Origin: a bacterium
GTDB taxonomy: Bacteria; Vulcanimicrobiota; JABDET01
Assembly: GCA_021800275.1 (NCBI GenBank)
Contig: JAJYZB010000001.1
Location: forward strand, 1-64,000
Direction of reading: 5' to 3'
Length of the DNA stretch: 64,000 bases
Below the pieces are notes generated by a model, which saw only the letters and a program-made list of their open reading frames with translations, searched no databases and was not told the DNA's origin. A program made the position numbers and the translations under genes. Shown in pieces: positions 1-64,000 of this stretch (positions are counted from its first letter, which is position 1; each line of letters begins with the position of its first letter).

Positions 1-2
1 TT

Positions 3-170
3 TATTTCTATTCCTCTTTAGGAATCAGCGCAAGTGTCAGCATTTATGCCTTGTTCCTTATACTCTTGACTTCAGGACAAGCCATTCGAACTTTTTTCAT
101 TTTTTTAGGGCTTGGAACTTTCTACCTGCTCATTGCCTGGCCTAAATTTCCTGACAAAATTTCGAATTAA
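3..170 (+). CDS. C-terminal part of an integral membrane protein (permease-like)
   Basis: The reading frame is open from the window edge and stops with TAA at 168-170, giving 55 residues. The visible part has two hydrophobic stretches (about residues 7-26 and 33-47) separated by a short polar turn containing SGQAIR, then a short polar tail ending PDKISN. This layout matches the last two helices of many secondary transporters, for example APC-type permeases, but there is too little sequence to name a family. It converges with thrB, 21 bp away. The substrate is unknown. Confidence 0.55.
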   Translation, partial: YFYSSLGISASVSIYALFLILLTSGQAIRTFFIFLGLGTFYLLIAWPKFPDKISN

Positions 171-191
171 AACTCGTAAAAAGAACAATCC

Positions 192-1097
192 TCAGCGCAG
201 CTTAACCCCATGTGGGGAAGGTTTTGTCACCACAGTAACACATTTCGTTTTATTCTTTTTGAAAACGTCCACCATTATCTTCTGAATTTTGTCCAAATTG
301 CGAGTAGCAAAGGTCAAAATAGTCGGACCAGAACCACTGATGTTTACTCCAAGAGCGCCTGCTTCCATGCCCATCTTTCGCAGATCTTCATAACCTGGAA
401 TAAGCTGTCCGCGATAAGGCTCATGAAGACGATCCGAACAAGCAGAACGAAGCCAGTCTGACTTCTTTGAAGCCATGGCAGCAGTTAAAAGACAAGCTCT
501 TCCCAGAGAATAAATGACATCCTCTTTAGGCCATACTAAAGGCAGTATGGATCTGGCTCTAACGGTATAAACCTGAAAATCCGGAATGGCAAGAACAATT
601 TTTAAATCTGAGGGGGGCGAAAAGGAAACTGCTTTACCCGATCCATTTTGTCTCCATGCAACAACAAATCCACCATAAAAAGCAGCTGCAGCATTATCAG
701 GATGTCCTTCCATATGACTGGCTAGATTAAACAGCTCATCTCTGGAAAAAGGAGAATTCAGCAGCTCATTCGCTCCAAACAATCCCGTTGCTATAGCAGC
801 AGAACTGGAACCCAATCCTTTTGTTACAGGAATTGATTTTTTTAACTTAATCTCCATTCCCTGGAAAGGTTTTCCCGCTTCAAAAAACAGCCTTCGAGCT
901 GATGCGACCATCAGGTTATTTTCATCTTTAGGAAGCTCTTTTTCCCCTTCCCCTTTAATTTGAATTGAAATTTTGTCAGAAAGTTTCATTTCTACTTCAT
1001 CATAAATATTAAGCGCTAAAGCCAGACAATCAAAACCAGGTCCAAGATTAGCGCTTGTGGCAGGTACTGTAAATTTAACGACTTTTTGCTTTGCCAA
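192..1097 (-). CDS. thrB: homoserine kinase
   Basis: Cytosolic GHMP-family kinase that phosphorylates L-homoserine with ATP to O-phospho-L-homoserine, the step before threonine synthase. The 301-aa length is normal for ThrB. Motif 1 (PATSANLGPGFD, residues 12-23) opens the fold, the ATP-binding loop KGLGSSSAA lies near residues 93-101, and the C-terminal motif NISGSGPTI is present. The start is a TTG codon supported by a strong GGGGAGGG ribosome site about six bases upstream. It lies 129 bp downstream of the actDE gene on the same strand and may be read through from it, but ThrB has no known link to respiration. No other threonine-pathway gene is nearby. Confidence 0.95.
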   Translation of the reverse strand: MAKQKVVKFTVPATSANLGPGFDCLALALNIYDEVEMKLSDKISIQIKGEGEKELPKDENNLMVASARRLFFEAGKPFQGMEIKLKKSIPVTKGLGSSSAAIATGLFGANELLNSPFSRDELFNLASHMEGHPDNAAAAFYGGFVVAWRQNGSGKAVSFSPPSDLKIVLAIPDFQVYTVRARSILPLVWPKEDVIYSLGRACLLTAAMASKKSDWLRSACSDRLHEPYRGQLIPGYEDLRKMGMEAGALGVNISGSGPTILTFATRNLDKIQKIMVDVFKKNKTKCVTVVTKPSPHGVKLR

Positions 1098-1226
1098 AAA
1101 TCACCCTCCCCTAGAAGACTTTCCCGCTGCTTTGCTTAAAAGATTCTTTCCAAGCTCCCCCTATTCCTTCCCTCCAAAGAAAACATCCCAAAAAGAGAAC
1201 AACCTGAGCTCACAGAAGGAGCAAAA

Positions 1227-2336
1227 TCAGCCTTTTTTCTTGCTAGAAACCTGTTTGGGAAGAGTTAAAGGCTTTTTTTGGAGAAATCGCAGAAAATCAA
1301 TAATCTCAAATCGCTCTTTATTGGTTAAACGTGTGCCAAAAGAAGGCATAGTTCCTGGACCCATTGTAATATAATAAAAAAGCTGCCCATCTGTCAATTT
1401 AACCGGATCTTCTACAGGAACATTCCCTGATACTTTTCGAGTCAAATCAGGAGGGTGAGGCATAAATACTGCTCCCACCGGTCCATTCCCATCTGCCTGA
1501 GGACCATGGCAGAAAGCGCAGTTCTGCATGAAAAGAGTCTTCCCTCTGGCAATATTAGAGGATGTTGGCAGAACAGAATTTTTTATCGTAATAAAGGCTG
1601 CAGCAGTTTTAGGAAAATTACCAGAGCCCAAAGACTTTTTATCAATGCGAAAAGCATCATGAGGAATTTTCCATCCTAAAGGCTTCACAAAATATTTCTG
1701 CTGGTTTAAGGTTGGCATACTGATCGTTCCATGAGGCTGAGGAACAGCAGACTGAGCAGTTGGAAGTTTATACGGTTCATTCACCATTTTAACCGCGCAG
1801 CTGGACAAAAAGAAAGAAAAGAAAAGAAAAATCAAGCCGTAAGTAACAAGAGATTTAGCCCCTTTCAGCTTCAGAATATCTTTCGCTTTTTCAGCACCGG
1901 CTCCATCTACAACAATCGCTATGTTTCCAATCTCAACCGGTTTATCTTCCTGAGCAGGAGGATTCAATTTTCGATATCTCCGAGTTTCCCAGTAAAAAAA
2001 GATCAGTGTAGAAACCAGACCGCCTACCATACAGGCTTCATAGGTTGGAATAAAATCAATCGGGAAAGATACCAGATCAAACCCGCTGGTATGAATAGGC
2101 CAGATGAGCTGAGTATAGGCAATAAATCCAAATCCAAAAATGCCACCCAAAACCCAACCTATCCTGACTAGATTTCTCATTCTCATGGGATGGCTTCTGC
2201 TGGGGGGCAGAACCTCTTCAGGAAGAGGATAAGCAGAGCGAACTTCAATGGAATCAGGAGGAACCCCTGCATCCACAATGGCTTTATGCGCTTCTAAAGC
2301 AGCATTTTCTTCTTCAAATTCAGCGCAGATTCGCAT
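1227..2336 (-). CDS. actDE: ActD-ActE fusion of alternative complex III
   Basis: Single 369-aa frame that joins two ACIII subunits. Residues 1 to about 185 match ActD (DUF3341): a short soluble start (MRICAEF), then two membrane helices around FGFGFIAYTQLIW and TYEACMVGGLVSTLIFF. Residues 190 to the end match ActE: a hydrophobic segment ending in a lipobox-like LSSC, then a mono-haem cytochrome c domain with one CAFCH site and a likely axial methionine in PGTMPSFG. In known complexes these are separate genes and ActE is a lipoprotein. Here the former signal peptide would become an internal membrane helix. The frame extends further upstream inside actC. I choose ATG at 2336, four bases after the actC stop, because the ActD-like sequence starts there. 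An internal TTG before LIFLFF could still start a separate ActE. Function: quinol:cytochrome c or oxidase electron transfer in the inner membrane. Confidence 0.85.
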   Translation of the reverse strand: MRICAEFEEENAALEAHKAIVDAGVPPDSIEVRSAYPLPEEVLPPSRSHPMRMRNLVRIGWVLGGIFGFGFIAYTQLIWPIHTSGFDLVSFPIDFIPTYEACMVGGLVSTLIFFYWETRRYRKLNPPAQEDKPVEIGNIAIVVDGAGAEKAKDILKLKGAKSLVTYGLIFLFFSFFLSSCAVKMVNEPYKLPTAQSAVPQPHGTISMPTLNQQKYFVKPLGWKIPHDAFRIDKKSLGSGNFPKTAAAFITIKNSVLPTSSNIARGKTLFMQNCAFCHGPQADGNGPVGAVFMPHPPDLTRKVSGNVPVEDPVKLTDGQLFYYITMGPGTMPSFGTRLTNKERFEIIDFLRFLQKKPLTLPKQVSSKKKG

Positions 2337-2340
2337 TTCT

Positions 2341-3732
2341 TCATTCACCCCACTTAAAGAAAACAAGTTTTTTGCCGGCAATTGTTTCAACTCTCTGCCT
2401 AGATTTTGTTTCCAGCATTTCCCAAATCGGAATAATCGGAAAAATTCTGATAAATGCCATAATTCCCGCGAAAACAAAACAGAAAGTCGCAAAAATGACG
2501 CTCAACTCTGTCACACTTGGAAAATACATATGGACATTTCTAACTAACCCATTATAAGTTTCAGCGCCTTCAACCACAATAAGAACACGCTCAATATACA
2601 TTCCAAGAGTAACCCCACAGGCTAAGAAAAACATCCCCAAAGGGCTTCTTCGAAATCCTTTAAAAATCAGGCAGCAGGTTGGAATAATAAAATTCGTGCA
2701 GAACATAATCCAGAACATAGGAGCATAATGACCAAAAAGCCAGTCTTTAAACCAGTTCATCACATTGGCATCATGAGCGTAAAAATGAGGCATAAAATCA
2801 TTGAACAGCATATAATTCCAGGCGAGATCAATGCACAAAAAAATTCGACCCATATAATCGAAATGAATGGTCTGAATAATATCTTTGAAAGGGAGAGTCC
2901 ACCGCAAGAGAGCCATGGTTATAACGGCTGAAGCAACACCAGCATATAAAGCTCCGATCACAAAATAAGGACCAAAAATAGTCTCATGCCAGGCAGGGGT
3001 TTTCTGCATGGCAAAATCCATGCCTACGATCGTATGGACAGAGAAAACAACGGGCAGAATGAGAACACTGCATAAAGCAGCAGCCTCTTTTGCTCTTTTC
3101 CATTCAGCCTGAGTTCCTCTCCAACCCCAGCTTAAAATCGTATAAAGAGTTCTTTTCCATCCTGTTACTCGTGTTCTTAAGATTCCTAAATCAGGAACAA
3201 GAGTTGAATAAACGAAAACAAGAGTTCCAATAGTATACGTTGAAATCGCGCAAAAATCCCACATTAATGGAGATCTAAAATCGGGCCACAAATGTCTGAA
3301 ATTAGGATAAGGCAGCATGAAAAAAACGATTCCATTACGGCCTACATGGATAAAAGGGAAAGCAGCTGCCATAGGAAGAGTAAACAAAGTAATCACTTCT
3401 GAAACACGAGTCACGCTGGATTTCCATTCAGCCCCACTCAATCGTAAAATCCCGGAAATCAAAGTGCCTGCATGAGCCACCCCGATCCAGAACACAAAGG
3501 TCACAATATACCAACCCCAGTAAACAGGGACATTCAAACCGGTAACCCCTAAACCCCTCTGGGTCTGCTGCCAGAACTCCCATGCTCCCCACAGCATAGC
3601 AATTCCAAAAAACAAAAAGAGAAGTTTTTCCTTCAAAGTAATCGGAGTTTCAACAGGATACATGATCTTATCAATGATTTCTTTATTGGAAAGATCAGGA
3701 ACCTGAAAATCGGGTTCTACTGCATGCGCCAT
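2341..3732 (-). CDS. actC: ActC, quinol-binding membrane subunit of alternative complex III
   Basis: NrfD/PsrC-family integral membrane subunit of about 463 aa with some ten hydrophobic helices. It starts with the typical soluble leader (PDLSNKEIIDKIMYP) and continues with blocks such as YWGWYIVTFVFWIGVAHAGT and RNGIVFFMLPYPN. In ACIII, ActC carries the menaquinol oxidation site and may take part in proton translocation. An upstream GTG at 3738 is in frame, but an AGGAG site eight bases before ATG 3732 supports the shorter protein. It follows actB2 by 64 bp and is four bases from actDE, so it is part of the same operon. A second NrfD-like subunit (ActF) is not found in this window. Confidence 0.93.
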   Translation of the reverse strand: MAHAVEPDFQVPDLSNKEIIDKIMYPVETPITLKEKLLFLFFGIAMLWGAWEFWQQTQRGLGVTGLNVPVYWGWYIVTFVFWIGVAHAGTLISGILRLSGAEWKSSVTRVSEVITLFTLPMAAAFPFIHVGRNGIVFFMLPYPNFRHLWPDFRSPLMWDFCAISTYTIGTLVFVYSTLVPDLGILRTRVTGWKRTLYTILSWGWRGTQAEWKRAKEAAALCSVLILPVVFSVHTIVGMDFAMQKTPAWHETIFGPYFVIGALYAGVASAVITMALLRWTLPFKDIIQTIHFDYMGRIFLCIDLAWNYMLFNDFMPHFYAHDANVMNWFKDWLFGHYAPMFWIMFCTNFIIPTCCLIFKGFRRSPLGMFFLACGVTLGMYIERVLIVVEGAETYNGLVRNVHMYFPSVTELSVIFATFCFVFAGIMAFIRIFPIIPIWEMLETKSRQRVETIAGKKLVFFKWGE

Positions 3733-3796
3733 TCTCACTTCTCCTTTCTATGGCGCCTTCAGCGCCAAATTTTGCCCGCTCACTTCGAAAGTGGCT

Positions 3797-4609
3797 TCAA
3801 AAAGGTTCATCCACACGGGCAGGTTTTAAATAAATCACGTGCGGTTTTGTGTTTTTGTCTTCTAAAATCTTATGGGTTCGATCCGATTCAGCCAGATACT
3901 TAGAAACCGCGCTGTTCGGATCATGCAGATCTCCAAAAACAAGAGCTGACGTTGGACAGGATTGCACACAAGCAGTCCTAAGCTCTCCATCTTGAAGAGG
4001 CTTCCCTTCCATCCGAGCATCCCTCTGAGCTTCTCGAACTCTCTGAATGCAAAAAGTGCATTTTTCCATGACTCCCGAAGATCGAACTGTCACATCAGGA
4101 TTCAATTGTTCAGGAAGAGGATGAGGAAAATAAGGCTGGAAGAAATTAAAGACTCGAACATGGTAAGGGCAGTCCTGCCCACAGTATCGAGTCCCAATGC
4201 AGCGGGGATAAATTTGAGCATTCAATCCATCAAACGTATGCTGAGACGCATAAACAGGACAGACCGATTCACAGGGAGCATTCCCGCACTGCTGACAAAG
4301 CATTCCAACAAATTCTGCCGTTGGAGCTTCTTTATTCCCGATATAAGTTCTTTCAATATGCAGCCAGTCCATCATTCTTCCTCTAGCGCATTCTTTATCT
4401 CCAACAACAGGGATATTGTTTTCTGAATTGCAGGCAATCACACAGGCTTCACATCCAATGCAGCGATCCACATCAAACGCCAACCCCCACTGCGGATCTT
4501 TAAATTCTAAAGTTCCATGACCTGGAGTTTCTGTGGTTCCAGCATATAAAAGCTGATCTTCAAGTTTTTCATCGAATTTGGATGGATTAAAAATCTTCAA
4601 CTTTTTCAT
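3797..4609 (-). CDS. actB2: ActB2, iron-sulfur subunit of alternative complex III (separate gene)
   Basis: Ferredoxin-like subunit of 270 aa, equal to the C-terminal (B2) half of the usual ActB. Cysteine groups for four clusters are visible: CIGCEACVIAC, CQQCGNAPCESVC, CIGTRYCGQDC and CTFC with CVQSC. The CxGTRYC block is typical of ACIII and related polysulfide-reductase-like complexes. The protein passes electrons from quinol toward the c-type haems of ActA and ActE. No signal peptide is visible, so it probably travels with the Tat-exported B1 protein. GGAGGA lies just before the ATG, and only 12 bp separate it from actB1. In most organisms B1 and B2 are one polypeptide; here they are two genes with no sign of a frameshift. 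Confidence 0.93.
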   Translation of the reverse strand: MKKLKIFNPSKFDEKLEDQLLYAGTTETPGHGTLEFKDPQWGLAFDVDRCIGCEACVIACNSENNIPVVGDKECARGRMMDWLHIERTYIGNKEAPTAEFVGMLCQQCGNAPCESVCPVYASQHTFDGLNAQIYPRCIGTRYCGQDCPYHVRVFNFFQPYFPHPLPEQLNPDVTVRSSGVMEKCTFCIQRVREAQRDARMEGKPLQDGELRTACVQSCPTSALVFGDLHDPNSAVSKYLAESDRTHKILEDKNTKPHVIYLKPARVDEPF

Positions 4610-4621
4610 TCTTCCTCCATT

Positions 4622-6850
4622 TTACAACGTCAACACTTGAACTGGCAGTCTATCCATTCGAGTATCCTGAAGAGTCAGGTGCTGCTTCATATTTGTTTTC
4701 TTCACCTGGACACGAGTTGAATACCAGGCTAATTCATCGGCTTCATTCCACATCGGGTTAACAATTGAGAGAGGATTAAAGCCGCGATTGTAAGCATACT
4801 GACCATAAGAATAGTGTCCCTGACCAACAGGAACAGCCACACAAGAAGGATGAAGACCTGGATTCGGATAAACAGGTCCCTGAATCATCCCTGAATCTGT
4901 TTCTAATTGAATCACATCTTCTCTCGTAAGATTTAACTGTTTGGCTAAACTCGAAGGAACTTCAATCCAGGATGCCCATACAATCGTGGTCATTGGATCC
5001 GGCAGTTCCTGCATCCAGGGGCGATTGGCTAAAGAGCCATCTCCAAGGGCAAGAGATGGATAAGGCAGCAAAACAAATCCATTTTTATCCCCTGAAAACT
5101 CTGGCTGGACTTTTTTGTTGAAAGTCAATTTCTTTAAATAGTCCCACGGATTTACTCCTGATAGGACTTTCCCTTTTTCTGTCACAGCAGGGGGAGGATA
5201 AAGAGGGTTAGTTTTATCCCCTCCATACATCTCCCAACTCAGAGGGTACTTTTCCCAGATCCCTCCTCTTACAATTAAGGTTTCCCAGGTATCTTTATCA
5301 GAATAACGGCTTTTAAGCACGTCTCTAAAACTGTTCCATGGGAACTCTTTTGAGAAAGAAGACAGTTTAATAGAAGATAATAGGGCATCAGGGATGCTTA
5401 TGCTTCTTCCCCAATCAGGAACAAGACAAACTGGCTGCTGAAGTTCATAAAGGGTTTCCCGTTTTCCATCTATGCCAAAAGGTCCATCCAGTTTTCTGTC
5501 TCCCCATTCTTCCAGCCAGGATTGTGCAGCCACAATATAATCTGCTAAAAGAGCGGTTTCCTGAATAAAAGGAGTAAACACAACTTTATTTTTTGCCTTA
5601 TTAAACAAAGTCTCAAAATTTAAAGCTGCTGGCAGCAGAAATCTGGGATTAGCATCAAAAACCCAGATCGTCTCAAATTTTCTAGATTTCATTTCCTGCA
5701 GCGCTTCTTTTGTGGAAAGAAACAGATCAGCGGGAACCCCTTTTTGACCCGGCAGCAGAACAAAATCACTGTTATTAAATGAGGAATATTCACCAGTCAA
5801 TAAATGATTTAAGCTTTGAATCACGGTAGTATTCCATACCCCATTGGTATAAAGCCCATTTTCAGGACCAGAAAGAGCGACCGGATAGCGGGCAGAGAGA
5901 AGTCTTGCTGCCAATCTTTGATAAATCCCTTCAGGAACCCCTGTGATCCTTGAAATGGTCTCCAGAGGGATTGGTTTAGCCCACTGGAGCCACTCCCCTT
6001 TTTTATGGGGAGAAATTAAGTTTCCTAATCCTATGGCTGCCCAACCTTCTGTTCCAGGAGCCACAGGGATCCAGCGATCTGAATTAGCGGTTGAAGTGTT
6101 CAAATGGGGAGAAAAAGTGACTAAAATTCCCCTTTTCTGATCTCGATGCCGATTTTTCCCCTGGCGAAATTCTCCATACTGCCACCCATCATGAACAGGA
6201 GAATTTCCCTGCAGCAAAAAATCGCTTCCAAAAGAGACTGCGTAATCAGACTGCAAAAGATTATTGTAAGGAAGTTCAGGTTTACCCGTTAAACTTTTCA
6301 TGGCAGCTCTTTCAGCCTGTGACCCTGGAAAATCTAAAATCCAAATTTTGGCTCCAACCTTTTCAGCCAGATAAGCTAATAGAGCTCCTTTTGTTCCAGA
6401 AAGCGGCTTTGTTATCCAAAGCATAGTTCCTTTCCTGGCAGCAGCTTGATCGAGCTGACCAGCCAGGAGTTTAAAAACTTCAGAGTTGTCTTTAACTGTC
6501 GTAAAGCTCGTTCCATTCGATTTTAAAGCAGCAGGCAGACGATCAGGATTATAGAGAGCCTGAAGTTCTGAATGCCCTTTTGCGCAGACTTTCCCATGAT
6601 TAACTGGATGTTCAGGAAGTCCCTCAATTTTTTTAGCTCTTCCATCCATGACTCTCACAGAAACCCCGCAGCCTCCGCTGCATCCCTGACAGGTTGTGGC
6701 AAACCAGACCGATTCACCGGGTTCTCTGTATTCAGGCATATCCAGCTGCGAAACTAAAAGTTGATGAGGGGGAAGAGCGCAGCCCGCTAAACCTGCAGCA
6801 ACTCCTGTCATCAAAGTTAGTTTTACAAACTCTCTGCGAGTAATCTCCAT
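4622..6850 (-). CDS. actB1: ActB1, molybdopterin-oxidoreductase-like subunit of alternative complex III (separate gene)
   Basis: Protein of 742 aa related to molybdopterin oxidoreductases and equal to the N-terminal half of ActB. It begins with a Tat signal (RREFVK) followed by a lipobox-like LAGC, which suggests export in folded form and perhaps lipid anchoring. A cysteine set TTCQGCSGGCG with a further cysteine in GKVCAKG (about residues 53-92) has the layout of an N-terminal [4Fe-4S] site. In characterised ACIII the B1 domain holds no molybdenum cofactor and is structural; I cannot tell from sequence whether the cluster site here is filled. It lies between actA (22 bp) and actB2 (12 bp). 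The downstream region includes the dimethyl-sulfoxide-reductase-like C-terminal domain (LNLTREDVIQLETDSG). Confidence 0.9.
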   Translation of the reverse strand: MEITRREFVKLTLMTGVAAGLAGCALPPHQLLVSQLDMPEYREPGESVWFATTCQGCSGGCGVSVRVMDGRAKKIEGLPEHPVNHGKVCAKGHSELQALYNPDRLPAALKSNGTSFTTVKDNSEVFKLLAGQLDQAAARKGTMLWITKPLSGTKGALLAYLAEKVGAKIWILDFPGSQAERAAMKSLTGKPELPYNNLLQSDYAVSFGSDFLLQGNSPVHDGWQYGEFRQGKNRHRDQKRGILVTFSPHLNTSTANSDRWIPVAPGTEGWAAIGLGNLISPHKKGEWLQWAKPIPLETISRITGVPEGIYQRLAARLLSARYPVALSGPENGLYTNGVWNTTVIQSLNHLLTGEYSSFNNSDFVLLPGQKGVPADLFLSTKEALQEMKSRKFETIWVFDANPRFLLPAALNFETLFNKAKNKVVFTPFIQETALLADYIVAAQSWLEEWGDRKLDGPFGIDGKRETLYELQQPVCLVPDWGRSISIPDALLSSIKLSSFSKEFPWNSFRDVLKSRYSDKDTWETLIVRGGIWEKYPLSWEMYGGDKTNPLYPPPAVTEKGKVLSGVNPWDYLKKLTFNKKVQPEFSGDKNGFVLLPYPSLALGDGSLANRPWMQELPDPMTTIVWASWIEVPSSLAKQLNLTREDVIQLETDSGMIQGPVYPNPGLHPSCVAVPVGQGHYSYGQYAYNRGFNPLSIVNPMWNEADELAWYSTRVQVKKTNMKQHLTLQDTRMDRLPVQVLTL

Positions 6851-6871
6851 TTTGATTCTAATCCTCCAGCA

Positions 6872-7576
6872 TTAATAATGACACTCAGAACAATTTCTCA
6901 TTTGACTTAAAGAAGGCACATCTGGTCCACCAGGGAACTTTTTACCCGCCCACTCAGTATGGCAGTTGATGCAGTGTCCCATTGTGATTAAAGGGGTTTG
7001 TCCTCCGTACACGAGGTCTCTCCAGAAAAAGCCTTGTTTAGGAACAAGGACTTTCATTTCAGCCACATTCCCATGGCAGAGGACACAGGGATAAGAAGCA
7101 GGGTACTTTTTCTCCAGGGCAGCTAATTTAGGATCTTTTGAAGCAGCCTGAAGAAAAAACTCAACGTGGACTCTATGGGTGTAGTGAACAAATTGAGGCA
7201 GCTTATAAACCTTAACCCAATGAATGGGTTTATGGTTCTTCCAGTAAGAAATAAGTTTAGCTACATTGGCAAGTTCACGCGGATTCAAAGCGTACTTTCC
7301 CGTCAGATTAGGATCTGTGGAATTAACAATCTGATGGCACTGCATGCAGTCCTGGACAGAAGGCATCCCTGCAAAAGAACCTTTTGCAACATCGGTATGG
7401 CAGTAAAAACAAGAAATATGCATCTCAGTAACATGATGACGATGTTTGAAATAAATCGGCTGAGCGGGAATTCGATTAAGATACAGCTGCACTCCCCAGA
7501 GGACTAAAAAGGTTAAAACAACGCCAGCGATGATGAGCTTGATGACCGTGCGAATCAGTTTTTCTTCGTAACTCAT
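6872..7576 (-). CDS. actA: ActA, pentahaem cytochrome c subunit of alternative complex III
   Basis: Protein of 234 aa with one N-terminal membrane anchor (about residues 12-32) and five CxxCH haem sites: CFYCH, CMQCH, CVLCH, CINCH and CSECH, the last at the very C terminus. Five haems and a single anchor are typical of ActA, which collects electrons from the iron-sulfur clusters on the periplasmic side. The ATG at 7576 has a textbook AGGAGGT site seven bases upstream; an in-frame start 24 bases further upstream lacks one. It is the first gene of the leftward operon actA-actB1-actB2-actC-actDE. No terminal oxidase genes are near, so the partner oxidase must be elsewhere. Confidence 0.95.
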   Translation of the reverse strand: MSYEEKLIRTVIKLIIAGVVLTFLVLWGVQLYLNRIPAQPIYFKHRHHVTEMHISCFYCHTDVAKGSFAGMPSVQDCMQCHQIVNSTDPNLTGKYALNPRELANVAKLISYWKNHKPIHWVKVYKLPQFVHYTHRVHVEFFLQAASKDPKLAALEKKYPASYPCVLCHGNVAEMKVLVPKQGFFWRDLVYGGQTPLITMGHCINCHTEWAGKKFPGGPDVPSLSQMRNCSECHY

Positions 7577-7803
7577 TTTCGAGACCTCCTTTGTTTTCAA
7601 ATCCGAAAAATAAATTCCTTTTTTTTGAAAAAATTTTTTTTATTTTTTTTAAAAAAACCAAAAACGCCTTATTTAAAGCCATTTCCCGCGGCTTTGCAAA
7701 AAAAATATGATCTGAATTGTTTTAAATTCACAAAAAAAAATTAACCTCAAACTCGCAGCGGCAAGCAGCAGGACGTCTGTTTCTTTTTCCAGAAAAAGTT
7801 ATC
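7577..7803 (+). promoter_or_regulatory. divergent control region between the ACIII operon and acnA
   Basis: This 227-bp gap drives the ACIII operon leftward and acnA rightward. It contains a very long A/T tract (about 7618-7665). An inverted repeat, AAAGCC and GGCTTT with a nine-base loop, lies at about 7675-7695. The perfect palindrome CTTTTTC-CA-GAAAAAG (7783-7798) sits a few bases before the acnA start codon and could be an operator. I see no clean sigma70 promoter for either direction, so the exact promoters are not assigned. Confidence 0.4.
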
Positions 7804-10503
7804 ATGACCATTGACAGCTTTAAAACGAAAACATTAATGCAGTTCGAAAATAAAACTTTCGAATTTTTTCGTCTGAAAACCCTTGAAGAACAAAAAAAAC
7901 TAAATCTGGCAAAACTCCCTTACTCTTTAAAAGTTCTTCTTGAAAACCTTCTCCGAAATGAGGATGGAAAAACAGTCACAAAAGAAGAAATTGAAATGCT
8001 TTTGTCCTGGAATCCAGAATCTCAGTCAGAAAAAGAAATCGCTTTTTTTCCTGCAAGAGTCCTGCTGCAGGATTTCACAGGAGTTCCTGCTGTGGTGGAT
8101 CTGGCAGCCATGAGAGACGCTGTGACCATCATGGGAAAAAAAGCAGAACTCATCAATCCCTTAAAACCAGCGGAGCTGGTGATTGACCATTCTGTTCAAG
8201 TTGACCAGTTCGGAACCTCTGACTCTTTCCAGATCAATGCTGCTCTTGAGTTTAAAAGAAACAGGGAAAGATATATTTTGCTTCGATGGGGACAGGAGGC
8301 GCTCAGCAGCTTTAAAGTCGTGCCACCTGACACCGGAATCGTGCATCAAATTAATTTAGAATACCTTGCCCGGGTGATCATCCAGGATTCCCAAAATGGC
8401 AAACTGACCGCTTATCCCGATACTGTTGTTGGCACTGATTCTCACACAACCATGGTCAGTGGATTAGGCGTTTTAGGATGGGGTGTCGGCGGAATTGAAG
8501 CCGAAGCAGTTATGCTGGGGCAGCCCATCACCATGCTTGTTCCCGAAGTCATCGGATTTAAATTAACGGGAAAGATTCCTCCTGGCAGCACGGCCACAGA
8601 TCTGGTTTTAACCATTGCTGAAATCCTTAGAAAAAAAGGAGTAGTCGGAAAATTAATCGAGTTCTACGGCGCCGGCATTTCCACCTTAAGTCTCCCTGAT
8701 CGCGCTACAATCAGCAACATGGCTCCTGAGTACGGAGCCACTACAGCTTTTTTCCCTATTGATGAAGAAACTATTCGATATTTAAAACTGACAGCCCGAG
8801 ATCCTGAACAGGTGAAATTTATAGAAGCTTATGCCAGAAAACAAGAAATGTTTTATTCTCCCAACAATCCCGAAGCAAATTATTCGGACAAAATTGAGCT
8901 CAATCTTTCCAGCATTCAACCCTGTCTTGCAGGACCTAAAAGACCTCAAGATCGAATTCCACTTGAATCTTCTAAACAATTTTTCTTGAAATCTCTCGAA
9001 GAATTTAAAAAAGAAAAAAAAACCGGCGTCTCTGGAGCAGAAGCAGGGAAGCCGACAGCAGCAGCCACTCTTGTTAAAGAACAGATTCAAGACGGTTCCA
9101 TTGTGATCGCTGCCATAACCAGCTGCACCAATACTTCAAATCCAGGAGTTATGATCGCTGCAGGACTTCTGGCTAAAAAAGCGGTTGAAAAAGGACTGCA
9201 GCAAAAACCCTGGGTTAAAACCAGCCTTGCGCCTGGTTCACAGGTTGTGATCGAATATTTAAAAGATTCTAAACTCCTCCCCTATCTCGAAAAACTCGGA
9301 TTTTATTTAGTAGGATTCGGCTGCACAACCTGCATTGGCAACAGCGGACCTCTTCCTGATAAAATCCAAAAAACGATTCAAAGCGAGAAACTTTATGTGG
9401 CTTCTGTTTTGAGCGGGAATAGAAATTTTGAAGGAAGAATCAACCCCCTGGTAAGGGCAAACTATCTTGCCTCTCCTCCTCTTGTTGTGGCTTATGCAAT
9501 CTCAGGTCAGATGGAAATAAACTTAACAAAAGATCCCCTTGGAAACGATTCTAACGGAAATCCTGTTTATTTAAAAGACATCTGGCCCACTCCTCAAGAA
9601 GTATCAGAAATCATGCAGAAAGTGGTTAGCGCAGACTCGTTTAAAAAAACATACACAGAAGTGTTCAAAGGAACGCAGCACTGGAATTCCCTGCCCGCGC
9701 CCTCAGGAGAACAATTTATCTGGGATCCAGAATCTGAGTACATCAAATCCCCTCCTTATTTCAAAGAGTTTTCCTTAAAGCTCACCCCGCTGCAAGAAAT
9801 CCTGAATGCCAGGGTTCTATGTTTTTTAGGGGACAGCGTTACAACTGATCACATCTCCCCTGCTGGATCTATTCTCTCTGACTCACCGGCTGGAAAATAT
9901 CTGATAGAGCATGGAGTAAAACCAGAAGATTTTAATTCTTATGGAGCCAGGCGAGGAAATCACGAAGTCATGGTCAGAGGGACATTTGCTAACAATCGCT
10001 TAAAAAATTTTCTGGTTTTTGGAACAGAAGGAGGAGTCACCCTTCATTTTCCCGATGAAGAAAAAATGAGCATCTTTGATGCTGCTGTGAAATATCAGGA
10101 AGAAAAGACACCTTTGATGGTCCTGGCGGGAAAAGAGTATGGTTCAGGCTCCTCCAGAGACTGGGCTGCAAAAGGAGCGGCTCTTTTAGGAATAAAAGCC
10201 GTGATTGCCGAAAGTTTTGAGAGAATTCATCGGAGCAATCTGATTGGAATGGGGGTTCTGCCTCTCGAATTTCTAACCCATGAATCCGCAAAATCTCTTG
10301 GGTTGACAGGAAAAGAAGTTTACTCCATCACCGGAATTCAAAAAAGCTTAAAACCTGGATCTCTGCTGAATGTAGAAGTTCTCGATATTTCAGGGAGTAA
10401 AAAAACATTCCAGGCAAAATGTCGGATTGACACTCCCCAGGAACTGGAATACTACCGTAATGGCGGGATCCTGCCCTATGTTCTCCGGCAGATCCTGAAG
10501 TGA
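7804..10503 (+). CDS. acnA: aconitate hydratase A
   Basis: Cytosolic [4Fe-4S] enzyme of the tricarboxylic acid cycle that interconverts citrate and isocitrate. The 899-aa length is that of the AcnA/IRP1 type. The three cluster cysteines are in SCTNTSNPG (near residue 440) and in GFGCTTCIGNSG (near 507 and 510). Substrate-binding blocks VGTDSHTTMVSGLGVLGWG, GDSVTTDHISPAG and YGSGSSRDWAAKG follow in the usual order, with the swivelling C-terminal domain intact. No good ribosome site precedes the ATG at 7804; an in-frame ATG 36 bases later has none either. The stop is only three bases from the stop of the convergent speB, so there is no room for a separate terminator between them. Confidence 0.96.
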   Translation: MTIDSFKTKTLMQFENKTFEFFRLKTLEEQKKLNLAKLPYSLKVLLENLLRNEDGKTVTKEEIEMLLSWNPESQSEKEIAFFPARVLLQDFTGVPAVVDLAAMRDAVTIMGKKAELINPLKPAELVIDHSVQVDQFGTSDSFQINAALEFKRNRERYILLRWGQEALSSFKVVPPDTGIVHQINLEYLARVIIQDSQNGKLTAYPDTVVGTDSHTTMVSGLGVLGWGVGGIEAEAVMLGQPITMLVPEVIGFKLTGKIPPGSTATDLVLTIAEILRKKGVVGKLIEFYGAGISTLSLPDRATISNMAPEYGATTAFFPIDEETIRYLKLTARDPEQVKFIEAYARKQEMFYSPNNPEANYSDKIELNLSSIQPCLAGPKRPQDRIPLESSKQFFLKSLEEFKKEKKTGVSGAEAGKPTAAATLVKEQIQDGSIVIAAITSCTNTSNPGVMIAAGLLAKKAVEKGLQQKPWVKTSLAPGSQVVIEYLKDSKLLPYLEKLGFYLVGFGCTTCIGNSGPLPDKIQKTIQSEKLYVASVLSGNRNFEGRINPLVRANYLASPPLVVAYAISGQMEINLTKDPLGNDSNGNPVYLKDIWPTPQEVSEIMQKVVSADSFKKTYTEVFKGTQHWNSLPAPSGEQFIWDPESEYIKSPPYFKEFSLKLTPLQEILNARVLCFLGDSVTTDHISPAGSILSDSPAGKYLIEHGVKPEDFNSYGARRGNHEVMVRGTFANNRLKNFLVFGTEGGVTLHFPDEEKMSIFDAAVKYQEEKTPLMVLAGKEYGSGSSRDWAAKGAALLGIKAVIAESFERIHRSNLIGMGVLPLEFLTHESAKSLGLTGKEVYSITGIQKSLKPGSLLNVEVLDISGSKKTFQAKCRIDTPQELEYYRNGGILPYVLRQILK

Positions 10504-10506
10504 ACC

Positions 10507-11352
10507 TCACCCCCACCAGGCTAAAATCCCATCTCGAATGATCTCGGCGGCTAGAATGGCGGTTCTTCCTGATGGATCTAAATTCGGAGCCACTTCCACC
10601 AGATCCATTCCAATCACATTCGTTTTTTTCAGGGCATAAAAAAGAGCTTGAATTTGATCCGCATTTAATCCCCCATAAACAGGATTGGATGTCCCAGGGG
10701 CAAGAGAAGGATCCATGACGTCAATATCAATAGAAACATAAAGATTTTTTCCTTTTGTTTTTTCACTCACCCATCTCAATCCTTCCACAAATTGAGGAGC
10801 CAAAAAAAGTTTGTGAGCTTTTGAGGCATATTCCAAATCCTCTTTTGTGCCAGTTCTAACACCGAGTTGATAAATATTCCCGTGGAAAAACTCCCGAGAC
10901 CTTCGAACCCAACTCGCATAAGACCAGGAATCTCCGCTAAATTCATCCTGACTGTCAGTATGAGCATCCAGGTGCAGCAGTTCAAATTCATGTCCTTTGC
11001 TCACAAGAGCTTTCACTGCAGCATAACTGATGCTGTGGTCTCCTCCTAAAAAAACAGGTTTAACGCCTTTTGAAATGCGTTTCCAGACCGCTCCTGCGGC
11101 AGCCTCTAAAGCCTGTTTGCCTTTACCTTTAACCATGATATTACCATCATCATAAATTTTTAAATCCGCTAAATCTTTCTCAAAAAAAGGAGAATACGAC
11201 TCAATGCAGTCAGAGGCTTCTCGTATGGCTTCAGGTCCTGCAGAAGATCCGCCTCTGCTGTTCACGCTTCCTTCAAAAGGTATCCCCAGAATTAAAATTT
11301 CTGACTTCTCTCTTTCCAAGCTCTTATCCAGACAAAATTCACAGTATTTCAT
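10507..11352 (-). CDS. speB: agmatinase-like ureohydrolase
   Basis: Manganese-dependent ureohydrolase of 281 aa. All metal-binding blocks of the arginase/agmatinase fold are present: GGDHS, LDAHTD and SIDIDVMDPSLAPGTS, and the N-terminal GSVNSRGGSSAGPEAIREA block is agmatinase-like. The likely reaction is agmatine to putrescine plus urea, the last step of the SpeA-SpeB polyamine route; guanidinobutyrase or another guanidino hydrolase cannot be excluded. I start it at ATG 11352, preceded by GAGGAAA. An upstream in-frame extension of 33 residues has no ribosome site and is not conserved in character. No speA is visible in the window. It follows the glycosyltransferase gene by about 50 bp. Confidence 0.88.
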   Translation of the reverse strand: MKYCEFCLDKSLEREKSEILILGIPFEGSVNSRGGSSAGPEAIREASDCIESYSPFFEKDLADLKIYDDGNIMVKGKGKQALEAAAGAVWKRISKGVKPVFLGGDHSISYAAVKALVSKGHEFELLHLDAHTDSQDEFSGDSWSYASWVRRSREFFHGNIYQLGVRTGTKEDLEYASKAHKLFLAPQFVEGLRWVSEKTKGKNLYVSIDIDVMDPSLAPGTSNPVYGGLNADQIQALFYALKKTNVIGMDLVEVAPNLDPSGRTAILAAEIIRDGILAWWG

Positions 11353-11404
11353 TTTCCTCTTTCCTTTCTTAAAATTGACTCTGCGCCAGCCTTGAATCAG
11401 CGAA

Positions 11405-13180
11405 TCATTTTTTGATGTCAGTTCTGGCATTTTTTTGTTCAGCCGCAGCAAAAATTATTTTTTCCTGAATGATTTTAGGATTCGAAGATAAAATTCCTTG
11501 AAGGATATCCAGAATACGAATATGATCTTTCCACCGGATCCAGGTCAAAAGAGGTGAAGACAATAAAATACCCTTTCTCTCAAAGGCAATCACATCTGAC
11601 TTTGGAAGGATCAGAAGAGGAGATGCTTTGAGAGCCGACGCCGGCAGCATCGGCTTCTTTAACGGAATAATCGGCCTTCCTATCGCGCTGCCCAGAATAG
11701 CTGCATCAAAATGATAAACATATAAAGGTTTATGATCCATCGCTTTTTTCAGACGATTAAAATCCAGAGAAGACATTAAACGGGGAAGTCCAAAAGCGTA
11801 CAAAAACAAAAAAAAGGCTGTCAAATACAGAGCCTGCAGAAGTTTTTTGCGAAACAAAAAGAAACCGGCTGACAAAAAGGATAAAGCAGCGAACAGGATG
11901 AGAAAAAATTCAAAAGACCCTTGAGAAATTCGCGTCAAAAAAAACAAAAAAAAACCTGTGACAGCATACACAATTCCTGTTAGATAAAAAGCGGCCTCTG
12001 AGAGAACAGAATTTAAATTCATTTCCAGGAACAGAGCTGATAACAGAGCTTGAGCAGGGATCGCTGGAAGGGTATAGTCCGAGAGTTTTTTAGCGGGAAG
12101 CAGAAAAATAACCAGGACAGTCGCGATCCACACAAACAAAAATATCACACCGGAAGATCTCGCTTCTTTTTTTAACACAAACCAGACAACCGCCGCTAAA
12201 AAGAAAAAACTCCAGGGCATAAATTGAGACAAGAGAGAAATCCAGATCACAGAACCCGAAATATAGTGTGTTGTAGGATCCAGATGAGAGGTGAATTTTC
12301 CAAAATTTTGATTGATAATAAAAAATTTAAGCCATTCCATCCCATCTCCATGCAGCGCTGCTCCAAGAGGCCACAAAAAAGAAAAAAAGAGGCATCCCGC
12401 AAAAGCTGCAGCCCCCGTTTTCTCCCATAAAACATGGATCTTCCCTGAAGAATAAAGAAGATAAAGAATAGGAAAGATGCCTATCAGAAAGCTGACAGGA
12501 CCCTTAAAATTGGTGGAAATTCCTAAACTTGTCAGAGACAAAATTAAAAAAACGGGATTCCCTTTCCGAATAAACAGACAAGCGAGATAAACGGACAGGG
12601 TAATAAAAAAAATCATGGGAATATCCATCATTGCGGCTCGAGAAAAAGCATAAATTCCAGGGATCGTGGTGGCTGCAATCCATCCTGCTGTTATGCCTAT
12701 TTTTCCCTCACCCCTCATCTGTTTATTCGCCCACTCTTTTCCTAACCCGTAAGCCAGCTCATTTCCTAATAAAGCGATGACCAATACCAGAAAAGCGCCG
12801 CAGAGAGCAGCCGGAAAACGAGCTGAAAAAAGGGTGTCTCCGAACAATTTAAAAGCCGTAATCATCATCCAGTAAAGAAAAGGAGGTTTATAAAACGCTA
12901 ACTGATGATGGAATATTGGAACCATCCAATGATTGTGAGTCATCATGCTTCTGGCTGTGCCAATATAAAGAGGCTCATCAGACTGTCCTCCTGTAACAGG
13001 ATTCCCAATCTGGGTCAAATAGATGATCAAAGAAAAAATCCACAAAAAAACAAACTGAAAAATATAAGCTAATAAAACCATAAAACCCAATAAAACAAAA
13101 AAACCTTGCTGCTCGGAGCTGACAGCAAGAGTTTTTTGATGATCCTTAATACGCTTTTTTAGAGATTTAAAAAGACCCAT
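11405..13180 (-). CDS. GT39/ArnT-like membrane glycosyltransferase
   Basis: Integral membrane protein of 591 aa with about twelve hydrophobic helices and a C-terminal soluble domain. The first periplasmic loop carries the acidic pair DEPLY (residues 68-72), matching the catalytic Asp-Glu of the dolichyl-phosphate mannosyltransferase and ArnT superfamily, followed by KPPFLYWMM, also typical. Such enzymes move a sugar from a polyprenyl-phosphate donor to a lipid, protein or polysaccharide acceptor on the outer face of the inner membrane. The acceptor cannot be told from sequence. It lies between the small hypothetical gene (35 bp) and speB (about 50 bp) on the same strand; the three genes may share a transcript without a functional link. 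Confidence 0.85.
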   Translation of the reverse strand: MGLFKSLKKRIKDHQKTLAVSSEQQGFFVLLGFMVLLAYIFQFVFLWIFSLIIYLTQIGNPVTGGQSDEPLYIGTARSMMTHNHWMVPIFHHQLAFYKPPFLYWMMITAFKLFGDTLFSARFPAALCGAFLVLVIALLGNELAYGLGKEWANKQMRGEGKIGITAGWIAATTIPGIYAFSRAAMMDIPMIFFITLSVYLACLFIRKGNPVFLILSLTSLGISTNFKGPVSFLIGIFPILYLLYSSGKIHVLWEKTGAAAFAGCLFFSFLWPLGAALHGDGMEWLKFFIINQNFGKFTSHLDPTTHYISGSVIWISLLSQFMPWSFFFLAAVVWFVLKKEARSSGVIFLFVWIATVLVIFLLPAKKLSDYTLPAIPAQALLSALFLEMNLNSVLSEAAFYLTGIVYAVTGFFLFFLTRISQGSFEFFLILFAALSFLSAGFFLFRKKLLQALYLTAFFLFLYAFGLPRLMSSLDFNRLKKAMDHKPLYVYHFDAAILGSAIGRPIIPLKKPMLPASALKASPLLILPKSDVIAFERKGILLSSPLLTWIRWKDHIRILDILQGILSSNPKIIQEKIIFAAAEQKNARTDIKK

Positions 13181-13215
13181 CTGAGGATAAAAATCGCATT
13201 TCTCTCCTCCAGAAT

Positions 13216-13641
13216 TTACTGACTGACAAGATTAAACTCCTCTTTTGTGAAAAGTTTGCCCGCCTCATCTTTTGCCAGAAAAGTGAGTAAAGCAGTTCCA
13301 GGAGCCGCAGAAGTCAACTGAAACTTCTGAACCAGTTCCATAACTTGGGACAAATTGACACCTGAACTGTACTCTGCCGGCATCACAGCTCCAGTGCCAA
13401 GATACTGCACCTTAAAATTAGAAGCGTTTTTTCCTGAAATACTGGCGCTCCAGGGAGTGCTTTCTCCAGGCTCTTTCAGAGACCAGGTTTCAGGCAGAGA
13501 AAGAACAGCCTGATCTCCAGGCGCTACAGAAATCTGTCCTCCTGGCTCAATGGTTGACATCGTTACTTTCTGCGGATTGGGGGAGCCGGGACCCTGCTTG
13601 ATTTGCACAAAAAGCGGTAATCCAACTGCTGCTGAATTCAT
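13216..13641 (-). CDS. small protein, possibly chagasin-like beta-sandwich
   Basis: Protein of 141 aa without signal peptide or membrane segment. The ATG at 13641 has a CGAGGTG site seven bases upstream. The middle part (ISVAPGDQAVLSLPE, then W about 18 residues later, then a Gly-rich turn, then TSAAPGTALLTFLAKD) has the spacing of strands in chagasin-type inhibitors (MEROPS I42). The defining NPTTGY loop is not visible, so this is only a fold guess. It faces the pseudokinase gene across a 154-bp divergent gap. I cannot assign a function. Confidence 0.6.
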   Translation of the reverse strand: MNSAAVGLPLFVQIKQGPGSPNPQKVTMSTIEPGGQISVAPGDQAVLSLPETWSLKEPGESTPWSASISGKNASNFKVQYLGTGAVMPAEYSSGVNLSQVMELVQKFQLTSAAPGTALLTFLAKDEAGKLFTKEEFNLVSQ

Positions 13642-13795
13642 TTTAAACACCTCGTTTTGTTATATATTTTGCTGCCACAGTCAATATAACAAGCAGCAAA
13701 AATAAATGCAATGAACAAATTGTTACCGTTTGGACAAGCATGTCAAAAAACTCTTTGTGGTAGGAAAGGCTCCTCCACCAGCAGAAATTTCGAAC

Positions 13796-14701
13796 ATGAA
13801 GGAATTGTTTTTTCAACCCGGGGAAGTTCTTCAAAACCGATATAGAATCGATCATCTCATTTCTTCCACAGGAACCTCTCAAGTTTATAAAGCGACGGAT
13901 CTTCGATTCCTGGGAAAATCATGGGTTCTTAAAGTTCTTAAAAATATCCCTTCTGAGCAGTTCAAAAATCTGGGGAAACGCTGGACCTCTTTCAATCACC
14001 CTCACCTCATCAAGATCCTGGACTTTTTCCAGGAAAAAGAGAATCAAATCCTGGTCATGGAATATGTGAATGGACAGCCGCTGGTTGAGCTAGCAGGAAA
14101 AACCTCCACCCCTTTTTCAGAAAAACAAGTTTTATGCTGGGGGCTCCAATGCTGCGATGTCATCATCTATCTGCAGGAAAATCTAGATGACTCTTTTCAC
14201 TTCGTGTGTTTATCCCCTAAAAAAATCTTAATTTCTGCTGCAGGAGTCGTAAAACTCATACCCAATCCAGAATTTTCATGGAGTACTTCCACTGCAGTTG
14301 GAATCATAGGCTGTTCACCTCCAGAAATTTTTGAAGACCCGCCCCTTTTTAACAAAACCTCTGACCTTTACACCCTTGCTGCAGTTCTCTACCGCTGCCT
14401 GTCAGGGCAAGATTCTCAATCTGTCCCTTTTGTGTTTCCACAGCTGCGCAGCCTCAACGCAAAAATTTCTACTTCTATTGATAAAGCTCTAGCCAGAGCC
14501 ATACAGCCTGATCCTGGAAAAAGATACCCCGACCTTCCCGCTTTTCGCGGCGAACTCTATAAATGTTTCCTTGAACTCATGAAAAAACAGAAAACTCTCC
14601 CGGAAACACGAGATAGAACGCTTATTTTGTGGAAACTGGTGATGGCGCTTTCAGCTTTTTCTTCGCTTTCACTGATGGCATGGCTTTTATTCTATCGTTG
14701 A
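13796..14701 (+). CDS. membrane-anchored protein pseudokinase
   Basis: Protein of about 301 aa with a Hanks-type protein kinase fold and one C-terminal membrane helix (LVMALSAFSSLSLMAWLLFYR). Recognisable parts are NRYRIDHLI at the N-lobe, the ATP-binding lysine in WVLKVLK, an MEYVNGQPL hinge, an SPPEIF block equal to the APE motif, and SDLYTLAAVLYRCLSG. Catalytic parts are missing: the HRD loop reads FVCLSPKKI with no Asp, no DFG is seen (VKLIPNPEF), and the glycine-rich loop lacks its glycines. It should therefore be catalytically dead and may act as a binding or scaffold protein at the membrane. No clear ribosome site marks the start; an in-frame TTG 66 bases upstream is an alternative. 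Its last 80 bp overlap the 3' end of the opposite-strand solute-binding gene. Confidence 0.78.
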   Translation: MKELFFQPGEVLQNRYRIDHLISSTGTSQVYKATDLRFLGKSWVLKVLKNIPSEQFKNLGKRWTSFNHPHLIKILDFFQEKENQILVMEYVNGQPLVELAGKTSTPFSEKQVLCWGLQCCDVIIYLQENLDDSFHFVCLSPKKILISAAGVVKLIPNPEFSWSTSTAVGIIGCSPPEIFEDPPLFNKTSDLYTLAAVLYRCLSGQDSQSVPFVFPQLRSLNAKISTSIDKALARAIQPDPGKRYPDLPAFRGELYKCFLELMKKQKTLPETRDRTLILWKLVMALSAFSSLSLMAWLLFYR

Positions 14702-15977
14702 CAGGAGATTGAGCCAGTAGAAGATTCGTTTCTTCTGCAGCCTTTTTCAGAGCTTTCTTTATCCCAATCCTTCTTAAAGTCGCTGCTTCCACTTCCTGTC
14801 CCACGATCCCTCTGATGCTCTCCCAAGCCCATATCCTTGGATCTGTAAAAGCGTTGGGCAGTTCGTGGAGCGGGACTTCAAACTCAGGATTTTTCTTCAG
14901 ATAAGAAACAAAAACAGGAGAGCGCAGCGCCGATATCCTGACTGGCACATAGCCTGTATGTGCAGCCCACCAGGCAGACCGAACAGGTTTCAAAAGCCAC
15001 TTAATAAAAACCCATGCGGCTTTCTGCTGCGAAGGAGTGGCATTCTTAAACACTGCCAGATTAGTGCCGGCAAAAAGACCCATAGAACGCAGTTCACCCG
15101 GAACAGGCGCTATTCCAACCTGAAATTTAGATCTAGATTTTAAATAAGGAAAAGCCGCTGTTGTGGCGATGTACATCGCTGCTTTTCCTTGTATAAAAGC
15201 ATGTATCGCATGGTAATCGGGAAGAAAAATTTTCTCGCTTGCCATCTGCCGCATCATTCTCAAAGCATAATCCCCTTTTTCACTATTAAAATCGGCTTTC
15301 CCATGTTTAAAATAAATACCGCCCAGAGCATAGAAAATCAGATTGAATAAATTCTCATTCGGAGGATCGGTGAGTCCATAGCGAATGATTTTTTTATTTT
15401 TGCCGGCCAGCGTTAATTTCTGGGCTAAAACCAGAAGATTATCCCAGGTATCAGGAGACTTTATGCCCATCTTATTAAAAAGAGTTTTATTATAATACAA
15501 GACATAAAGGCTTTTATTAAAAGGCAGGGTCCAAAGAACTCCACCAGGTTCATTCGATTTTAAAAACGCAGGAGCAAAATCATGAAGCTCTTTCGGCGTA
15601 TAGCCATTTTTCCCATGAACAAATGTTTCCAGAGGAACAATGGCATCAGCCCCGATGAACTGAGCGGTCCAGTTCTCATACACTTGAGCCATGGTTGGGG
15701 GATCCTTCTTTTTTAAAGACAGGAGCAGATCGCGGATCAAAACTGAATAATTGTTAGCGTACAGAGCCTTGCTCCCCTTAAACACAGCTTTCACAAAAAT
15801 TCGCGGATGAGATTGATTAAACTGATTGACTAAGGTTTGTAAAGCTCTTCCCCTGGAGCCTTTCATGGCATTCCAAAAGGTGATCACTGTTTTTTTACGC
15901 GTTATTTTAGAGCAGGATGCCAGCAGCATCAAAACAGCGAATGAAAAAGCGATGTTTCTAAATAATTTTCTCATCAT
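14622..15977 (-). CDS. sugar-type ABC transporter substrate-binding lipoprotein
   Basis: Extracellular solute-binding protein family 1 (UgpB/MalE-like), 451 aa. It has a lipoprotein signal peptide with lipobox LASC (Cys22) and the typical opening TVITFWNAMKGSRGRALQTLVNQFNQSHP. The hinge block GGVLWTLPFNKSLYVLYYNKTLFNKMGI is characteristic of glycerol-phosphate and oligosaccharide binding proteins. It should bind its ligand in the periplasm for an ABC importer, but no permease or ATPase gene is adjacent, so the partner is unknown. The start lies five bases after the stop of the stalk-domain gene, which suggests one transcript. The C-terminal tail is lysine-rich and overlaps the convergent pseudokinase gene. 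Confidence 0.88.
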   Translation of the reverse strand: MMRKLFRNIAFSFAVLMLLASCSKITRKKTVITFWNAMKGSRGRALQTLVNQFNQSHPRIFVKAVFKGSKALYANNYSVLIRDLLLSLKKKDPPTMAQVYENWTAQFIGADAIVPLETFVHGKNGYTPKELHDFAPAFLKSNEPGGVLWTLPFNKSLYVLYYNKTLFNKMGIKSPDTWDNLLVLAQKLTLAGKNKKIIRYGLTDPPNENLFNLIFYALGGIYFKHGKADFNSEKGDYALRMMRQMASEKIFLPDYHAIHAFIQGKAAMYIATTAAFPYLKSRSKFQVGIAPVPGELRSMGLFAGTNLAVFKNATPSQQKAAWVFIKWLLKPVRSAWWAAHTGYVPVRISALRSPVFVSYLKKNPEFEVPLHELPNAFTDPRIWAWESIRGIVGQEVEAATLRRIGIKKALKKAAEETNLLLAQSPVNDRIKAMPSVKAKKKLKAPSPVSTK

Positions 15978-15982
15978 TCATC

Positions 15983-16822
15983 TTACCGCAGAGAGATATC
16001 TAAAGGCATATTCCCATAAGTGTGCAGGATCAATTCCGCAGGAGCTTCGCTTCGAGGAATTTCAAAAACCAGAGATCCAAAATTGATCCCCCCTGGCCGC
16101 AAAATTTGAAGAAAAAAAGTGCTCAATCCATCCAGATAATTATAAGAATTCCCATCTGTGTCTTTCAGGGTAAACTGTCCTGTGTACATTTGAATCTGAT
16201 CCGAAATATTCTGTTCTGAAATATGCAGAACCACAAATTTATCCCCGTTCCTCGGCTTATAGTAATCTCGAATCAAGTGTCTTGTCTCAAGATCTGTCAC
16301 CGTCACTGAAAAATAAGCGTTTGCTGCGGTTTTAGGGGCAAAAAAACCCTCTGATTGAAGGGTCTGGCGCTGCGTCGGGAGAGAAGCCGGCGGAGGTTTA
16401 GGAGCAGCAGGAGCAATTTTAGCGATGTGTTTTTTAGTGCGCATCTCAACAAAAAATTTTCCATTTTTTACTTTCAATTCAACTGGAGCATCAATCGCTT
16501 CAGCCACAGCTTCAAGAGGAACATATAAAATGCCTCTGCTGAAAAGAGCGGCAGAACGATAAGATTTGCCGGCAATTCCAATGGTTTTGGAGGATGGATT
16601 CCACAGAATGCTGATTTTTAAAGCCAGTGCCATTGGAATCAAGGGGACATAGGCGACTCCGTGTTTTTCCACAGCGGAAAACCCAATGGGTTCGCCATTC
16701 ACGTAAATTTTCAATTTCTGAGCTTTATGAGATCTTGCGAATCCAGCAGCAGGGAGAAAACTGAGCAGCATTAAAACCCCAAAAATTAATCGCTTCATTT
16801 TAAGTTTTAATTTTATTCCCAT
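15983..16822 (-). CDS. secreted protein with copper-amine-oxidase-type stalk domains
   Basis: Protein of 279 aa with an N-terminal signal peptide (RLIFGVLMLLSFLPAAGFA). Residues about 30-125 contain two beta-rich units of the copper amine oxidase N-terminal (stalk) type: KIYVNGEPIGF...VAYVPLIPMALAL and SYRSAALFSRGILYVPLEAVAEAI. A Pro/Ala linker follows. The C-terminal half (AYFSVTVTDLETRH...FVVLHISEQNIS) resembles DUF4352/telokin-like immunoglobulin folds with a conserved fully extended strand pattern. No catalytic domain is present. It is probably a cell-surface or periplasmic binding protein. GGGAGGA lies eight bases before the ATG, and a promoter-like pair is found upstream. It precedes the solute-binding lipoprotein by five bases. 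Confidence 0.72.
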   Translation of the reverse strand: MGIKLKLKMKRLIFGVLMLLSFLPAAGFARSHKAQKLKIYVNGEPIGFSAVEKHGVAYVPLIPMALALKISILWNPSSKTIGIAGKSYRSAALFSRGILYVPLEAVAEAIDAPVELKVKNGKFFVEMRTKKHIAKIAPAAPKPPPASLPTQRQTLQSEGFFAPKTAANAYFSVTVTDLETRHLIRDYYKPRNGDKFVVLHISEQNISDQIQMYTGQFTLKDTDGNSYNYLDGLSTFFLQILRPGGINFGSLVFEIPRSEAPAELILHTYGNMPLDISLR

Positions 16823-16841
16823 CTTAAAAGTCCTCCCGACT

Positions 16842-16868
16842 ATTATACCCGCTCTGATTCAAAATCAA
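16842..16868 (-). promoter_or_regulatory. probable sigma70 promoter of the stalk/solute-binding operon
   Basis: On the minus strand a perfect TATAAT (16842-16847) follows TTGATT (16863-16868) with a 15-base spacer, somewhat short. The gene start lies 20 bases further on with a good ribosome site between. Confidence 0.45.
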
Positions 16869-16942
16869 CCTTATTTCGCTCCCCCTTCCACAGGCAGCAT
16901 GGACTTTCATGAATCCGCAGCAGAGCGCAGAAAACTGCTTTA

Positions 16943-18769
16943 TCAGGATTTAATTTCGTGTCTGAGGCGGCTGCGAAATTCGGGAATAAATTTAGAAATA
17001 AGCTCCATCAAATTCTCTTCATCTTCATTCACCGCGAACTTCCTGATATCCTGAATCGCTTTTTCAAGATCTTCCAATGGGTATGTGCGCGAACGAATCG
17101 AATGAATTTTCTCAAAGGGACTTTGTTCTTTAATTTCATCATCTGAAACCAGCTTCTCCGTTAATTTTTCCCCTGGTCTTGGTCCAATCACCTTAATGGA
17201 AATGTCCTTATTGGGTTCATATCCGGCAAGCCTTATCATCTGATTCGCCAGTTCCATGATATTGATAGGTCTCCCCATATCCAGCAGAAAAATCTCCCCT
17301 CCTTTTCCCATGGCAGCTGCCTGTAAGACCAGTTTCACAGCTTCAGGAATAGTCATAAAATAGCGGGTCATTTCAGGATGGGTCACAGTCACCGGTCCGC
17401 CCATGGCAATCTGTTTCCTGAAAGTGGGAATGACGCTGCCCCGGGAATCCAGCACATTGCCAAATCGAACAGAAATGAACTGCATAGAAGGATGGTTCTG
17501 GTTGAACGAACGCAGATACATTTCACACAGCCTTTTCGTGGCTCCCATAATGCTGGAGGGCTGAATCGCTTTATCCGTGGATAAAAAGATAAATTTATCG
17601 AGCGAAAATTCAGCGCTTAACTTTGCTAAAAGCTGGGTGGACAAAAAATTATTGGAAATCGCTTCAAAAGGCTGCAGCTCCATGAATGGAACGTGTTTAT
17701 GGGCTGCTGCATGAAACAAAATGGAAGGTTTTTTCTCGGAAAAAATCTTCCTCATCTGCTGCTCATCCCGAATATCCGCTATCACTGGAACAACAGAGGA
17801 AAAACCTTTCGCAGAAAGCTCAAGGAGGATTTCGTAAATGGAATTTTCTCCATGTCCAATCAGAATCAACTGGTTCGGCTCAAATTCAATAATCTGACGG
17901 CACAATTCGCTGCCAATGGATCCGCCTGCCCCTGTGACCAGAACTTTTTTTCCGTACAGGTAAGAGCGGACGGACTCAAGGCTGATCTGAATCTCTTCCC
18001 TACCCAGCAGATCCTCAAATCGGATTTCTCGAATAGGATTCAGTCTCACTCTTCCATCCATCAACTCATGAATTCCTGGAATGGTTTTAAAATCCACATT
18101 CAAACCTTTGCAGAGATTCAGGACCTCTTTAAAAACAACAGGAGAGTGATCTGTCACAACCACCTCTTGAATTTTCCTCTCTCGAATGATATCAGGCAGA
18201 TCAGAACGAGATCCTAAAATAGGAACCCCATGAATTTTCACATTTTTGTGCTTTCCATCCTGATCCAATATGCCAACAGGCCAGTAGGCAGAACGATCTG
18301 TTTTTAAATTTCGAATGACGGATTCAACAGGATCTCCGCTGCCAACAACGACCACTCTTTTTCTGCCCCTTGAAACAACAAAACCAGAACTGGCAAGTCT
18401 GAGAAGAACGCGGACACTTCCCAGCAGAAAAATTGCCAGCAGCCAGGCCATAATGGTCACACTTCTCGGATAAAAAGAACCATGTGTAAAAAACACAGGA
18501 ATAGCAAAAACCCCGAAACTGACAGTCACAGCCTCAAATATGTAAATTCCTTCATTAATGCTGGCATATCTCCAGAGTTTATTGTACATCCCAAAAAGCC
18601 ACATGACACCAGCGCTGAAAGCGCACAAACTGAAATAGGGAACCATCTCACCGCTTAAATATTTATCAGGAATGCTGCTGTGAAATCGGATCACCAGAGC
18701 TAAAAGAAGACTCCCCAGAATTAAAATAACGTCGGTGAAAAGAAGAAAAAGCTTGTGGGAAAGCCTCAT
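16943..18769 (-). CDS. membrane-bound UDP-sugar 4,6-dehydratase (PglF/CapD type)
   Basis: Protein of 608 aa. Four N-terminal membrane helices (residues 1-115) are followed by a first Rossmann-like domain (VVVVGSGDPVESVI) and the catalytic extended SDR domain with VLVTGAGGSIGSELCRQI. The catalytic block STDKAIQPSSIMGATKRL has Met in place of the usual Tyr, which is normal for this long-type family. It converts UDP-GlcNAc to the 4-keto-6-deoxy sugar, first step to bacillosamine-type sugars. The start overlaps the stop of the aminotransferase gene by four bases (ATGA). With the next two genes it forms a PglF-PglE-PglC-like trio; a PglD acetyltransferase is not present nearby. Confidence 0.92.
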   Translation of the reverse strand: MRLSHKLFLLFTDVILILGSLLLALVIRFHSSIPDKYLSGEMVPYFSLCAFSAGVMWLFGMYNKLWRYASINEGIYIFEAVTVSFGVFAIPVFFTHGSFYPRSVTIMAWLLAIFLLGSVRVLLRLASSGFVVSRGRKRVVVVGSGDPVESVIRNLKTDRSAYWPVGILDQDGKHKNVKIHGVPILGSRSDLPDIIRERKIQEVVVTDHSPVVFKEVLNLCKGLNVDFKTIPGIHELMDGRVRLNPIREIRFEDLLGREEIQISLESVRSYLYGKKVLVTGAGGSIGSELCRQIIEFEPNQLILIGHGENSIYEILLELSAKGFSSVVPVIADIRDEQQMRKIFSEKKPSILFHAAAHKHVPFMELQPFEAISNNFLSTQLLAKLSAEFSLDKFIFLSTDKAIQPSSIMGATKRLCEMYLRSFNQNHPSMQFISVRFGNVLDSRGSVIPTFRKQIAMGGPVTVTHPEMTRYFMTIPEAVKLVLQAAAMGKGGEIFLLDMGRPINIMELANQMIRLAGYEPNKDISIKVIGPRPGEKLTEKLVSDDEIKEQSPFEKIHSIRSRTYPLEDLEKAIQDIRKFAVNEDEENLMELISKFIPEFRSRLRHEIKS

Positions 18770-19935
18770 AAAGAACCTTTTAACATACTTTTTGATTTTT
18801 TAAAAACCCGCGTCATCTCATCAGCCACTCTGTGAATATCGTCTTCCCTCAGATCATAATAAATGGGCAGACAGAGAATCTGATCCGAAATCTTCTCTGT
18901 GTGGGGCAGCAGGATCCCTGTCCGACCGGTTTGAGATTGGCCGCTTTTCTTAAGGAAAAAATGCTGCTTGTGCATCGGAGGGAAAAAATAACGTCGAGTG
19001 GGGATTCCTGCTCGAGCTAAAGCAGCTGCCGCTTGATCTCGAGTTATCCCCCATTCCTTCTGCTGCAAAACAACGGCAAAATCTTTATACGAACTCTCGC
19101 AGTCAGGCTCAATATCCTGAAAGATCAAAGGCAGATGAGAAAGATGCTTCTGATACAATTTCGCCAGACTTTTTCTTTTCTGGGCATGCTTCTCCAGAAG
19201 AGCCAGACCCTCAATTCCCACAGCAGCCTGAAATTCTGTCATTCTCCCATTCAATCCTAAATTCTGGGTCTCATACTGCGCATTATGACCATATTCGCGC
19301 AGCAGAAGAATAAGTTCACTTAACCTTGAATGACGGGTTGTGATCATTCCCCCTTCTCCAGTGCACAGCAATTTTGTGGCGCTGGTGCTGAAAACCTCAA
19401 CAGTTCCCAGTCCTCCGGGCTTTTTCCCATAGACTGAGCTGCCAAACGCATGAGCAGCATCCACAATAAGAGGGATCTTCTTTTTTTGACAAAATTGGCG
19501 GATCTCTAATAAAGGAGGAGGGTTCCCAAAAACATAAGGAACCACAACAGCAGATATGCGAGGAGTAAAGCTGGCTTCTAAATCTTCCCGTCCAACCGTG
19601 AACTTCGAAGGATGACAATCCACAAAAATCGGATTTAAATTATTCCACAGCAGAGCCTGAATCGTTGAAGTGAAGGTAAAGGATGGAACCAGACAGTCCC
19701 CCTCTAAATTTAAAGCGCGCAGCGCTAAAATTAACCCTGATGTGCAGCTGGAAACTGAAGCAGCATAAGGAAGGTTTAAATAAGCTGCAGCCCTTTTTTC
19801 ATACTCTTCAGTGATTTTTCCTTTGGTGACCATTCCCATATCCCAGGAAAGGCGAAAACGTTTCATCACCTTATCCAGATCAGGCAGCAGAGGCCTTGTA
19901 AACCGAAGAGGAGAACGACTAATTTTTTTCCCCAT
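18766..19935 (-). CDS. DegT/DnrJ/EryC1-type sugar aminotransferase
   Basis: PLP-dependent aminotransferase of 389 aa. The PLP lysine is Lys188 in SATKLLCTGEGG and the ring-nitrogen Asp is Asp159 in LIVDAAHAFGSS; the VPSFTFTST block and the C-terminal RRYFFPPMH segment are typical. It should transfer an amino group to the 4-keto (or 3-keto) group of a nucleotide sugar; the neighbouring PglF-type dehydratase suggests a UDP-4-keto-6-deoxy-GlcNAc substrate, as for PglE. It overlaps the phosphoglycosyl transferase gene by 17 bases upstream and the dehydratase gene by four bases downstream, a tight operon. Confidence 0.9.
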   Translation of the reverse strand: MGKKISRSPLRFTRPLLPDLDKVMKRFRLSWDMGMVTKGKITEEYEKRAAAYLNLPYAASVSSCTSGLILALRALNLEGDCLVPSFTFTSTIQALLWNNLNPIFVDCHPSKFTVGREDLEASFTPRISAVVVPYVFGNPPPLLEIRQFCQKKKIPLIVDAAHAFGSSVYGKKPGGLGTVEVFSTSATKLLCTGEGGMITTRHSRLSELILLLREYGHNAQYETQNLGLNGRMTEFQAAVGIEGLALLEKHAQKRKSLAKLYQKHLSHLPLIFQDIEPDCESSYKDFAVVLQQKEWGITRDQAAAALARAGIPTRRYFFPPMHKQHFFLKKSGQSQTGRTGILLPHTEKISDQILCLPIYYDLREDDIHRVADEMTRVFKKSKSMLKGSL

Positions 19936-20539
19936 AAACCCCTTTTCTGGATAAAATCAATCCAATGGTTTTCAATAAAATGAGAAAATCCTGTGTCAGA
20001 GAAAATGTCTCGATGTATTTTATATCCAGTTCAATCCTTTCAGGCCAGGTCAAGCTGTTTCTTCCCACCACCTGGGCAAGCCCTGACATTCCAGGTTTTA
20101 CAGAAAGCCGCTTTTTCTGTATCGAGGTATAAGCTGCTGCTTGATAAAGGAGGGCAGGTCTTGGTCCCACAAGACTCATCTCCCCTTTAAAAACATTCCA
20201 GAACTGCGGGATTTCATCCAAAGTCCAGTTTCTTAAAAACTTCCCCACCCTGGTGATCCTGGGATCCAATTCATGGGTTTCATAGTCTTTATCTCTTTCA
20301 GCCTCTTGGACCATGGTTCTAAATTTCCACATATAAAAGGGTTTTCCTGAATATCCCGCTCTTTCCTGTTTAAAAAAAACAGATCCCCTGCTGTCCAGCT
20401 TAATCGCAGCGCCCATTAAAACAATAAAAGGCAGGAGCAGAATCAAAGCTGCAGAGGATAAAAAAAAATCCATGCCTCTTTTGACCGCCTTTTTCCATGC
20501 AGGAATCTGTCCCCATTGAAGATCCATGTATTCTACCAT
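19919..20539 (-). CDS. PglC/WcaJ-type polyprenol phosphate:sugar phosphotransferase
   Basis: Monotopic phosphoglycosyl transferase of 206 aa. It has the N-terminal re-entrant helix (FFLSSAALILLLPFIVLMGAAIKLDS), the KFRTM block, the Asp-Glu catalytic pair in TLDEIPQFWNVFKGEMSLVGPRP, and the PGMSGLAQVVGR block. The short form without N-terminal domain is like PglC. It loads the first sugar-1-phosphate onto undecaprenyl phosphate. Being first in an operon with a PglF-like dehydratase and PglE-like aminotransferase, the likely donor is a UDP-diamino- or amino-dideoxy sugar. This is one of three such enzymes in the window. No strong ribosome site was seen. Confidence 0.92.
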   Translation of the reverse strand: MVEYMDLQWGQIPAWKKAVKRGMDFFLSSAALILLLPFIVLMGAAIKLDSRGSVFFKQERAGYSGKPFYMWKFRTMVQEAERDKDYETHELDPRITRVGKFLRNWTLDEIPQFWNVFKGEMSLVGPRPALLYQAAAYTSIQKKRLSVKPGMSGLAQVVGRNSLTWPERIELDIKYIETFSLTQDFLILLKTIGLILSRKGVYGEKN

Positions 20540-20664
20540 TATTTATTCGCGATAAACTCCAATGAATCTTTTCCACAGTCTCATTCAAAAAGGGAAAAAG
20601 GGTTCCTGATAAAAAAAAAGAATTCGGAAATCCGATCAGGACATTCTAAAAAACGATTGAACAC

Positions 20665-22242
20665 ATGAGAAAAAAACAGAAAAAGCCTTTTGTCGTCCTC
20701 TTTTTTTTACTCTCTTTTTTCCTTTTCAGAAGCTCTCAGGCGCATGGAGTGTACAGCCAGTCTTTCCGTTCATTTCAAGGAACATCCCCTTATCAAACCC
20801 CTCTTCAAACTCTGCAACTCTATGCAAAACACAACAATGTTCCGCCAAACCTCACGCCAAGCCTTTCTGCTGTCAACCCCAATCGCTATGCTCTTTATCC
20901 AGGGGACGTGGTCACCCTCCAGATCTGGGATCCCGCCTACTCGAAAATCACCACCTTTGTCTCCCCTATGGGAACCCTTGATTTAGGAGCAGTTGGGGAG
21001 ATCCCGGTAGAAGGAGTTCTCTTAAACCATCTGGCTAGATACCTGGAAAAAACCCTGAAAAAAGATTACAAACAAGTTAGAGTTTCTGCGAACTTAATTC
21101 GAGTCCGAAACGATAAAATTGAAATTTTAGGAAACGTCAACAGACCCGGAGAATATACCTTTTCAGGCACAACAGGAGCCTTAAATGCCATTCAAGCAGC
21201 AGGAGGATTGTCTGCTGCAGGATCGCTCAGACAGATTGACCTTAAATATAAAGGTAAAATCATAAAAACTCTGGACTATTTTAAATGGAAAATGTTCGGG
21301 GATAACGCCCAGAACCCCTACCTGCTGCCAGGAGAAACCATTTATGTTCCAACCCTTCAAAAAGTCGTGTCCATCAGCGGAAATGTAAAAAGGCCCGGAA
21401 CCTATCAAATTCTCCCTGGGGACACCTATCAGGATCTTCTCAAAATGGCAGGAGGCTATACCCCGCAGGCTGATCAAGGCCAGATCAAACTCTCCCGAAT
21501 TCTCCCTCATCATCAAGAGATCAACCTCAGCGTCAATCCTGCCCTCAAACTTAAAAATGGAGACTCCATTTATGTGCCGCCGATCAGCTTGTTTCAAGAG
21601 AAAATTGAAGTGATTGGGGAACTCACGGATCTGCAGAACTCAAACTCTAAACTGGGAACTTCTGTGCTGGAGCCCGTTGGAATGGAATGGTATGCCCTGC
21701 ATAAAAATGAGAAAGTGAAAGATGTCATCTTAAATTTAGGGGGATTTACTCCTATGGCATCCCCGTCCCATGCCTGGATCGAACGGAAAAATTCAAAAGG
21801 AGTTAAAAAAATTATTCCCTTAAATCTCCACAAACTGTTTGCGGAAAACGACCAATCCGAAAACCTGCTACTGAAAGCAGGGGACACTCTTGTCATTCCT
21901 CCAACTCAAAACAGCATCTACGTTCTTGGAGCAGTCCACAAACCCGGACTTTTTCCCTATATCCCCGGGGATGGAGTTAAAGAATATGTGGCTTTAGCAG
22001 GGGGAGGAACTGTGCACGGAGTTTTAGCCAATGTAAAAGTCGTGCGAGTCATTCCGGGCAAAACTCAGCCTAAAGTCATTACTGTAAACCTTCATGCTGA
22101 ACTCACCGGAGGAAAAATAACAAAAAGTCCGCTGCTGCAGCCAGGAGATGTTATTTTTGTTCCCAGAAATCCGTTCAAAAACCTCAATGATATTCTGGGA
22201 ATCTTCACCAATCTTTACTTTCTCAGGCAACTTTTCCCTTAA
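20665..22242 (+). CDS. Wza-like polysaccharide export protein with SLBB domains
   Basis: Secreted or outer-membrane-associated protein of 525 aa. It has a signal peptide (VVLFFLLSFFLFRSSQAHG), a Poly_export domain (YALYPGDVVTLQIWDP...LGAVGEIPVEGV), and three clear SLBB units that each start with a strand and an RPG/KPG turn: ILGNVNRPGEY, ISGNVKRPGTY and VLGAVHKPGLF, with a fourth weaker one (IEVIGELTD). Each unit ends in an AGG motif. No lipobox cysteine is present, unlike Wza. It should form or line the export channel for an extracellular polysaccharide. It is divergent from the phosphoglycosyl transferase operon, 125 bp apart. Confidence 0.9.
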   Translation: MRKKQKKPFVVLFFLLSFFLFRSSQAHGVYSQSFRSFQGTSPYQTPLQTLQLYAKHNNVPPNLTPSLSAVNPNRYALYPGDVVTLQIWDPAYSKITTFVSPMGTLDLGAVGEIPVEGVLLNHLARYLEKTLKKDYKQVRVSANLIRVRNDKIEILGNVNRPGEYTFSGTTGALNAIQAAGGLSAAGSLRQIDLKYKGKIIKTLDYFKWKMFGDNAQNPYLLPGETIYVPTLQKVVSISGNVKRPGTYQILPGDTYQDLLKMAGGYTPQADQGQIKLSRILPHHQEINLSVNPALKLKNGDSIYVPPISLFQEKIEVIGELTDLQNSNSKLGTSVLEPVGMEWYALHKNEKVKDVILNLGGFTPMASPSHAWIERKNSKGVKKIIPLNLHKLFAENDQSENLLLKAGDTLVIPPTQNSIYVLGAVHKPGLFPYIPGDGVKEYVALAGGGTVHGVLANVKVVRVIPGKTQPKVITVNLHAELTGGKITKSPLLQPGDVIFVPRNPFKNLNDILGIFTNLYFLRQLFP

Positions 22243-22276
22243 AACTTGAAAGAGTGTTCTTTCCCCTGCTGCAAAC

Positions 22277-24166
22277 TCATACTGCGGTTTTTAAATACTG
22301 CTCATGCCAGAGTTCATAAGCCAGAAGAGACCAGAGCTGACGGCTTAAGTCCTTTTCTTTTTTAAGATGCTGCTGAATCATGTTTTGAACAACACCTGGA
22401 GAAAAAAAACCTGATTGTTTTAATTTTTTTTCTGAGAGGAGATCCTGCAGCGCTGTTTTAAGAGGTTCTTCTTTCAGCCATTTGGCCAGAGGAATGCTGA
22501 ACCCTCCTTTTTTCCGTTTTAAAATCTCTTTCGGCAGTTTATCTTTCATGATTTTTTTAAGCAGATATTTTTTTGTCAATCCTTTCAGTTTATAAGAAAA
22601 AGGAAGACTGAACAAAAGTTCTGAAATTTGATGATCTAAAAAAGGAACACGAACTTCTAAAGAAACAGCCATGCTCATTCGATCCACTTTAGTTAACAGA
22701 TCATCCGGAAGATAAAGTTGGGTATCCAGATAAAGAAGAGAATTTAAAGGATCCAGGAAACTTTTCGCTGAGTTGACTTTTTCACGAATGAATTCCAGGG
22801 TTGGCTGAGGTTGAAAACCATCTGCTTTCAGCAGCTCTTTTTTCTGGTCTTCAGAAAAAAGGGTTTTCCAGCCGATGTGGCAGGCAGTGAGATCCCCATC
22901 GGCATTTTCGATGAATTTTTTTGCCAGATAATCTAAACTTAATTTTTTATCTGAGGATGGAATTTTTCCCGCAAGAGACGGGAAAATAGAATGCCTCAAA
23001 AACGCAGGAAGTTTCTGGTAGTAAAGAGCCAGTTTGTCTGCTTGATAAGTGAAGTATCCGCCGAACAGCTCATCCCCACCCTCCCCTGACAGCACCACTT
23101 TGACTTTCTCCTGCGCCAGTCGGCTGACCAGATACACAGGAATACAGGAAGAATCCTGAAACGGTTCATCAAAATGAGGCAGAAGATCTAAAAGAAGCTG
23201 GGCATTGGAGGCTGTAAGAACTGCTTCGTGGTGTTCAGTATTAAATTGTTTCGCGATGATCCGAGCAGCAGGAAGTTCATTATAGCTTTCCTCTTCAAAG
23301 CCTAGAGAGAAAGTTTTTGTCCGCACTCCCAAATCAGCCAGGACCGCCACCAGAGCGCTGGAATCCAATCCTCCAGAAAGCAGCACCCCTAAAGGCACAT
23401 CGCTCATTAAATGACTTTTAACCGCGGCTTTTAAAGTCTGATAAACCTGTTCACAGGCTTCTTCCTGAGTTTTGGGGGGATTGGGATAAGGTTTTAAGGT
23501 CCAGTACGGATGAATCTCATGAATCCCTGATTTTATTTGAAGATAATGCCCTGGCAGCAGTTTAAAAATGTTCTCATAAATGGTGTAAGGGGCAGGGATA
23601 TACCCGAGAGTTAAATAATCCCAAACAGACTGCAGCCGAATTAAAGGTTTTTTTTGAAGAGCCGGAAAAAGCCCTTTCATTTCAGAAGCAAAAATATAAC
23701 GATCGGATTCCATCCCATAAAAAAGAGGTTTGATCCCAAGCCGATCCCTGGCTAAAAAAAGAGTTTTGTTTTTTCTATCCCATAAAGCCAACCCAAACAT
23801 CCCGGACAACTTAGAGAAGCAGTCAGTTCCATACTTTTCATACAGATGAAGAATAACCTCGATATCGCTTTTTGTTTTAAAACAGTGTCCTTCTGCTGCC
23901 AAGGTTTCTCTTAAAGCTGGAGCATTGTAAATCTCCCCATTTGCCACAATCACTAAGGATTCATCTTCATTGAATAAAGGCTGATGCCCTCCAGCCAGAT
24001 CCACAATGCTCAATCGAGTCATGCCCAGAGCGATTCCATTCTCGATAAAAATCCCTGAATCATCCGGACCTCGATGTTTCAAGCAGAGATTCATCTCTTT
24101 TAAAATCGCTGCAGCCTGATCTGGTTTAAATCCTTTGACAGCATAAAAACCCGCAGTCCCGCACAT
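22277..24166 (-). CDS. asnB: asparagine synthase (glutamine-hydrolysing) type amidotransferase
   Basis: Protein of 629 aa with the nucleophile Cys2 (MCGTAGF) of the class II glutaminase domain, the HRGPDDSG block, and a C-terminal ATP-pyrophosphatase domain with SGGLDSSALVAV and the SGEGGDELFGGY block. It can move ammonia from glutamine to an activated carboxylate. The general reaction is aspartate to asparagine, but copies inside polysaccharide loci are often thought to amidate sugar uronates or tune the polymer; that is inference here. It lies 12 bp downstream of the UDP-glucuronate-type epimerase gene on the same strand. A second copy is found at 52832-54817. Confidence 0.9.
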   Translation of the reverse strand: MCGTAGFYAVKGFKPDQAAAILKEMNLCLKHRGPDDSGIFIENGIALGMTRLSIVDLAGGHQPLFNEDESLVIVANGEIYNAPALRETLAAEGHCFKTKSDIEVILHLYEKYGTDCFSKLSGMFGLALWDRKNKTLFLARDRLGIKPLFYGMESDRYIFASEMKGLFPALQKKPLIRLQSVWDYLTLGYIPAPYTIYENIFKLLPGHYLQIKSGIHEIHPYWTLKPYPNPPKTQEEACEQVYQTLKAAVKSHLMSDVPLGVLLSGGLDSSALVAVLADLGVRTKTFSLGFEEESYNELPAARIIAKQFNTEHHEAVLTASNAQLLLDLLPHFDEPFQDSSCIPVYLVSRLAQEKVKVVLSGEGGDELFGGYFTYQADKLALYYQKLPAFLRHSIFPSLAGKIPSSDKKLSLDYLAKKFIENADGDLTACHIGWKTLFSEDQKKELLKADGFQPQPTLEFIREKVNSAKSFLDPLNSLLYLDTQLYLPDDLLTKVDRMSMAVSLEVRVPFLDHQISELLFSLPFSYKLKGLTKKYLLKKIMKDKLPKEILKRKKGGFSIPLAKWLKEEPLKTALQDLLSEKKLKQSGFFSPGVVQNMIQQHLKKEKDLSRQLWSLLAYELWHEQYLKTAV

Positions 24167-24178
24167 AATAGCTGTTAT

Positions 24179-25156
24179 TTACTTGTCTTTCTCAATGCAG
24201 CTGGCAGCCCAGTCCCTGTTCTCAAAATACCAGTCCACCGCCTGCTTCACACCATCTTCAAATCGAACCTGGGGCTCCCATCCTAAAAGACGCCTGGCTT
24301 TTGTGATATCAGCCCAGGTGGCAGGCACATCAGCCGGATGAAAAGGTTTGTTTTGAAGCTTTGCTTTTTTCTTGACCATCTCTTCGATCAGTTGGATCAT
24401 ATACTGAATTGAATACGGTTTATCACTTCCTAAATTAATGATCTCATACCCGAGCGGTTTTAATCCTAAAATCGTCCCTCGAGCAATATCTTCCACAAAC
24501 GTAAAATCCCGCTCCTGAGATCCATCCCCATAGAGAAGAAGCTCTTCCCCTTCTGCAGTCCAACTGATAAAACGGTATAAACTCATGTCAGGCCTTCCCG
24601 CAGGACCATAAACTGTAAAATAACGGAAAACAGTCACATCTAGATGGTAAAGATGATGATAAGAGTAGCAGAGAGTCTCAGCTCCTTTTTTGCTGGCAGC
24701 ATAAGGAGAAAGCGGCTGGTCTGTTTTAAGATCTTCTTTAAAAGGGCGTTCTTTATTTCCATAAAGGCTGGAAGTAGAAGCCAGAATAAATTTATTAATT
24801 TTCTTTTTTCTGCAGAGTTCCAGAAGATTGAGAGTTCCTGTGATATTGGTTTCAACATAGACCCAGGGGTTTTCTAAACTCTGTCTGACTCCAGCTCTTG
24901 CCGCTAAATTGATGACAGCATCCAATCCCTGCATGGACTCGAATAAAGGTTCGATTTTCGATCGATCCGAAATATCCAAAGGATAAAATTGGAAAGAATG
25001 ATGAGACTGAAGCTGCTTCAGCCGCCATTCTTTTAAGCGGACATCATACGCATGATTGAGATTGTCTATCCCAATGACAGTATGCCCTTCTTTAAGGAGA
25101 AGTTCACTTACTTTAGAGCCGATGAATCCTGCGGATCCAGTTACCAGAATTTTCAT
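24179..25156 (-). CDS. NAD-dependent nucleotide-sugar epimerase, UDP-glucuronate 4-epimerase-like
   Basis: Extended short-chain dehydrogenase of 325 aa. The cofactor loop is TGSAGFIGS (residues 6-14), and the catalytic pair is Tyr152 and Lys156 in YAASK with the preceding Ser-Ser near 129-130. The block VYGPAGRPDMSLYRF is typical of UDP-glucuronate 4-epimerases (CapI/LpsL group) rather than GalE. It would make UDP-galacturonate for the polysaccharide. It is followed after 12 bp by the amidotransferase gene, a pairing that would fit amidation of a uronic acid. Upstream lies the decayed accessory region. Confidence 0.87.
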   Translation of the reverse strand: MKILVTGSAGFIGSKVSELLLKEGHTVIGIDNLNHAYDVRLKEWRLKQLQSHHSFQFYPLDISDRSKIEPLFESMQGLDAVINLAARAGVRQSLENPWVYVETNITGTLNLLELCRKKKINKFILASTSSLYGNKERPFKEDLKTDQPLSPYAASKKGAETLCYSYHHLYHLDVTVFRYFTVYGPAGRPDMSLYRFISWTAEGEELLLYGDGSQERDFTFVEDIARGTILGLKPLGYEIINLGSDKPYSIQYMIQLIEEMVKKKAKLQNKPFHPADVPATWADITKARRLLGWEPQVRFEDGVKQAVDWYFENRDWAASCIEKDK

Positions 25157-25219
25157 AGTACACTCACTTCCCCATCTATTTTTTTACGATCCAGGGAAAA
25201 CACCCTTTATTCCCCCTCA

Positions 25220-25372
25220 CTAAAGCGATTTTCCGAATCGTCGGGGTCGGGATAAAAAGTAATAACTGCCATTCTCTACTAAGTTTTTAATAAACGGAGT
25301 TTTATCCACATAATAGTAATTTTCCGTTCTGAGTTTTTCAAAGTTTTGAAGGCCAATAGGGAGTTTTCTCAT
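25220..25372 (-). pseudogene. N-terminal fragment of an AAA-ATPase-like / PD-(D/E)XK gene
   Basis: The 50-residue fragment ([17 protein letters not shown], then YYYVDKT and RPRRFGKSL) is the conserved start of the AAA-ATPase_like family (PF09820), which normally continues for over 400 residues and ends in a PD-(D/E)XK nuclease-like domain. Here TAG and TGA follow directly after the Walker A-like FGKSL, and no downstream part is visible. It is a remnant. The same fragment with its flank recurs at 27061-27475. Confidence 0.8.
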
Positions 25373-25651
25373 GGTGATATGGTTCGGAGAGAAAACGCAA
25401 AATCTTTTTTCTCCTTGAGGCGATGTAATTCCCATAGATACAAAATCTGATAGATGGAAAACTACTGTTCAGCAGCAACCTGCCCCTTGAGTCACTCCCA
25501 AAACTGACAGCTTTCTGCATCCTCCGCATTAAGTTTTATAAAAATAAAAGAGGGTTTTTTCTTGATGAAAACGGCTTGAAGCCCATAAAAATCCCCTGTA
25601 CTTTTGACACTCTTTTGACAAGGGTGTGTTAGACTTGAAAAAAGGTTGATT
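25222..25651. repeat. long direct repeat, copy 1
   Basis: About 430 bp are repeated in direct orientation at 27061-27475 with roughly 85% identity by eye. The repeat covers the 5' end of the AAA-ATPase-like fragment, the spacer with CAGCAGCAACCTGCCCC, the CTGACAGCTTTCTGCAT segment and the start of the leader element. A shorter part from CTGACAGC onward recurs at 31072. The unit looks like a divergent intergenic module carried along by duplication. Confidence 0.85.
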
Positions 25652-25690
25652 TTAACCTTTAAATCTGATAGAATGAGGAGGAAAGGAACA
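25604..25690 (+). promoter_or_regulatory. leader element copy R1 (promoter-like box plus two stem-loops)
   Basis: The element starts TTGACACTCTTTTG and is followed by CAAGGGTGTGTTAGAC. TTGACA with a 17-base spacer to TGTTAG could be a sigma70 promoter. ACACTC pairs with GGGTGT (one G-T pair, 9-base loop). AAAGGTTG pairs with TAACCTTT around a four-base loop. It ends with the GAGGAGG ribosome site of the next gene. Six copies occur in the window, at 25604, 27435, 28084, 29635, 31172 and 40488. Confidence 0.65.
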
Positions 25691-26356
25691 ATGATGTTGA
25701 ACCCTTTTAAAATTTATGAAAATCTAAGACAAACTTTTGGGGATGAACCTGCCAAAGCGCTGACTGGAGTCCTGGGGCAGATGTATGAAGATTTAACTAA
25801 TGTTGTGACAAAAGTCGAGTTTAATGAATTGAAAGAGATTGTCAAAGTTTTAGCTCAAAAAGTGGAAGAACTGGCTGAAGCCCAAAAACGAACTGAAGAA
25901 ACGGTAAGAGAACTTGCGTGGGGGATAGATGACCTGAGAAAACAAGTGGGAGGTCTGTCAGCAGATGTTGGGTATAGCATTGAAGATGACTGTATTCCAT
26001 ATATAGAACAGTTTGCCCTCAATCAGTATGGAGCCGTCATTTCTGTGGTCGATAGACGATATCTAGAATATCCAAATGGAAAAAGCGATGAAATCAATCT
26101 TTATCTCGAAGGTGAACTAAAAGGAGAAAAAATTTACATGATTGGGGAATCGAAGTCAAAGCCAGGAAAAAAAGATTTTGACCGATTTAATGCTGTGCTG
26201 AAGCGCTTCAAGGCTCATGTTAAGGGGAATGTTAAAGGATTTATGATTGGGTATCACTTTCCACTAGAAGTAGAGCAGTATGCAAAATCCGTTTATCCTG
26301 ACATTGATCGGTTCAAAACTTTTGAGATCAGAAGGACTGCTGAAAGAGCATCATAA
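25691..26356 (+). CDS. coiled-coil protein with PD-(D/E)XK nuclease-like domain (DUF3782-like)
   Basis: Protein of 221 aa. An N-terminal helical part ([24 protein letters not shown]) is followed by a coiled coil with the 14-residue unit [13 protein letters not shown] (about residues 57-71). The C-terminal half is alpha/beta with a PD-(D/E)XK-like set: acidic pair near 98-100, Asp133-Glu134 in KSDEINLYLE, and the ExK-type Glu153-Ser-Lys155 in MIGESKS. Similar proteins are annotated DUF3782 in other genomes; their function is not known, and active-site residues alone do not prove cleavage. ATG 25691 has GAGGAGG nine bases upstream. An in-frame extension into the leader lacks a ribosome site. 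A close paralogue with a longer coil lies at 31259. Confidence 0.78.
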   Translation: MMLNPFKIYENLRQTFGDEPAKALTGVLGQMYEDLTNVVTKVEFNELKEIVKVLAQKVEELAEAQKRTEETVRELAWGIDDLRKQVGGLSADVGYSIEDDCIPYIEQFALNQYGAVISVVDRRYLEYPNGKSDEINLYLEGELKGEKIYMIGESKSKPGKKDFDRFNAVLKRFKAHVKGNVKGFMIGYHFPLEVEQYAKSVYPDIDRFKTFEIRRTAERAS

Positions 26357-26386
26357 AAAAAATCAAGCAGAGAGTCTATTCTATTT

Positions 26387-27210
26387 TCAGCGCTTTTTTT
26401 TAAAGGAATCCCACTCAAAAAGAACAACATTCTTTTCTTGAGCGCTGAACTCAATCCCAATCAAATAAATCTCCTCATATTTTCCTCGGTACCTCTCCTC
26501 GTATTTCTTCTGCTTGATCTGCTCCAAAGCTTTCCCTTCTGGCTCCAGTTCCACCACCTTAAACTCAAAAAGATAAGCTCTGTTCTTGTAAAAAACGGCC
26601 ATATCCAGCTTCCCTTTTGAAGTGGAATCTTCCACTGTACAGTTTAAGCCTGAAGCAGCAAAATAGGCATAAACAATAGAAGCATAAAACCCTTCATAAG
26701 AAGCCAGGTTGTTTCTCGTGCGCCATTCATACGGAATAGAAGCAAAAAAAACGGTGAAAAATAGTTTTAAGCTGATCGAACTGATTTTGATTAAGGGCTT
26801 CATAAATCTCAAGTTTTGTATTTTCTTTTCAGGAATTCTTTCGATTTCGAAACTTCCCAGCAGCAGTTCAGAGGTTTTCAGGTTTTCAAGGTCAGGAAGA
26901 TAATATTTTTTTCTGCAGCAATTGAATGAGAAAACTTGGGGTTCCTGTTTCAAACCAGTAAGGTTTAAACATTTTTGTATCCAGATAGAGAAGGATATCA
27001 AAAGGGTTGTACACTTTTAAAAGTTAACTTTAAATTCTCCGCTTTCAGGGTGTTGAGGAAAAGAGATTTCCCAAATCGTCGGGGTCGGGATAAGAAGTAG
27101 TACTTTCCGCTCTCCACCAATTGTTTAATAAATTGAGTTTTATCCACATAATAGTGGTTTTCTGTTCTGAGTTCTTTGAAATTCTGAATCCCAATCGGGA
27201 GTTTTCTCAT
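26387..27210 (-). pseudogene. broken AAA-ATPase-like gene with PD-(D/E)XK C-terminus
   Basis: Two pieces of one gene lie in different frames on the minus strand. The 5' piece ([37 protein letters not shown]) is the PF09820 start including the Walker A-like loop. The 3' piece (YEGFYASIVYAYFAASG, then TSKGKLDMAVFYKNRAYLFEFKV, then IKQKKYEERY) is the PD-(D/E)XK tail of the same family with the Asp and ExK residues retained. The central ATPase region is mostly deleted and the join is frameshifted, so no full protein can be made. The 3' open frame (26387-27001) could still express a nuclease-like tail, but I think it is dead. Confidence 0.82.
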
Positions 27211-27475
27211 GGTTATAAGTTTTGGAGAGAAAAGGGAAAATCTTTTTTCTCCTTGAGGCGATGTCATTCCTATAGATGCAAAATCTGATAGATGGAAAAC
27301 TACTGTTCAGCAGCAACCTGCCCCTTGCGTCACTCCCAAAACTGACAGCTTTCTATACTCTGCATTAAGTTTATCAAAAAAAAGATTTTTTTCTTGATAA
27401 AAACGGCTTGAACCCCATAAAAATCCCTGTTTTTTTGACACTCTTTTGACAAGGGTGTGTTAAACTTGAAAAAAG
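27061..27475. repeat. long direct repeat, copy 2, ending in leader copy R2
   Basis: This matches 25222-25651. Leader copy R2 begins with TTGACA at 27435 and keeps the first stem-loop box, but diverges after TTGAAAAAAG, so the second stem-loop and the ribosome site are lost. The hicBA pair follows 60 bp later and could be read from the promoter-like box. Confidence 0.82.
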
Positions 27476-27536
27476 AATATTTAATAAAAGGCCAATACCA
27501 GGTAGGTTTTTCGTAAGTAATACATAAACATATAGT

Positions 27537-27755
27537 ATGAGATTTAAAGTTTTAATCATGTATGATCCAGAATATCACGGATATATTGCAGATGTTCCAG
27601 AATTAACTGGCTGCATGAGCCAGGGAAAGACAATTGATGAAACGCTCACTAATATTAAAGATGCAATTAAAGGCTGGCTTTTTGTGGAGAAAAAACGTCG
27701 AAAATTAAAATGGCATAATCCTACGGAAATGTTCCTTGGAGAGGTTACCATTTAG
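27537..27755 (+). CDS. hicB: HicB-family antitoxin
   Basis: Protein of 72 aa with the HicB fold signature: the strand YDPEYHGYIADVPELTGCMSQGKTIDETLTNIKDAI is the classic partially degenerate RNase H-like domain. The C-terminal part is short and no ribbon-helix-helix or HTH domain is visible, so DNA binding is uncertain. It lies directly before hicA, with no gap between the stop and the next start, as expected for a toxin-antitoxin pair. The order here is antitoxin first. It neutralises HicA by direct binding. Leader copy R2 lies just upstream. Confidence 0.88.
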   Translation: MRFKVLIMYDPEYHGYIADVPELTGCMSQGKTIDETLTNIKDAIKGWLFVEKKRRKLKWHNPTEMFLGEVTI

Positions 27756-27974
27756 TTGGGATTCCTCTCTAATATTTCGGGGAGAGAGGCTGTCAAAATT
27801 TTTCGTAATTTCGGATATGTGCTTGATCATCAAACAGGCAGTCATATGATTCTCTATCATCCCTCTAAACCTACACTTTCTATTCCAAACCATAAAGAAC
27901 TGGCTGCTGGTCTGCTGCGCAGTTTAATCCGAAAAAGTGGATTAACACCAGAAGAATTCTTGAAAGCAAAATAA
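27756..27974 (+). CDS. hicA: HicA-family mRNA interferase toxin
   Basis: Protein of 72 aa with the double-stranded RNA-binding-like HicA/YcfA fold. Blocks SGREAVKIFRNFGYVLDHQTGSHMIL and IPNHKELAAGLLRSLIRKSGLTPEEFL are typical, and the catalytic histidine is in GSH. It should cleave mRNA in the ribosome-dependent or free manner described for HicA toxins when HicB is lost. The start is a TTG directly after the hicB TAG; GGAGAGG lies 11 bases upstream within hicB. The pair seems intact. Confidence 0.88.
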   Translation: MGFLSNISGREAVKIFRNFGYVLDHQTGSHMILYHPSKPTLSIPNHKELAAGLLRSLIRKSGLTPEEFLKAK

Positions 27975-28083
27975 GTCTGAAGGGTGAAAATCTAGCAGTG
28001 CAGCTTGAATAGAGTCTGCTTTTTTAAAAAAACTCATAAACCTACAGAAAATCTTAGGAAAAGCTGCATTTGATCCCCTATTT

Positions 28084-28150
28084 TTGACACTCTTTTGACA
28101 AGGGTGTGTTAGACTTGAAAAAAGGTTGATTTCAACCTTTAAATCTGATA
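28084..28150 (+). promoter_or_regulatory. leader element copy R4
   Basis: This copy has the TTGACACTCTTTTG box and a perfect second stem, AAAGGTTG-ATTT-CAACCTTT. Compared with copies R1 and R3, the closing G-T pair is G-C here, a change that keeps pairing. The element is joined directly to the middle of a coiled-coil gene at GATAGACGGTTTGCC; the ribosome site and gene start present in copy R6 are deleted. Confidence 0.65.
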
Positions 28151-28422
28151 GACGGTTTGCCCTGTTAGAGCAAAAACTGATGGAAATGGGGCTGAAATTC
28201 GAACAGAAGTTTGTCGAGTTAGAAACAAAATTTCAGCAGAAATTTGACAAGATTGATGAGAAGTTTGATAAAATAGACCAGAAGTTTGCTGCGTTAGAGA
28301 CAAAAATGGATCAGAAATTTGATCATTTAGAACGGAAGCTGGATCAGAAAACAGATCGCGTGTTCTGGTGGGTGATCAGCCTTTTAACAGCCCTCTGCAT
28401 GGCTCTTTTCTTTAAACGCTGA
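28126..28422 (+). pseudogene. 5'-deleted tail-anchored coiled-coil gene
   Basis: The frame encodes up to 98 residues. It is almost identical from RFALLEQKLMEMGLKFEQ to the C-terminal membrane anchor FWWVISLLTALCMALFFKR to the intact gene at 40574-40969, but lacks that gene's first 46 residues. The frame opens inside leader copy R4 with a TTG (ISTFKSDR comes from the leader) and has no ribosome site. The coil has QKFD/EKFDKID heptad-like repeats. It is probably not expressed as a normal protein, although a short hybrid cannot be excluded. Confidence 0.65.
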
Positions 28423-28619
28423 CTTTACCTGGTTGAGTTTTCAATCCGCGGAAAACCGATGTAAGGCTAATTCTGACCGAGCTGCAGGCTTCGCAAAAGG
28501 CAGCTTTAAATTTTAGCCTTTTTCTTAATGCTCTCGGCAGAAAGATGATCTTACCTTGGCCGCGAATAAGGAAGTGGATACGGCATAATTTAAAAGGAAT
28601 ATTAATAAAAGGAAACGAC

Positions 28620-28877
28620 ATGAAGGCTAGGATAAAAAAGGCGAGAGAAGAGCTGCGTCCTGAATACAAATTTGACTATTCCAAAGCTGTTCGCGGAAGG
28701 CATTACAAACGCCTTTTAGCTGAAGGGGCAAACATTGTCATGCTTGAACCTGACGTGGCAAAGGCATTTGTGGATTCAGCCGCAGTGAATGATGCCTTGA
28801 GAACGCTGCTTAACTTAACAGAGACTACTCAGCGTCTTACAAAGCGCACTAGCTGTGGGATAGTTCCCCGCCGCTGA
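28620..28877 (+). CDS. small antitoxin-like protein
   Basis: Protein of 85 aa starting MKARIKKAREELRPEYKFDYSKAVRGRHYKRL with the later block VMLEPDVAKAFVDSAAVNDALRTLL. Short proteins with DYSKAVRGKYY and LDPDVAxxFxDSxxVNxALR patterns are common in bacteria and are usually annotated as hypothetical or antitoxin-like. AAAGGAAA lies before ATG 28620. No toxin gene is adjacent downstream. The same frame stays open for about 180 bases upstream without a good start, which may be a relic of a longer gene. The last 15 residues (RLTKRTSCGIVPRR) look like a read-through into flanking sequence, so the original 3' end may be lost. Confidence 0.6.
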   Translation: MKARIKKAREELRPEYKFDYSKAVRGRHYKRLLAEGANIVMLEPDVAKAFVDSAAVNDALRTLLNLTETTQRLTKRTSCGIVPRR

Positions 28878-28929
28878 TATTCTGCGCTGAAGCACAGCCT
28901 GGTTCGTTAGATGAAATAAGAGAGTCTAT

Positions 28930-29532
28930 TCAGCGTTTTTTTTCAAGGGAATCCCTCTTCGCTTTACAGGTAATCAAACACGACAAGAAAAAAAGTTTTA
29001 AATCCAGAAAAAAATTCATTTTTTTGACATAAAAAAGATCATATTTCAGCTTTAATCGTGGAGGAGTGTGATATCGTCCACAAACCTGGGCTAAACCTGT
29101 TAAACCAGGACGAACTTTATGACGATCATCGTAATGCGGAATGGTTTTTATATAATCTCTGATCAGAATCTCTCTCTGAGGACGTGGACCCACAAAACTC
29201 ATCTCTCCTTTTAAAATATTCACAAGCTGAGGAAGCTCATCCAGAGCTGTTCTGCGCAGCAATTTCCCGACACGGGTGATCCGTTCGTCATTTTTTTTTG
29301 CAAGGACAGGTCCTGTCTCTTTTTCAGCATCAGGTATCATAGAGCGGAACTTGAGCTGCTGGAAAACTTTTCCATTCAAAGTTCGGCAGATTTTATAATG
29401 ATAAATGGGTCCATTATCTTCTAACTTAATGGCTGCTGCAATTAAAAGCCAAAACGGCAGCGCTGCAAGAATACCGAAAAAAGAAAGAATAAGATCAAGA
29501 AATCGTTTTACAGCCGGATAGTTTGATTCCAC
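28930..29532 (-). CDS. polyprenol phosphate:sugar phosphotransferase (second copy)
   Basis: Monotopic phosphoglycosyl transferase of 200 aa with the re-entrant helix (LSFFGILAALPFWLLIAAAIKLEDNG), KFRSMIPDAE, the catalytic Asp-Glu in ALDELPQLVNILKGEMSFVGPRPQ, and PGLTGLAQVCGRY. It starts at GTG 29532 with GAGGGGA six bases upstream. It would attach a sugar-1-phosphate to undecaprenyl phosphate to start a glycan. It stands alone in the accessory region, with decayed genes on both sides, and may be a survivor of an older polysaccharide cluster. Its C-terminus has a hydrophobic helix (FFLDLKLFFLSCLITC) as in the third copy at 42463. Confidence 0.88.
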   Translation of the reverse strand: MESNYPAVKRFLDLILSFFGILAALPFWLLIAAAIKLEDNGPIYHYKICRTLNGKVFQQLKFRSMIPDAEKETGPVLAKKNDERITRVGKLLRRTALDELPQLVNILKGEMSFVGPRPQREILIRDYIKTIPHYDDRHKVRPGLTGLAQVCGRYHTPPRLKLKYDLFYVKKMNFFLDLKLFFLSCLITCKAKRDSLEKKR

Positions 29533-29634
29533 TGCAGTCCCCTCTGGTTTACTTCACCTGGTCGTTTGTTGGCAGCAATTCAAGGAGTGCGAATTTTTTT
29601 TTAATTCAAGAAAATTATCAAAAACCCTCTATTT

Positions 29635-29700
29635 TTGACACTCTTTTGCCAAGGGTGTGTTAGACTGAAAAAATGTTGATTTTAACCTTTAAATCTGATA
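29635..29700 (+). promoter_or_regulatory. leader element copy R5
   Basis: This copy has TTGACACTCTTTTG with A to C at the next base (GCCAAGGG), one base missing after TTAGACT, and a second stem weakened by one mismatch. It is joined at GATACACGGTTTGCC to the same internal point of the coiled-coil gene as copy R4, so R4 and R5 share the same deletion. Confidence 0.6.
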
Positions 29701-29879
29701 CACGGTTTGCCCTGTTTGAGCAGAAACTGATGGAAATGGGGCAGAAATTTGATCATTTAGAACGGAAGCTGGATCAGAAAACAGATCGGATTTTCTGGTG
29801 GGTGATCAGCCTTTTAACAGCCCTCTGCAGGCAGGACTACCCAAGGGCTGGATTTCTGCAGGGAAAATGTGCGGCTTGA
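29673..29879 (+). pseudogene. doubly deleted tail-anchored coiled-coil gene
   Basis: This is a short relative of 28126-28422 and 40574-40969. It keeps RFALFEQKLMEMGQ, jumps over about 47 residues of coil to KFDHLERKLDQKTDR, and loses the membrane anchor after WWVISLLTALC, where unrelated sequence follows. An ATG inside the leader (MLILTFKSD) is created by G to A-type drift at the stem. It is a remnant. Confidence 0.7.
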
Positions 29880-29894
29880 GTTAAATATTCAAAT

Positions 29895-30374
29895 ATGCCA
29901 GACAGCAGTGGAAAGAATGCTCTAATAATAAAAAAAACAGAAGATTTTTTAAAAAAAAACGCCGATCGCTGCAATTTGGAAATGGCTTTTTTATTTGGTT
30001 CCAGGACAACTCCTTTTTCAAGGAGAGATTCAGACATAGATATCGGAGTAGTATTCAGCAGCAGTATTGAGACTGATTCTGCATCAACCTTGTCTGACGA
30101 TGCTGTCTTTGCTAACATCATGGATATTTCACTTGATTTGTTAAAATTACTCAACCTGGAAGTCAATATTGTGCCAGTGTATCCCGATTTTCGAAAGCCT
30201 ATGTTGTACTATAATATAATTGTATTAGGCAAGCCCCTCTTTATTAAGAATTTTGAAAAATACATTGCCTTAAGAAATGAAGCTGTTTATCAGATGGAAG
30301 ACTTCAGCATATTTGGCGAAAGGTGGAAAAGAGATATTGCCCAAAAAAGACTGGACGAATTGTTGAATGCCTGA
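29895..30374 (+). CDS. mntA: MntA-type nucleotidyltransferase antitoxin
   Basis: Minimal nucleotidyltransferase of 159 aa. The polymerase-beta-like core reads FLFGSRTTPFSRRDSDIDIGVV with the Gly-Ser and the two catalytic aspartates, and the tail after VLGKPLF is typical for MntA. MntA antitoxins neutralise the HepT partner by adding AMP units to a tyrosine of its RX4HXY motif. The gene overlaps hepT by eight bases, which supports a functional pair. It starts about 15 bp after the coiled-coil remnant. Confidence 0.9.
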   Translation: MPDSSGKNALIIKKTEDFLKKNADRCNLEMAFLFGSRTTPFSRRDSDIDIGVVFSSSIETDSASTLSDDAVFANIMDISLDLLKLLNLEVNIVPVYPDFRKPMLYYNIIVLGKPLFIKNFEKYIALRNEAVYQMEDFSIFGERWKRDIAQKRLDELLNA

Positions 30375-30804
30375 ATTCGAATATGCAAAAGGCAGAATTG
30401 CCGAAACAATCGGGTTCATTCTTGAAGAAATAAAAGAGTTCGAACTTGATTACAGCGCTAAAACATGGCAAGATTATCAAGCTGATAAAAAGCTTCAAAA
30501 GTTGGTAGATCGAACCATTGAGAATATATTGACCGCATTCATAGAGTTATGCGGAACAATTGTCACGATAAAAGGCATTCAAGCTGAAAATTATGGTGAT
30601 GTTGTAAAAAAATGCGCAAAATTTTATCATTTTAGTGAATCACAGCAAAATGATTTAGCAAAACTGGCAGTCCAGAGAAATAGGCTCGCTCATCGTTATT
30701 TAGATTTCCGCTGGCAAGCAGCAAAAACATTTATCCAGCAGAAAGATTTAATGCTCCAGCTGCTCAATTTAATATTTGAAGGAGAAAAAAAGTTAAATAA
30801 ATAG
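30367..30804 (+). CDS. hepT: HepT-type HEPN RNase toxin (DUF86)
   Basis: All-helical HEPN-family protein of 145 aa. The catalytic RX4HXY motif is intact as RNRLAHRY near residues 114-121. HEPN toxins of this kind cleave RNA, for example tRNA ends, and are silenced by the adjacent MntA. The start overlaps the mntA stop. The family blocks IENILTAFIELC and YGDVVKKCAKFY are as expected. The pair looks functional, unlike much of its surroundings. Confidence 0.9.
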   Translation: MPEFEYAKGRIAETIGFILEEIKEFELDYSAKTWQDYQADKKLQKLVDRTIENILTAFIELCGTIVTIKGIQAENYGDVVKKCAKFYHFSESQQNDLAKLAVQRNRLAHRYLDFRWQAAKTFIQQKDLMLQLLNLIFEGEKKLNK

Positions 30805-30924
30805 GGAGTTTCCGTTTTTATTTCAAGCCTTTTCGTGGTTTTATAACTCCTCTTCTAGAAAGTAACAAAAAATGAGAGAGAATTTTATGGTCTTTGGGTT
30901 TCAAAAATGAGGGGGTTTAAAAAA

Positions 30925-31071
30925 ATGCCGCAGGAGAGGATACCCATGCGAAAATTAAAAGAAATTTTTAGACTCAAGTTTGCTTGTCAACTTTCCAATC
31001 GAAAAACTGCCATAAGTTTAGGAATTTCTCGACCCACAGTCGCTGAGTATTTGGCTCTGGCCAGCCAGAGC
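30925..31071 (+). pseudogene. istA: N-terminal fragment of IS21-type IstA transposase
   Basis: Residues MPQERIPMRKLKEIFRLKF and the helix-turn-helix part [18 protein letters not shown] are the usual start of IstA. Similarity ends near residue 49, where the sequence joins the CTGACAGCTTTCTGCAT segment of the leader repeat. The frame stops at 31101. No IS21 left terminal repeats were found upstream. The C-terminal part of an IstA and an IstB are found at 35019-36144 and could come from the same element. Confidence 0.8.
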
Positions 31072-31258
31072 GCTGACAGCTTTCTGCATCCTCTGCATTA
31101 AGTTTTTTAAAAATAAAAGAGTATTTTTTCTTGATGGAAACGGCTTAAATCCCATAAAAATCCCTGTATTTTTGACACTCTTTTGCCAAGGGTGTGTTAG
31201 ACTTGAAAAAAGGTTGATCTTAACCTTTAAATCTGATAGAATGAGGAGGAAAGGAAGA
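31072..31258 (+). promoter_or_regulatory. leader element copy R3 with upstream extension
   Basis: The copy starts with CTGACAGCTTTCTGCAT, shared with the long repeats at 25222 and 27061, and continues to the TTGACACTCTTTTG box at 31172, stem-loop two (AAAGGTTG-ATCT-TAACCTTT) and the GAGGAGG ribosome site of the next gene. Its left end abuts the truncated istA. Confidence 0.65.
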
Positions 31259-32113
31259 ATGATGCTGAACCCATTTAAAATTTATGAAAACTTAAAACAA
31301 ACTTTTGGAGAAGAACCAGCCAAAGCGCTGACTGGAGTCCTGGGGCAGATGTATGAGGAACTGGCTAATGTTGTAACAAAAGTTGAATTTAATGAATTAA
31401 AAGGAGTGGTCAAGGAGCTGGCTGAAGCTCAGAAACGAACAGAGCTGAAAGTAGAAGAACTGGCTGAAGCTCAAAAGCGAACAGAAGAAAGAGTTGGCCG
31501 GTTAGAAGAAGTGGTCAAGGAGCTGGCTGAAGCCCAGAAGCGAACAGAGCTGAAAGTAGAAGAACTGGCTGAAGCCCAGAAGCGAACAGAAGAAAGAGTT
31601 GGCCGGTTAGAAGAAGTGGTCAAGGAGCTGGCTGAAGCTCAGAAACGAACTGAGGAAACCGTAAGAAGTCTTGTGTGGGGGATAGACGATGTTAGAAAGC
31701 AGCTGGGAGGTCTGTCTGCTGCTGTCGGACACGGCATTGAAGATAAATATCTTCCTTTGATGAAGCCGTTTGCTCTTAATCAGTATGGAGCTCAAATCTC
31801 GACTGTTCAGAGGAAATTTATTCGTTATCCGAATGGGAAAAAAGATGAAGTGAATCTTTATTTAGAAGGGGAATTAAAGGGAGAAAAAATTTATATTATT
31901 GGGGAAGCAAAAAGTCAGCCAGGGAAGAAAGATGTGGAGCGATTTCATGAGGTGCTGAATCGTTTAAGGAATTATTTTAAGGCTGAAGTGAAAGGGTTTA
32001 TGATTGGATATCTTTTTGATCCAGAAGTAGAGGATTATATAAAAGAAGAATATCCTGAGATTGACTTCTTTAACACTTATGAAATAGAAGAAATTGCAGA
32101 AAGAACATCGTAA
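31259..32113 (+). CDS. coiled-coil protein with PD-(D/E)XK nuclease-like domain, long-coil paralogue
   Basis: Protein of 284 aa, a close paralogue of 25691-26356. The N-terminal 45 residues and the C-terminal nuclease-like domain align well, including the Asp-Glu in [10 protein letters not shown] and ExK-type EAK in [12 protein letters not shown]. The central coil is expanded: a 35-residue unit with [16 protein letters not shown] is present twice in tandem plus a third partial copy. The 14-residue half-unit [14 protein letters not shown] gives a long parallel coiled coil. ATG 31259 follows GAGGAGG nine bases upstream. In this copy the ExK reads EAK, closer to the canonical motif than the ESK of the other copy. 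Function unknown. Confidence 0.78.
31406..31660 (+). repeat. in-frame 105-bp tandem repeat in the coiled-coil gene
   Basis: Two full 105-bp units (31406-31510 and 31511-31615) are nearly identical, and a third begins at 31616 and runs for about 45 bp. Each unit encodes 35 residues of coil. The related gene at 25691 lacks the expansion, so unit number changes between paralogues. Confidence 0.9.
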
Positions 32114-32146
32114 ATAAAATACTGCAGCGCATTTATTCTATTTAAG

Positions 32147-32185
32147 ATCCTCCTCCAGAGAAGGAATATTCTAATCCGTCAAGAA
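32147..32185 (+). repeat. inverted repeat arm shared with 58549-58587
   Basis: The 39-bp stretch ATCCTCCTCCAGAGAAGG... matches 58549-58587 in inverted orientation at 35 of 39 positions by eye. In both places it lies between a coiled-coil gene and the 5' end of the same type of nucleotide-sugar dehydrogenase. Confidence 0.85.
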
Positions 32186-32234
32186 TCAAAAAAAAATTGC
32201 CCTTAATAATATATAAAAGAAGTAAGGGACAGAA

Positions 32235-33547
32235 ATGAACAATCTTGATAAAGATCCATTAAAAAAAGAGACTCGAATCGCAGTGGTTGGATTAGGGTAT
32301 GTCGGATTTCCTCTTGCTGCTGCCTTTGATCAGGCTGGATTTTCAGTGATTGGTTATGACCATGACCCAACCCGAATTCAGGAACTTGAGAAAGGAAAAG
32401 ATAGAACAGGAGAATACCCTCCTGAAATTTTAAAACAGCTGCAGATTCGCTTTACCACAGACCCTTCACTTTTAAAACAAGCCAATTTTATTATTGTTAC
32501 AGTTCCAACCCCAGTAGATCAAGCCAATCGCCCTGATTTGACACTCCTGCGAAAAGCTTCTCAAACCATCGGAAAGAACCTCTCGGAAAATACCATTGTG
32601 GTTTTTGAATCAACCGTTTATCCCGGAGTTACAGAAGAGATCTGCGTTCCGATCTTAGAGGAAGCATCAGGCTTTAAATCAGGGGCGCAGTTTAAAGTTG
32701 GATATTCCCCTGAACGGATAAATCCAGGGGACAGAGAACATACCCTGGATAAAGTCATCAAAGTCGTCTCAGGAATGGATCCAGAGTCCCTTGAAAAAAT
32801 TGTTGAGACTTATGGAGCCATTTGTAAAGCTGGAGTCTGGAAAACGCCAGACATTAAAACGGCTGAAGCAGCGAAAGTCATTGAAAACATTCAAAGAGAT
32901 CTCAATATTGCCCTGATGAACGAATTAGCAGTCCTTTTTAATAAAGTTAATTAAACACCAAAGATGTCTTAGACGCAGCCTGCACCAAATGGAATTTCCA
33001 GCGCTTTACTCCAGGGCTGGTTGGAGGACACCGCATTGGAGTTGACCCGTATTACTTAACCCATCTGGCTGAAAAAGTGGGACACCACTCCCAGGTCATC
33101 TTAGCCGGAAGAAGAGTCAATGACACCATGTATGCGTATGTTTCAAAACAAGTGATCCTTGCCCTGGCAAAAACAGGAAAAACACTCAATAAAAGCAGAG
33201 TGTTAGTGATGGGAGTAACCTTTAAAGAAAATGTTCCTGACACCCGAAATTCGAAAGTCCTGCAGATCATCCAGGAACTCCGAAAGTATGGGATTGAAGT
33301 TCATGCCTGCGACCCGTATGTGGAACACGAAAAAATTCTCTCCAGATTCTCTGCTACTCCAGCCAGTTGGCCCCTGGATGGAATTTTGTATGATGCTGTC
33401 GTGATTGCTGTTCCCCACAAAGAATTTAAAGCCCTTCCTGCCAGCCGAATCAAAAAGATGTTAAACCACCCTGGGGCTGTGGTGGATTTGAAGTGGGTGT
33501 ATAAGAAAGAAGACTTTCAGCCTGATGTCGTGTATGAGGGGCTGTAA
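32235..33547 (+). pseudogene. nucleotide-sugar dehydrogenase, frameshifted and missing its catalytic cysteine
   Basis: The 5' part (240 codons) has the Rossmann start [17 protein letters not shown] and the [16 protein letters not shown] and [10 protein letters not shown] blocks of UDP-GlcNAc/UDP-ManNAc dehydrogenases (WbpA/TviB group). Near 32950 a one-base loss leads to a stop, and the remaining frame resumes at TKDVLDAACTKWNF. In that frame the active-site block reads GGHRIGVDPYYLTH, where the family has GGHC; TGC to CGC explains it. The C-terminal UDP-binding domain follows to 33547. Two independent lesions make a sequencing error less likely as the sole cause. The enzyme would oxidise a UDP-N-acetylhexosamine to the uronate. 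Confidence 0.88.
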
Positions 33548-33571
33548 GGGTTGTGGGGGGAGGGATACAGA

Positions 33572-34553
33572 TTGAGTTATGATAAAACAGAGCATAAAAA
33601 CAAAACCATTAAATGCCCTATTTGCAATAAAGCTGACAAAGAGATTGAAAGTCTAATTGACAGTTATATTTCCCCTTTTAATGGCCAAAAATATGAACTT
33701 TATTACTGCTTAAATTGCAGCCTAAAATGGTGGGAACCATTAAAAATGCTTCAAAATTTTTACGAACAAGAAGGTTACGAAGGGTATCAGTCCTTCCATA
33801 TGGGACTTAATGATGAAATCGGAGAAAATCAAAAGTTATTTTTAAAAACAGCCCCTGCTAAAATAGGGAAACTTCTTGATGTGGGCTGCGGCGATGGTAT
33901 TGATTTTGATAGAAAAAGCATTGATGTTGCTCAAGAAAAAAGGTTATTAAAAAACACCTTTGCTATGTCACTTGAACAGTTTGTGTTGTATTCAGAAAAG
34001 AACAATTTAAAGTTTGAAGTAATCACTATTTTTGAAGTGCTTGAACATCAAGATGAACCAAGTAAATTTATAAAAACGCTAAGCCACATGGATATATAGC
34101 AGGCACCGTCCCAAATAGAGAAAGGCTATTTGCTTTACAGGAACGAAAAGAATCTATTGGGGATTTTCCCCCTCATCATTTTTTGTGGTTTAATAAAAAT
34201 TCGCTTCAAACCCTTTTTAAAGAAAATGACTTAAAAGCGAAAATTTCCTTTATACCCCGTAAAATTGAAGATTACGCCGCTTTCCTAGAAAGTATGCTTT
34301 TAGGCAGTTTCTCTAAAAACTTAAAACTTTTTTTAAAAAAAAGTTGTGCCAGATGATAATTTATCTAAATTAAACCTTGAGAGCATTTCAAATACAAACA
34401 CTGACAAAAAATTTTTACTTCATTTTATCAAACTATTAAAGAATACTAGAAACATGATTTTCTTTCTCCCAGCTCTTTTACTATATTTACTTGTAAATAT
34501 TCAGAAATCGAAAGGTAATTATTTATATTTTCATGCTCAGGAATGTTATTTCC
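33572..34553 (+). pseudogene. decayed SAM-dependent methyltransferase with N-terminal zinc ribbon
   Basis: The first frame starts at TTG 33572 behind GGGGGGAGGG. It encodes a zinc ribbon (CPICNKAD...YYCLNCS) and the SAM loop LLDVGCGDG, but motif II follows at once (IDFDRKSIDVAQ), so about 15-20 residues are missing. After FEVLEHQDEPSKFIKTLSHM a frameshift gives a stop at 34099. The next frame carries GYIAGTVPNRERLFALQERKE and PPHHFLWFNKNSL, typical of the class I fold end, and a second frameshift near 34345 leads to PDDNLSKLNLESI. The gene ends in a join to IS-like DNA near 34555. Such enzymes are often found in polysaccharide clusters. Confidence 0.82.
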
Positions 34554-34567
34554 ATGCCAAAACGTCT

Positions 34568-34611
34568 CCCCCTCTTTTTTCCCCTAGCCCTCCTTCCTAA
34601 TTCAACTCAAT
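34568..34611. repeat. inverted repeat arm (partner 39463-39508)
   Basis: A pyrimidine-rich 44-bp stretch (CCCCCTCTTTTTTCC to AATTCAACTCAAT) matches the reverse complement of 39463-39508 apart from a few mismatches and small gaps. The two arms bracket the block with IS remnants and the AAA+ operon. Confidence 0.75.
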
Positions 34612-34745
34612 TGTTGATGGTTCAACTGTTATCCTTGAAAAAATACTGTCTCCGTCTCGTCTGGATACACTCCTGCCTCAATTTCAGTTCTCACATAACT
34701 GGCTGGCACTGGATCCTCTAATATTTTGTATGCATAATTTTGAAA

Positions 34746-34970
34746 ACTTTTGCCGCATCATCAATCACAGCGATTAACATCCATTTTCCCCTGTGTCAAA
34801 CCAGTCACGAAAAGACCCATCGGACTGAACCAGCATCCCTGCCATGGGCTTCCAATCCCATACTCTTCCTTGAGCTTATCTCGAACATGAAGGGTGTTCA
34901 TCCCCTTCCAAGAACCTAGCACTAAATCCCGAATCTTTTCATCAATCTCTGGCTTTAATTTGTTGTGGGG
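34746..34970 (-). pseudogene. ISNCY-like integrase fragment
   Basis: Reading the minus strand through several frames gives LKPEIDEKIRDLVLGSWKG, MNTLHVRDKLKEEYGI, then QSDGSFRDWFDTGENG and LIAVIDDAAKVF. The pattern QxDGSxxDWF...LxxxIDDA is the catalytic part of ISNCY-type DDE transposases, with two of the acidic residues. It has at least two frameshifts and no ends. The IS21 remnant begins directly after it. Confidence 0.65.
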
Positions 34971-35018
34971 TTCCTTCCCTCTATTTTGATGAGAAACCCC
35001 TAAAACGCCTCACTGTGG

Positions 35019-35411
35019 GTGAATCGAGATTTAGGAGAAACCCCTCTAGAACGGTTTCAGCGGGAAAACCCCTCTCTTCGTCCTCTCCCCTCCGTGGAAC
35101 CCACGGCTTTGTTTCCTCGAGAACCCCGCCAAATCTCTTCAGATGGCTGTCTCCATTATGGAGGAAATCGCTATCCTGTTTCTATGAAACTGGCGCTTCA
35201 AGAAGTTTGGATAGACTCCATCTTTGGACGAGACCTGCAGGTCTATGCCAAAACTGGAGAACTCCTTTTGATCCTTCCTCTTAGTCTTTCCAAACAAACG
35301 AAGCGCCCTCTCCATCCAGAACATGAAGTTGTGAATCAGGCTTATCAAGAAAAAAGAAAACAAAAAAAGGGAGCTGGCAGAAAAAGCTTCAAAAAGCAGT
35401 CTGAGTTATGA
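35019..35411 (+). pseudogene. istA: C-terminal part of IS21-type IstA transposase
   Basis: Residues GETPLERFQRENPSLRPLP, SSDGCLHYGGNRYPVS and LHPEHE are the usual IstA C-terminal domain. The helix-turn-helix and DDE core are missing; the 5' side is joined to ISNCY-like sequence near 35000. The istB frame follows with overlap. Confidence 0.85.
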
Positions 35412-35427
35412 AGAATATCTAGCCCTT

Positions 35428-36144
35428 TTGTTTGAGGAAGAGCTTCGGGAAAAAACGGAACGCAGTGTGAAAACGAAAATTCAGAAAGCCAAATTCCCTT
35501 TCGTGAAAACCCTGGAACAATTTGATTTTTCTTTCCAGCCCAACTTAAACGAAAAAGAAGTGCTTCGACTGTCTTCTCTCACTTTTCTTGAGCAGGGAGA
35601 GAACCTCATTTTCTTAGGTCCCCCAGGGGTGGGAAAAACACATTTGGCTGCTGCTTTTGGAGCCAAAGCCTGCCAGGCAAGATACCGCGTTTTGTTCACC
35701 ACCATGGAAGCGCTGCTCGAAGACCTTCTGCTTTCGGTTCGAGAAGGAACCATTCATTCCAAACTATTATCGTATTCAAGACTTGACCTTTTGATTTTGG
35801 ATGAATTAGGATATACTCCCATTCCTAGAGAACAGGCTCATCTTTTGTTTCGTCTGGTCTGTTCTCGGTATGAAAAAGGGTCTCTCATTATCACCAGCAA
35901 TTACAATTTTGAAGACTGGGGAAAAATCTTTGAGGATTCAGCCGCTGCCAGCGCCATTGTGGATCGGCTGGTGCATCATGCGAATCTTTTTTTCATCAAT
36001 GGGTCCAGTTACCGTTTAAAGAACAAATTAAAGAAAGGAAGTTCAATTTCTCTGGAAGAGGGGAAAAAGGAAAGAAAGGAGGAGCCAGAAGGAAAAAACG
36101 ACGCTGCAGGAAGCCGCAGGAAATCGGTTTTAAGAGTGGGATGA
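35428..36144 (+). CDS. istB: IstB-like ATPase of IS21 family
   Basis: ATPase of about 238 aa that helps IstA during IS21 transposition. Walker A is LGPPGVGKTHLAAAFG, Walker B is DLLILDELGYTP, and the sensor block SLIITSNYNFEDWGKIF is intact. The frame is open further upstream (SSLSYEEYLALLFEEEL), but no ATG is present, so the true start is lost or depends on re-initiation from istA; TTG 35428 is the first possible start codon. The C-terminal 30 residues are rich in Lys, Glu and Arg. It is probably part of a dead element because istA is truncated. Confidence 0.8.
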   Translation: MFEEELREKTERSVKTKIQKAKFPFVKTLEQFDFSFQPNLNEKEVLRLSSLTFLEQGENLIFLGPPGVGKTHLAAAFGAKACQARYRVLFTTMEALLEDLLLSVREGTIHSKLLSYSRLDLLILDELGYTPIPREQAHLLFRLVCSRYEKGSLIITSNYNFEDWGKIFEDSAAASAIVDRLVHHANLFFINGSSYRLKNKLKKGSSISLEEGKKERKEEPEGKNDAAGSRRKSVLRVG

Positions 36145-36560
36145 CCGGGATAAGAGACCTGGACAAAAGGAAGATTTTCCTTCGTTTTCTTTAAATCCGA
36201 AACGTTTAAGGAAATCAAATTCAACGCATCAGGGACCCATGATTTTCTAAAACTCAACCTGAAATATGAAGTTGAGAAATGACAGTAAATTTTGCTCAAA
36301 AAAGGAAACAGGAGGTGAGATCAAAAAATGAGGTTAACAGTGATTCTCTCTCTTCTTAAAAAAGAAACAAAAAATGAATTATAAAAAGAAGGAAAACTAA
36401 GAGACAAAATCAAGAAAAAAGGGGAGTCAGTTTTAGATGATCGTTAGGGGTCAATTCTCGATGATCGTTTACAGAAGCAGGCTAACGTAGTCATGAGGAT
36501 TGAGAGAAGACGCCGTTGGAAAGCCTAGGAGAAGTGTTCTTTTGGAAAGGGCCAGACTTG

Positions 36561-36583
36561 ATGGGCAACAACAGGTTGCCCAT
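36561..36583 (-). terminator. stem-loop directly after the AAA+ gene
   Basis: A perfect 9-bp inverted repeat (ATGGGCAAC-AACAG-GTTGCCCAT) starts one base after the AAA+ gene stop codon. There is no T-run after it on the minus strand, so it is a possible transcript-end or stabilising hairpin, not a classic intrinsic terminator. Confidence 0.45.
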
Positions 36584-36584
36584 G

Positions 36585-39005
36585 CTAGATCCAGCCATTT
36601 CTCTTAATCATGTCCTTGATGAGTTTTCCCATATGATCTTCTCGAACGATGTCCCGTAGATTTTTTCGTGTTTCTCTAGTGACTTGTTTAATCAGTTGGG
36701 TCTCCTCAGTGCTAAATCCAAGCTTTGATTCGTCAACAAGATAAACGAGAAGAAGAAATTCCTCGTAAGGCTTTTCTCCTGATGCCTTGAGTCTTTTTTC
36801 GTAGCTAAGCAAGTTTATAGTGAATCGTGTTTGTTCGGCTTCCCGGAAGAGAAAAGCAATAAAATCCTTCTTATCTTCATAACTGCCAAATGCGGAAGAG
36901 GCGGCTTTTGCTCGCCACTGATGAATGCTACTATCCACGATCCCTTTTAATTCTCCCCATGTTGCGAGGACGGAATTTTTCACTACTGCCAGTAGCTCAG
37001 AAGCGCTGATCTCAAACCCAAGCTTCTTTTCTTTTAAAATCTTCAAAAACAAGCGTTCTCGCTGATGACTATCGGGTGGCAGGACAAGGAGATGTGCGTC
37101 AATTCTGCCAGGGCGTGTTATGGCACGATCAATTCTCTCGAAATAATTCGTGGCTATTAGGAAGATGATGTTTTTTTTATCTCGCAAGCTGGTTAATTTT
37201 GTCAGCATACTTGGGGTCATCAGCTGGAAAATGTCGCTTTGAGTTCTGTAATTTTCAGAATCTCGATCCAAAATCAGTCGGTCAATTTCGTCGAAAAGAA
37301 TGATGGTACTGTCCTGCTCTTCAAGAGCTTGAAAAATATCCTTGGCTCTTGCCTCCACTCCTGCCTCACCTAAAAGAGCAAAATCACTAGGGCTGACAGA
37401 TATATATTTCCACCCCAGGGCCTCTGAGATTTTCTTACCGATGCTTGTTTTCCCAGTTCCCGGCGGTCCATAGAGTAACATAGAATAACGTCTGTCGTCG
37501 GCGTTTCCTGATTCAAGGGGCTCAAGGAATTCCTTCCGGATTCTCCGATAAACCCGATAGCGAACATCTTCCTTCAAGGATTTTAGAGGCTCATTTTCCT
37601 CCCAATCCTTGAGCCAGTATGCAGATGGTTTGAGTGCGGATGACTGCTGGTGTGTTTGGCTCGATGGGGAGGCTTCATTTTGCTTCGTTTCTCTCCGAAT
37701 TTTTTCGACTATCTTTTTGTCCATGGATGGTGGAGCGACAGCCAAAAGTTTACTTTGTTCCAGCAAGGACCGGGCGAAGTATCTTCTTAAGGCGATCTCG
37801 TAGCCCCCCAAAAAAATTAAGCGGTGGGCGGTATGATAGAGGTGAATTCTGTCAAAGAGACCGACATGTTCATCGCTCCATCCCGCGAATTCAATTTCTT
37901 CCTCTTCAATCTTCTCACTTGTTTTCCCTTTGTTCATTTGTTGTATTGACAATTCAGCGTAGATATTAAACAGATCCACGTACTTTCCAAAATATTCCAT
38001 GCCCGGCGTTTCTTGATCAAGTGCGTAGCACACATGAAGTAATGAAATTGCGGCCTCTTCAGAAGCGGGCAGATAAAGATAAGATACAGAACTCACAACC
38101 ATTGGGATAGTGGAAATATGAAGAGAAGATAGATTCGAAGCTCTTTGTTTGATGGTTTCAAATACTCTATCAACGATCGTAGATGGAACACCAGATTTCT
38201 CACATTCGAGGAGGCCGTCGAGCGCAAAAATCAATTCCGCGAGATCGAAAGGTGTACCAGGGCTACGGGCATAAGATAAATGCACATGCAACCGCTCTGT
38301 TAAGTATTGCTTCACAAGCTCGAGGTTTATTTCTACCGGGACCCCACATTTTTCTAGCACATTGCGAAGCCGGACGATCCTGGATAGGACATAGGGATGG
38401 GGGCGTGGGTTTTGCCCTCCTGGGATAATAACGTCTCCATCAAAACAAAGGGCTTTGTCTGCGTCACGCGGGTACGACGTAGCATTCTTGACAACTTCTT
38501 TTGCTTTTTCTTGGAGCTTCAATGAAAATTTGTCAAAATCTCCTTCGTCAATTTTTGGAAATGGAATCAACCCTTTCTTTATGGCAAGAAAGACTCTTAG
38601 TAGTGCCAGAATTGTAAAGGGGTCATCGTATCCAAACGCAGGCGAAAAGGTAAGAAATCCCTTCTGTTTCTTGTCCATAAGTTCCGATGCTTTAATTAGA
38701 CTTTTGACACAGCAGTGCACAAATTCCGGAAATTTATCCAATGCTCGTGTCTTTTTCATTCCACTGGGGTAGTACGTTGTGGGGTCGACTGCCCCACTGG
38801 TAATGCCTAGTGCATACATGACGGCCGCTTGTGTGGCAAATGAATAAAAGCCTGTTGGAGGGGATAGCGGTTTACCGTGGATGAGCTCCATAGGAAAGTT
38901 CAAAAGATAAGCGCGATTATTCAAGAGGCATTGAAACATATCCAATACCTTGGTTTGCGCTTTTTCGATTTTCTCGATATCGGTTTTGATAGTGTGGTAG
39001 TCCAT
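36585..39005 (-). CDS. AAA+ ATPase with large novel N-terminal helical region
   Basis: Protein of about 806 aa. Residues 1-460 are mostly helical with repeated short blocks such as GFYSFATQAAVMYALG, FVHCCVKSLIKASEL and DDPFTILALLRVFLAI that could form an alpha/alpha toroid-like or helical-repeat domain; I do not recognise it. A charged linker (about 440-475) leads to a classic AAA ATPase domain: Walker A YGPPGTGKTS, Walker B IILFDEIDRL, sensor-1 IATNYFERID, and arginine fingers in RPGRID. A helical tail follows. It should be an oligomeric remodelling ATPase. No protease, nuclease or membrane domain is visible. It lies 44 bp after a 98-aa gene in a two-gene operon with its own promoter, between IS remnants, and its codon use looks less AT-rich than its neighbours. 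An in-frame TTG nine bases upstream is a possible alternative start. Function unknown. Confidence 0.85.
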   Translation of the reverse strand: MDYHTIKTDIEKIEKAQTKVLDMFQCLLNNRAYLLNFPMELIHGKPLSPPTGFYSFATQAAVMYALGITSGAVDPTTYYPSGMKKTRALDKFPEFVHCCVKSLIKASELMDKKQKGFLTFSPAFGYDDPFTILALLRVFLAIKKGLIPFPKIDEGDFDKFSLKLQEKAKEVVKNATSYPRDADKALCFDGDVIIPGGQNPRPHPYVLSRIVRLRNVLEKCGVPVEINLELVKQYLTERLHVHLSYARSPGTPFDLAELIFALDGLLECEKSGVPSTIVDRVFETIKQRASNLSSLHISTIPMVVSSVSYLYLPASEEAAISLLHVCYALDQETPGMEYFGKYVDLFNIYAELSIQQMNKGKTSEKIEEEEIEFAGWSDEHVGLFDRIHLYHTAHRLIFLGGYEIALRRYFARSLLEQSKLLAVAPPSMDKKIVEKIRRETKQNEASPSSQTHQQSSALKPSAYWLKDWEENEPLKSLKEDVRYRVYRRIRKEFLEPLESGNADDRRYSMLLYGPPGTGKTSIGKKISEALGWKYISVSPSDFALLGEAGVEARAKDIFQALEEQDSTIILFDEIDRLILDRDSENYRTQSDIFQLMTPSMLTKLTSLRDKKNIIFLIATNYFERIDRAITRPGRIDAHLLVLPPDSHQRERLFLKILKEKKLGFEISASELLAVVKNSVLATWGELKGIVDSSIHQWRAKAASSAFGSYEDKKDFIAFLFREAEQTRFTINLLSYEKRLKASGEKPYEEFLLLVYLVDESKLGFSTEETQLIKQVTRETRKNLRDIVREDHMGKLIKDMIKRNGWI

Positions 39006-39049
39006 GCTTATCAATTGAGAAAATTGATTGCCGAAGAAACTTTCGTCAA

Positions 39050-39346
39050 TTATTCATCGTTTCTCTTTTCCGAAAGATAAATATCGTCTTCTTCCTTTTG
39101 TAGAAGGGTTTCGCCTTTTAGTATTCTGTCGAAATCTACCTTTTTGAGCTTTATCAAACATTTTCGCTTTTCTCTTAATAGCGAGACCAGGGGGGATTTG
39201 TCAGTACATAAAATCTGAACTCTTACTTTGGGTTTTTCTTCGCATTTTGTTCTTAACATCACCAACACGATGATGCTTTTTCCTGTCATTCCTTCATACT
39301 CGCCCTCGAACCAGAATGCTAGCTCTTCATTTCTCTCATTACCCAT
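39050..39346 (-). CDS. small protein of unknown function, partner of the AAA+ ATPase
   Basis: Protein of 98 aa with no family I recognise. It starts MGNERNEELAFWFEGEYEG, has a hydrophobic strand (KSIIVLVMLRTK), a second strand (KVRVQILCTDKSPLV) and a charged C-terminal helix ending in EKRNDE, which suggests a small soluble alpha/beta fold. ATG 39346 has GGAGGTG five bases upstream, a strong site. An in-frame upstream extension of 15 residues lacks one. It is the first gene of the operon; 44 bp separate its stop from the AAA+ start. It could be a substrate, adaptor or regulator for the ATPase. Confidence 0.75.
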   Translation of the reverse strand: MGNERNEELAFWFEGEYEGMTGKSIIVLVMLRTKCEEKPKVRVQILCTDKSPLVSLLREKRKCLIKLKKVDFDRILKGETLLQKEEDDIYLSEKRNDE

Positions 39347-39375
39347 CTTACACCTCCGATTGAAAATGAATTGCG

Positions 39376-39405
39376 AGTATAGCCCCTCCACGCGGTTTGC
39401 GGCAA
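39376..39405 (-). promoter_or_regulatory. sigma70-type promoter of the AAA+ operon
   Basis: On the minus strand TTGCCG (39400-39405) and TATACT (39376-39381) are 18 bases apart. Transcription would start about 39369, leaving a short leader of roughly 20 bases before the ribosome site at 39350-39357. Confidence 0.5.
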
Positions 39406-39431
39406 CTTTCTACGACTTGGCCGATTTTCCT

Positions 39432-39578
39432 CCTTGGCAGACTCGTCTGTTATTCCCAAGCGATTGAGCTGAATTAGGGAGGAGGGGCTGGGGAGGAAAA
39501 AAGAGGGGGGGATGACATAATCGCGTGGTAAAAGGGGTGACATTTTTGCGTGGGAATTACACCTTGGCAGACTCGTCT
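39432..39578. repeat. cluster of IS-end-like repeats
   Basis: The 17-bp word CCTTGGCAGACTCGTCT occurs at 39432-39448 and 39562-39578. Between them lie the inverted repeat arm 39463-39508 and two related 23-bp units at 39508-39530 and 39533-39555 (18 of 23 positions equal; both contain TGACAT and GCGTGG). Such repeated units are typical of transposase-binding ends. I cannot name the element; the nearest transposase pieces are ISNCY-like at 34746 and rve-type at 39864. Confidence 0.65.
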
Positions 39579-39601
39579 TCCCATATCTGAAAGCGTCTGT
39601 C

Positions 39602-39860
39602 AAGGGGTACTGTAAAATTTTTTCTTTTTTTTCATTTTTTCCAACACAGGAGTTGGGGTTTGGGGAGCATCTTTTTTCCCCTTATCCTTTCTTTTCTCCT
39701 GGTGGATATTCATTTTTTTCTTAATTTCTCTCTTCTTCCATCTCCTTTTACTTCATCTATTCTATCCCTCCAAGTTCCGCCGGCCTCCTTTTGTGTCAAT
39801 ATAGAATTGGACAGATTTTGGATCTAGATGCAGGGATAATAGAAAGAGGAGGGCGGAGAA
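39602..39860. other. non-coding pyrimidine-rich stretch
   Basis: I see no gene here. The + strand is rich in T and C runs (TTTTTTCTTTTTTTTC, CTTTTCTCCTGG, CTCTCTTCTTCC) with no open frame above 60 codons. It lies between the IS-end repeats and the truncated transposase and is probably decayed mobile-element DNA. Confidence 0.5.
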
Positions 39861-39863
39861 GGG

Positions 39864-40154
39864 AGCAATCAGGGACAGTTGACAATTCATGCGGATCGAG
39901 GTCCTGCCATGAGGTCAAAAGCGGTGGCTTTCTTGTTAGCTGACCTGGGGATAACCAAAAGTCACAGCCGCCCTTATGTGTCCAATGACAATCCTTTTTC
40001 AGAAAGTCAGTTTAAAACCTTGAAGTATCGTCCTGAATTTCCAGAGCGGTTTGTGAAAAAATTGCCAGAACCACCCTTAGTTCCCCAAGCGGTTTGGATC
40101 AATCCTCCAATCTTAAACAACCAGGAGGGGGTGAAAAATAACCGATCTTTTTAA
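39864..40154 (+). pseudogene. C-terminal fragment of an rve/DDE integrase-type transposase
   Basis: Residues QLTIHADRGPAMRSKAVAF, LGITKSHSRPYVSNDNPFSE and FKTLKYRPEFPERF match the last part of the DDE core, with the second Asp in HADRG and the Glu in NPFSE. The C-terminal VPQAVWINPP is the usual family end, but about 60 residues between PERF and this end are missing. The 5' half is absent. About 15 bp downstream, TGTCTCAAACTTATTGACAG resembles an IS right end of such elements. Confidence 0.8.
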
Positions 40155-40189
40155 ACAAAAAAATGTCTCAAACTTATTGACAGGTTCCG

Positions 40190-40487
40190 TTCTGCCATCA
40201 GAAAATTGTTTAAGTTATTCAGCTGCAGCTCGAATATCCTCGATAAGTTTTTTCGATTCAAGCCGCATACAGTGTTATTCTTGAAGCTTGTAGATCATTC
40301 ATGATATTTTTTCTCTCTATTCCTCTTTGTTCCTTTTACGGCTCTTACCTCTCTATTTCTATTTTATTCAAAAACAGAACCTAAGTCTCCACCCATTCTA
40401 TAGATTTGCTCAGCGTAAAATTTATCTTTGCAAAAAATATTTTTTTCGCATGAAATATGAATAAAACCTGTAAAATCCCCTGTATTT
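40190..40487. other. intergenic region without recognisable gene
   Basis: This AT-rich stretch between the transposase fragment and leader copy R6 has no supported open frame. Immediately before the leader, the words CCTGTAAAATCCCCTGTATTT resemble the upstream flank of the other leader copies only over about 15 bp. Confidence 0.45.
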
Positions 40488-40573
40488 TTGACACTCTTTT
40501 GACAAGGGTGTGTTAGACTGTGAGCAGTGGTTGATTTCAGCCTTAAAATCTGATAGAATAAGGAGAAAAGAGA
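40488..40573 (+). promoter_or_regulatory. leader element copy R6, the most complete with its gene
   Basis: TTGACACTCTTTTG and the first stem are intact. The second stem differs in sequence but still pairs: GGTTG-ATTT-CAGCC. AAGGAG stands eight bases before the ATG of the coiled-coil gene. This copy shows the arrangement before the deletions seen in copies R4 and R5. Confidence 0.6.
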
Positions 40574-40969
40574 ATGGCATTAAAACACGAAAGTTTAGAA
40601 ATGAGGGTGAGTAAAGTGGAAGGCGAAGTTGAAGGGTTAAAAAGTTTAACGGTTCAGATCTTTCACGAGCTGAGAAGCCTGAGAGAAGAAATGAATCAGC
40701 GGTTTGCCCTGTTAGAGCAGAAACTGATGGAAATGGGGCTGAAATTCGAACAGAAGTTTGTTGAGTTAGAAACAAAATTTCAGCAGAAATTTGACAAGCT
40801 TGATGAGAAATTCGATAAAATAGACCAGAAGTTTGCTGCGTTAGAGACAAAAATGGATCAGAAATTTGATCATTTAGAACGGAAGCTGGATCAGAAAACA
40901 GATCGCGTGTTCTGGTGGGTGATCAGCCTTTTAACAGCCCTCTGCATGGCTCTTTTCTTTAAACGCTGA
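40574..40969 (+). CDS. tail-anchored coiled-coil protein
   Basis: Protein of 131 aa. Residues 1-105 form a continuous coiled coil, first irregular (MRVSKVEGEVEGLKSLTVQIFHELRSLREEMNQRF), then built of 7- and 11-residue repeats (EQKFVELETKFQQKFD, EKFDKIDQKFAALETKMDQKFD). A single C-terminal membrane helix (VFWWVISLLTALCMALFF) ends in Lys-Arg, so the protein should be anchored by its tail in the inner membrane with the coil in the cytosol. It is the full-length member of a family with two deleted copies at 28126 and 29673 and a 5' scrap at 41031. It shares its leader with the nuclease-like coiled-coil genes. Function unknown; related small proteins are common as hypotheticals. Confidence 0.75.
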   Translation: MALKHESLEMRVSKVEGEVEGLKSLTVQIFHELRSLREEMNQRFALLEQKLMEMGLKFEQKFVELETKFQQKFDKLDEKFDKIDQKFAALETKMDQKFDHLERKLDQKTDRVFWWVISLLTALCMALFFKR

Positions 40970-41030
40970 CCCCTTCAACCCCTACCCTCTTGTCCTTCAA
41001 TTCGCTCTGAATCAGGGTATATAAAGAAGA

Positions 41031-41078
41031 CAGCATTAAAAGATGAAAGTCTGGAAATGCGGGTGAGTAAAAAGGATT
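41031..41078 (+). pseudogene. 5' scrap of a tail-anchored coiled-coil gene
   Basis: The 48 bases match the first codons of the gene at 40574 (GCATTAAAA, GAAAGT, GGTGAGTAAA) with a few changes, and then diverge. There is no leader and no start codon. It marks yet another lost copy just before the flippase gene. Confidence 0.7.
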
Positions 41079-41108
41079 ACGCCTGTTTCATGGAAAATCA
41101 GGGAATCA

Positions 41109-42443
41109 GTGAACAAAGCGGCTGCAGTTGAGGAACCTTCTATAAAGCAGAGGATTCGGCGTTTTTTTGACAAAAAAGAAACGGTTAAAGAAGCAGTTGT
41201 CAAATCCAGCGGCATCAATTTTCTTACTAGATTTGTCGGCTATTTAAAATATCTCTGCATCGCTGTTTTTATCGGATTTAACCGAGAAACAGATGCCTTT
41301 TTCATGGCATCAGGACTTCTTGGAATGTTTATGGTCTTTGTGGATGTCTTTGATTCAGTTGGAGTTCCTAATCTAGTTAGAGCGAAGAAACAGTCAGAAG
41401 AAGAATTTCGCCATTTAGCCTCCAATCTTTTTGCCTTAACCCTGATCCTTGGGGTTTTAGTCACCCTTGGAGCCCTTTTAGCTTCCCCTTTTATTGCCCG
41501 AATTGCTTTTGGGTTTTCAGCCCACAGACAGACCTATGTGCGGATCTTTTTCTTGATCCTTATTCCTGAACTTTTTTTTGCTTTTCTTTTCCATCATTTT
41601 GGAGCCATTCTTCGAAGTGATCGAAAATTTACGATCTTTTTTGTTGGACAGTTCATTTTTGGAACAGTCAGCACCCTTACCCTGTTCCTGACCCTTCCTT
41701 TTTTCCATCAAGTCTGGATCATTCCCGCCTCTTTCAGTTTAGCCCAGATTGCAGCAGCTATTTTTATCGCCTATTATGCCAGAGAACATTTCCATGTAAA
41801 ATTAGAATGGAATGAACAGACGAAAAACATGGTGAAGCAGATTGGTTTTCTCTCCTGTTTGTATGCCCTTATGCCCCTCTATACATTAGCAGACAATGCG
41901 TTTGCCTCTTACCTTCCCCAAAAAACGATCAGCGCCTTAAATTACGGAATGATGATTGCCCTGGTTCCAGCCTCTATTTTGCAGTTTTCTGTTATTGCCA
42001 TTACCCCTTTATCAGAACAGGAAGCGGATTGGGGCAAATTGAAACAGTATCTTCGATTCCTCATTTTATTTTCTCTCCCTGTTATTGTCGGATCCTGGCT
42101 CTTTATTACCCCAGTTTTGAAGCTTTTCATGGGTTATGGAAGATTCTCAAGTATAGATTTAGGATTAACCGCAGAAGCCGTGCGGTATTACAGTTTAATT
42201 CTCCCTTTCGCACTAGGCTTAGGTGTGCTCTACCGCGCTTATCAGATCAAAAATCGCTATCTTCCTCTGATTCTTTTCAGCATTAGCGGAGCAATCTCTA
42301 ATGTTGTCTGTAAAGATTACTTCATTTTCCACCTGCATCTTGCCATTCGAGGAATCGCGATCAGCACTTTGATTGGATATATTTTGATCTATGGAGGGTC
42401 TTACTGGTATCTGAGGGGGATTACAAGGGTATCTGCAAAGTAG
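41109..42443 (+). CDS. MurJ/MviN-type lipid-linked oligosaccharide flippase
   Basis: Membrane protein of 444 aa with about twelve helices of the MOP/MVF exporter superfamily. Early blocks NFLTRFVGYLKYLCIAVFIGFNRETDAFFMA and DSVGVPNLVRAKK are MurJ-like. In a polysaccharide locus it is more likely to flip an undecaprenyl-linked repeat unit than lipid II. The start is GTG 41109 with a weak AGGGAA before it. It ends 19 bp from the convergent third phosphoglycosyl transferase. It is the first gene of the second polysaccharide region. Confidence 0.85.
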   Translation: MNKAAAVEEPSIKQRIRRFFDKKETVKEAVVKSSGINFLTRFVGYLKYLCIAVFIGFNRETDAFFMASGLLGMFMVFVDVFDSVGVPNLVRAKKQSEEEFRHLASNLFALTLILGVLVTLGALLASPFIARIAFGFSAHRQTYVRIFFLILIPELFFAFLFHHFGAILRSDRKFTIFFVGQFIFGTVSTLTLFLTLPFFHQVWIIPASFSLAQIAAAIFIAYYAREHFHVKLEWNEQTKNMVKQIGFLSCLYALMPLYTLADNAFASYLPQKTISALNYGMMIALVPASILQFSVIAITPLSEQEADWGKLKQYLRFLILFSLPVIVGSWLFITPVLKLFMGYGRFSSIDLGLTAEAVRYYSLILPFALGLGVLYRAYQIKNRYLPLILFSISGAISNVVCKDYFIFHLHLAIRGIAISTLIGYILIYGGSYWYLRGITRVSAK

Positions 42444-42462
42444 TGAATCTTATCAAAAACTT

Positions 42463-43164
42463 TTATACTTCCCACCTGCATTTAAAAGTTCGCAACAAGC
42501 TTAAAAAAATCAGCTTTAAATCAAGCCAAAAGTTTCGTTTCTTAATATAGATTAAATCACATAGAAATTTTTGGTCTTGTGGAAGATTACGAGGAGCATA
42601 AATTTGGGCGAATCCGGTAAGTCCTGGAGTGACTGAGTGGCGTTTTTCATAGCCAGGAAGATCTTTAAGGAAGATTGGACTGGTTCCATTATTCAAAATT
42701 TCGCAAGGCAAGAGTGGCCTTGGTCCAACAAAGCTCATCTCTCCTTTTAGAATATTGAAGAGCTGCGGGAGTTCATCTAAAGTTGTTTTTCTCAAAAAAG
42801 TCCCAACTCTGGTAAATCGTGAATCAGCTTTGGAAGCCTGAATATGAACATTCTCTTTATTATAAGTTTTCATTGTGCGAAATTTAAAAAGTAAAAAAAG
42901 TTTTCCGTTTTTACCAACTCTCATTTGATTGGAAAAAATCGGCCCATAATCGTCCAGGATAATAGCCACGGAAATTAATATAATAATAAAGACTGCTGGC
43001 AAGCATGCAATTATGGCAAATACAAGATCAAAGAGTCTTTTAAAAAAAGTATAGGGTGTAGGAGTTGGGCTCAAAGAGTCTGCATAAGAATCTATTCTTA
43101 TGCTAGAGAGGAACCTATCAGATTTTATTGATGCTCTTAAGTTACTTTCCATAGATTTTACCAT
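42463..43164 (-). CDS. polyprenol phosphate:sugar phosphotransferase (third copy)
   Basis: Monotopic phosphoglycosyl transferase of 233 aa. It has a 38-residue polar N-terminal extension, then the re-entrant helix (LFDLVFAIIACLPAVFIIILISVAIILDD), KFRTMKTYNKEN, the catalytic Asp-Glu in TLDELPQLFNILKGEMSFVGPRP, and PGLTGFAQIYAPRNLPQ. The extension and the FAQIYAPRN block separate it from the other two copies. It should start the glycan made by the surrounding genes. It is divergent from the bi-domain dehydrogenase gene across a 124-bp AT-rich gap. Confidence 0.9.
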   Translation of the reverse strand: MVKSMESNLRASIKSDRFLSSIRIDSYADSLSPTPTPYTFFKRLFDLVFAIIACLPAVFIIILISVAIILDDYGPIFSNQMRVGKNGKLFLLFKFRTMKTYNKENVHIQASKADSRFTRVGTFLRKTTLDELPQLFNILKGEMSFVGPRPLLPCEILNNGTSPIFLKDLPGYEKRHSVTPGLTGFAQIYAPRNLPQDQKFLCDLIYIKKRNFWLDLKLIFLSLLRTFKCRWEV

Positions 43165-43288
43165 GACATTTTATTTGCAAAAAATTTTAATCAATATATT
43201 TTAGTTGTTTTTGATTAAATTCCTTTATTTTAATCTTTGATTATAACTGCCGAAAGGATTATACTCAAATTTAGAAGAATTCTACATT

Positions 43289-45454
43289 GTGAAACAGGTT
43301 GTTCAAAGTTACAAGACTGGTGATTTGAAGGTTTTAGAGGTGCCAGTTCCAATGATAAAATCAGGTGGTGCTATTGTTCACAATGCATACTCATTGATCA
43401 GCTCCGGTACTGAAAAATCTGGTTTAACTTTTGCAAAAAAAAATTTAATTTTGAAAGCTCTTCAGAGGCCAGATTTACTAAAAAAAGTCCTGTCCAAAAT
43501 GAAGAGAGAAGGGATTGTCAGTGCCTTTCGCGGTGCACAGGGACAGTTGGATTCATGGGTGGCGCTTGGATATAGCTCAGCAGGGATTGTTTCAGAAAGC
43601 CAAGATGAAGAGTTTGGCAGAGGTGAAAAAGTAGCCTGTGCTGGAGTCGGTTATGCCAGTCATGCAGAAGTAGTTTATATTCCAAGGAACCTGTGTGTGA
43701 AAATTCCACAAAATGTTTCTTTGGAAGAGGGAGCATTTGCAACAGTAGGGGCTATAGCCCTTCAGGGAGTAAGACAGGCAGCGCCTAATTTGGGCGAAAA
43801 GATTGCTGTCATTGGATTAGGATTAATAGGCCTTCTCACTGTACAGATTTTAAAAGCAAATGGTTGTTTAGTTTTAGGAACAGATTTGGATTTAAGTAAG
43901 GTGACTCTTGCAAAGGAACTCGGAGCGGATATGACTGCTCCATTAGAACAAGCTCAAGGTTTAACAGAAAGATTCACAGATGGGTATGGAGCTGATGCTG
44001 TCATTATTACTGCTTCCACTGCCAGCAGCCAACCTATCGAGTTAGCAGCCACATTGAGTCGATTTAAGGGACGGGTTGTAGTGGTAGGAGCTGTTGGAAT
44101 GAATTTGCCGCGAGATCCATTTTATAAAAAGGAGCTTGATCTTCGACTTTCAATGTCTTATGGCCCGGGGCGATACGATGAAACTTATGAGGAGTATGGC
44201 CTAGATTATCCTTATGGTTATGTGCGGTGGACAGAAAAACGGAATATGGAAGCTTTTCTACAACTCATTTCTCAAAGGAAAGTTACCCTTGAAAGACTTA
44301 TTACCCATCGTTTTCCTATTCAGGATGCAGCCCGCGCATATGAGATTTTAACCGGAAAAACGGCGGAGCCCTGTATAGCAATCCTTCTGAGTTATCCTCA
44401 GGAAGTTTCAGAAAACACGCTTAAGAAAGATCGAACTATCGAGCTTTACTCCAATCAGTCATCCCCCACTTTCTCAAGTAGAGATAAAATACGGAATATC
44501 GGAGTTATTGGGGGAGGTAACTTTGCAAAAGGGGTGATGCTCCCTGCATTACGGAAGCTTGGAGTAACCTTCAAAGGGATAGCGGCTGCTACAGGTCTAA
44601 CCTCCCGCTCTCTGGGCGAGAAATATGGTTTCTCCTATGCCACTACGGACCCGCAGGAGATCTTCTCTGACACTGACATAGGTTCAATTTTCATTTTTAC
44701 TCGACACAACCTGCACACTCCTTTTATTCTTCAAGCCATTGAAGCAGGAAAGGCTGTTTTCACTGAAAAACCGCTAGCCATTTCCGAAGATCAGTTGGAA
44801 GAATTAACCAATTATTTTCAGCAGCAGATTAAACAGAGTAAAACAATTCCACTTCTAATGGTTGGATTCAATCGGCGTTTCTCCTCATTAGCTATAAAAC
44901 TTAAACAATTTTTTTTAAATAGAACCACCCCTCTGGTATTAAATTATAGGGTCAGCGCCGGGATACTTCCAGAGAACTCCTGGATTTATGACCCAAACAT
45001 AGGGGGTGGACGGATCATTGGGGAGATCTGTCATTTTGTGGATTTTCTCTGCTTCTTAACTGATGCTTCTATAACGAAATTACATGTAGATTGTATAAGA
45101 ACCTCTCGTCGGGATATTCGATCTGAAGATAATATTATTATTTCTTTAGAATTTTCTGATGGTTCAATTGGACAGATCAGCTATCTATCATGTGGGGATT
45201 ATTCAACTTCAAAAGAGTTTATAGAAATCTTTGGGGATGGAAAAACAGCCATATTGGATGATTACAGGAGGCTGGCTTTGATCGAAAAAGGAAAAAAGCG
45301 CTTATTAAAGATGACTCAAAACAAAGGGCACATAGAAGAACTAAAAGTATTTTTTCAGGCTGCTGAAGGAAAAATGACTCCGCCTTTCAGTATTGAGCAT
45401 CTTTTTGCAGTTACACGGGCAACTTTTGACATTAAAAATCAGCTCACACAGTGA
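43289..45454 (+). CDS. bi-domain oxidoreductase (zinc-type alcohol dehydrogenase plus Gfo/Idh/MocA)
   Basis: Protein of 721 aa with two catalytic folds. Residues 1-370 are a medium-chain dehydrogenase-like domain (SLISSGTEKSGL, VALGYSSAGIV, VIGLGLIGLLTVQILKANG). Residues 405-721 are a Gfo/Idh/MocA domain (IGVIGGGNFAKGVMLPAL, AGKAVFTEKPLAI, GGGRIIGEICHFVDFLCFL) with the EKP motif. Such fused proteins are frequent beside heparinase-II/III-like and glycosyltransferase genes in exopolysaccharide loci, where they may make or modify a sugar before or after assembly. The substrate is unknown. It starts with GTG and overlaps the next glycosyltransferase gene by four bases, so the two are co-translated. 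Confidence 0.88.
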   Translation: MKQVVQSYKTGDLKVLEVPVPMIKSGGAIVHNAYSLISSGTEKSGLTFAKKNLILKALQRPDLLKKVLSKMKREGIVSAFRGAQGQLDSWVALGYSSAGIVSESQDEEFGRGEKVACAGVGYASHAEVVYIPRNLCVKIPQNVSLEEGAFATVGAIALQGVRQAAPNLGEKIAVIGLGLIGLLTVQILKANGCLVLGTDLDLSKVTLAKELGADMTAPLEQAQGLTERFTDGYGADAVIITASTASSQPIELAATLSRFKGRVVVVGAVGMNLPRDPFYKKELDLRLSMSYGPGRYDETYEEYGLDYPYGYVRWTEKRNMEAFLQLISQRKVTLERLITHRFPIQDAARAYEILTGKTAEPCIAILLSYPQEVSENTLKKDRTIELYSNQSSPTFSSRDKIRNIGVIGGGNFAKGVMLPALRKLGVTFKGIAAATGLTSRSLGEKYGFSYATTDPQEIFSDTDIGSIFIFTRHNLHTPFILQAIEAGKAVFTEKPLAISEDQLEELTNYFQQQIKQSKTIPLLMVGFNRRFSSLAIKLKQFFLNRTTPLVLNYRVSAGILPENSWIYDPNIGGGRIIGEICHFVDFLCFLTDASITKLHVDCIRTSRRDIRSEDNIIISLEFSDGSIGQISYLSCGDYSTSKEFIEIFGDGKTAILDDYRRLALIEKGKKRLLKMTQNKGHIEELKVFFQAAEGKMTPPFSIEHLFAVTRATFDIKNQLTQ

Positions 45455-46692
45455 AAATTCTTTATATATCTCAATATTATAAACCAGAAATGGGAGCCCC
45501 TGCAGCGAGAGTATCCGAATTGTCTGCTCATTGGAGCCAGATGGGGCATCAAGTCACTGTGCTAACTGGATTTCCTAATCATCCTACAGGCGTCATTCAC
45601 AAAGAATATGTAAAAAAATTTCGCTACCTCTTATGGAAAGAAAGAGAAGAAGAGATCACTATTGTCAGAACATGGCTCCTTCCTCTTCCCAATCGTAAGC
45701 CGCTGGAGCGGATCTTTAACTATTCTTCGTTTTTCGTTTCTTCAAGCATATTGGGGACTTTTTTATCCCATCATGATGTTATCATTGCCACTGTACCACA
45801 GCTCTTGGTTGGACTGACAGGAAAATGGCTTTCCACAATTAAAAATATCCCATTCGTTTTAGAAGTAAGGGATCTTTGGCCTGACTCTATCTCTGCTTCA
45901 GATGTTCAAGATGAGAAATCGCTGGTTATTTCATCTATAAAAATGCTGGCATCCTATCTCTACAAAGCCTGCGATCACCTTTCTGTAGTAACCCCTGCTT
46001 TTCAGGAAGAGCTTATCACAAAATATCATGTAAATCCTAATAAAATAACGATAGCTCAGAATGGTGTGGAAACCGATCTATTTCTACCAGGGCAGGATGG
46101 TGAAACAGTAAAAAAATCTCTTGGTCTCAGCAATCGCTTTGTCGTTTCCTATATTGGCACTATTGGAGCGGCACACGGACTAAATCTCATTTTAGAAGCC
46201 GCTTATAAAATACACCAGATACATCCTGACATATCATTTCTTTTCATCGGAGAAGGTGCTGAAAAAGAAAAACTTATCTCCAAGGCAACAGCACTTACTA
46301 ATGTCCATTTTATCCCAGAACAGCCTAGAAGTGCCATTCCAGGATTGATGCGCGCTTCAGATATCGGCATCGTTCTTCTAAAAAAAAGAAAAGTTTTTAA
46401 AACTGTCATTCCAACTAAAATGTTGGAGTACATGTCATGCGGCTGTCCATTGATTTTGGGAGTTGATGGTCAAGCTCGGCATATTTTAGATGCAGCTAAC
46501 TCTGGCATCTTTGTAGAACCAGAAAACTGCGAAGCTTTGGTTAATGGAATATCTCTCTTATATCGTGATGCAAATTTACGCTCTACATTCGGGAAGAATG
46601 GAAGAAAATATATTGTGGATAATCTTTCACGCAGAAAATTGGCAGAAGAATACTTGCAGATTCTAAAAAAAGTGGCATATAAAAAAGCCTAA
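45451..46692 (+). CDS. GT4-family glycosyltransferase (WbuB-like)
   Basis: GT-B fold glycosyltransferase of 413 aa. The N-terminal SQYYKPEMGAPAARVSELSAHWSQMGHQVTVLTGFPNHPTG is typical of the WbuB group, and the C-terminal EPENCEALVNGISLL block with the preceding MLEYMSCGCPLI is the nucleotide-sugar binding part. It should move an amino-sugar such as FucNAc or a related residue to the growing lipid-linked unit, but specificity cannot be read. It overlaps the bi-domain gene by GTGA and converges with the next gene by four bases. Confidence 0.9.
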   Translation: MKILYISQYYKPEMGAPAARVSELSAHWSQMGHQVTVLTGFPNHPTGVIHKEYVKKFRYLLWKEREEEITIVRTWLLPLPNRKPLERIFNYSSFFVSSSILGTFLSHHDVIIATVPQLLVGLTGKWLSTIKNIPFVLEVRDLWPDSISASDVQDEKSLVISSIKMLASYLYKACDHLSVVTPAFQEELITKYHVNPNKITIAQNGVETDLFLPGQDGETVKKSLGLSNRFVVSYIGTIGAAHGLNLILEAAYKIHQIHPDISFLFIGEGAEKEKLISKATALTNVHFIPEQPRSAIPGLMRASDIGIVLLKKRKVFKTVIPTKMLEYMSCGCPLILGVDGQARHILDAANSGIFVEPENCEALVNGISLLYRDANLRSTFGKNGRKYIVDNLSRRKLAEEYLQILKKVAYKKA

Positions 46693-47885
46693 ATCTTTTT
46701 CAACTCGTTTGAAAAGTAACTCAAGGCGGTCTCAAATAGATGACATTGTTTTTCCACTGCTAGAGATGTGTTATAATAATGATTAGCATAATTAATAGCA
46801 TTTAATTGGAACTTGATAAAGTCTTTCTCATCCATATCTACACATTTTTGCAACACATCTCGGAAAATATCAACCTTGTCCAACGGGAATGACCAACCAG
46901 CTCCTTTTTCTTCCAAGTTCTGCCAGGGAACTTGGTCACTGGTCAAAACTGGACAACCATTTGCAAGTGACTCCAAGATTACATGTCCAAAATTTTCACT
47001 TTTGGTTGGAAATAAAAAGAGATGATATTCCTGAAAGACATGATACGCCCTGTCATGGTCAACAATTCCTAAATAATTTGCATCAATATTCTTAGGTAAA
47101 GAATGTAAAACTTCTTCACATTCATGCCAATATGCAATATCTTCCTTGGGTCCAAAGATATCAAATTTTATATTCCCTTTGATGCCAGCAAGTATTTTTA
47201 AAGCACCATATAAATTTTTTATTCTTGATATTCTTGAAAGAAAAATTACTTTTAAGTTGCCTGCGCGCTTTTTGCAAAACCTTGATTTTACAACAATATC
47301 GTTAGCCACAGTTGAAATATCTGGAGCGATTTGAACCGCCGCATTTTTACCTAAACTTCTGTAGATATCCTGTTCCTCATAAAAGCTAGATGCTTGATAC
47401 AGGACATTTTTAAAAAAATTAAATCTCAAAGCGACGGATAAATATAAGTATTTTTTCAATCGCTTTATAGCAAGTGCTTGCTGTGCAAGTTCGCCTCTTG
47501 GTGCTAAGATCACAGGAACATTTGGTATTTTACCTAATCGTCTAAGCAAAAGAGGTTTTATAGTAAATTGGAGCGAGAAAAAACTATTTAGGTATATCAA
47601 ATTATGAGGTGTTCCACATATAATCTCAGTTAATACACGCATTGAAAGTAAGTTTGGAGAAAGATAAAGTACAGACGCTTTATCAACCGTTTGCCAAGAA
47701 TTCACTGAAATTCCTGGAAATGAAGATCTGTCATTGTAATCTCTATCTCTAGTAATGATTTTAAAAGAAAACTTATCGCTAAGCTGCTTGACAAGATTTG
47801 AGATCGTCCGAATAGGGCCTCCAGCCTTGATGGCAGGTAGATAGTAGTCAGAAAAAATTAAAACCACTAATTTACGCATTGACAC
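46689..47885 (-). CDS. GT4-family glycosyltransferase
   Basis: Glycosyltransferase of 398 aa. The start VVLIFSDYYLPAIKAGGPIRTISNLVKQLS and the block APRGELAQQALAIKRLKK are typical of the GT4 group near WcaC/Cap8-like enzymes. The C-terminal LFLFPTKSENFGHVILESLANGCPVLTSDQVPW carries the ExxxxxxE-type motif with the Glu of FGHVILE. It overlaps the neighbouring gene upstream by 14 bases, part of a leftward operon with the next two genes. The acceptor is unknown. Confidence 0.9.
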   Translation of the reverse strand: MSMRKLVVLIFSDYYLPAIKAGGPIRTISNLVKQLSDKFSFKIITRDRDYNDRSSFPGISVNSWQTVDKASVLYLSPNLLSMRVLTEIICGTPHNLIYLNSFFSLQFTIKPLLLRRLGKIPNVPVILAPRGELAQQALAIKRLKKYLYLSVALRFNFFKNVLYQASSFYEEQDIYRSLGKNAAVQIAPDISTVANDIVVKSRFCKKRAGNLKVIFLSRISRIKNLYGALKILAGIKGNIKFDIFGPKEDIAYWHECEEVLHSLPKNIDANYLGIVDHDRAYHVFQEYHLFLFPTKSENFGHVILESLANGCPVLTSDQVPWQNLEEKGAGWSFPLDKVDIFRDVLQKCVDMDEKDFIKFQLNAINYANHYYNTSLAVEKQCHLFETALSYFSNELKKI

Positions 47886-49167
47886 ACAAATTCAGATATT
47901 GTAAACTTATGTTGCTGACATCATAGGGCTGTAAAAATATTCTTAATGATGTTGAATCTACCACTTTGCCAGCATTTTCATTGAGAAATTGAGAGAGGGA
48001 AAAAATGTGTTCCACTGCACTATGACCTTGTGTAGAGACTTGATAAGCAAGTGGATATTGCTTTAAAAAAATATAAGAACTGTCATTCTCGGTAGAATAA
48101 ATATTAATAATGGGCTTTCCTGTACCAGCATACTCCACGATTTTACTTGGCAACTGGTAATCTGTTTGATTCCCAATATTTACCAAAACGTCTGCTTCAG
48201 CTTCTGCTAATCTTATAATATGATGAGGAACAATGCCATGCATACGTAATATATTATATTGTTTATTAAAGTTGTTAAAATCTAGTTGGTACTCCTTAAT
48301 ATTTCCAAAGAAATGCATTTCTATTTTGTCATGAAATTCAGGGTGATTCTGGAGTAAGGCAGAAAGCAACATTAACAAGTAGCTTGGGTTGCGGATATTA
48401 CGATAAAGATTACCTGCATAAAGAAGAATAAGTTTATTTTTTTCAAATACTTGAGATTTATTTATATGATCATTCCTAACTATTCTTGAAATTGGTGGAA
48501 TTACAACTATTTTTTCTGCCTCAGAGGGAAAAATTTCTGTGTACTTCTCGCGGCATTTATCAACTGTTACCACTACATAGTTTGCCTCTTTAAATACTGT
48601 TTCATCACCTTTGTAATTTAGATGTTTAAAAAAGAACTGATTATTCATGGGTGTTTCCGTGAAGCAAAATGGATCACCCATGTCGGCTATCCACTTTATG
48701 CTTTGATGACGGCGTTTAAGGGAAACTCCAGTTAGATGCGCAGTAAATGGTAAGGATACAGTAATTAGATATTCATAAAATTCTAGTTCATAAAGCTCCT
48801 CTGCCTTGCGAAGTGCATAGAAATACCAAAGGCAAGCATAGTCAGGCCAGTACACTTTTTTCCACGTAAAATCATGAATCCATTTCAACACGGTAGAAAA
48901 CTTGGATCTTCGAAATTCGCCTGCCATTAAAGCTTCAGGAGAACAGGATTGTTGTTGTTTATATCTCAACTGTTCCAAAATAGAAAAACCTACTCTATAA
49001 ACGCGTAAATTGCCTAAAACTTCTTTATTCGACAAATCACATTTCCAGTTAGTCACGACATCAACATGATGTCCCAATTCCGCCCACTGTTGACTGATGG
49101 CTTTCCAACGAAAGGCTCGAGGGCTTATGTCAGGTGGGAAAAGATAAGAAACGAGTAAAATTTTCAT
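47872..49167 (-). CDS. glycosyltransferase, GT4-like
   Basis: Protein of 431 aa with N-terminal SYLFPPDISPRAFRWKAISQQWAELGHHVDVVTNW and a mid part LILLYAGNLYRNIRNPSYLL, both typical of GT-B glycosyltransferases. The C-terminal segment QLPSKIVEYAGTGKPIINIY is the donor-binding part. It belongs to the same operon as the polymerase (four-base overlap) and the previous glycosyltransferase. Specificity unknown. Confidence 0.85.
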   Translation of the reverse strand: MKILLVSYLFPPDISPRAFRWKAISQQWAELGHHVDVVTNWKCDLSNKEVLGNLRVYRVGFSILEQLRYKQQQSCSPEALMAGEFRRSKFSTVLKWIHDFTWKKVYWPDYACLWYFYALRKAEELYELEFYEYLITVSLPFTAHLTGVSLKRRHQSIKWIADMGDPFCFTETPMNNQFFFKHLNYKGDETVFKEANYVVVTVDKCREKYTEIFPSEAEKIVVIPPISRIVRNDHINKSQVFEKNKLILLYAGNLYRNIRNPSYLLMLLSALLQNHPEFHDKIEMHFFGNIKEYQLDFNNFNKQYNILRMHGIVPHHIIRLAEAEADVLVNIGNQTDYQLPSKIVEYAGTGKPIINIYSTENDSSYIFLKQYPLAYQVSTQGHSAVEHIFSLSQFLNENAGKVVDSTSLRIFLQPYDVSNISLQYLNLCVNA

Positions 49168-50453
49168 GATATCCTACACCCCACTTTAAAATTACTTATT
49201 TCAAAGGCTACAAATGCAAAAATTATCCCAAACATCACAGTAAATTGTTCCGCTTGAACACCAAAAATTATAAGCCAAGTTATGTAACCTGAAATAAACC
49301 AAAATATATTCCTGTCTAACCTTTTATAAAAAAACACTAGCACAAGGGGATATACTAATAAGCAACAAAGTATAGTTAATCCAATTAGTCCGCTTGAAAA
49401 CATGAAGTTAAAATATAGACTTAAAAAGCTTACAATCACATTAGAACCCAGATATTGTGTAAGGATCAAGTTTGAATTTCCTTCTCCGGCACCAAAATAG
49501 GGAATTTTAGTATGTAAGAGATAAACGTAAATATAGCTACGATTAGTTGAAAGCATACCTCTATTGAGCAATATCGGTGCTACACGCTTTATGATAACAT
49601 CAAAAAGGCTTACACTTCCTAATGTACTCGTATTAACAATGTAATGAAAAATTATTAACATGATGGTTAATATCAGTATGCCCTCAAGTAACAATTTAAA
49701 GTTAAAAAATCGCAGTGAATTTGTAATCAATAATCCTACAATTATACCTAAAAGGATCCCAAGAATCCCCGCTAGACTACCAGTTAGCAAAACAGTTGAA
49801 CCAATTATAATAGTATGTAAATTAATTAATTCTCTGCTGTATACTAGACTTAAGAAAAACGGAATAACAAGCCATTCTGCGAGCAAAGCTGGCTCTCGAA
49901 AAGTACCAGTAACACGCTCGAATGCGTAGCTAAAAGTAGTGGGCTGTTTCCCCCCATTCGTTCCATTTCGATTTTTTGGAGGTTGGGGAAGGCTGTGAAT
50001 TTGCGCAATATAAATATAAATAGCTATAATGGAGACGATAGTTCCTAATCTGACAATCCATCGGATTAATATATCGCGGCACCCATTTGTTAGAAGCCAG
50101 TAGACAATATATACTGTGGCAAGAAAAGTTATAATGATGAGGAATCTTAAAAAAACATATAAAAAATAATCTGTAGTTGCTAATGGTGGCATTAAGTTGG
50201 AATAATCATTAAAAAAAATGTTTATCATTGTAACAAGAAAAACCCAACATAAGAGAAGAGAAAATAATCTAGCACCTGGAAATGTATAAATTTTGTCAGT
50301 CATACATAAAATCAAAAAAATAAAGATTAGCCCTATATGTGCTAGCCATGGGATAGGGAATGGTCCAACTCTATACGCATCCAAAGCATCACATAGTATA
50401 AGCACGAAAAAAATCGTAACAGTGAATTTCCTTAATGAAAGATGAATTTGCAT
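49164..50453 (-). CDS. Wzy-like polysaccharide polymerase / O-antigen ligase family protein
   Basis: Membrane protein of 429 aa with about ten to twelve hydrophobic helices and one larger periplasmic loop near residues 150-190 (PPKNRNGTNGGKQPTTFSYAFERVTGTFREPALLAEW). The loop with Arg, Glu and Pro residues and the FGAGEGNSN block near residue 320 are as in Wzy and WaaL-type proteins. It likely joins repeat units in the periplasm. ATG 50453 is preferred over an in-frame TTG nine bases upstream. Codons are very AT-rich, as usual for Wzy genes. It is the first gene of a leftward operon; the IS256 element lies upstream. Confidence 0.82.
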   Translation of the reverse strand: MQIHLSLRKFTVTIFFVLILCDALDAYRVGPFPIPWLAHIGLIFIFLILCMTDKIYTFPGARLFSLLLCWVFLVTMINIFFNDYSNLMPPLATTDYFLYVFLRFLIIITFLATVYIVYWLLTNGCRDILIRWIVRLGTIVSIIAIYIYIAQIHSLPQPPKNRNGTNGGKQPTTFSYAFERVTGTFREPALLAEWLVIPFFLSLVYSRELINLHTIIIGSTVLLTGSLAGILGILLGIIVGLLITNSLRFFNFKLLLEGILILTIMLIIFHYIVNTSTLGSVSLFDVIIKRVAPILLNRGMLSTNRSYIYVYLLHTKIPYFGAGEGNSNLILTQYLGSNVIVSFLSLYFNFMFSSGLIGLTILCCLLVYPLVLVFFYKRLDRNIFWFISGYITWLIIFGVQAEQFTVMFGIIFAFVAFEISNFKVGCRIS

Positions 50454-50529
50454 CAAAACCAAACCTATTTTATAAAGTTTTTATACATTAAGTAATACGT
50501 TTATTACACATTGATGCTCAAATATTTTT

Positions 50530-51962
50530 AGAGCTTGTCAAGTTTTTAGTTGAATTTTTTTTATTGATTTTTAAATTTTTCATTTTAGGCTGCTTCCTTG
50601 AGTTCCTCTTCACCCTGCAGTATTTCTATTTCAGCCATCACCTCCGGGATCTGTTTGTACCCTTCTACAATCCGAAATCGTTCTTCTGCCTGTAAAAGAA
50701 CAGCAGCCAGCCAACGCTGAGCCATCCCACTTCCCCGATACCGCTTAATGTTCTTCTCACTCGACCTCACTTTAGAAAACAGGCTGTCAATTGGATTGGT
50801 GGAGTAAAGCGTCTTCCTTAAAAGCTTGGGAACTTTCAAACGATGCACCGTCAGGATTTCCTCTAAAGCTTCCATTAAAGAATCAGCGGCTGACTCATTG
50901 ATGCTTCGCAGCCACTTCTCCAACTCCATGAATAAGCCCCGAGCATCCTCATAACGATTCTGCTCTAAAGCAGTCCTGAAGCGCCGATGAGCTTCCTTTC
51001 GATACCGTTTGGGTAAATGACGCTGAATATTTCTGTCTTTGTGAAGCGCACACCGCTGATGTAAAAGCTTTTTCCCAAAGCGCTGTTTTAGAGCTTTAAT
51101 AATCCCAGATCCCCCATCTGTCACATAAAGAATCTTCTTGGTTAAGGTCAGTCCCCGATTCTCCAAATCTCTCAATAAATCTTCACAGACCTCCGCATTC
51201 TCCGTCACTCCTTCCCAAAATCCTAAAACCCGCTTTTCTCCTGCCAGGTTAATTCCTAAAGCCACCGTGAAGGCAGCCCCAGCCCGATGAATGCCATCCA
51301 GAAAAAGAGCGAACGGTTTGAAATCGGTTAAGCTCCGCTCCTTAAAGGCTTTCAACTTTTCAGCGGCCGCAGCCACAATATGACGAGAAACAGAACTGGG
51401 ACTCACCCCAAAAGCTTCGCCTGCTTCTGTCACAGTGTCTTGGTATCGTCTCGCTGAAAGTCCTCTTAAAACCTGAGCTAAAAGCTCTTCTCCAAATCCA
51501 CCCGGGGCTTTCATTTTTTCGTAGGTTTCCAGCGGAATTTCCCTGCCCTTTCCCCGAATCCGAGGATGCTGCACAGAAATCTTCTGATCCCCTACATACA
51601 CTGAACCAGATTGGCTTGCCCATTTCTTCAAATCTTGAGATAAGGGATGATAGGCTGTCCCTGTCTTTTCTACACGTTCCATCTCCATGATCGTTTCTGC
51701 TAAAAGCGTCCCCATCTCAAAAGCAAAGGCATCAAAGGTTTGTTTTCCATCTCTCATAATTTGATACATCTTGCTGACCAGCCATTCATGTCCAACAGCC
51801 TCTTGAAACTTCTTTACAAATTGTTTCCGATTCCGTGTTTCTTCTTTCATGTTCCGCTGCTCTTTTCATTTAGTTTTTCAATCTTCAATCTTTCTGCTTC
51901 AATCCTTAATTTCTCTATTAAAGAAACTCTCCTATAATTTCAACTAATTTTAGTATAACATC
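50530..51962 (-). mobile_element. IS256-family insertion sequence
   Basis: The element is one transposase gene with short AT-rich flanks. The word TTAGTTGAA (50546-50554) recurs inverted at 51939-51947, with weaker matches further out, which fits imperfect terminal inverted repeats. I could not fix the exact ends or a target duplication. It separates the polymerase operon from the methyltransferase gene and probably interrupted a longer operon. Confidence 0.65.
50585..51850 (-). CDS. IS256-family (mutator-type) transposase
   Basis: Full-length transposase of 421 aa with RNase H-like DDE core. The first Asp is in FLDGIHRAG, the second in YVTDGGSGII, and the HQRCALHKDRNIQRHLP block is the family signature C/H region. 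At the third position the usual Glu (STNxIE) reads STNPIDS, an Asp, which could reduce activity or be a subgroup feature. No frameshift is seen. The start ATG 51850 has AAAAGAG upstream, weak. It moves the element by copy-out-paste-in. Confidence 0.92.
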   Translation of the reverse strand: MKEETRNRKQFVKKFQEAVGHEWLVSKMYQIMRDGKQTFDAFAFEMGTLLAETIMEMERVEKTGTAYHPLSQDLKKWASQSGSVYVGDQKISVQHPRIRGKGREIPLETYEKMKAPGGFGEELLAQVLRGLSARRYQDTVTEAGEAFGVSPSSVSRHIVAAAAEKLKAFKERSLTDFKPFALFLDGIHRAGAAFTVALGINLAGEKRVLGFWEGVTENAEVCEDLLRDLENRGLTLTKKILYVTDGGSGIIKALKQRFGKKLLHQRCALHKDRNIQRHLPKRYRKEAHRRFRTALEQNRYEDARGLFMELEKWLRSINESAADSLMEALEEILTVHRLKVPKLLRKTLYSTNPIDSLFSKVRSSEKNIKRYRGSGMAQRWLAAVLLQAEERFRIVEGYKQIPEVMAEIEILQGEEELKEAA

Positions 51963-52032
51963 CATATTTACGACGATTCGTTGTGTATAATATCGATTGA
52001 TTTATTTTCATGAGGATGTTCCTTAGTTTACA

Positions 52033-52803
52033 CTATTTTTCCCCTTCAACAACTATAAACCAGCCTAGACGATTCGGAATAAAATTTGAAACGCATCTTG
52101 GTAAATAAAATCTTCTTGCAAGTCTAAGATCATAAGGGGTTACTACAGGAGTAATTTTGACTCTTTTAAACTGTTTAAACAATGTGAGTGTTTCTTGAAT
52201 AGTGAATGCTTTTGTACCTGGGCTTTCCATGTGAATCGCTAGCAGTGCGTCAATATTTGTAAATGGCTTTAGAGAAAAGAGTCCATATCGAAGCCAAACC
52301 TGGAGAGAAACAAGTGACCATTTATGATAAATCATGACTAAAATTTTGCCGCCTGACTTTGTTACTCTATATATCTCTGCAATAGCTTTTATAATATTTG
52401 GTGTATGATGGATAACTCCCCACGAGTAAACTAGATCAAATTTATCATCTGTATAAGGAAGATGTTCAGCGTCTCCTTTACTTATTTCCCCTGTAAAACC
52501 GTAGAGTTCAAGTCTCTTTTTAGTCAATGCAACTCCTTTTGCAGTAAGGTCCACTGCATAGACTTGAGCGCCACCTTTGGCGAACTGCAAAAGATCTGTT
52601 CCCATACCGCACCCAACCTCTAACACAGTTTTATTTCTCCACGCGTTAAACTGCGCAAATTCGTGTATGAACGGTTCACGGGTATATCGTTTTCTTTCAA
52701 CTTCTTCAAAGAATGCTTTTGAGCCTTCTTCATTCTCAGAATCGCGGCTTCCACAGGGAGAACTATTCCAAAATTTTTCCACTTGTTCTATACCGGTCTG
52801 CAT
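52033..52803 (-). CDS. class I SAM-dependent methyltransferase
   Basis: Methyltransferase of 256 aa. The start region QVEKFWNSSPCGSRDS is typical of a group found in polysaccharide loci. SAM motif I is VLEVGCGMGTDLLQFA, with acidic motif II VYAVDLT, motif IV FDLVYSWGVIHHTPN and motif V ITRVTKSGGKILVMIYH-like. It would methylate a sugar or another small substrate. ATG 52803 has AAAGGAA nine bases upstream; an in-frame ATG at 52860 would overlap the end of the amidotransferase gene. It follows that gene in the same direction. Confidence 0.88.
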   Translation of the reverse strand: MQTGIEQVEKFWNSSPCGSRDSENEEGSKAFFEEVERKRYTREPFIHEFAQFNAWRNKTVLEVGCGMGTDLLQFAKGGAQVYAVDLTAKGVALTKKRLELYGFTGEISKGDAEHLPYTDDKFDLVYSWGVIHHTPNIIKAIAEIYRVTKSGGKILVMIYHKWSLVSLQVWLRYGLFSLKPFTNIDALLAIHMESPGTKAFTIQETLTLFKQFKRVKITPVVTPYDLRLARRFYLPRCVSNFIPNRLGWFIVVEGEK

Positions 52804-52831
52804 ATTTTTTTTCCTTTCACAGCATCTCTTC

Positions 52832-54817
52832 TCATACAATGGGTGGAAAACCCTCGGCATGACTTACAGCAATAGGATTTTTTGCTGCATCGCAAGTTGA
52901 GACTGTTTTTGGCATTTCATAAATATATTCCTTCCACCAAAGCACAAAATTAAAAATGAACCAGGAGCGAAGTCCATTCTGTTTATCAAGGTAGCGCACT
53001 GCTTCATTTCGATCAAGAAAATCTGTCGTTTGACAAAAGAATTCTAATTCTCGCCGTTCAGTCTCGCCAAGTCGATCGAAAACCCATTCTTGAATTGGAA
53101 CACCAAAACCTTGTTTTCTACGATCAATCAATTCATTTGGAATTAAACCGCGGACAGCTTTTTTAAGAATATACTTTAGAATGCCTTTTTTAGTTTTTAA
53201 GGAAGACGGAATACTCATCGCGAGTTCAACAAATTTGTGATCTAAAAACGGAACACGGCATTCGAGGCTAACCCCCATGCTCATTTTGTCCACGCGCATT
53301 AATAAAAGTTCAGGAAGCCGTATATTTAAATCAAGATAAGTCATCCAATGAAGCGGAGTTTTCTCCCAAGCTTTTTCTTTGAAGCGTTTATAGATAGGAT
53401 CGATGACTTCCCATGATGAATAATCACGGAATTTATTTTTGAGTCGTTTTGACAGGAGTCGCTTCTTTTGTGTTTCAGTAAACGCTTCTGCACTTCCCCA
53501 AAAAATTGGCTTTCTTGTAGCTGAACGACGTAAGTATTCATAATGCAGAGAGGTCCCAAATCCAAAAGCTCTTAAAGCTGTCAAGCCCTGCAACTTTAAA
53601 ATCGTTGGGATTGGCAGACGGCTCCAGTATTCTAGTTTGAGTCTCGTGTTCCAGCTTGGATATCCACAAAACAGCTCGTCCGAGCCTTCCCCAACCTGGC
53701 ATACAATCACTCCATTCTCTCTGGCAAGTTTTGAAACATAATACACAGGCACACAAACTGGATCTGCGATCGGCTCATCTTGAAGTCGAACCATCTCAGG
53801 GAGAAAATTCAATAAATCATCAATGTTCAAGAGAAGTTCATGCTGCTCCGCATGAATGGATTCTGCCATTTTTCTAGCATATTCAATTTCATTTTCATAG
53901 CTGCTGTATTGTCGATCATAGCCAATCGTAAAGGTTTTCACTGGCTTCTTGCTGCTGTGATTTGAAAAAAGCGCTGCATTAGTACTGGAATCTATTCCTC
54001 CTGAAAGAAAAACGCCAACAGGCACATCACTCACTTTACGCAATTTGACTGCTTCACGAAGTTCTGAAAGCAGACGATTGGCAATTTCATCTTCTGAGAT
54101 CCCTACAAAGGGGGTTGCATAATCCCATACATCCCAATATTTATGCTCTTGAATTTCACCATCATCACGAACTCGAATCCAAGTTCCCCCTGGCAGTTTT
54201 TTTATCCCATCAAATAAAGTTTGTGGTGCAGGCGTCGTCAAAAAAGAAAGATAATGATAAAAAGCCTCCTCATGAACAACTCGTTTTTGATCATGGTCAG
54301 CTAATAGGGCTTTAATTTCTGATGCAAAGGTAATACGTCCATGATGTACGCTGTAATATAAAGGTTTAATGCCAATACGGTCTCTTATAAGCCACAACTC
54401 TCGTTTTTCCACATCCCATAAAGCCATAGCAAACATCCCTCTAAACTTATGCAGACAGTCAATTCCCCATTGTTTGAACGCATAAAGTACAACTTCAGTA
54501 TCAGAATGATCCGTCTTCCACTGATGATAGCCAAGCCGCTCCAGTTCTTTGCGCACCTCAGCATGATTATAAATTTCTCCATTAAAGGTAATCCAAAGAG
54601 TTCCATCCGCACTATTCATTGGTTGGGAAGCTTTCTCTGATAAATCAATGATTGCTAGACGTCGATGACCTAATCCAATTTTGCCGTCTTCTGAAATCCA
54701 CGTTCCGCATCCGTCCGGTCCTCTATGAATCATTGTATCTCTCATGTGGTTAATATAAGTAGCAGTAACTTTAAAGTTAGAAGATTTAAAAGAAAGAGCG
54801 CCAACTATACCACACAT
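52832..54817 (-). CDS. asnB: asparagine synthase (glutamine-hydrolysing) type amidotransferase, second copy
   Basis: Protein of 661 aa with Cys2 (MCGIVGALSF), HRGPDGCGTW, the ATP loop SGGIDSSTNAAL and GEGSDELFCGYPSW. It has the same two-domain plan as 22277-24166 but is clearly divergent, so it is not a recent duplication. It lies directly after the heparinase-like gene, whose 3' end it overlaps by 13 bases. In this cluster with a UDP-ManNAc dehydrogenase it could amidate an N-acetyl-hexosaminuronate; that is inference. Confidence 0.9.
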   Translation of the reverse strand: MCGIVGALSFKSSNFKVTATYINHMRDTMIHRGPDGCGTWISEDGKIGLGHRRLAIIDLSEKASQPMNSADGTLWITFNGEIYNHAEVRKELERLGYHQWKTDHSDTEVVLYAFKQWGIDCLHKFRGMFAMALWDVEKRELWLIRDRIGIKPLYYSVHHGRITFASEIKALLADHDQKRVVHEEAFYHYLSFLTTPAPQTLFDGIKKLPGGTWIRVRDDGEIQEHKYWDVWDYATPFVGISEDEIANRLLSELREAVKLRKVSDVPVGVFLSGGIDSSTNAALFSNHSSKKPVKTFTIGYDRQYSSYENEIEYARKMAESIHAEQHELLLNIDDLLNFLPEMVRLQDEPIADPVCVPVYYVSKLARENGVIVCQVGEGSDELFCGYPSWNTRLKLEYWSRLPIPTILKLQGLTALRAFGFGTSLHYEYLRRSATRKPIFWGSAEAFTETQKKRLLSKRLKNKFRDYSSWEVIDPIYKRFKEKAWEKTPLHWMTYLDLNIRLPELLLMRVDKMSMGVSLECRVPFLDHKFVELAMSIPSSLKTKKGILKYILKKAVRGLIPNELIDRRKQGFGVPIQEWVFDRLGETERRELEFFCQTTDFLDRNEAVRYLDKQNGLRSWFIFNFVLWWKEYIYEMPKTVSTCDAAKNPIAVSHAEGFPPIV

Positions 54818-56952
54818 GTTTTTTTCAAATCTCCAAATTCAAAAATTCCTTTAAATTGAGGAAGCAAGTGTTGGAGGATTTTTAAAATTTTCTCTTTAGT
54901 AAGAGAAGGCAGTAAGAGAAATTGTAATTCGGTGTCTCCCCTAATATAATAAGTATAACAGCACAAAAATCCATTTTTTAAAACTCCATAAGAAGGAGAA
55001 AATGTTATTGGTTGAATAATGGCACTACATTGAGTTGAATTCAAAGGGTAAATCAAAAGGAATCCTTTTGAACCTAGAATTAATTTATATAAATTATTCT
55101 CTGTAAAGAAATTTTCATAAAATAAAGGAGTATAGAAACGCACAGAAATCACATGATTCTCTTTGCAAAAAATTTGATCCTGAACCAGCCAGAAAGGAAT
55201 CGTTTTATTAAAATAAACCATGCGGCGATGCACAACTGGATCACGCAGTCTTGTATAACCATGATGCTCACCAATAAATATGTCTCGATCAGGAAGTACA
55301 TACCATTCTAAAACTTTTGGTTTTGCGATATCTTTCATTTTAAAAAGACTTTTTTCCTCAAAAGGATTGATCTCCTCTCCATCAATTTCTACTGTATTGT
55401 GGGAACGCGTTGACCTAAACTCATTCCTCATTTTATAGTTTCCTGTATAAAGATAGGTTCCACGATCAATAAGGAATTCATTACCATAGGCTTCAAGTTC
55501 AAAGCTGAAAATGTCATTATGAGCATGTCCACCATTTCCGTCTTGCCCATTACCCCCTGCATCTATCACGAAATAAAAATCTTTATCTCTCATAATATAA
55601 ATTCCAGTATCACGAAAAGCAGTGCTAATTAGATTAGGTTGAGATTGAGACTCTTTTTCAAGATTCTGATAAGCTTTAATCCCCTCTAGTCCTAGATGCC
55701 AATAAGCTTCCTCCCAAAACTTTCCAGAAGCTCGAACAAAATCTGCCCGCTTGTAAAGCACTCCACCTATAGCAAGAAGATAACGATGATCGTTAATGTT
55801 TACTCGTGTCTCCTCACTTAAAATATAGAGTCTGCCACTGTCATTATCTCCTATTTGGGGTGAACATCCAGAAGGCTTAGTGTAATGCATAGTAAATTCT
55901 AACATCTTTTCTATTCGATCCACTGTATCTTGTGAAAGCAACACTCCATTTATTTTACATAGAAGCAATATTGCAATAGATATCTCCAATATAAGTCTGT
56001 GATATGAGATTGAAGCCTCGAAGTCAGCACCATCCATATAAACCTGTTTTTTAATCTCTTTCTCAAACTCAGAAGTGGCAAAATTAACCCATTTTTGTGA
56101 TTCACGGAATTCTGGAAAGGTAATCCCAATAAAAATTAAACCAACTAAATCTGATAAATAGTGATTGGATCTTGGATAGCTAACCTCTAAGTTGTGGAAA
56201 ATATGCCGACCATGAACAAGAATACTTTTTAAAAAATTTTTTTTAAACTCAACGGAAAGGTTAGGATAATCTTCAAAAAAGAAATATCCCCATATCCAAT
56301 TAATAGCTCGAATAGCCACATCCATTGTACATATCCAGTTTACCCCTTTCCCAACAGGGTTTTTCATAATCCATGAGCTGATTTGCCTAACATATTCCTC
56401 CGCATATTTTTCGTTTCCTGTATACCAGTACGCCTTCCCCAAAGTCGGTAAGTGTTGAAATCGACTTAATTCCCATGGAACTTTTACATCATATTTTTTT
56501 TCATATTCATCATAGCGGAGAAAAAATGAAGGGAATTTAGAATTCCATCTGTGTCCACTTTTAAAATCAAGATGCCAGTCGATTTCTTCTCCAAATTCGA
56601 AAGGCTCAGAACCTAAAAAAGCAAAACGATGATCGCAATAATTATCTGCAACTTTGATAACTGTTTCTATACTATTTTGAAAAGTGGTTTTAATGCCGAA
56701 AAGGAGTTCTTTTTGTTTTTTAAATCGGACAAAAAATTGACATTTTTTAGATAAGGAGTTTCTCTCCAAAAGGCGAGAAAAAAAATAAGGGGAAAGACTC
56801 TTCTTCAGTTCTTTATCACTTAAGTTGCTAGATAAAATCATCACTTTAATGCCTTTAAGTTTTCGTATTAAAAAATGAAACATTACTATTGGAATTTTTT
56901 TGGGGTTAGTTTTAAGGAGGTATTTTATTCGTGCAGACGGACTAAAATTCAT
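54805..56952 (-). CDS. heparinase II/III-family polysaccharide lyase-like protein
   Basis: Protein of about 715 aa. The N-terminal alpha/alpha toroid carries VPWELSRFQHLPTLGKAYWYTGNEKY and SNHYLSDLVGLIFIGITFPEF, and the C-terminal beta part begins DTGIYIMRDKDFYFVIDAGGNGQDGNGGHAHNDIFSFELEAYG, with the metal and catalytic His/Asp group. The family cleaves uronate-containing polymers by beta-elimination. No signal peptide is visible. In biosynthetic loci it may trim or edit the polymer. ATG 56952 overlaps the stop of the dehydrogenase gene (ATGA). Confidence 0.9.
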   Translation of the reverse strand: MNFSPSARIKYLLKTNPKKIPIVMFHFLIRKLKGIKVMILSSNLSDKELKKSLSPYFFSRLLERNSLSKKCQFFVRFKKQKELLFGIKTTFQNSIETVIKVADNYCDHRFAFLGSEPFEFGEEIDWHLDFKSGHRWNSKFPSFFLRYDEYEKKYDVKVPWELSRFQHLPTLGKAYWYTGNEKYAEEYVRQISSWIMKNPVGKGVNWICTMDVAIRAINWIWGYFFFEDYPNLSVEFKKNFLKSILVHGRHIFHNLEVSYPRSNHYLSDLVGLIFIGITFPEFRESQKWVNFATSEFEKEIKKQVYMDGADFEASISYHRLILEISIAILLLCKINGVLLSQDTVDRIEKMLEFTMHYTKPSGCSPQIGDNDSGRLYILSEETRVNINDHRYLLAIGGVLYKRADFVRASGKFWEEAYWHLGLEGIKAYQNLEKESQSQPNLISTAFRDTGIYIMRDKDFYFVIDAGGNGQDGNGGHAHNDIFSFELEAYGNEFLIDRGTYLYTGNYKMRNEFRSTRSHNTVEIDGEEINPFEEKSLFKMKDIAKPKVLEWYVLPDRDIFIGEHHGYTRLRDPVVHRRMVYFNKTIPFWLVQDQIFCKENHVISVRFYTPLFYENFFTENNLYKLILGSKGFLLIYPLNSTQCSAIIQPITFSPSYGVLKNGFLCCYTYYIRGDTELQFLLLPSLTKEKILKILQHLLPQFKGIFEFGDLKKTCVV

Positions 56953-58301
56953 TGCTTCGACTGCCACATGCCGCGAGTATCAATGATTACTTTATTCCGT
57001 AGAGCAGAGGTATCTATATCTTTGAATTCAGAGTGATCTGTTAACACTAAAATGATATGAGCATTCTGAAGTGCTGTTTTTATGTCTATAAGCTCCACAT
57101 TAAATTCTAAAAGTGAGTCGGGGAGCTTTTCAATATTGGGTTCCACGACTAAAATTTTCTCTTTTCTTCTGGCCGCAAGCATGGTTGTAATTTCAAGAGA
57201 TGGACTTTCTCTTAAATCATTTGTGTCTGCTTTATAAGAGAGACCAAGGCACGCAATAATAGGGTCATTAAATCTAAATACATTCTCGATAACTCTGGAT
57301 GCAACATGGTTTGGCATGCTGTCATTTACCTTTCTAGCTGCTTGCATCAAACATGTTTGCTCTGGAGCAGAATCAATAATAAACCAGGGATCCACAGCAA
57401 TACAGTGCCCACCAACTCCTGGTCCTGGTTTTAAAATGTTAACTCTAGGGTGACGATTGGCTAATGAACATACTTCCCAAACATTGAGTCCAAGTTGATC
57501 GCAAACAAGAGAGAGCTCGTTAGCAAATGCAATATTTACATCTCGATACGCATTTTCTGCCAATTTACATAGTTCAGCAGTGCGGCAGTCCGTAATCAAT
57601 ACTTCTCCCTTTACAAATTTCGTATAAAAATTTTTAGCTTTTACGGCAGATGGATAGTCAACACCACCGACAATTCGATCATTCATCTCGAGCTCTTCTA
57701 TAATTCGACCTGGGAGGACTCGTTCTGGGCAGTAAGCAATGTAAATCCTAGATTCACCATCAGGAATAGGGTGTCCATTATCTCCTCGCAAAGCATACGT
57801 TGGAATTGTAAGATCAGAACGTTTTTCTTGAATCCATTTTGCTACCTTTTCAGTTGTTCCAACAGGTGAGGTTGATTCAAGAACAATTAAGTTTCCTGGT
57901 TGGAGGTAGGGCACAATATTTGAAATAGCTTCTTCTACATAAGAAAGATCAGGAACCTTTCCTGCTTTAAATGGCGTAGGAACTGCAACAATAAAAACGT
58001 CAGCAGAGGTTGGATATAATGAAGGTTCAAGGTTTCCAGTATCAATTGCTATTTCGACAAACTTTTGAAGCCCTTTTTCACAAATGTGATTTTTTTTCTG
58101 GTTGACTAGTTTAATAATGGCGAAATTTGTATCGACTCCACATACTTGAAATCCTTTTGCAGCAAGAAGACTTGCTGTTGGAAGACCGATATAACCCATT
58201 CCTATCACACATACTTTTTGAGAGGATGTAATAGCATTCTTTAGGGTTAATACAGCATCATTTTGAGCAAGGTCAACTTTGGTTGATTTTACTTTAGCCA
58301 A
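56949..58301 (-). CDS. wecC: UDP-N-acetyl-D-mannosaminuronate dehydrogenase
   Basis: UDP-sugar dehydrogenase of 450 aa. The cofactor loop is VIGMGYIGLPTASLL, and PTPFKAGKVPDLSYVEEA and STSPVGTTEKVA are typical of WecC. The catalytic cysteine is intact in GGHCIAVDPWFI (near residue 298). It oxidises UDP-ManNAc (or a related UDP-HexNAc) to the uronate with 2 NAD. The start is TTG 58301 with AGGTGA seven bases upstream; this ribosome site overlaps the end of a fragment of another dehydrogenase of the same superfamily. It is the functional counterpart of the broken gene at 32235. Confidence 0.92.
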   Translation of the reverse strand: MAKVKSTKVDLAQNDAVLTLKNAITSSQKVCVIGMGYIGLPTASLLAAKGFQVCGVDTNFAIIKLVNQKKNHICEKGLQKFVEIAIDTGNLEPSLYPTSADVFIVAVPTPFKAGKVPDLSYVEEAISNIVPYLQPGNLIVLESTSPVGTTEKVAKWIQEKRSDLTIPTYALRGDNGHPIPDGESRIYIAYCPERVLPGRIIEELEMNDRIVGGVDYPSAVKAKNFYTKFVKGEVLITDCRTAELCKLAENAYRDVNIAFANELSLVCDQLGLNVWEVCSLANRHPRVNILKPGPGVGGHCIAVDPWFIIDSAPEQTCLMQAARKVNDSMPNHVASRVIENVFRFNDPIIACLGLSYKADTNDLRESPSLEITTMLAARRKEKILVVEPNIEKLPDSLLEFNVELIDIKTALQNAHIILVLTDHSEFKDIDTSALRNKVIIDTRGMWQSKQ

Positions 58302-58308
58302 TGATTTT

Positions 58309-58509
58309 TCACCTGCTTTTCTTTAGAGTTTCAGCAGCAGCTTCTCCTGTTCGATCTTTTCCTTCTTTCAATTCCTGAATTCGGGTTTCATCAATATCAT
58401 AACCAATCACTGGGAGATCTGCCTGATCAAATCCAAGAGCTAAGGGGAGTCCCACATACCCTAAACCAACAACTGCGATTTGAGTCTCTTTATTCACGGC
58501 TTTCCACAC
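58309..58509 (-). pseudogene. N-terminal fragment of a nucleotide-sugar dehydrogenase
   Basis: The frame (66 residues, [19 protein letters not shown], then YDIDETRIQELKEGKDRTGE) matches the start of the broken dehydrogenase at 32235, not that of the adjacent wecC. It stops right where wecC begins. It shares a 39-bp upstream segment with the copy at 32.1 kb. The rest of this gene has been replaced. Confidence 0.85.
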
Positions 58510-58548
58510 TTCCTTAATAAAGGGTGGTCAATATAGTTTTACTTTGGG

Positions 58549-58587
58549 TTCTTGACTGACTAAAATATTCCTTCTCTGGAAGAGGAT
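58549..58587 (-). repeat. inverted repeat arm shared with 32147-32185
   Basis: This is the upstream segment of the dehydrogenase fragment. It matches the segment upstream of the broken dehydrogenase at 32.2 kb in 35 of 39 positions, on the opposite strand. Confidence 0.85.
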
Positions 58588-58609
58588 TTTCATCCCGAAC
58601 AAGGACTAT

Positions 58610-59083
58610 TTAATGATTTCTTTTATCAATAAGGGCAGCAAAAATCTGATCCAGTCTCATGTTTAACTGAGTCAAACTGTTTTCAAATTTCATGTTTAAC
58701 TGAGTCAAGCTGTTTTCAAGTTTGTCAAATCTCTGATTGGTCTCAGATTTAAATTCTTGAAATTCATGTCTCATGCCCACTTCGAACTTTTCAATTCGCT
58801 GGTTAACTCCTGTTTCGAACTTCTCAATTCGCTGATTAATTCCTGTTTCGAACTTCTCAATTCGTTCTTCAAGTTTCTCAATTCGCTGGTTAACTCCTGT
58901 TTCAAACTTCTCGATTCGTTCTTCTAGTTTCTCAATTCGCTGATTTGTTTCAAGTTTGTGTTCTTTTAATTCATCTTTAATCTCTTTTGTACGCTGATCA
59001 ATAAAGTCATACACCAGCTCAAGGGTTACTTTTTTAGCAAACCCTACGACTCGTCCCGTAATTCCACTGGTGATTTTTTCCAT
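58610..59083 (-). CDS. coiled-coil protein
   Basis: Protein of 157 aa, almost all coiled coil. After a short N-terminal helix (MEKITSGITGRVVGFAKKVTLELVYDFID) come repeated 11- to 14-residue units NQRIEKLEERIEKFETG (four times with small changes), then EFKSETNQRFDKLEN and a duplicated NSLTQLNM block. No membrane anchor or nuclease domain is present. It stands before the dehydrogenase fragment as the longer coiled-coil gene stands before the dehydrogenase at 31-33 kb. It does not carry the TTGACACTC leader. Function unknown. Confidence 0.72.
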   Translation of the reverse strand: MEKITSGITGRVVGFAKKVTLELVYDFIDQRTKEIKDELKEHKLETNQRIEKLEERIEKFETGVNQRIEKLEERIEKFETGINQRIEKFETGVNQRIEKFEVGMRHEFQEFKSETNQRFDKLENSLTQLNMKFENSLTQLNMRLDQIFAALIDKRNH

Positions 59084-59187
59084 TCTGTTTTCTTAATTAA
59101 GAATTCCACTGAAGAGTAAATTTACCTCCATACTTTGAATTCTTTACTTTTCCCTCGATCCGCTGAAAGCAGAAAAAGTATTTTAGC

Positions 59188-60006
59188 TTAAAAATCAACA
59201 CCCAGGGTGAGCTGGGGTCCATAAAGCCGAAAAGCAAAAGTGTTTCCAAAGGCATCTCGATTGTAAAAATCAAAGTTCCGATATTCTGCTCTTAAGCCAA
59301 CCTGGTTTGAAAAACGATAAGTGAATCCTCCTTCTAGATCATAACTGTATCCAACCGCATCTTCAAATCCTGCCATAATTCCTACAGTCTTAAATTCGGC
59401 TGTGGTTCTTCTGGCAATTCTAAATTTTCCATGCAGTCCCAGTTGAGGGAACACCACATAAATCGGGGGATGGGCAGTGGTTTCCCCTAAATCATTGGTC
59501 ATGGTAAAGTTTCCCTGCAGATATTTCATGTCTAACACCACATTTAAATACTGCTGCACAGGTGGATAGGTGTCATAATAGATCGGGTACTCATAACTGA
59601 GATCTCCCCAGAACAGATCCATATTAGAACTCTCAGGTTTTCCTTGAGGAAAAAAGAGTCCTTGAAACGTTTCAGGCGCATTTAAATCTTGAGCAGCAGT
59701 CTGCTGGATCTGGGTGAAGCTGAAATCCAGAATCTGTCCATGTGGAAAACGGTACCATATTTTAGGGATCAAAAGGCTCTGACCTCCTAATCCAAGGTTG
59801 TGGTTTAAAGAGATCGAAGTCCCCCCTCCTCCAGCAGTCGTAATCCCTGAGAAGTTCGGGTTCATCCAAACACTGAGAGAAAACCCGAATCCTGTGGGGG
59901 TCACAGGATGTGGAGATGATGGCTGATCCAAACTGGATCCCCAGGAGATTCGAGCTGCAGCAAAAAACATCAGGCAAATCACTAAAACAACTTTAAATTT
60001 TGTCAT
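59188..60006 (-). CDS. outer-membrane beta-barrel protein
   Basis: Protein of 272 aa with signal peptide (VVLVICLMFFAAARISWG) and alternating hydrophobic/polar strands with aromatic girdles (WYRFPHGQILDFSFTQIQQ, EYPIYYDTY, LRAEYRNFDFYNRD). It ends in LTLGVDF, the C-terminal Phe typical for BAM-inserted barrels. The family resembles outer membrane proteins of unknown role that lie next to Wzz/Wza genes. It may help export or anchor the polysaccharide. It diverges from the Wzz gene. Confidence 0.75.
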   Translation of the reverse strand: MTKFKVVLVICLMFFAAARISWGSSLDQPSSPHPVTPTGFGFSLSVWMNPNFSGITTAGGGGTSISLNHNLGLGGQSLLIPKIWYRFPHGQILDFSFTQIQQTAAQDLNAPETFQGLFFPQGKPESSNMDLFWGDLSYEYPIYYDTYPPVQQYLNVVLDMKYLQGNFTMTNDLGETTAHPPIYVVFPQLGLHGKFRIARRTTAEFKTVGIMAGFEDAVGYSYDLEGGFTYRFSNQVGLRAEYRNFDFYNRDAFGNTFAFRLYGPQLTLGVDF

Positions 60007-60165
60007 TCCATGTTACCCCCAGGCGATTTTAACGGATTCTTTCTTTAAAAATATTATCCTTTAAACCAGACCTCATCTGATTTAAATCCTAAAAAGGACT
60101 TCTCTGCAATTTAAAAAAAAACAAGAGAATGAAAAAAATGAAAAAGAGAGAATGAGAAGAAGGTC

Positions 60166-61596
60166 ATGGAACAAGAAGTCAGTTTATACGACTACTGGCT
60201 GATCTTAAAAAAGCGAAAATCGCTCATCTTCAAGATCATGGGTGGGGTTGTTCTGCTAGCCCTTATCTACGTCATTTTAGCGCACAGCAAATATACGGCT
60301 GCAACCAGTTTTTACTACCCTTTGAACTCTAACTCCAGTACAGCTAAAATGTTAAACCTTACTAATCTAGGGGGATTAGGGGGATTAGGGGGATTAGGGG
60401 GATTAGGGGGATTAGGGGGATTAGGGGGATTAGGGGGATTTCTCTCAGAGCCTACCATCATAGGTTATACTAAAGGAATTTTAGAATCTAAAACAGTGGC
60501 TGATCTTTTGATCAAAAAATACCATCTGCTCCACTACTACCATACCCCTTACAAACAGACTGCGCAAACTATTCTGCGGAAATCGAGCAGCATCCAAATG
60601 TCTAAAGAAGGAATCATGGTGATCTCAGTCACCACAGAAAACCCTAAACTTTCAGAGCAGCTGGCAAATGGCTATATCCAGGCTTTTAAACAGTACTCTT
60701 CACGGGCGATTTTCAATGTGGCTCAAAAAGAGAAAAAAGATATCAAACTGCGGCGCGCAAAACTTAAAAAAAGACTGGATCGAGCAGAAAAAGCCATGGT
60801 TCAATTTCAAGCCCAGCACCACACTTCCGATTTTACAGAAGAAGCCAAAGACTATATGAAAGCCCTGATCACTTTAAAAGTCAAGGAACTGTCAGATGCT
60901 ATTCAGATCCATGCAGCAGAGAAAAGTTTAGCGGCGGCAGAGCAGATTCTACTCAGCCACTACAGTTCCAGTGTTCATCATCCTCTTATTGGACCAGATT
61001 TAACGGATCCTGTTATCGTGAATCTGAGAGAAGAGCTGGCAGCCGCCTATATTCAATATGCCCAGGATAAAGCTGCAGAAACCCCCCAGAATCCACAGCT
61101 TAAATCCGATCTGTGGAAAGTGAAGGATCTTGAGCAGATCCTTCAGCAGCAGTTGAAAAGACAGATGAGGGCAGCAAAAACAGGAACTGCAAATTCTCTC
61201 TTACTTCCTGAAATCCATCTCTGGGAGCTGAAGGCTGAAAAAAAAGCCATGACAGAAGGGATCCAGAAGTTAGATCGGAAATTTGCAACTTATCCTCGAA
61301 TTGGACTCCAGTATTTACAATTAGAACGGCGTTTGAAAATTTTAGAAGCTCTGGATACTTTTCTATCAACCCAGTATGAAAAAACAGTTTTAGAAGAAGA
61401 AAAAGAGAAACCGGATATTCAAGTTCTAGACAAAGCTGAAGTTCCACGCTTTCCCAGCGGTCCTCACAGACTTTTAGATCTGGCGATTGGGATTCTGTTA
61501 GGAGGGTTCCTGGGCATTGGGTCTGCTTTTCTCATGGAATCTCTCCAATCCGTTCCACAAACGAAAAATCCTGAAGAGGAAAAAGGAGGAAAATGA
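60166..61596 (+). CDS. Wzz-type polysaccharide co-polymerase (chain length determinant)
   Basis: Inner-membrane protein of 476 aa with two membrane helices (about 24-42 and 439-460) and a long periplasmic coiled-coil part (KLRRAKLKKRLDRAEKAMVQFQ, LKAEKKAMTEGIQKLDRKF). The N-terminal EVSLYDYWLILKKRKSLI and the C-terminal AEVPRFPSGPHRLLDLAIGILLGG are typical of Wzz/GumC-like chain-length regulators; no cytosolic kinase domain is attached. Residues about 69-92 are eight Gly-Gly-Leu/Phe units encoded by a 9-bp tandem repeat, placed near the hydrophobic loop that starts the periplasmic base domain. A ribosome site is GAGAAGAAGG. It overlaps no other gene; the next start lies two bases after its stop. 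Confidence 0.9.
   Translation: MEQEVSLYDYWLILKKRKSLIFKIMGGVVLLALIYVILAHSKYTAATSFYYPLNSNSSTAKMLNLTNLGGLGGLGGLGGLGGLGGLGGLGGFLSEPTIIGYTKGILESKTVADLLIKKYHLLHYYHTPYKQTAQTILRKSSSIQMSKEGIMVISVTTENPKLSEQLANGYIQAFKQYSSRAIFNVAQKEKKDIKLRRAKLKKRLDRAEKAMVQFQAQHHTSDFTEEAKDYMKALITLKVKELSDAIQIHAAEKSLAAAEQILLSHYSSSVHHPLIGPDLTDPVIVNLREELAAAYIQYAQDKAAETPQNPQLKSDLWKVKDLEQILQQQLKRQMRAAKTGTANSLLLPEIHLWELKAEKKAMTEGIQKLDRKFATYPRIGLQYLQLERRLKILEALDTFLSTQYEKTVLEEEKEKPDIQVLDKAEVPRFPSGPHRLLDLAIGILLGGFLGIGSAFLMESLQSVPQTKNPEEEKGGK
60370..60441 (+). repeat. 9-bp minisatellite in the Wzz gene
   Basis: Seven exact copies of GGGGGATTA are followed by one GGGGGATTT. The unit is a multiple of three, so a change of copy number lengthens or shortens the Gly-Gly-Leu run without breaking the frame. 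Confidence 0.97.
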
Positions 61597-61597
61597 A

Positions 61598-61867
61598 ATG
61601 GAAGTTGGATTTCATAAAAATGGGGTTTTAATGTTAAAAAGCGCGGATGGGATTCTTCATGTCCTGGATCCGCAGGAAACTTTAAGGGATGCTGCCCGAT
61701 ATGTGTGGAATGAGGAATCTTTAAAAAGTTTCAGAATTGAAGGGGAGGATGTTTCCATGAGAAATCATGCTGCTGTAAAATTTGTCAAACTGTCTCCTGA
61801 AAATTCTGATAAAAACGAACGGCTGCGATCCCTTCACCATGATGATGATCCTTATTTTCAAGAATAG
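61598..61867 (+). CDS. small hypothetical protein
   Basis: Protein of 89 aa starting MEVGFHKNGVLMLKSADGILHVLDPQETL with an acidic-basic C-terminal tail ending HHDDDPYFQE. The ATG at 61598 follows AGGAGG by eight bases and lies two bases after the wzz stop, so it is co-transcribed with wzz and probably with the downstream tRNA nucleotidyltransferase gene (32 bp). No signal peptide or membrane segment is seen. I do not recognise the family. Confidence 0.7.
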   Translation: MEVGFHKNGVLMLKSADGILHVLDPQETLRDAARYVWNEESLKSFRIEGEDVSMRNHAAVKFVKLSPENSDKNERLRSLHHDDDPYFQE

Positions 61868-61899
61868 ACTCCTCTGCGCCCAGCAGTAAACATTACAGA

Positions 61900-64000
61900 A
61901 TGGAACTGATTGTTTCACATTCCAATGCAGACATGGATTCACTGGCAGCCATGGCTGCTGCCAGCAAAATCTATCCTGAAGCAAAACTGGTTTTCGCGGA
62001 TTCGCCGGATCCCGGGGTTCGAGACTTTTTAGCTCACTATGGGCAGTGGCTGCATCTAACGCCCTTGAAAGACATCCCGCTGCATGAAGTTAAAAAGCTC
62101 ATTATCGTGGATACTCGGGAAGCGAGAAGGCTTGGAGATCTGCGGGTTCTCATCGAAAACCCTGAGATAGAGCTGCATGTTTATGATCATCATCCTACGA
62201 CTTATAGAGATATTGTGGGGGATTACAATTGTGTCAGACAGGTTGGCTCTACGACAACTCTCCTGATAGAACTTATTCAAGAAAAAAAGCTCCCTGTTTC
62301 TCCTGAAGAAGCGACCCTGTTTTTAGCCGGCATCTATGCAGATACCGGATCTCTTTCTTTTCCAAGAACCACAGCTTCTGATCTAAATGCAGCAGCATGG
62401 CTTTTAGAAAAAGGGGGGGATCTGAAAATTGTCACAGAACATCTGAACCGAACCCTTTCTCCTGAGCAGCGGGATCTGTTGAACCGTTTGCTGCTTTCTC
62501 TCCAATTTTTTCAAATCAAGGATCAAAATTTTCTCATCACAAAAGCCTCTGTTTCTTATTATGCCAATGATGCTTCATTATTGACCCAGCGCATTTTAGA
62601 TCTGGAAAAAACACAGGCTGCATTCAGTTTGATTCAGATGCAGGGGAGAATCTTTCTAATTGCTCGATCCGCTTCAAAAACAGTTAATGCAGCAGCCATC
62701 TGCGAAGAATTTGGAGGAGGTGGACATGAGACCGCTGCTTCAGCTTCTTTAAAAGAAAATAATCTGGAAAAAGTGGAAGAGAAACTTCTTCTGGTTCTAA
62801 AAAATAAAATCGAATCATCAGATTTGCAGCAGGCGCCCCAGCCGCCGCAGAACCAACAGGGATCCCAGGAATCTGTTGAAACCCTTCATCTGAAAGACTG
62901 GAAATCAGTCCCTAAAGCGATCGCAGAACTTCTAAAAGAGATGGGAAAACTCGCGGATGATGAGCAGATCAATCTCTTTGTGGTGGGTGGATTTGTGCGG
63001 GATCTTATGCTGGGGATAGAAAATCTGGATTTAGATTTAGTGGTAGAAGGGGATGGAATCTCATTTGCTAAAAAAATGGCAGGGGTTTTAAAAGCTGATC
63101 TAACTATCCATGAGCCCTTTAAAACCGCTGTTTTAATTCTCCCTGACCAACTGAGAATTGATCTGGCGACAGCTCGATCGGAATTTTACGCGCGTCCTGC
63201 TGCTCTTCCTGAAGTCGCCAGCACCACCCTTAAACAGGATTTAACCCGCAGAGATTTTTCAATCAATGCCATGGCTTTAAAACTGAACCCGAATGATTTT
63301 GGGAGATTAATTGATTTCTTCGGAGGGCAGAGGGATCTGCAGCATGGGATTATTCGGGTGCTTCATTCCTCCAGTTTTATGGATGATCCCACTCGTATCT
63401 TCAGAGCTATTCGATATGAACAAAGGTATGGATTCCACATCGAATCTCACACAGAAAAACTGCTGAAAGAAGCGATCTATTCCGGTGTACTTTCAAAGCT
63501 TTCTCGGGATCGGATCAGAAACGAAATCATTCTTCTGCTTTCTGAAAAAAACCCGATCCCGGCGATCCAGAGAATCGGTAAACTAAAAGGACTTTCCTTA
63601 ATTCATCCCTCCTTAAGGCTCTCGGGGAATTCCCTGCAGATCTTAAAACAAATCCCCGAAGTTCTTGCTGCTTTCAGAGAAACCCTTCAAATTCAGGACC
63701 ATGACATCTGGATTATTTATGCCCTGGGTCTTTTCTGCCAACTGACTCCTGAAGAAATAGAAGAGCTGCTGATGAAATGGAAATTTCCCCTCCAAGACTC
63801 CCAAAAAATCAGCTTTCTAAAATCTAATTGGGAAAAAATGATTCATGAACTTTCCCATTCTGTTCCAAAAACTCCCAGCGAAATCTTTCAAAAATTAGAA
63901 AAAATTCCGTCAGAAGGGCTGGTGTTCTGTATGGCTTATTCCCGAAACCCTTTTTTAAAAGAAAGAATTGAGCAGTATGCCTTGAAATTCCAAAAAATGA
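61900..64000 (+). CDS. cca: DHH-domain / CCA-type tRNA nucleotidyltransferase (3' end outside window)
   Basis: Open from ATG 61900 to the window edge (700 codons seen). Residues 1-310 are a DHH phosphoesterase domain (SHSNADMDSLAAM, VDTREARR, VYDHHPTTY, GIYADTGSL) with a DHHA1 part (EEFGGGGHETAASASL). Residues 340 onward are the nucleotidyltransferase head of class II CCA- or A-adding enzymes: VVGGFVRDLMLGIENLDLDLVVEGDG with catalytic Asp pair, RRDFSINAMAL, DDPTRIFRAIRYEQRYGF. Related two-part proteins usually have two CBS domains between these halves; here only a Gln/Pro-rich linker of about 30 residues is present. It finishes or repairs tRNA 3' ends. Confidence 0.9.
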   Translation, partial: MELIVSHSNADMDSLAAMAAASKIYPEAKLVFADSPDPGVRDFLAHYGQWLHLTPLKDIPLHEVKKLIIVDTREARRLGDLRVLIENPEIELHVYDHHPTTYRDIVGDYNCVRQVGSTTTLLIELIQEKKLPVSPEEATLFLAGIYADTGSLSFPRTTASDLNAAAWLLEKGGDLKIVTEHLNRTLSPEQRDLLNRLLLSLQFFQIKDQNFLITKASVSYYANDASLLTQRILDLEKTQAAFSLIQMQGRIFLIARSASKTVNAAAICEEFGGGGHETAASASLKENNLEKVEEKLLLVLKNKIESSDLQQAPQPPQNQQGSQESVETLHLKDWKSVPKAIAELLKEMGKLADDEQINLFVVGGFVRDLMLGIENLDLDLVVEGDGISFAKKMAGVLKADLTIHEPFKTAVLILPDQLRIDLATARSEFYARPAALPEVASTTLKQDLTRRDFSINAMALKLNPNDFGRLIDFFGGQRDLQHGIIRVLHSSSFMDDPTRIFRAIRYEQRYGFHIESHTEKLLKEAIYSGVLSKLSRDRIRNEIILLLSEKNPIPAIQRIGKLKGLSLIHPSLRLSGNSLQILKQIPEVLAAFRETLQIQDHDIWIIYALGLFCQLTPEEIEELLMKWKFPLQDSQKISFLKSNWEKMIHELSHSVPKTPSEIFQKLEKIPSEGLVFCMAYSRNPFLKERIEQYALKFQKM

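Follow-up and report, generated by a model that had tools for sequence, protein, structure and literature searches.

A probably horizontally acquired, partner-less AAA+ ATPase related to an undescribed phage- and plasmid-borne AAA+/DUF4406 cassette

Comparative analysis of the window (i.e. the whole 64,000-nucleotide stretch of DNA considered here) suggests that its AAA+ ATPase is most likely a horizontally acquired, partner-less member of a rare, undescribed cassette of phages and plasmids, in which a motor-like ATPase of this family (hereafter A) is followed by a DUF4406-containing protein (hereafter B). The small gene ahead of it, orf98, appears to be no true partner but a local gene unconnected with it. 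The novelty is the ATPase family, not the window locus: Pfam, NCBIfam and PADLOC 2023 include no full-length model for the cassette ATPase, and the papers searched contain no description of an AAA+/DUF4406 cassette. The locus and its surroundings comprise the following features:

35428–36144, plus strand: IstB-type ATPase of an IS21-family element (Pfam IstB_IS21, E 2.9e-70)
36423–36473, no strand assigned: IS21 terminal repeats at the element end (direct repeat D7; 36444–36473 recurs in the genome)
36585–39005, minus strand: AAA+ ATPase ORF of 806 aa (from the ORF list, the Pfam AAA match and full-length relatives)
36966–37487, minus strand: AAA core, residues 507–680 (motif inspection against controls)
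37568–39005, minus strand: N-terminal domain, about residues 1–480, common to the whole ATPase family
39050–39346, minus strand: orf98, 98 aa, ATG at 39346 and stop at 39050–39052 (no family; homologue in the sister species G002)
39347–39438, minus strand: leader/promoter region of orf98 with GGAGGTG, conserved in G002
39449–39556, no strand assigned: probable IS terminal fragment between 22-nt direct repeats at 39427–39448 and 39557–39578 (D6)
39879–40154, plus strand: integrase-core (rve) transposase fragment (Pfam rve, E 1.5e-4, below the Pfam cut-off)

The first-pass annotation had described a two-gene operon with IS ends on both sides, and this layout is present: orf98 (39346 to 39050) and the AAA+ ORF (39005 to 36585) are co-oriented on the minus strand and are flanked by the end of an IS21-type element and by an IS fragment with an integrase core. 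The IS21 element ends near 36473, 111 bp past the ATPase stop, and positions 36444–36473 recur at two further places in the genome (96–97%). Beyond orf98, positions 40040–40201 recur on contig C4 at 94%, and the stretch 39449–39556, assigned by inspection as a probable IS terminal fragment, has an inverted match (I1) to 34568–34611. The strong ribosome site ascribed to the pair was also recovered (GGAGGTG at 39351–39357, ahead of orf98). The claim of odd base and codon use stands for codon use, in which the two genes take the two most atypical ranks among the 39 window genes, but fails for the base composition of the ATPase, whose GC of 0.439 (vs about 0.41) is near average. The 'own promoter' attributed to the pair did not hold up: the four promoter-like sites in 36000–40000 are no better than chance (5.4 ± 2.7 in shuffles), and the candidate directly upstream of orf98 (39405–39376) scores 9/12.

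Several other features of the window were recorded. An MNT/HepT-type toxin–antitoxin pair (29895–30804; Pfam Polbeta, E 1.1e-10; HepT-like, E 7e-10) lies immediately outside the IS-rich stretch, and so also beyond the 31–40 kb in which the first-pass annotation had proposed the two genes as the only clearly intact non-IS cargo. A UDP-sugar dehydrogenase-like gene in an exopolysaccharide locus (32235–33547) is, by inspection, apparently split over two frames. A methanotrophic host, guessed from gene content, gained no support: PF02461 gave no match, although it gave none in the control genomes either. Coiled-coil proteins with near-identical internal repeats are encoded at 25646–26356, 31172–32113, 40574–40969 and 58610–59083, and those at 25646 and 31172 resemble each other in the C-terminal domain that follows the repeats.

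The sole confident Pfam match region of the ATPase is the AAA match at residues 509–640 (E 1.1e-24). Walker A (GPPGTGKT, 513), Walker B (LFDEID, 570), the sensor (ATNY, 618) and the arginine finger region (RAITRPGR, 627) are all in place, i.e. the window protein has the Walker A/B, sensor 1 and arginine-finger motifs of classic AAA unfoldases. By contrast, the aromatic-hydrophobic-glycine pore loop 1 is missing: the window ATPase has LLG where FtsH and PAN-like controls have FVG/YIG, and its relatives have glycine-rich sequence at this position. Protein remodelling by threading is weakened by the lack of this motif, and the pattern argues for a putative switch or assembly ATPase rather than a threading unfoldase. 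In the NCBIfam and PADLOC searches the AAA core resembles FtsH, PAN, Cdc48 and IetA, with NCBIfam scores far under the cut-offs, and among proteins of solved structure the nearest in sequence are remodellers of the Cdc48/p97 type.

The reading frame continues upstream without a stop to about 39053, directly against the orf98 stop, and neither start candidate (ATG 39005 or TTG 39014) has a clear ribosome site; the start codon and 5′ integrity are therefore uncertain. A frameshift at the 5′ end was considered, since upstream of ATG 39005 frame 0 shows similarity to the relatives, but it is not adopted because the alignment of this part is ambiguous.

The large N-terminal domain of no family, already remarked on by the first-pass annotation, is confirmed: its roughly 480 residues have no significant match in Pfam, nor in the PDB by sequence. 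It is mostly helical in a low-confidence model (AF2, four sequences, pLDDT 55), and Foldseek with the ATPase model recovers essentially the AAA core only (TM about 0.12); for these reasons no fold is claimed. An alpha/alpha-toroid, suspected from the look of the motifs, gained support from no tool. A distant match to the domain (hhalign E 2.6e-5) was found in the ATPase of a Parabacteroides plasmid. The operon there (L010, 3067–7772) encodes ThyX with a long N-terminal extension, the related AAA+ ATPase, and HIT and MazG-like proteins.

Across 388 related genomes, the N-domain profile matched the window genome only and none of the other 387, sister species G002 included; a search for the ATPase in 149 same-phylum genomes likewise returned the window copy alone. 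This absence from the other searched genomes indicates that the window ATPase is not a housekeeping gene.

Five full-length relatives, N-terminal domain included, share 30–33% identity with the window ATPase. Two are on rhizobial plasmids (Rhizobium beringeri pRlX4, U8P75_35225-35215, and S. meliloti KH35c pSymA) and were recovered by tblastn against plasmids; three are on IMG/VR phage contigs (L011, L012 and L013) and were recovered with a profile of three sequences. The family aligns over nearly its full length, with invariant motifs in the N-domain as well as in the AAA core. In L011 the cassette lies on the opposite strand between portal (E 9e-79) and terminase genes, in L012 near lambda-J-like tail genes and in L013 near a phage primase; these neighbours place the three IMG/VR cassettes in genuine phage DNA. 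Such places in prophages often house accessory cargo, often defence. The window ATPase has diverged from the other members as far as L011 has, and may represent a subfamily whose partner is a different one.

Gene B lies directly downstream of the ATPase in all five relatives, with a spacing of −8 to +18 nt, although this 5/5 linkage comes from few independent loci because six family members are known in total. B consists of a DUF4406 domain and about 450 uncharacterised residues; it is encoded by two ORFs in R. beringeri and is fused in the other four relatives. DUF4406 was detected in three of the four fused proteins (best E 5.9e-6) and also in L008. This domain resembles nucleoside deoxyribosyltransferases, and in B the likeness appears here as a marginal PHROG match. 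The C-terminal region has motifs that we take to resemble those of PPDK/PEP-synthase enzymes (EWVHDG...QLHRG, GLTSHIADVIRKA). It has no Pfam match as a PEP-utiliser and gave two weak matches to the host's own PPDK-type proteins; because the hhalign E of 0.03 compares with 0.19–0.81 in shuffled controls, the PPDK/PEP-synthase-like assignment is offered as a suggestion.

The C-terminal region of B also occurs on other rhizobial plasmids, there without the rest of the cassette. Its neighbours include adenylosuccinate synthetase, a dGTPase annotated as anti-phage, QueC-like and RelA/SpoT genes and restriction genes, and these surroundings (L025–L028) are a candidate defence neighbourhood. In these four loci the region stands either with adenylosuccinate synthetase and an uncharacterised 229-aa protein or with QueC/dGTPase/restriction genes. 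B itself gave no tblastn match in the window, and none in the window's genome with a single distant query that was run without a positive control. With the cassette incomplete in the window, orphan is the most fitting label for the ATPase, which is placed for transcription behind a local gene.

That local gene, orf98, could not be placed by the first-pass annotation, and it indeed matches no family in Pfam, NCBIfam, PADLOC or PHROG and nothing in the plasmids, phages and viral contigs searched. Its sole clear homologue is in G002, a member of the same genus, with 61% identity over residues 10–89. The window and G002 are similar in DNA sequence (75%) between 39438 and 39081, a stretch that takes in the leader and the gene and stops near the orf98 end, and about 29 nt through the orf98 ATG are identical. 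In G002 the homologue is followed by an IS630-type transposase in an unrelated locus, and no ATPase lies beside it. The AMP-ligase gene that adjoins it in G002 is on a different contig in the window genome, which indicates that orf98 itself has moved. A dN/dS of about 0.7 between the two species points to weak constraint, and a structure predicted from the single sequence was uninformative (pLDDT 47). The G002 island next to the homologue (L030, 9157–13238, contig C10) comprises the IS630-type transposase, a family-less membrane protein, an IS21 fragment and a DUF1828/DUF6978 gene group.

These distributions speak against the central proposal of the first-pass annotation, that orf98 and the ATPase form a two-gene system: orf98 occurs without the ATPase in G002, and all five ATPase relatives lack an orf98-like ORF beside them and have a different partner. 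The two genes are not found together elsewhere, the outcome that the annotation itself had named as refuting the pair. The pair could still be genuine if B had been replaced in this lineage by orf98, in the role of small regulator, adaptor or antitoxin. The genes are co-oriented, about 44 nt separate the orf98 stop from ATG 39005, a single strong ribosome site is shared, codon use is similarly atypical, and the open frame upstream of the ATPase reaches right up to the region of the orf98 stop. Given that the ATPase family is missing throughout G002, that none of the five A homologues has an orf98-like neighbour and that orf98 is weakly constrained, we consider this reading unlikely.

A functional stand-alone ATPase, with a general remodelling or stress role for which B is dispensable, would account for the intact Walker, sensor and arginine-finger motifs and for the Cdc48/p97-type remodellers being the nearest solved relatives. 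It sits poorly with the lack of an aromatic pore loop 1, with the retention of B in every relative and with the absence of the gene from the other 387 genomes searched, sister species included, and it has a similarly low probability. We think even less of a functionless, decaying pseudogene-in-progress. The missing partner, the IS on both sides and the uncertain 5′ end without a ribosome site would suit it, but an 806-codon frame is open with motifs conserved throughout, and random decay would break it soon. For the orphan reading, too, the retention of all catalytic motifs and of the long open frame is a point against, as it suggests either recent loss or retained function. The most far-reaching possibility is that the cassette provides phages and plasmids with a new kind of immunity, its ATPase using a novel sensor domain to control an effector that fuses nucleotide-processing and dikinase-like parts, and that the window variant has swapped this effector for orf98; this, too, is improbable.

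As a whole, the evidence is best explained, more probably than not, by A being a cassette subunit that was orphaned here, with orf98 joined to it by IS-driven rearrangement. The cassette is carried by phages and plasmids, and most likely serves them as a weapon against phages or other elements. The N-domain of A may sense an infection signal, upon which the AAA+ ring would change state with ATP hydrolysis instead of threading protein; this switch might activate or assemble B, which in turn could attack or alter a nucleotide pool. In the window, B may have been lost through IS, and IS-driven rearrangement would have joined A to the local orf98, the source of the promoter and ribosome site. Orphaned in this way, the window ATPase is most likely either inactive or employed in a borrowed role.

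For the cassette, an anti-phage role acting on nucleotides is plausible from its context; none of the ATPase relatives is a tested defence gene, and the PADLOC matches of the window ATPase cover the AAA core only. The broader suggestion of undescribed defence or protein remodelling therefore survives in part: the family is uncharacterised, mobile, two-gene in its relatives and defence-like in distribution, but the proposed pair is not upheld and remodelling by threading is weakened. That a mobile and possibly defensive ATPase system awaits description is, as a broader proposal, supported by the relatives with moderate confidence.

What the locus leads to is a compact cassette on lambda-type phages and rhizobial plasmids that would combine an AAA+ switch without a threading loop with nucleotide-type enzymes. 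If the cassette is defensive, attack on nucleotides under the control of an ATPase, as in RADAR, would be extended to another, new class of enzymes. In itself the window copy has modest value, but it suggests how insertion sequences can strand such an ATPase.

Comparison with known systems places the window ATPase apart from each of them. In PADLOC it matches best the IetA models (E 3.6e-16) of IetAS, which combines the AAA+ ATPase IetA with a subtilisin-like protease. However, the match is confined to residues 432–681, mostly the AAA region, leaving the N-terminal domain unmatched; the NCBIfam IteA score is 44.2 bits against a cut-off of 510; and the neighbours are orf98 and IS genes, with no subtilase beside the ATPase. 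RADAR comprises the AAA+ ATPase RdrA and the adenosine deaminase RdrB, as described in PMC9994260, and the likeness to RADAR is a works-like analogy only, in that an AAA+ ATPase stands together with an enzyme that acts on nucleotides, and not membership. The partner in the ATPase relatives is DUF4406/PPDK-like rather than a deaminase, no RdrA or RdrB is among the PADLOC matches at E ≤ 1, and no deaminase gene adjoins the window ATPase. Cdc48/p97, FtsH and PAN share the AAA core and motifs with the window ATPase, which differs in lacking an aromatic pore loop 1 and a protease domain and in having a single AAA domain and another N-domain. The closest likeness is to the AAA+/DUF4406 cassette, with 30–33% identity over the full-length ATPase and its N-terminal domain; the relatives have the DUF4406 partner directly downstream and no orf98, and the window has the reverse.
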